Origin: Deltaproteobacteria bacterium
GTDB lineage: Bacteria > Desulfobacterota > DSM-4660 > Desulfatiglandales > Desulfatiglandaceae
Direction: 5' to 3'
Length of the DNA stretch: 6,792 nt
Assembly (NCBI GenBank): GCA_019314425.1
Contig: JAFCZI010000131.1
Coordinates: 1 to 6,792 of the forward strand
Below, piece by piece: positions 1-6,792 of this stretch. The position numbers were made by a program, and so were the translations under genes. Each line of letters opens with the position of its first letter. Position 1 is the stretch's first letter. The notes below the pieces were generated by a model, which saw only the letters and a program-made list of their open reading frames with translations, was not told the origin of the DNA and made no database searches.

Positions 1-1
1 G

Positions 2-265
2 GCAACAGCAACTTCACTCGATCAATTTAATGAATTATTTTCCAAATATGCCACCGGGGAAAAAGCGAGATTCAGCGATTCTTCGTTCCGCGAAAAAAGA
101 GACTTTAGAGGCGCACTCACTTTTCTTGTCGATGGTGAACGACGTTTATGCCCATACCACGGCAAGGTAAAAATACAACAGTACAGAATTCATCTTGTTG
201 ATCGCCCTGCTTTTGGAAGATCTACGAGAGTCGTTTATGTCGGACCAAAATTAACAAAAGGATAA
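2..265 (+). CDS. 3' end of a hypothetical protein gene (5' truncated by window)
   Basis: Frame 2 is open from the window edge to TAA at 263-265 and gives the last 87 residues of a protein that starts upstream. The fragment is hydrophilic and rich in basic and aromatic residues. It contains FREKRDFRGALTFLVDGERR, a Cys-Pro-Tyr-His stretch, and a tail ending VVYVGPKLTKG. I see no membrane segment or catalytic motif. I have a vague impression that proteins with a similar VGPK(I/L)TK ending are common unassigned proteins in environmental bacteria, but I cannot name a family. Codon use is AT-rich (many TTT, AAA, AGA, TTA) and differs from the GC-rich genes to the right, so this gene may belong to a separately acquired segment. 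It converges on hisHF with 271 bp between the stops. Function unknown. Confidence 0.6.
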   Translation, partial: ATATSLDQFNELFSKYATGEKARFSDSSFREKRDFRGALTFLVDGERRLCPYHGKVKIQQYRIHLVDRPAFGRSTRVVYVGPKLTKG

Positions 266-362
266 AAACAACCAGCCTCCCCCGTCAACGAAAAAACTAA
301 CCACAGGCAACTGACAATCAATAATAAATGCTTCCTGCCCATATAGCTAAAAATATAAAAAA

Positions 363-480
363 ACAGGTTCTCTATTATCTGTAATCCACCTTTGCCGTCC
401 CTACGGGACAGAAAGAAGAAACCTTGTATCAGCATGGGTCTGTGCTGTATCGACATATATCTGTAGCCCAAAAAAACCTG
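363..480. repeat. Decayed hairpin-rich, REP/MITE-like element in the gene-free gap
   Basis: The AT-rich gap between the two convergent genes has no plausible coding frame but several short palindromes. GTCCC(397-401)-TAC-GGGAC(405-409) is a perfect 5-bp hairpin. CAGCA(430-434) pairs with TGCTG(443-447). The octamer TATCTGTA occurs at 376-383 and again at 458-465. CAGGTT (364-369) and AACCTG (475-480) form outer inverted arms. The GTCCCTACGGGAC core and the ATATATCTGTAGCCCA segment resemble dispersed palindromic elements seen in many environmental bacterial genomes, often thought to be mobilised by IS200-like (REP-associated) transposases. That assignment is from memory. No transposase is present here. 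Confidence 0.4.
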
Positions 481-498
481 CAACTGCAACGTGTTGCA
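470..498 (-). terminator. Probable rho-independent terminator of hisHF
   Basis: Read on the minus strand, about 40 nt after the hisHF stop, TGCAAC (498-493) can pair with GTTGCA at 484-479 (8-nt loop) or with a second copy at 490-485. After the distal arm come GG and seven T residues (476-470), the usual layout of an intrinsic terminator. The 6-bp stem is weak, so termination may be incomplete. A separate GAGAG/CTCTC hairpin (504-508 with 514-518) lies between the stop and this structure but has no T run. Confidence 0.45.
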
Positions 499-536
499 AA
501 TGTGAGAGATGAACTCTCAGAGTGATGCATAAGACC

Positions 537-2108
537 CTAAACTCTGATTTCCACCTTTCCTTTCAGTACGCTTTTGACTTGTCCGATGGGCACTTCTTCC
601 CGGTGGAAAATGCCTGCGGCCAAGGCTGATTCGGCCTCAGTTTTTGTGAAGACTTCCAGAAAGTGCTCCGGGCCTCCGGCGCCGCTCGATGCAATAACGG
701 GGATGGAAACGGCCCCTTTCACCGCGTTGATGAGTTCCAGGTCAAACCCCCGGGATGTGCCGTCCCGGTCGATACAGTTCAGCAGGATTTCTCCGGCCCC
801 CAGCTTTTCACAGACCTGTGCCAGTGTGATCGCATCAAGATCTCGACCCTCCCGGCCTCCCTTGATGGTGCATTGATACCAGCAATAGGATTCACCGTTG
901 GGTCCCGGGATGTTCGTTTTGATCACCTGGTGTTGGACGTCTTCAGGCTTCCCCACGTATACCCGTCTCGGATCAATGGAAATTACCACGGCCTGGTTTC
1001 CATAGACCCGGGCGATCTCTTCAATGGCGCTCCGGCAGGTTTTAATGCCGGTTTTAAGATGGGCTTCAGCCACCAGAACGGCATCACTGCCGATGGATAT
1101 TTTGTCCGCGCCGGATCTGAAATATTTTGCGGCGACCTCCAAGGCTGTGTAGGTCCTGCCGTCCTTATCCGTGTAATTCCGAATGCCGCCCCCGATGGTG
1201 AGGGGGACAAAGACGTTTTCGGAGGTCTGTCTCAGTACCTCAAGCATGGGCATGTCTTCCAGCGGAAAATCCCTGAATCCGGTGATGTTGAGGAAGGTGA
1301 TTTCGTCGGCGCCTTCTTCGTAGTACCTGCGGGCCAGATCCACCGGTTTGCCGAGGTTCCGAACATCGCCGTTTTCCCTGACATCGTACTGGTCCCCTTT
1401 GGTCACCACCAGATCGCCATGGTCGTTGGTGCGAACGTCCAGGCAGGCAATGATGCGTTTGGCCAAGGCTGTACGGCTTGAAATTTCCGGGGGCAGGGTC
1501 ATTTGACCCTCATTCCTGAGGAAGTTTTCCAGCATGCGAAGCCCTGATTTACCACTTTTTTCAGGGTGAAACTGGGTGGCGGTCACGTTTCCTTTCTGGA
1601 TGGCACTGACAAACCCATAGCCGTAATCAGTGGTGGTCAGTACGGTATCATCCGTAGTGGGTTTAACGTGGTAGGAATGGACAAAGTAAAATTTTTCGTT
1701 ACCTTCAAGACCTGCAAACAGCCTGGATGGTTGTTGAATATTCAGTCCGTTCCAGCCGATGTGGGGAACGGAAAGGTCAGTGGAAAACCGTTGTACGCTG
1801 CCCGGGATGAACCCCAGCCCCGACATGTTCGGTGCTTCCTCACTCTTTTCGAACAAGGCCTGGAGCCCCAGGCAGATGCCCAGGAAGGGACGATCAGCTT
1901 TGAGATAGGCCAGTAGCGGCGCGACAAAATTTTTTCGGTGCAGGATTTCCATCATGTTGCCGAAGGCGCCGACCCCGGGAAAGACCAGCTTTTCAGCGGA
2001 AAGGATATCCTCTTCTGTTTTAACAAGATGGACCTGTTCGCCGAGACTTTCGATGGCGTTGATGACGCTTCTGACGTTTCCGGCGCCGTAATCCAGCAAC
2101 GTGATCAT
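537..2108 (-). CDS. hisHF: Bifunctional imidazole glycerol phosphate synthase, HisH-HisF fusion
   Basis: One 523-residue chain carries both subunits of the histidine-pathway enzyme. The N-terminal glutaminase (about residues 1-200) makes ammonia from glutamine. The C-terminal barrel (about 215-523) uses it to turn PRFAR into imidazole glycerol phosphate and AICAR. Visible glutaminase features are LLDYGAGN at the start, the nucleophile in GICLG (C79), and H181/E183 in QFHPEKSG. The barrel has ACLDVR (D224) and the second catalytic Asp in ISIDPRRVYVG (D379), plus LTIGGGIR and PVIASSGAG. The barrel contains the extra PGPNGESYCWYQ segment after D379, as in yeast HIS7 and plant enzymes and unlike stand-alone bacterial HisF. 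I chose ATG 2108 because GAGGA lies 7 nt upstream and the HisH family begins here. An in-frame ATG at 2162 would add 18 unrelated residues. No other his gene is nearby, and the stop is TAG. Confidence 0.95.
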   Translation of the reverse strand: MITLLDYGAGNVRSVINAIESLGEQVHLVKTEEDILSAEKLVFPGVGAFGNMMEILHRKNFVAPLLAYLKADRPFLGICLGLQALFEKSEEAPNMSGLGFIPGSVQRFSTDLSVPHIGWNGLNIQQPSRLFAGLEGNEKFYFVHSYHVKPTTDDTVLTTTDYGYGFVSAIQKGNVTATQFHPEKSGKSGLRMLENFLRNEGQMTLPPEISSRTALAKRIIACLDVRTNDHGDLVVTKGDQYDVRENGDVRNLGKPVDLARRYYEEGADEITFLNITGFRDFPLEDMPMLEVLRQTSENVFVPLTIGGGIRNYTDKDGRTYTALEVAAKYFRSGADKISIGSDAVLVAEAHLKTGIKTCRSAIEEIARVYGNQAVVISIDPRRVYVGKPEDVQHQVIKTNIPGPNGESYCWYQCTIKGGREGRDLDAITLAQVCEKLGAGEILLNCIDRDGTSRGFDLELINAVKGAVSIPVIASSGAGGPEHFLEVFTKTEAESALAAGIFHREEVPIGQVKSVLKGKVEIRV

Positions 2109-2130
2109 GGGCTGTTCCTCGTAAAGGGGG

Positions 2131-2166
2131 CAGGGTGCAGGATGGCGCTGCCTTTTCTGCACCCTG
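2131..2166. repeat. 10-bp perfect inverted repeat in the hisHF leader
   Basis: CAGGGTGCAG (2131-2140) and CTGCACCCTG (2157-2166) are perfect inverted copies separated by 16 nt. They lie between the predicted hisHF promoter and its ribosome binding site, so the transcript would carry a stable hairpin about 10 nt upstream of the Shine-Dalgarno. No T run follows on the minus strand, so it is not a simple attenuator. It could be a regulatory hairpin, an operator, or a remnant of a dispersed repeat. Confidence 0.5.
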
Positions 2167-2179
2167 CAAACTTTTTTCT

Positions 2180-2204
2180 CGTTCCCATGCGCCAGCGTGG
2201 GAAC
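2180..2204. repeat. REP-like palindrome
   Basis: GTTCCCATGC (2181-2190), four loop bases and GCGTGGGAAC (2195-2204) form a 10-bp palindrome with one mismatch. Preceded by C, it matches from memory the very common dispersed motif CGTTCCCACGC...GCGTGGGAACG found in intergenic regions of many proteobacterial genomes. It lies in the transcribed leader of hisHF. Confidence 0.55.
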
Positions 2205-2218
2205 CTGGAATATGGGGG

Positions 2219-2248
2219 TTGCCTAATTGTAAGGGTTTGGGTTATACA
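2219..2248 (+). promoter_or_regulatory. Weak candidate promoter for the nitrilase-moeA-cobO gene group
   Basis: TTGCCT (2219-2224) and TATACA (2243-2248) are 18 nt apart on the plus strand, about 40 nt upstream of the nitrilase start. The -35 match is mediocre. The site overlaps the divergent hisHF promoter, so the two could interfere with each other. Confidence 0.3.
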
Positions 2249-2269
2249 AAATGCAGGTTTGAATGTAAA
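2241..2269 (-). promoter_or_regulatory. Sigma70-type promoter for hisHF
   Basis: On the minus strand, TTTACA (2269-2264) is separated by exactly 17 nt from TATAAC (2246-2241). Each hexamer matches the consensus at five of six positions. Transcription would start near 2234 and give a leader of about 125 nt that includes both palindromes before ATG 2108. This is the best promoter match I found in the window. Confidence 0.6.
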
Positions 2270-2289
2270 GTTTCGAAAGGATAGCCCAT

Positions 2290-3057
2290 ATGCGCGTTAC
2301 CAGCATTCAGATGGAAATAAAGGACAGACATAAGGAAGAAAACCTCGAAGCGGCATTGAATCTGTTGGACCAGGCGCCGTCAAGCGATTTGGTACTGCTG
2401 CCGGAATTGTGGCCTTGCGGTTATTTTTCGTTTCATCGGTATCGAGAGGATAGCGAACCTATTGACGGCCCGACAGTATCCGCTTTGAGAGAAAAAGCCT
2501 CGGCTATGGGGACTCATATCCTGATGGGCAGCCTGGTGTTGCGGGAAGACGATGACTTGTTTAACGCTGCCCTTCTTCTGGGACCTGCTGGCGGGATCAT
2601 GGCCCAATATCGGAAGATTCATCTTTTTGGATACCAGTCGGAAGAGCGAAAACTGTTGACGGCGGGTAAAAAGCCGACGGTCGTGGATCTGCCGTGGGGC
2701 AAAGCGGGGATTACCACCTGCTATGATTTGCGCTTTCCGGAGCTTTATCGACTCATGGTGGATCAGGGCGTTTCGATTTTTCTGGTACCCTCGGCATGGC
2801 CCCTGGCGCGACTGGATTCCTGGCGCCTGTTTAACCGGGCCAGAGCACACGAAAACCTCTCTTACCTTTTTTCCTGTAACTGTGCTGGAACCAGTGACGG
2901 CAAGACTTTTGCCGGTCACAGCATGATCGTTGATCCCAGTGGAGAGGTTCTGGCTGAAGGTGGGGAAGACGCATGTTATGTTTCAGCGGATATTGATCAA
3001 CAGCGTGTTCAGGACGTCCGTAAAGAATTTTCTGCCCTGAATGATCGGGTTTTCTGA
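2290..3057 (+). CDS. Nitrilase-superfamily carbon-nitrogen hydrolase (omega-amidase-like)
   Basis: A 255-residue cytosolic hydrolase of amide-type C-N bonds. The Glu-Lys-Cys catalytic triad of the superfamily is complete: E39 in LLPELW, K109 in YRKIHLF, and C144 in CYDLRFPELYR. Later family landmarks are LVPSAWP (165-171), RARAHEN (183-189) and the GHSMIVDPSGEVL segment (209-221). Length and the CYDLRFPE box resemble the omega-amidase/Nit branch rather than large nitrilases, NAD synthetase or biotinidase domains. The real substrate cannot be read from sequence. AAAGGA ends 8 nt before the ATG, which supports this start. It is the first of three same-strand genes, with 43 bp to the MoeA-like start, and its stop is TGA. 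Co-transcription with the cofactor genes is likely, but a functional link is not evident. Confidence 0.88.
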   Translation: MRVTSIQMEIKDRHKEENLEAALNLLDQAPSSDLVLLPELWPCGYFSFHRYREDSEPIDGPTVSALREKASAMGTHILMGSLVLREDDDLFNAALLLGPAGGIMAQYRKIHLFGYQSEERKLLTAGKKPTVVDLPWGKAGITTCYDLRFPELYRLMVDQGVSIFLVPSAWPLARLDSWRLFNRARAHENLSYLFSCNCAGTSDGKTFAGHSMIVDPSGEVLAEGGEDACYVSADIDQQRVQDVRKEFSALNDRVF

Positions 3058-3100
3058 TTTTAAACGCTCAGAAGGGGCAGTTTTAAAAAGGAGTATTCAC

Positions 3101-4315
3101 ATGGCTCGATCCTATGATATCGGTTTAAAAGAGGCGCTTTCTCTGACTTTTAATGCTATTCGGGTTCTGAAACCGGCGCCGATGCCGGTTCATGAAGTGT
3201 GTGGTCTTGTGGCGGCAGAGGACCTGAGGGCGGTGGTGGATTGTCCATCGGCCACGTCTTCCCTGCGGGACGGGTTTGCAGTGGTTTCGACGGATATCAC
3301 CAAAGCGTCGCGTGAAAACGGCATTCCGCTCAGAATTTCCGGAACTCTGGCTGCTGGGGACCCCACCCTGAAGACCGTTCAGCCGGGTGAGGCGGTTGAA
3401 ATACTGACCGGCGCTGTCATACCCAAAGGCGCCGATGCGGTTGTATCCGTTGAATTCACGGAACAGCGCGGCGACAAGGTGATCTGTTTCCGGGATGCGC
3501 CCTTCGGATGCAACCTCCTGTTTCAGGGCAGTGATGTGACAAAAGAGGGTCTCATGGTGAGCCGGGGGAAGACCTTGACGCCCGCCCTGACCGGGTTTTT
3601 GGCTGCCGGTGGTCTGGACCAGGTGATGGTATACCCGTTACCTCGTGTTGCCGTTGTGGCTACCGGCGACGAAGTGATTGCGCCCGGGCACTCCCTGAAG
3701 CCCGGCCAGTTGTATGCCAGCAACATTGTGACCCTTTATTCGTGGCTGGGTCATTTCGGCATGTCGGGGGAAACGGCCGTTGTGCGGGATCGTCCCGATG
3801 AACTCGAAAAGACCTTCAAAAACCTCCTTTCAAAAAATGACACCCTTCTGACCAGCGGGGGCGCCTGGAAAAGCGAGCGGGATCTGACCACGAAAATCCT
3901 GGATGAAATGGGTTGGGAGATGCTTTTTCACCGGGTCCGGCTCGGTCCGGGAAAGGCGGTTGCACTGGGGATACTGGATGGCAAACCCATTTTCTGCCTT
4001 CCCGGGGGCCCCCCGTCCAATGAGATGGCCTTTCTTCAGATTGCCCTGCCCGGACTCCTTCAGATGGCAGGAAAACCAAACACACCATTTCCGTTAAAAA
4101 AAGTAAGGCTGGCGGAAGCGGTGCGCGGGGACATCACATGGACCCAGTTTTTTCAGGCGAGTCTGGAAAAGCGGGAAGGGGAGTGGTGGGCCGTCCCGCA
4201 TCACATAAAAAGCCGGATTCAGTCCCAGGCCCGGGCCGAGGCCCTGATCAGAATTCCGGAAGGTGTGGAATGTGTGGCGCCCGGAGATATTATTGAGGTG
4301 CAGACCCTTTTATGA
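3101..4315 (+). CDS. moeA: Divergent MoeA-like molybdopterin molybdenumtransferase
   Basis: A 404-residue cytosolic protein with full MoeA architecture. MoeA inserts molybdate into adenylated molybdopterin. Visible blocks are SSLRDGFAV (53-61), the domain with GEAVEILTGAVIPKGADAVV (97-116), the MoCF-type fold starting PRVAVVATGDEV (181-192), SGG at 252-254, LPGGPPS (300-306), and a C-terminal beta domain from about 327. Two signature loops differ from E. coli MoeA: SGGVSVGEAD is here SGGAWKSERD and LPGNPVS is LPGGPPS. The Asp of the first loop (D261) is kept. A similar variant seems familiar from other sulfate reducers, so this may be a paralog with altered substrate use, for example in tungsten handling (inference). 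AAAAAGGAG lies 7 nt before ATG 3101. An upstream in-frame ATG (3041) overlaps the previous gene and lacks such a site. The next gene follows after 15 bp. Confidence 0.87.
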   Translation: MARSYDIGLKEALSLTFNAIRVLKPAPMPVHEVCGLVAAEDLRAVVDCPSATSSLRDGFAVVSTDITKASRENGIPLRISGTLAAGDPTLKTVQPGEAVEILTGAVIPKGADAVVSVEFTEQRGDKVICFRDAPFGCNLLFQGSDVTKEGLMVSRGKTLTPALTGFLAAGGLDQVMVYPLPRVAVVATGDEVIAPGHSLKPGQLYASNIVTLYSWLGHFGMSGETAVVRDRPDELEKTFKNLLSKNDTLLTSGGAWKSERDLTTKILDEMGWEMLFHRVRLGPGKAVALGILDGKPIFCLPGGPPSNEMAFLQIALPGLLQMAGKPNTPFPLKKVRLAEAVRGDITWTQFFQASLEKREGEWWAVPHHIKSRIQSQARAEALIRIPEGVECVAPGDIIEVQTLL

Positions 4316-4330
4316 AGGTACTAACATAAC

Positions 4331-5365
4331 ATGAAAGCTGAAAATGAAAGATCATCCAATCAGGAAACCGGCTTGATACAGGTTTATACCAGCCCTTCAA
4401 GAAAAACAAATTATGCACCCTACGGCCTGGCCCTTCGGGCTTCCGGCCAGGGGCTTCGCACACTCATCATACATTTTGCCCCCCACGATTTGATGGGCGG
4501 AGAAAAGCAGGCATGTACGTCTCTTGCCCCAAATCTGGTGATAGACGCCTCACCCTTGGATGGTTTCAATATTAAAGAGGGAATGGCGGCGGGAAGGGCA
4601 GGGGATGCCTTTCAAAAAGCCATGGAAGCCGCAGTATCCGGCGTCTTTGATGTGGTGGTCCTGGAGGGCGTCCTGGGGATGGTTTCAGATGAACTGATTC
4701 CGTTGCCTGAGATTTTAAATTTGATGCGGGAAAAAGGACCCCGGGTGGAGCTTGTCCTCACCGGGCCTGAAGCTGCGGATGTGATCATAGAAAAAGCAGA
4801 TTTGGTGACAGAAATGTCTGTGCGCATATCCGCCCGAGGCAAGAATCAAGAACCGATCGAAGTGGTGACCGGCAAGGGAAAGGGGAAAACCACCTATTGC
4901 CTGGGAAAGGCCCTGCTCATGAGCAGTATGAATGTGCCCACTTTTATTCTTCAGGTTGTCAAATCGCCCAAACCTTATGGCGAGATCATGGCCATCAAAA
5001 AATTGCCCGGGCTTGAGATTGAGACCATGGGAAAGGGGTTTGTGGACAAAAAAAATCCCGATGCGGATCCCAGCCACTGGGAAGCGGCCAGGAACGCGTG
5101 GGAGCGGGGAAAGGAAATCATATCGTCCTCCCGATACGGGTTGGTGGTGCTGGATGAAATCAATATCGCTGTCAATTATGGATTTATCCACCCCGATGAG
5201 GTGCGGGACTTGCTGTTAAATAAGCCGAAGGGTGTACATCTCATTCTGAGCGGGCGTTACGCAAAGACCGACGTGATGAAACATGCAACGGTTGTTATGG
5301 AGATGAAAGAGGTTAAACATCCCTTTAAGAATGGCATCGGCGCGAGAAGGGGGATTGAATATTGA
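4331..5365 (+). CDS. cobO: Tandem-domain corrinoid adenosyltransferase (CobA/CobO/BtuR family)
   Basis: The enzyme family transfers adenosyl from ATP to cob(I)alamin or cob(I)yrinic diamide. The C-terminal half (about 175-344) is a standard family member: Walker A GKGKGKTT (181-188), Walker B-like LVVLDEI (271-277), HLILSGR (303-309), and the closing KHPFKNGIGARRGIEY. The N-terminal half (about 14-168) repeats the same fold in order: IQVYTSPSRKTNY aligns with EVVTGKGKGKTTY, FDVVVLEG with YGLVVLDE, and VELVLTGPEAADVIIEKADL with VHLILSGRYAKTDVMKHATV. It has lost the glycine-rich loop and the Asp-Glu pair, so it is probably a non-catalytic duplicate. At 344 residues the protein is nearly twice the usual length of about 180-200. 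GAAGG at 4314-4318 is 12 nt upstream, a loose Shine-Dalgarno. The gene follows moeA by 15 bp and ends with TGA. Confidence 0.88.
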   Translation: MKAENERSSNQETGLIQVYTSPSRKTNYAPYGLALRASGQGLRTLIIHFAPHDLMGGEKQACTSLAPNLVIDASPLDGFNIKEGMAAGRAGDAFQKAMEAAVSGVFDVVVLEGVLGMVSDELIPLPEILNLMREKGPRVELVLTGPEAADVIIEKADLVTEMSVRISARGKNQEPIEVVTGKGKGKTTYCLGKALLMSSMNVPTFILQVVKSPKPYGEIMAIKKLPGLEIETMGKGFVDKKNPDADPSHWEAARNAWERGKEIISSSRYGLVVLDEINIAVNYGFIHPDEVRDLLLNKPKGVHLILSGRYAKTDVMKHATVVMEMKEVKHPFKNGIGARRGIEY

Positions 5366-5390
5366 TGGCGTCGTGAAAAGCAGAAAATAA

Positions 5391-5474
5391 GGGCAGACAC
5401 ACAGGGCGGGCACAAGACCCGCCCCTACGAAACCAACCGGGTTCACCCGTAGGGGCGGACCTGTGTGTCCGCCC
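5391..5474. repeat. 84-bp nested palindromic repeat (MITE/REP-like)
   Basis: The outer arms GGGCAGACACACAGG (5391-5405) and CCTGTGTGTCCGCCC (5460-5474) pair with one mismatch. Inside, CCGCCCCTACG (5419-5429) pairs perfectly with CGTAGGGGCGG (5448-5458). A competing hairpin, GGGCGGG (5404-5410) with CCCGCCC (5418-5424), and a small AACC/GGTT at the tip also exist. GTAGGGGCGGAC-type palindromes are widespread intergenic repeats in deltaproteobacterial genomes (from memory). It begins 26 bp after the adenosyltransferase stop. With no T run it is not a classic terminator, but the structure may shield or attenuate the upstream transcript. Confidence 0.7.
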
Positions 5475-5534
5475 TTCCGTTACGCAACATACGACATGTA
5501 TGCTGACGATCCTGAAAAACCACTACGCCTTGTA

Positions 5535-5626
5535 TTGGGAACCTTTTACAACGCCATCTATAGATAAATTCGTGACTTTTTATGGGACCATCAAGGCTTG
5601 ACAATAAAGGAAAACTTTCTTAACGC
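5535..5626 (+). promoter_or_regulatory. Candidate promoter region of hgcA
   Basis: Two weak options lie between the repeat and hgcA. A perfect -35 hexamer TTGACA is at 5598-5603, but the sequence 17 nt on (TAACGC, 5621-5626) is a poor -10 and would leave a leader of only about 20 nt. Alternatively TTGGGA (5535-5540) and TATAGA (5559-5564) are 18 nt apart. Neither is convincing alone, but the AT-rich tract supports a separate promoter for hgcA. I see no clear operator palindrome here. Confidence 0.3.
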
Positions 5627-5631
5627 TGTGT

Positions 5632-5643
5632 AAAGGAGAGGAG
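5632..5643 (+). promoter_or_regulatory. Strong Shine-Dalgarno that fixes the hgcA start at ATG 5653
   Basis: AAAGGAGAGGAG is followed by a 9-nt spacer and ATG 5653. It is among the strongest ribosome binding sites in the window. It serves a frame that hits TGA after only 26 codons and then continues in the same frame into hgcA. The downstream start candidates are poorer: ATG 5770 has AGG directly abutting it, and GTG 5785 has GGAG 9 nt upstream. Confidence 0.75.
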
Positions 5644-5652
5644 CGTTTAAAC

Positions 5653-6792
5653 ATGAATCAGGGAAAAGATAACTTTGAGATGCTCAAAACCATAGATTCT
5701 CAAGCCGTTCAATCTCCCCCCACCACCTGCTGACCCAAGGGCGGAACGGCTCAGTTGAGCCCGCCGAGGATGGAGCAGCCATTTGTGGAAGGATATGTTG
5801 AGACTCAAACGGGAAGGGTCCCCCGGGTCTCCTCCACGTTGGTGTGGGCCGATCGTTTCGGAAGTATCAAGGCCCGGTGGGGTGTGCGCCGTATGCGGTT
5901 CACCGTTGATCCCGGATTGTATGCCCTTGGTAATCCTGATGAGAAAGCCAAGGTTTTTGTGACTGCCAATTACAAGATGAGCTTTGACCGGCTTCGTGAG
6001 GCGCTTGCCCTCCGCGATGCATGGATCCTGGTGTTTGACACCAACGGCATCAATGTCTGGTGTGCTGCGGGAAAGGGCTCATTCGGCACAGAGGAACTGG
6101 TCCGGCGTATTGAGTTCAGCAATCTGGCACAGATCGTTGTCCACCGGGAGTTGATCCTGCCGCAATTGTCGGGCCCCGGTGTTGCGGCCCACCAGATAAA
6201 GAAGCGTTCCGGTTTTAAGATCGTTTATGGTCCGATCGAATCAACGGATTTGCCGCGTTTCTTAGATGCAGGATGCAAAGCGACACCGGATATGCGAAAA
6301 AAAACCTTTTCCACGAGGGAAAGGACGGTCCTGGTCCCGCTTGAATTGGTGGGGACCCTCAAATGGAGCCTTCTCATACTGCCCTGTCTGTTCTTCGCAG
6401 GGGGCTTTGGCGGGGAAGGGGGCTTCTGGGCCGGAACCATGCGTTACGGCCTGTTTGCCGCAGTTGCCTTTATTTGCGCCATTGTTTCAGGAGCGGTTCT
6501 GACGCCGATTTTGCTGCCCTGGCTGCCGGGGCGTGCTTTTTCCCTTAAGGGACTGATTATGGGGCTGATAACGGCCATTCTGCTTGCCGGTCTCTGGCCT
6601 GGTAATTTCAATGGTTGGGTGGGCGGGATGGAAGTTATCGCGTGGTTTCTTTTGATTCCGGCCTTTTCGGCATATCTGGCCATGAACTTTACGGGTGCTT
6701 CCACCTATACGTCTCTTTCGGGGGTCAGAAAAGAGATGAAGTGGGCGGTGCCCTTTGAGATCGCGGGAGGTGGGGCAGGTTTAATCTTATGG
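5653..6792 (+). CDS. hgcA: HgcA mercury-methylation corrinoid protein, candidate selenoprotein with in-frame TGA (3' end cut by window)
   Basis: HgcA passes a methyl group from its corrinoid to Hg(II), working with the ferredoxin HgcB. In the frame from ATG 5653 there are 380 codons to the window edge, with one TGA at codon 27. The corrinoid domain (about 55-215) has VTANYKMSFDRLREAL and the cap-helix motif NVWCAAGK at 134-141, with C137 as the proposed cobalt ligand. Then come about five membrane segments (roughly 238-253, 264-290, 299-316, 324-345, 363-380+) and NFTGASTYTSLSGVRKEM at 345-362, a C-terminal HgcA hallmark. The N-terminal tail before the core reads SPPTTC-TGA-PKGG. Other local genes use TGA as a true stop, so Sec insertion would need a local signal, and one is visible at 5734-5765. 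Alternatives are a 26-codon leader ORF with hgcA starting at GTG 5785 or ATG 5770, or a Cys codon changed by mutation or error. Identity as HgcA is near certain; the Sec reading is likely but unproven. Confidence 0.93.
5731..5765 (+). promoter_or_regulatory. In-frame UGA with SECIS-like stem-loop
   Basis: After TGA 5731-5733, GGCG (5740-5743) pairs with CGCC (5762-5765). A 4-nt bulge GAAC follows on the 5' side. GGCTC (5748-5752) then pairs with GAGCC (5757-5761) around the tetraloop AGTT (5753-5756). There are 19 nt between the TGA and the loop, and a G occupies the second loop position followed by U. This fits my recollection of the bacterial SECIS description: a short stem, a loop roughly 16-37 nt after the UGA, and G among the first two loop bases, read by SelB. 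The fold was done by eye. Confidence 0.6.

What the first reader, a model, noticed from the sequence alone, without database searches (positions are those of the whole stretch)
5653..5787. HgcA appears to be a selenoprotein: in-frame TGA after a Cys codon near its N terminus
ATG 5653, with the strongest local Shine-Dalgarno, opens a frame reading ...SPPTTC, then TGA, then PKGGTAQLSPP and straight into the HgcA core with no other stop up to the window end. TGA serves as a normal stop in the three upstream plus-strand genes, so genome-wide reassignment is unlikely. The result would be a Cys-Sec pair in the tail of the mercury methylase. Selenolates bind Hg(II) more tightly than thiolates, so such a pair could capture or hand over Hg(II), or act as a redox centre. 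I do not know of a described selenocysteine HgcA. A standard gene caller would miss the start or trim the protein.
Basis: partly seen in the sequence, partly recalled or inferred. Interest (0 to 1): 0.95.

Follow-up and report, generated by a model that had tools for sequence, protein, structure and literature searches.

The report
Selenocysteine-tailed HgcA mercury methylase
The window holds the gene for HgcA, the mercury-methylating protein, with an in-frame TGA after a cysteine codon and a conserved RNA hairpin behind it, so the bacterium is predicted to put the rare amino acid selenocysteine there, as already proposed in print for other HgcA proteins; what the residue does is untested, though it likely helps to handle mercury.

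Summary
ATG 5653 opens a frame with one in-frame TGA (5731-5733, after Cys26) that runs into an HgcA core (NCBIfam NF040863, 452 bits, cut-off 275). The TGA is predicted to be read as selenocysteine. The own genome has selA, selB, a selD with its own in-frame TGA, and tRNA-Sec. Of 99 distinct HgcA loci, 49 have a TGA 14-16 codons before the core; 36 have CC or CxC near that place instead. In those 49 the DNA after the TGA forms one 5-bp hairpin (GGCUC-AGKU-GAGCC): 243 of 243 counted cells are standard pairs, 12 changed on both sides. Such a stem occurs in 48 of 49 Sec rows, 5 of 47 other rows and about 8% of synonymous recodings. Selenocysteine-HgcA is not new: a 2026 review lists it (motif CU), citing Haft and Gwadz 2023, which I could not read. 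Added here: SECIS covariation, at least 8 Sec/non-Sec changes on a tree, loss of Sec in bacteria that keep selA, and that 106 of 120 listed database homologs are too short to hold this residue. The role of the tail is untested; Hg(II) or methylmercury handling is my leading inference.

The parts
5633..5643 (+). Shine-Dalgarno-like AAGGAGAGGAG, 9 nt before ATG 5653
   Evidence: read from the sequence
5653..6792 (+). hgcA, residues 1-380, cut by the contig end; the frame goes on in contig C216 of the same genome for 7 more codons and a TAA stop
   Evidence: TGA=U translation; NF040863 452 bits; C216 carries residues 343-380 at 100% identity and the rest
5653..5733 (+). coding stretch before and including the TGA: N-terminal tail, residues 1-27
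   Evidence: tail residues shared with L017, L018, L021; pN/pS before the TGA 0.14-0.41 in the six pairs among window, L017, L018, L021
5728..5730 (+). Cys26 codon TGC, neighbour of the Sec
   Evidence: Cys directly before the TGA in 38 of 49 Sec rows
5731..5733 (+). in-frame TGA, predicted Sec27
   Evidence: one TGA 14-16 codons before the core in 49 of 99 distinct loci, exactly 15 in 44 of them; Sec machinery in the genome
5748..5761 (+). predicted bacterial SECIS core: stem GGCUC/GAGCC, loop AGUU, 19 nt between UGA and loop
   Evidence: 243 of 243 counted cells paired, 12 changed on both sides; same pairs found without guidance by RNAalifold; geometry fits the published bSECIS rules
5740..5766 (+). 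extended hairpin in this genome (GGCGG...CCGCC below the core)
   Evidence: 27-nt stretch folds at -14.3 kcal/mol; outer pairs next to the core are not general in relatives
6061..6063 (+). Cys137 codon in NVWCAAGK, likely the cap-helix Cys that corresponds to Cys93 of strain ND132
   Evidence: C137 invariant in 51 aligned homologs; role of Cys93 from PMC7305189 passages; the match to Cys93 is inferred

Best explanation
The in-frame TGA at 5731-5733 lies inside an otherwise open hgcA frame and is predicted to be read as selenocysteine, likely directed by the conserved hairpin at 5748-5761, which would give an HgcA whose N-terminal tail carries a Cys-Sec pair that likely handles Hg(II) or methylmercury close to the corrinoid. 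Shown by sequence: the frame, the HgcA core, a TGA at this place in 49 of 99 distinct loci, CC or CxC near it in 36, the covarying hairpin, and selA, selB, selD and tRNA-Sec in the genome. Inferred: SelB would bring Sec-tRNA to this UGA; the tail would be a flexible arm that binds Hg(II) or CH3Hg+ through the selenolate and passes it between HgcB's C-terminal Cys pairs and the methyl-corrinoid.
For: Machinery in the own genome: selB 390 bits, selA 611 bits, tRNA-Sec 70.7 bits, anticodon TCA, selD with its own in-frame TGA, GSGUASK. Relatives: 49 of 99 distinct loci carry one TGA 14-16 codons before the core. SECIS: 243 of 243 cells paired, 12 cells changed on both sides against a shuffle mean of 2.1 (0 of 500 shuffles reach it), slid controls at most 58.7% paired. 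A 5-bp, 4-nt-loop stem is found in 48 of 49 Sec rows, in 5 of 47 non-Sec rows and in about 8% of synonymous recodings. Coding before the TGA: pN/pS below 1 in 12 of 12 chosen pairs (not independent), 0.14-0.54 in 11 of them. 44 of 47 other Sec-HgcA genomes tested have selA over the cut-off. For the metal role: the commonest alternative state is a CC or CxC pair, its second Cys within two residues of the usual Sec distance in 35 of 36 rows; the HgcB of this genome carries CCC and ends in CC; HgcB's C-terminal Cys pair is proposed to deliver Hg(II) (PMC7305189 passages).
Against: The metal role is not tested. Strain ND132 methylates mercury with an HgcA whose cap-helix Cys is residue 93 against 137 here, so it would have little or no such tail. 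L114 and L120 have Arg (AGA) in place of Sec and P0008 has Arg too; P0109, L047, L087 and L096 have neither Sec nor Cys there. The Cys directly before Sec is missing in 11 of 49 Sec rows, and L071 and L115 show no Cys from eight residues before to six after. The shuffle control does not correct for relatedness of the rows, and one of its five measures (further pair types) is no higher than shuffles (235 of 500 reach it). The single-sequence fold of the window is not unusual (z -1.05). 3 of 47 Sec genomes tested lack a full selA match, perhaps because the drafts are incomplete. No protein-level evidence exists here. The structure model was too poor to place the tail (mean pLDDT 55.5).
Confidence: 0.7

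Rival explanations
1. The UGA is read as selenocysteine, but the Cys-Sec pair works as a redox centre (a selenenylsulfide relay or guard for the cobalt and the thiolates), not as a mercury ligand.
For: Cys directly before Sec in 38 of 49 Sec rows and CC/CxC replacements are usual for redox motifs; HgcB, a ferredoxin-like partner, is encoded next door.
Against: 11 of 49 Sec rows lack the neighbouring Cys and two have no Cys near; tails with two separate CC pairs (for example L072, L084, L090) look more like metal binding.
Confidence: 0.25
2. Sec in the tail matters mainly as a selenium switch: without selenium, translation ends at the UGA and no HgcA is made, so methylation follows selenium supply.
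For: The UGA at codon 27 precedes the whole known functional core; 6 of 49 Sec rows have no in-frame start codon between the UGA and the core.
Against: CC/CxC replacements are common in relatives, and 19 of 21 non-Sec genomes tested keep selA; a pure switch would not call for Cys.
Confidence: 0.12
3. The UGA is a true stop of a short leader, and HgcA starts at an internal TTG, GTG or ATG after it, as gene callers draw it.
For: 106 of the 120 listed homologs are 353 aa or shorter, so their annotated start lies after this place; TTG 5755 and ATG 5770 are available here; the loop codon is TTG or GTG in 38 of 49 rows.
Against: 11 of 49 rows have no start codon at the loop position and 6 have none before the core, although the hairpin is kept in the set; the tail before the TGA has pN/pS below 1 in the pairs tested; relatives without TGA are annotated from an upstream Met (11 of the 14 listed homologs longer than 353 aa carry CC there, P0008 Arg, P0109 neither); the nearby stop is TGA in all 49 correctly anchored rows that have one.
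Confidence: 0.02
4. Assembly error or pseudogene: the real codon is TGC/TGT, or the gene is broken.
For: The window comes from a fragmented draft (475 contigs, about 80% complete, 5% contaminated).
Against: A TGA at this place in 48 further distinct loci, with a covarying hairpin; the core is open to the contig end.
Confidence: 0.01

Closest known systems
Selenoprotein HgcA (NF040863, motif CU; WP_250697417.1 in the table of PMC13188914, citing Zhang and Gladyshev 2008 and Haft and Gwadz 2023)
   Same: HgcA with Sec directly after Cys; the table gives CU and one Sec (passage seen; references).
   Different: I saw no SECIS, start or distribution data for it: the 2023 paper is not held and a search of the 2008 paper for three terms found nothing. 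This window is a further member.
Selenoprotein HgcB (NF040864, motif GVGU; same table)
   Same: Partner gene of the same pathway, also listed as a selenoprotein.
   Different: The HgcB of this genome has Cys there (GVGC), and so, read by eye, have the HgcB found next to 97 other loci of the 99; L096 gave no HgcB match.
HgcA of strain ND132 (PMC7305189, PMC11588087, passages seen)
   Same: Corrinoid domain with the conserved cap-helix Cys, and a membrane domain.
   Different: Cys93 there against Cys137 here: about 44 residues fewer before it, so by inference little or no tail.
bSECIS consensus (PMC13188914 section 5)
   Same: Loop 4 nt, stem 5 bp, G in the second loop position, 19 nt from UGA to loop, energy below -7.5 kcal/mol for the extended hairpin.
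   Different: The 14-nt core alone folds at -7.1 kcal/mol, just short of the energy rule.

Membership tests
HgcA (NF040863) | score over the curated cut-off of 275 bits | tested here: met
   452.3 bits, residues 56-380
HgcA (NF040863) | conserved cap-helix motif with Cys (the letters NVWCAAGK are recalled) | tested here: met
   residues 134-141; C137 invariant in 51 homologs
HgcA (NF040863) | hgcB directly downstream | tested here: met
   contig C216 overlaps the window end and encodes a 110-aa protein with two CxxCxxCxxxCP motifs
HgcA (NF040863) | methylates mercury | not testable with these tools
   needs an assay
bacterial selenoprotein | selA, selB, selD and tRNA-Sec in the genome | tested here: met
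bacterial selenoprotein | bSECIS hairpin behind the UGA (published rules) | tested here: met
   loop 4 nt, stem 5 bp, G at loop position 2, spacing 19, -14.3 kcal/mol for the extended hairpin (rules); the 14-nt core alone is -7.1
bacterial selenoprotein | hairpin supported by covariation | tested here: met
   3 of 5 pairs with changes on both sides, 243 of 243 cells paired
bacterial selenoprotein | Cys homologs at the same position | tested here: met
   36 of 99 rows have CC or CxC in the last 26 residues before the core; the second Cys is 15 residues before the core, the usual Sec distance, in 11 and within two residues of that in 35 of 36 (distances, not an alignment)
bacterial selenoprotein | Se found in the protein | not testable with these tools
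   needs mass spectrometry or 75Se
selenoprotein HgcA with CU motif (as listed in print) | Cys directly before Sec in an NF040863 protein | tested here: met
   Cys26-TGA27; table entry seen

The most novel reading that the evidence does not exclude
The Sec tail is a selenium-based mercury-capture arm of HgcA, and because the UGA stands before the whole enzyme, selenium supply gates methylmercury formation in these bacteria; lineages switch the arm between Sec and Cys while keeping the Sec machinery.
Probability: 0.3. Interest if true: 0.8.

Novelty: new member of a known kind. Interest (0 to 1): 0.42.

Why it matters
HgcA is the marker for methylmercury formation, and mercury and selenium are known antagonists (general knowledge, recalled). 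If the enzyme of these bacteria needs selenium to be made at full length, selenium becomes a factor to measure in methylmercury budgets. In practice, 106 of the 120 homologs listed here are too short to hold the residue, so models and alignments of HgcA may have been built without this tail.

Tried and rejected
Assembly error, pseudogene and internal start were tested and set aside. Conserved neighbourhood with the upstream corrinoid adenosyltransferase: a match within 1500 bases before the core was found only here and in L028, 2 of 44 Sec rows with at least 1200 bases upstream and 0 of 44 other rows, so it is not part of the finding. Loss of Sec through loss of the machinery: not supported, since 19 of 21 non-Sec genomes tested have selA (21 of 50 non-Sec rows were tested). 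A single-sequence fold of the window was not informative. The AlphaFold model (Sec given as Cys) had mean pLDDT 55.5 with a poorly modelled corrinoid domain, so nothing was drawn from it. Rfam gave only two sub-threshold matches in the window. HgcB with GVGU was not seen in these loci.

Full report
Observation. The frame from ATG 5653 reads MNQGKDNFEMLKTIDSQAVQSPPTTC, TGA, PKGGTAQLSPP and on to the window end without another stop. NCBIfam NF040863 (HgcA) scores 452.3 bits against a cut-off of 275. The three genes before it on the plus strand (a CN-hydrolase, a MoeA-like protein, a corrinoid adenosyltransferase) end in TGA, so TGA is a normal stop here. The window is contig C183 of a draft genome of 2.8 Mb, 475 contigs, 80% complete, 5% contaminated. 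Contig C216 shares the last 114 bases and goes on with the end of hgcA and with hgcB.

Sec machinery. The genome has selB (390 bits), selA (611 bits), tRNA-Sec (70.7 bits; anticodon TCA by ARAGORN), and selD (387 bits) with its own in-frame TGA in GSGUASK.

Relatives. A scan of genome contigs kept the best 80 of 312 loci that encode a relative. A search of 395 genomes of the phylum found some match in 296, many of them weak; 23 genomes, the own one included, have a match above 160 bits that reads through a TGA (my count from the listing; in 9 of the 23 I did not look where the TGA lies). I used the 80 loci, 29 more and the window: 110 rows, 99 after removing duplicates. By script, 49 of 99 have one TGA 14-16 codons before the QPFV core (exactly 15 in 44), 36 have CC or CxC, 8 one Cys and 6 none in the last 26 residues before the core. 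Of the 6, L053 and L062 are cut by the contig end and L073 was mis-anchored (one search shows GCUPK there), which leaves L047, L087 and L096. Cys sits directly before Sec in 38 of 49; the other 11 are listed. In the CC/CxC rows the second Cys is 15 residues before the core in 11 and 13-17 before it in 35 of 36.

SECIS. Aligned from the TGA to the core, the 49 rows share GGCUC-AGKU-GAGCC. All 243 cells with letters on both sides are standard pairs; 12 cells are changed on both sides (shuffle mean 2.1, reached in 0 of 500), and sliding the partner drops pairing to 33-59%; the count of further pair types is not above shuffles, and shuffles do not correct for relatedness. RNAalifold finds the same five pairs unaided. 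Two further outer pairs form in about half of the rows. A stem of this kind occurs in 48 of 49 Sec rows (not L065), at one place in all 48, and in 5 of 47 non-Sec rows; random synonymous codons for the same peptides give one somewhere in 8% on average (11% for the window, 46.5% in the worst row). Rows without Sec but with a similar peptide, L025 (CC), L056 (CC), L114 and L120 (Arg), keep only parts of it, which I read as decay (L114 still passes the scan). The geometry (loop 4 nt, stem 5 bp, G second in the loop, 19 nt from the UGA, -14.3 kcal/mol for 5740-5766, -7.1 for the core alone) meets the published rules (PMC13188914 section 5) with the extended hairpin. The fold of the window alone is not exceptional (z -1.05).

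Coding before the TGA. pN/pS of the tail before the TGA was below 1 in all 12 pairs of near relatives that I chose, 0.14-0.54 in 11 and 0.96 in one (L020/L028), against 0.17-0.38 in the core; the pairs are few-codon comparisons and not independent. An upstream start with a Shine-Dalgarno-like match of at least 4 nt was found in 40 of 49 Sec rows and not in 9. A protein search scored 7998 candidates, found 7973 and listed 120; 106 of the 120 are 353 aa or shorter where the full protein here would be 387, so they start after this place. These are protein records, so I do not know that each has a TGA. Of the 14 longer ones, 11 carry CC in the tail, P0008 has Arg after Cys, P0109 has neither, and P0033 starts after the place.

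Evolution. On a tree of 98 HgcA cores (L073 left out) Sec/non-Sec needs 13 changes (bootstrap 12-14), at least 8 forced by well-supported branches; the non-Sec side there includes the two rows cut before this place, and direction is not determined. L044 (Cys-Gly-Sec) lies in a supported clade with nine Cys rows. selA is over the cut-off in 44 of 47 other Sec genomes tested (missing in L021 and L030, a fragment in L017) and in 19 of 21 non-Sec genomes tested (missing in L045 and L052) (L089 and 29 non-Sec rows were not tested). So Sec is absent from HgcA in many bacteria that keep selA.

Mechanism. Shown: gene, codon, hairpin, machinery. Inferred: SelB-dependent Sec insertion. Inferred with less weight: the tail as a flexible ligand arm. 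[quoted passage not shown] The HgcB next to this gene carries GVGC, CCC and a final CC, and an HgcA arm with Cys-Sec would add a second ligand. Against: ND132 methylates with little or no such tail (Cys93 there, Cys137 here), and some relatives have Arg or nothing at the place. A redox role and a selenium switch remain open.

Prior work. The review PMC13188914 (passages, outline, section 5, part 2 of the references) lists HgcA NF040863 with motif CU and HgcB with GVGU, citing Haft and Gwadz 2023 for both and Zhang and Gladyshev 2008 also for HgcA. PMC11588087 (passages) says that some hgcA and hgcB homologs may be selenoproteins, citing the 2023 paper. That paper is not held. A search of PMC2398784, the 2008 reference, for three terms found nothing. 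Searches listed no held paper that I could recognise as treating the HgcA SECIS or Sec/Cys turnover in HgcA; I judged this from listings and passages, and the unread 2023 paper may have it. So the kind is known and this window is one more member.

Noticed in passing
L079:1740-1860: HgcB of L079 has a TGA in place of the third Cys of the CCC motif (GVCC-TGA-VVEPKGDE), and a homologous-looking VVEPKG goes on behind it: a possible Sec at a place other than the published GVGU. The 46 nt from the TGA fold at -9.0 kcal/mol.
   Followed up: partly
L072 (downstream hgcB): HgcB ends ...KSSC-TGA-TAG, where most relatives end in or near CC; either a tandem stop or a final Cys-Sec.
   Followed up: partly
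L120 (downstream hgcB): HgcB has a TGA at the third Cys of CCC, but what follows is not like the relatives, so it may simply be a stop.
   Followed up: partly
L114, L120, P0008: Arg (AGA in L114 and L120) stands where Sec is in relatives; the hairpin is partly kept in L114 and L120.
   Followed up: partly
window 4331-5365: Corrinoid adenosyltransferase made of two similar halves (29% identity over 163 positions) before hgcA; near hgcA elsewhere only in L028 among the rows tested.
   Followed up: yes
window 5389-5476: Inverted repeat, 17-nt arms 94% complementary with 54 nt between, in the gap before hgcA; looks like a small repeat element.
   Followed up: no
window 537-2162, minus strand: HisH and HisF in one frame, a fused histidine-biosynthesis protein.
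   Followed up: no
G000:C406:38-910: A second, partial SelB-like match (196 bits, below the cut-off) in the same draft genome, which has 5% contamination.
   Followed up: no
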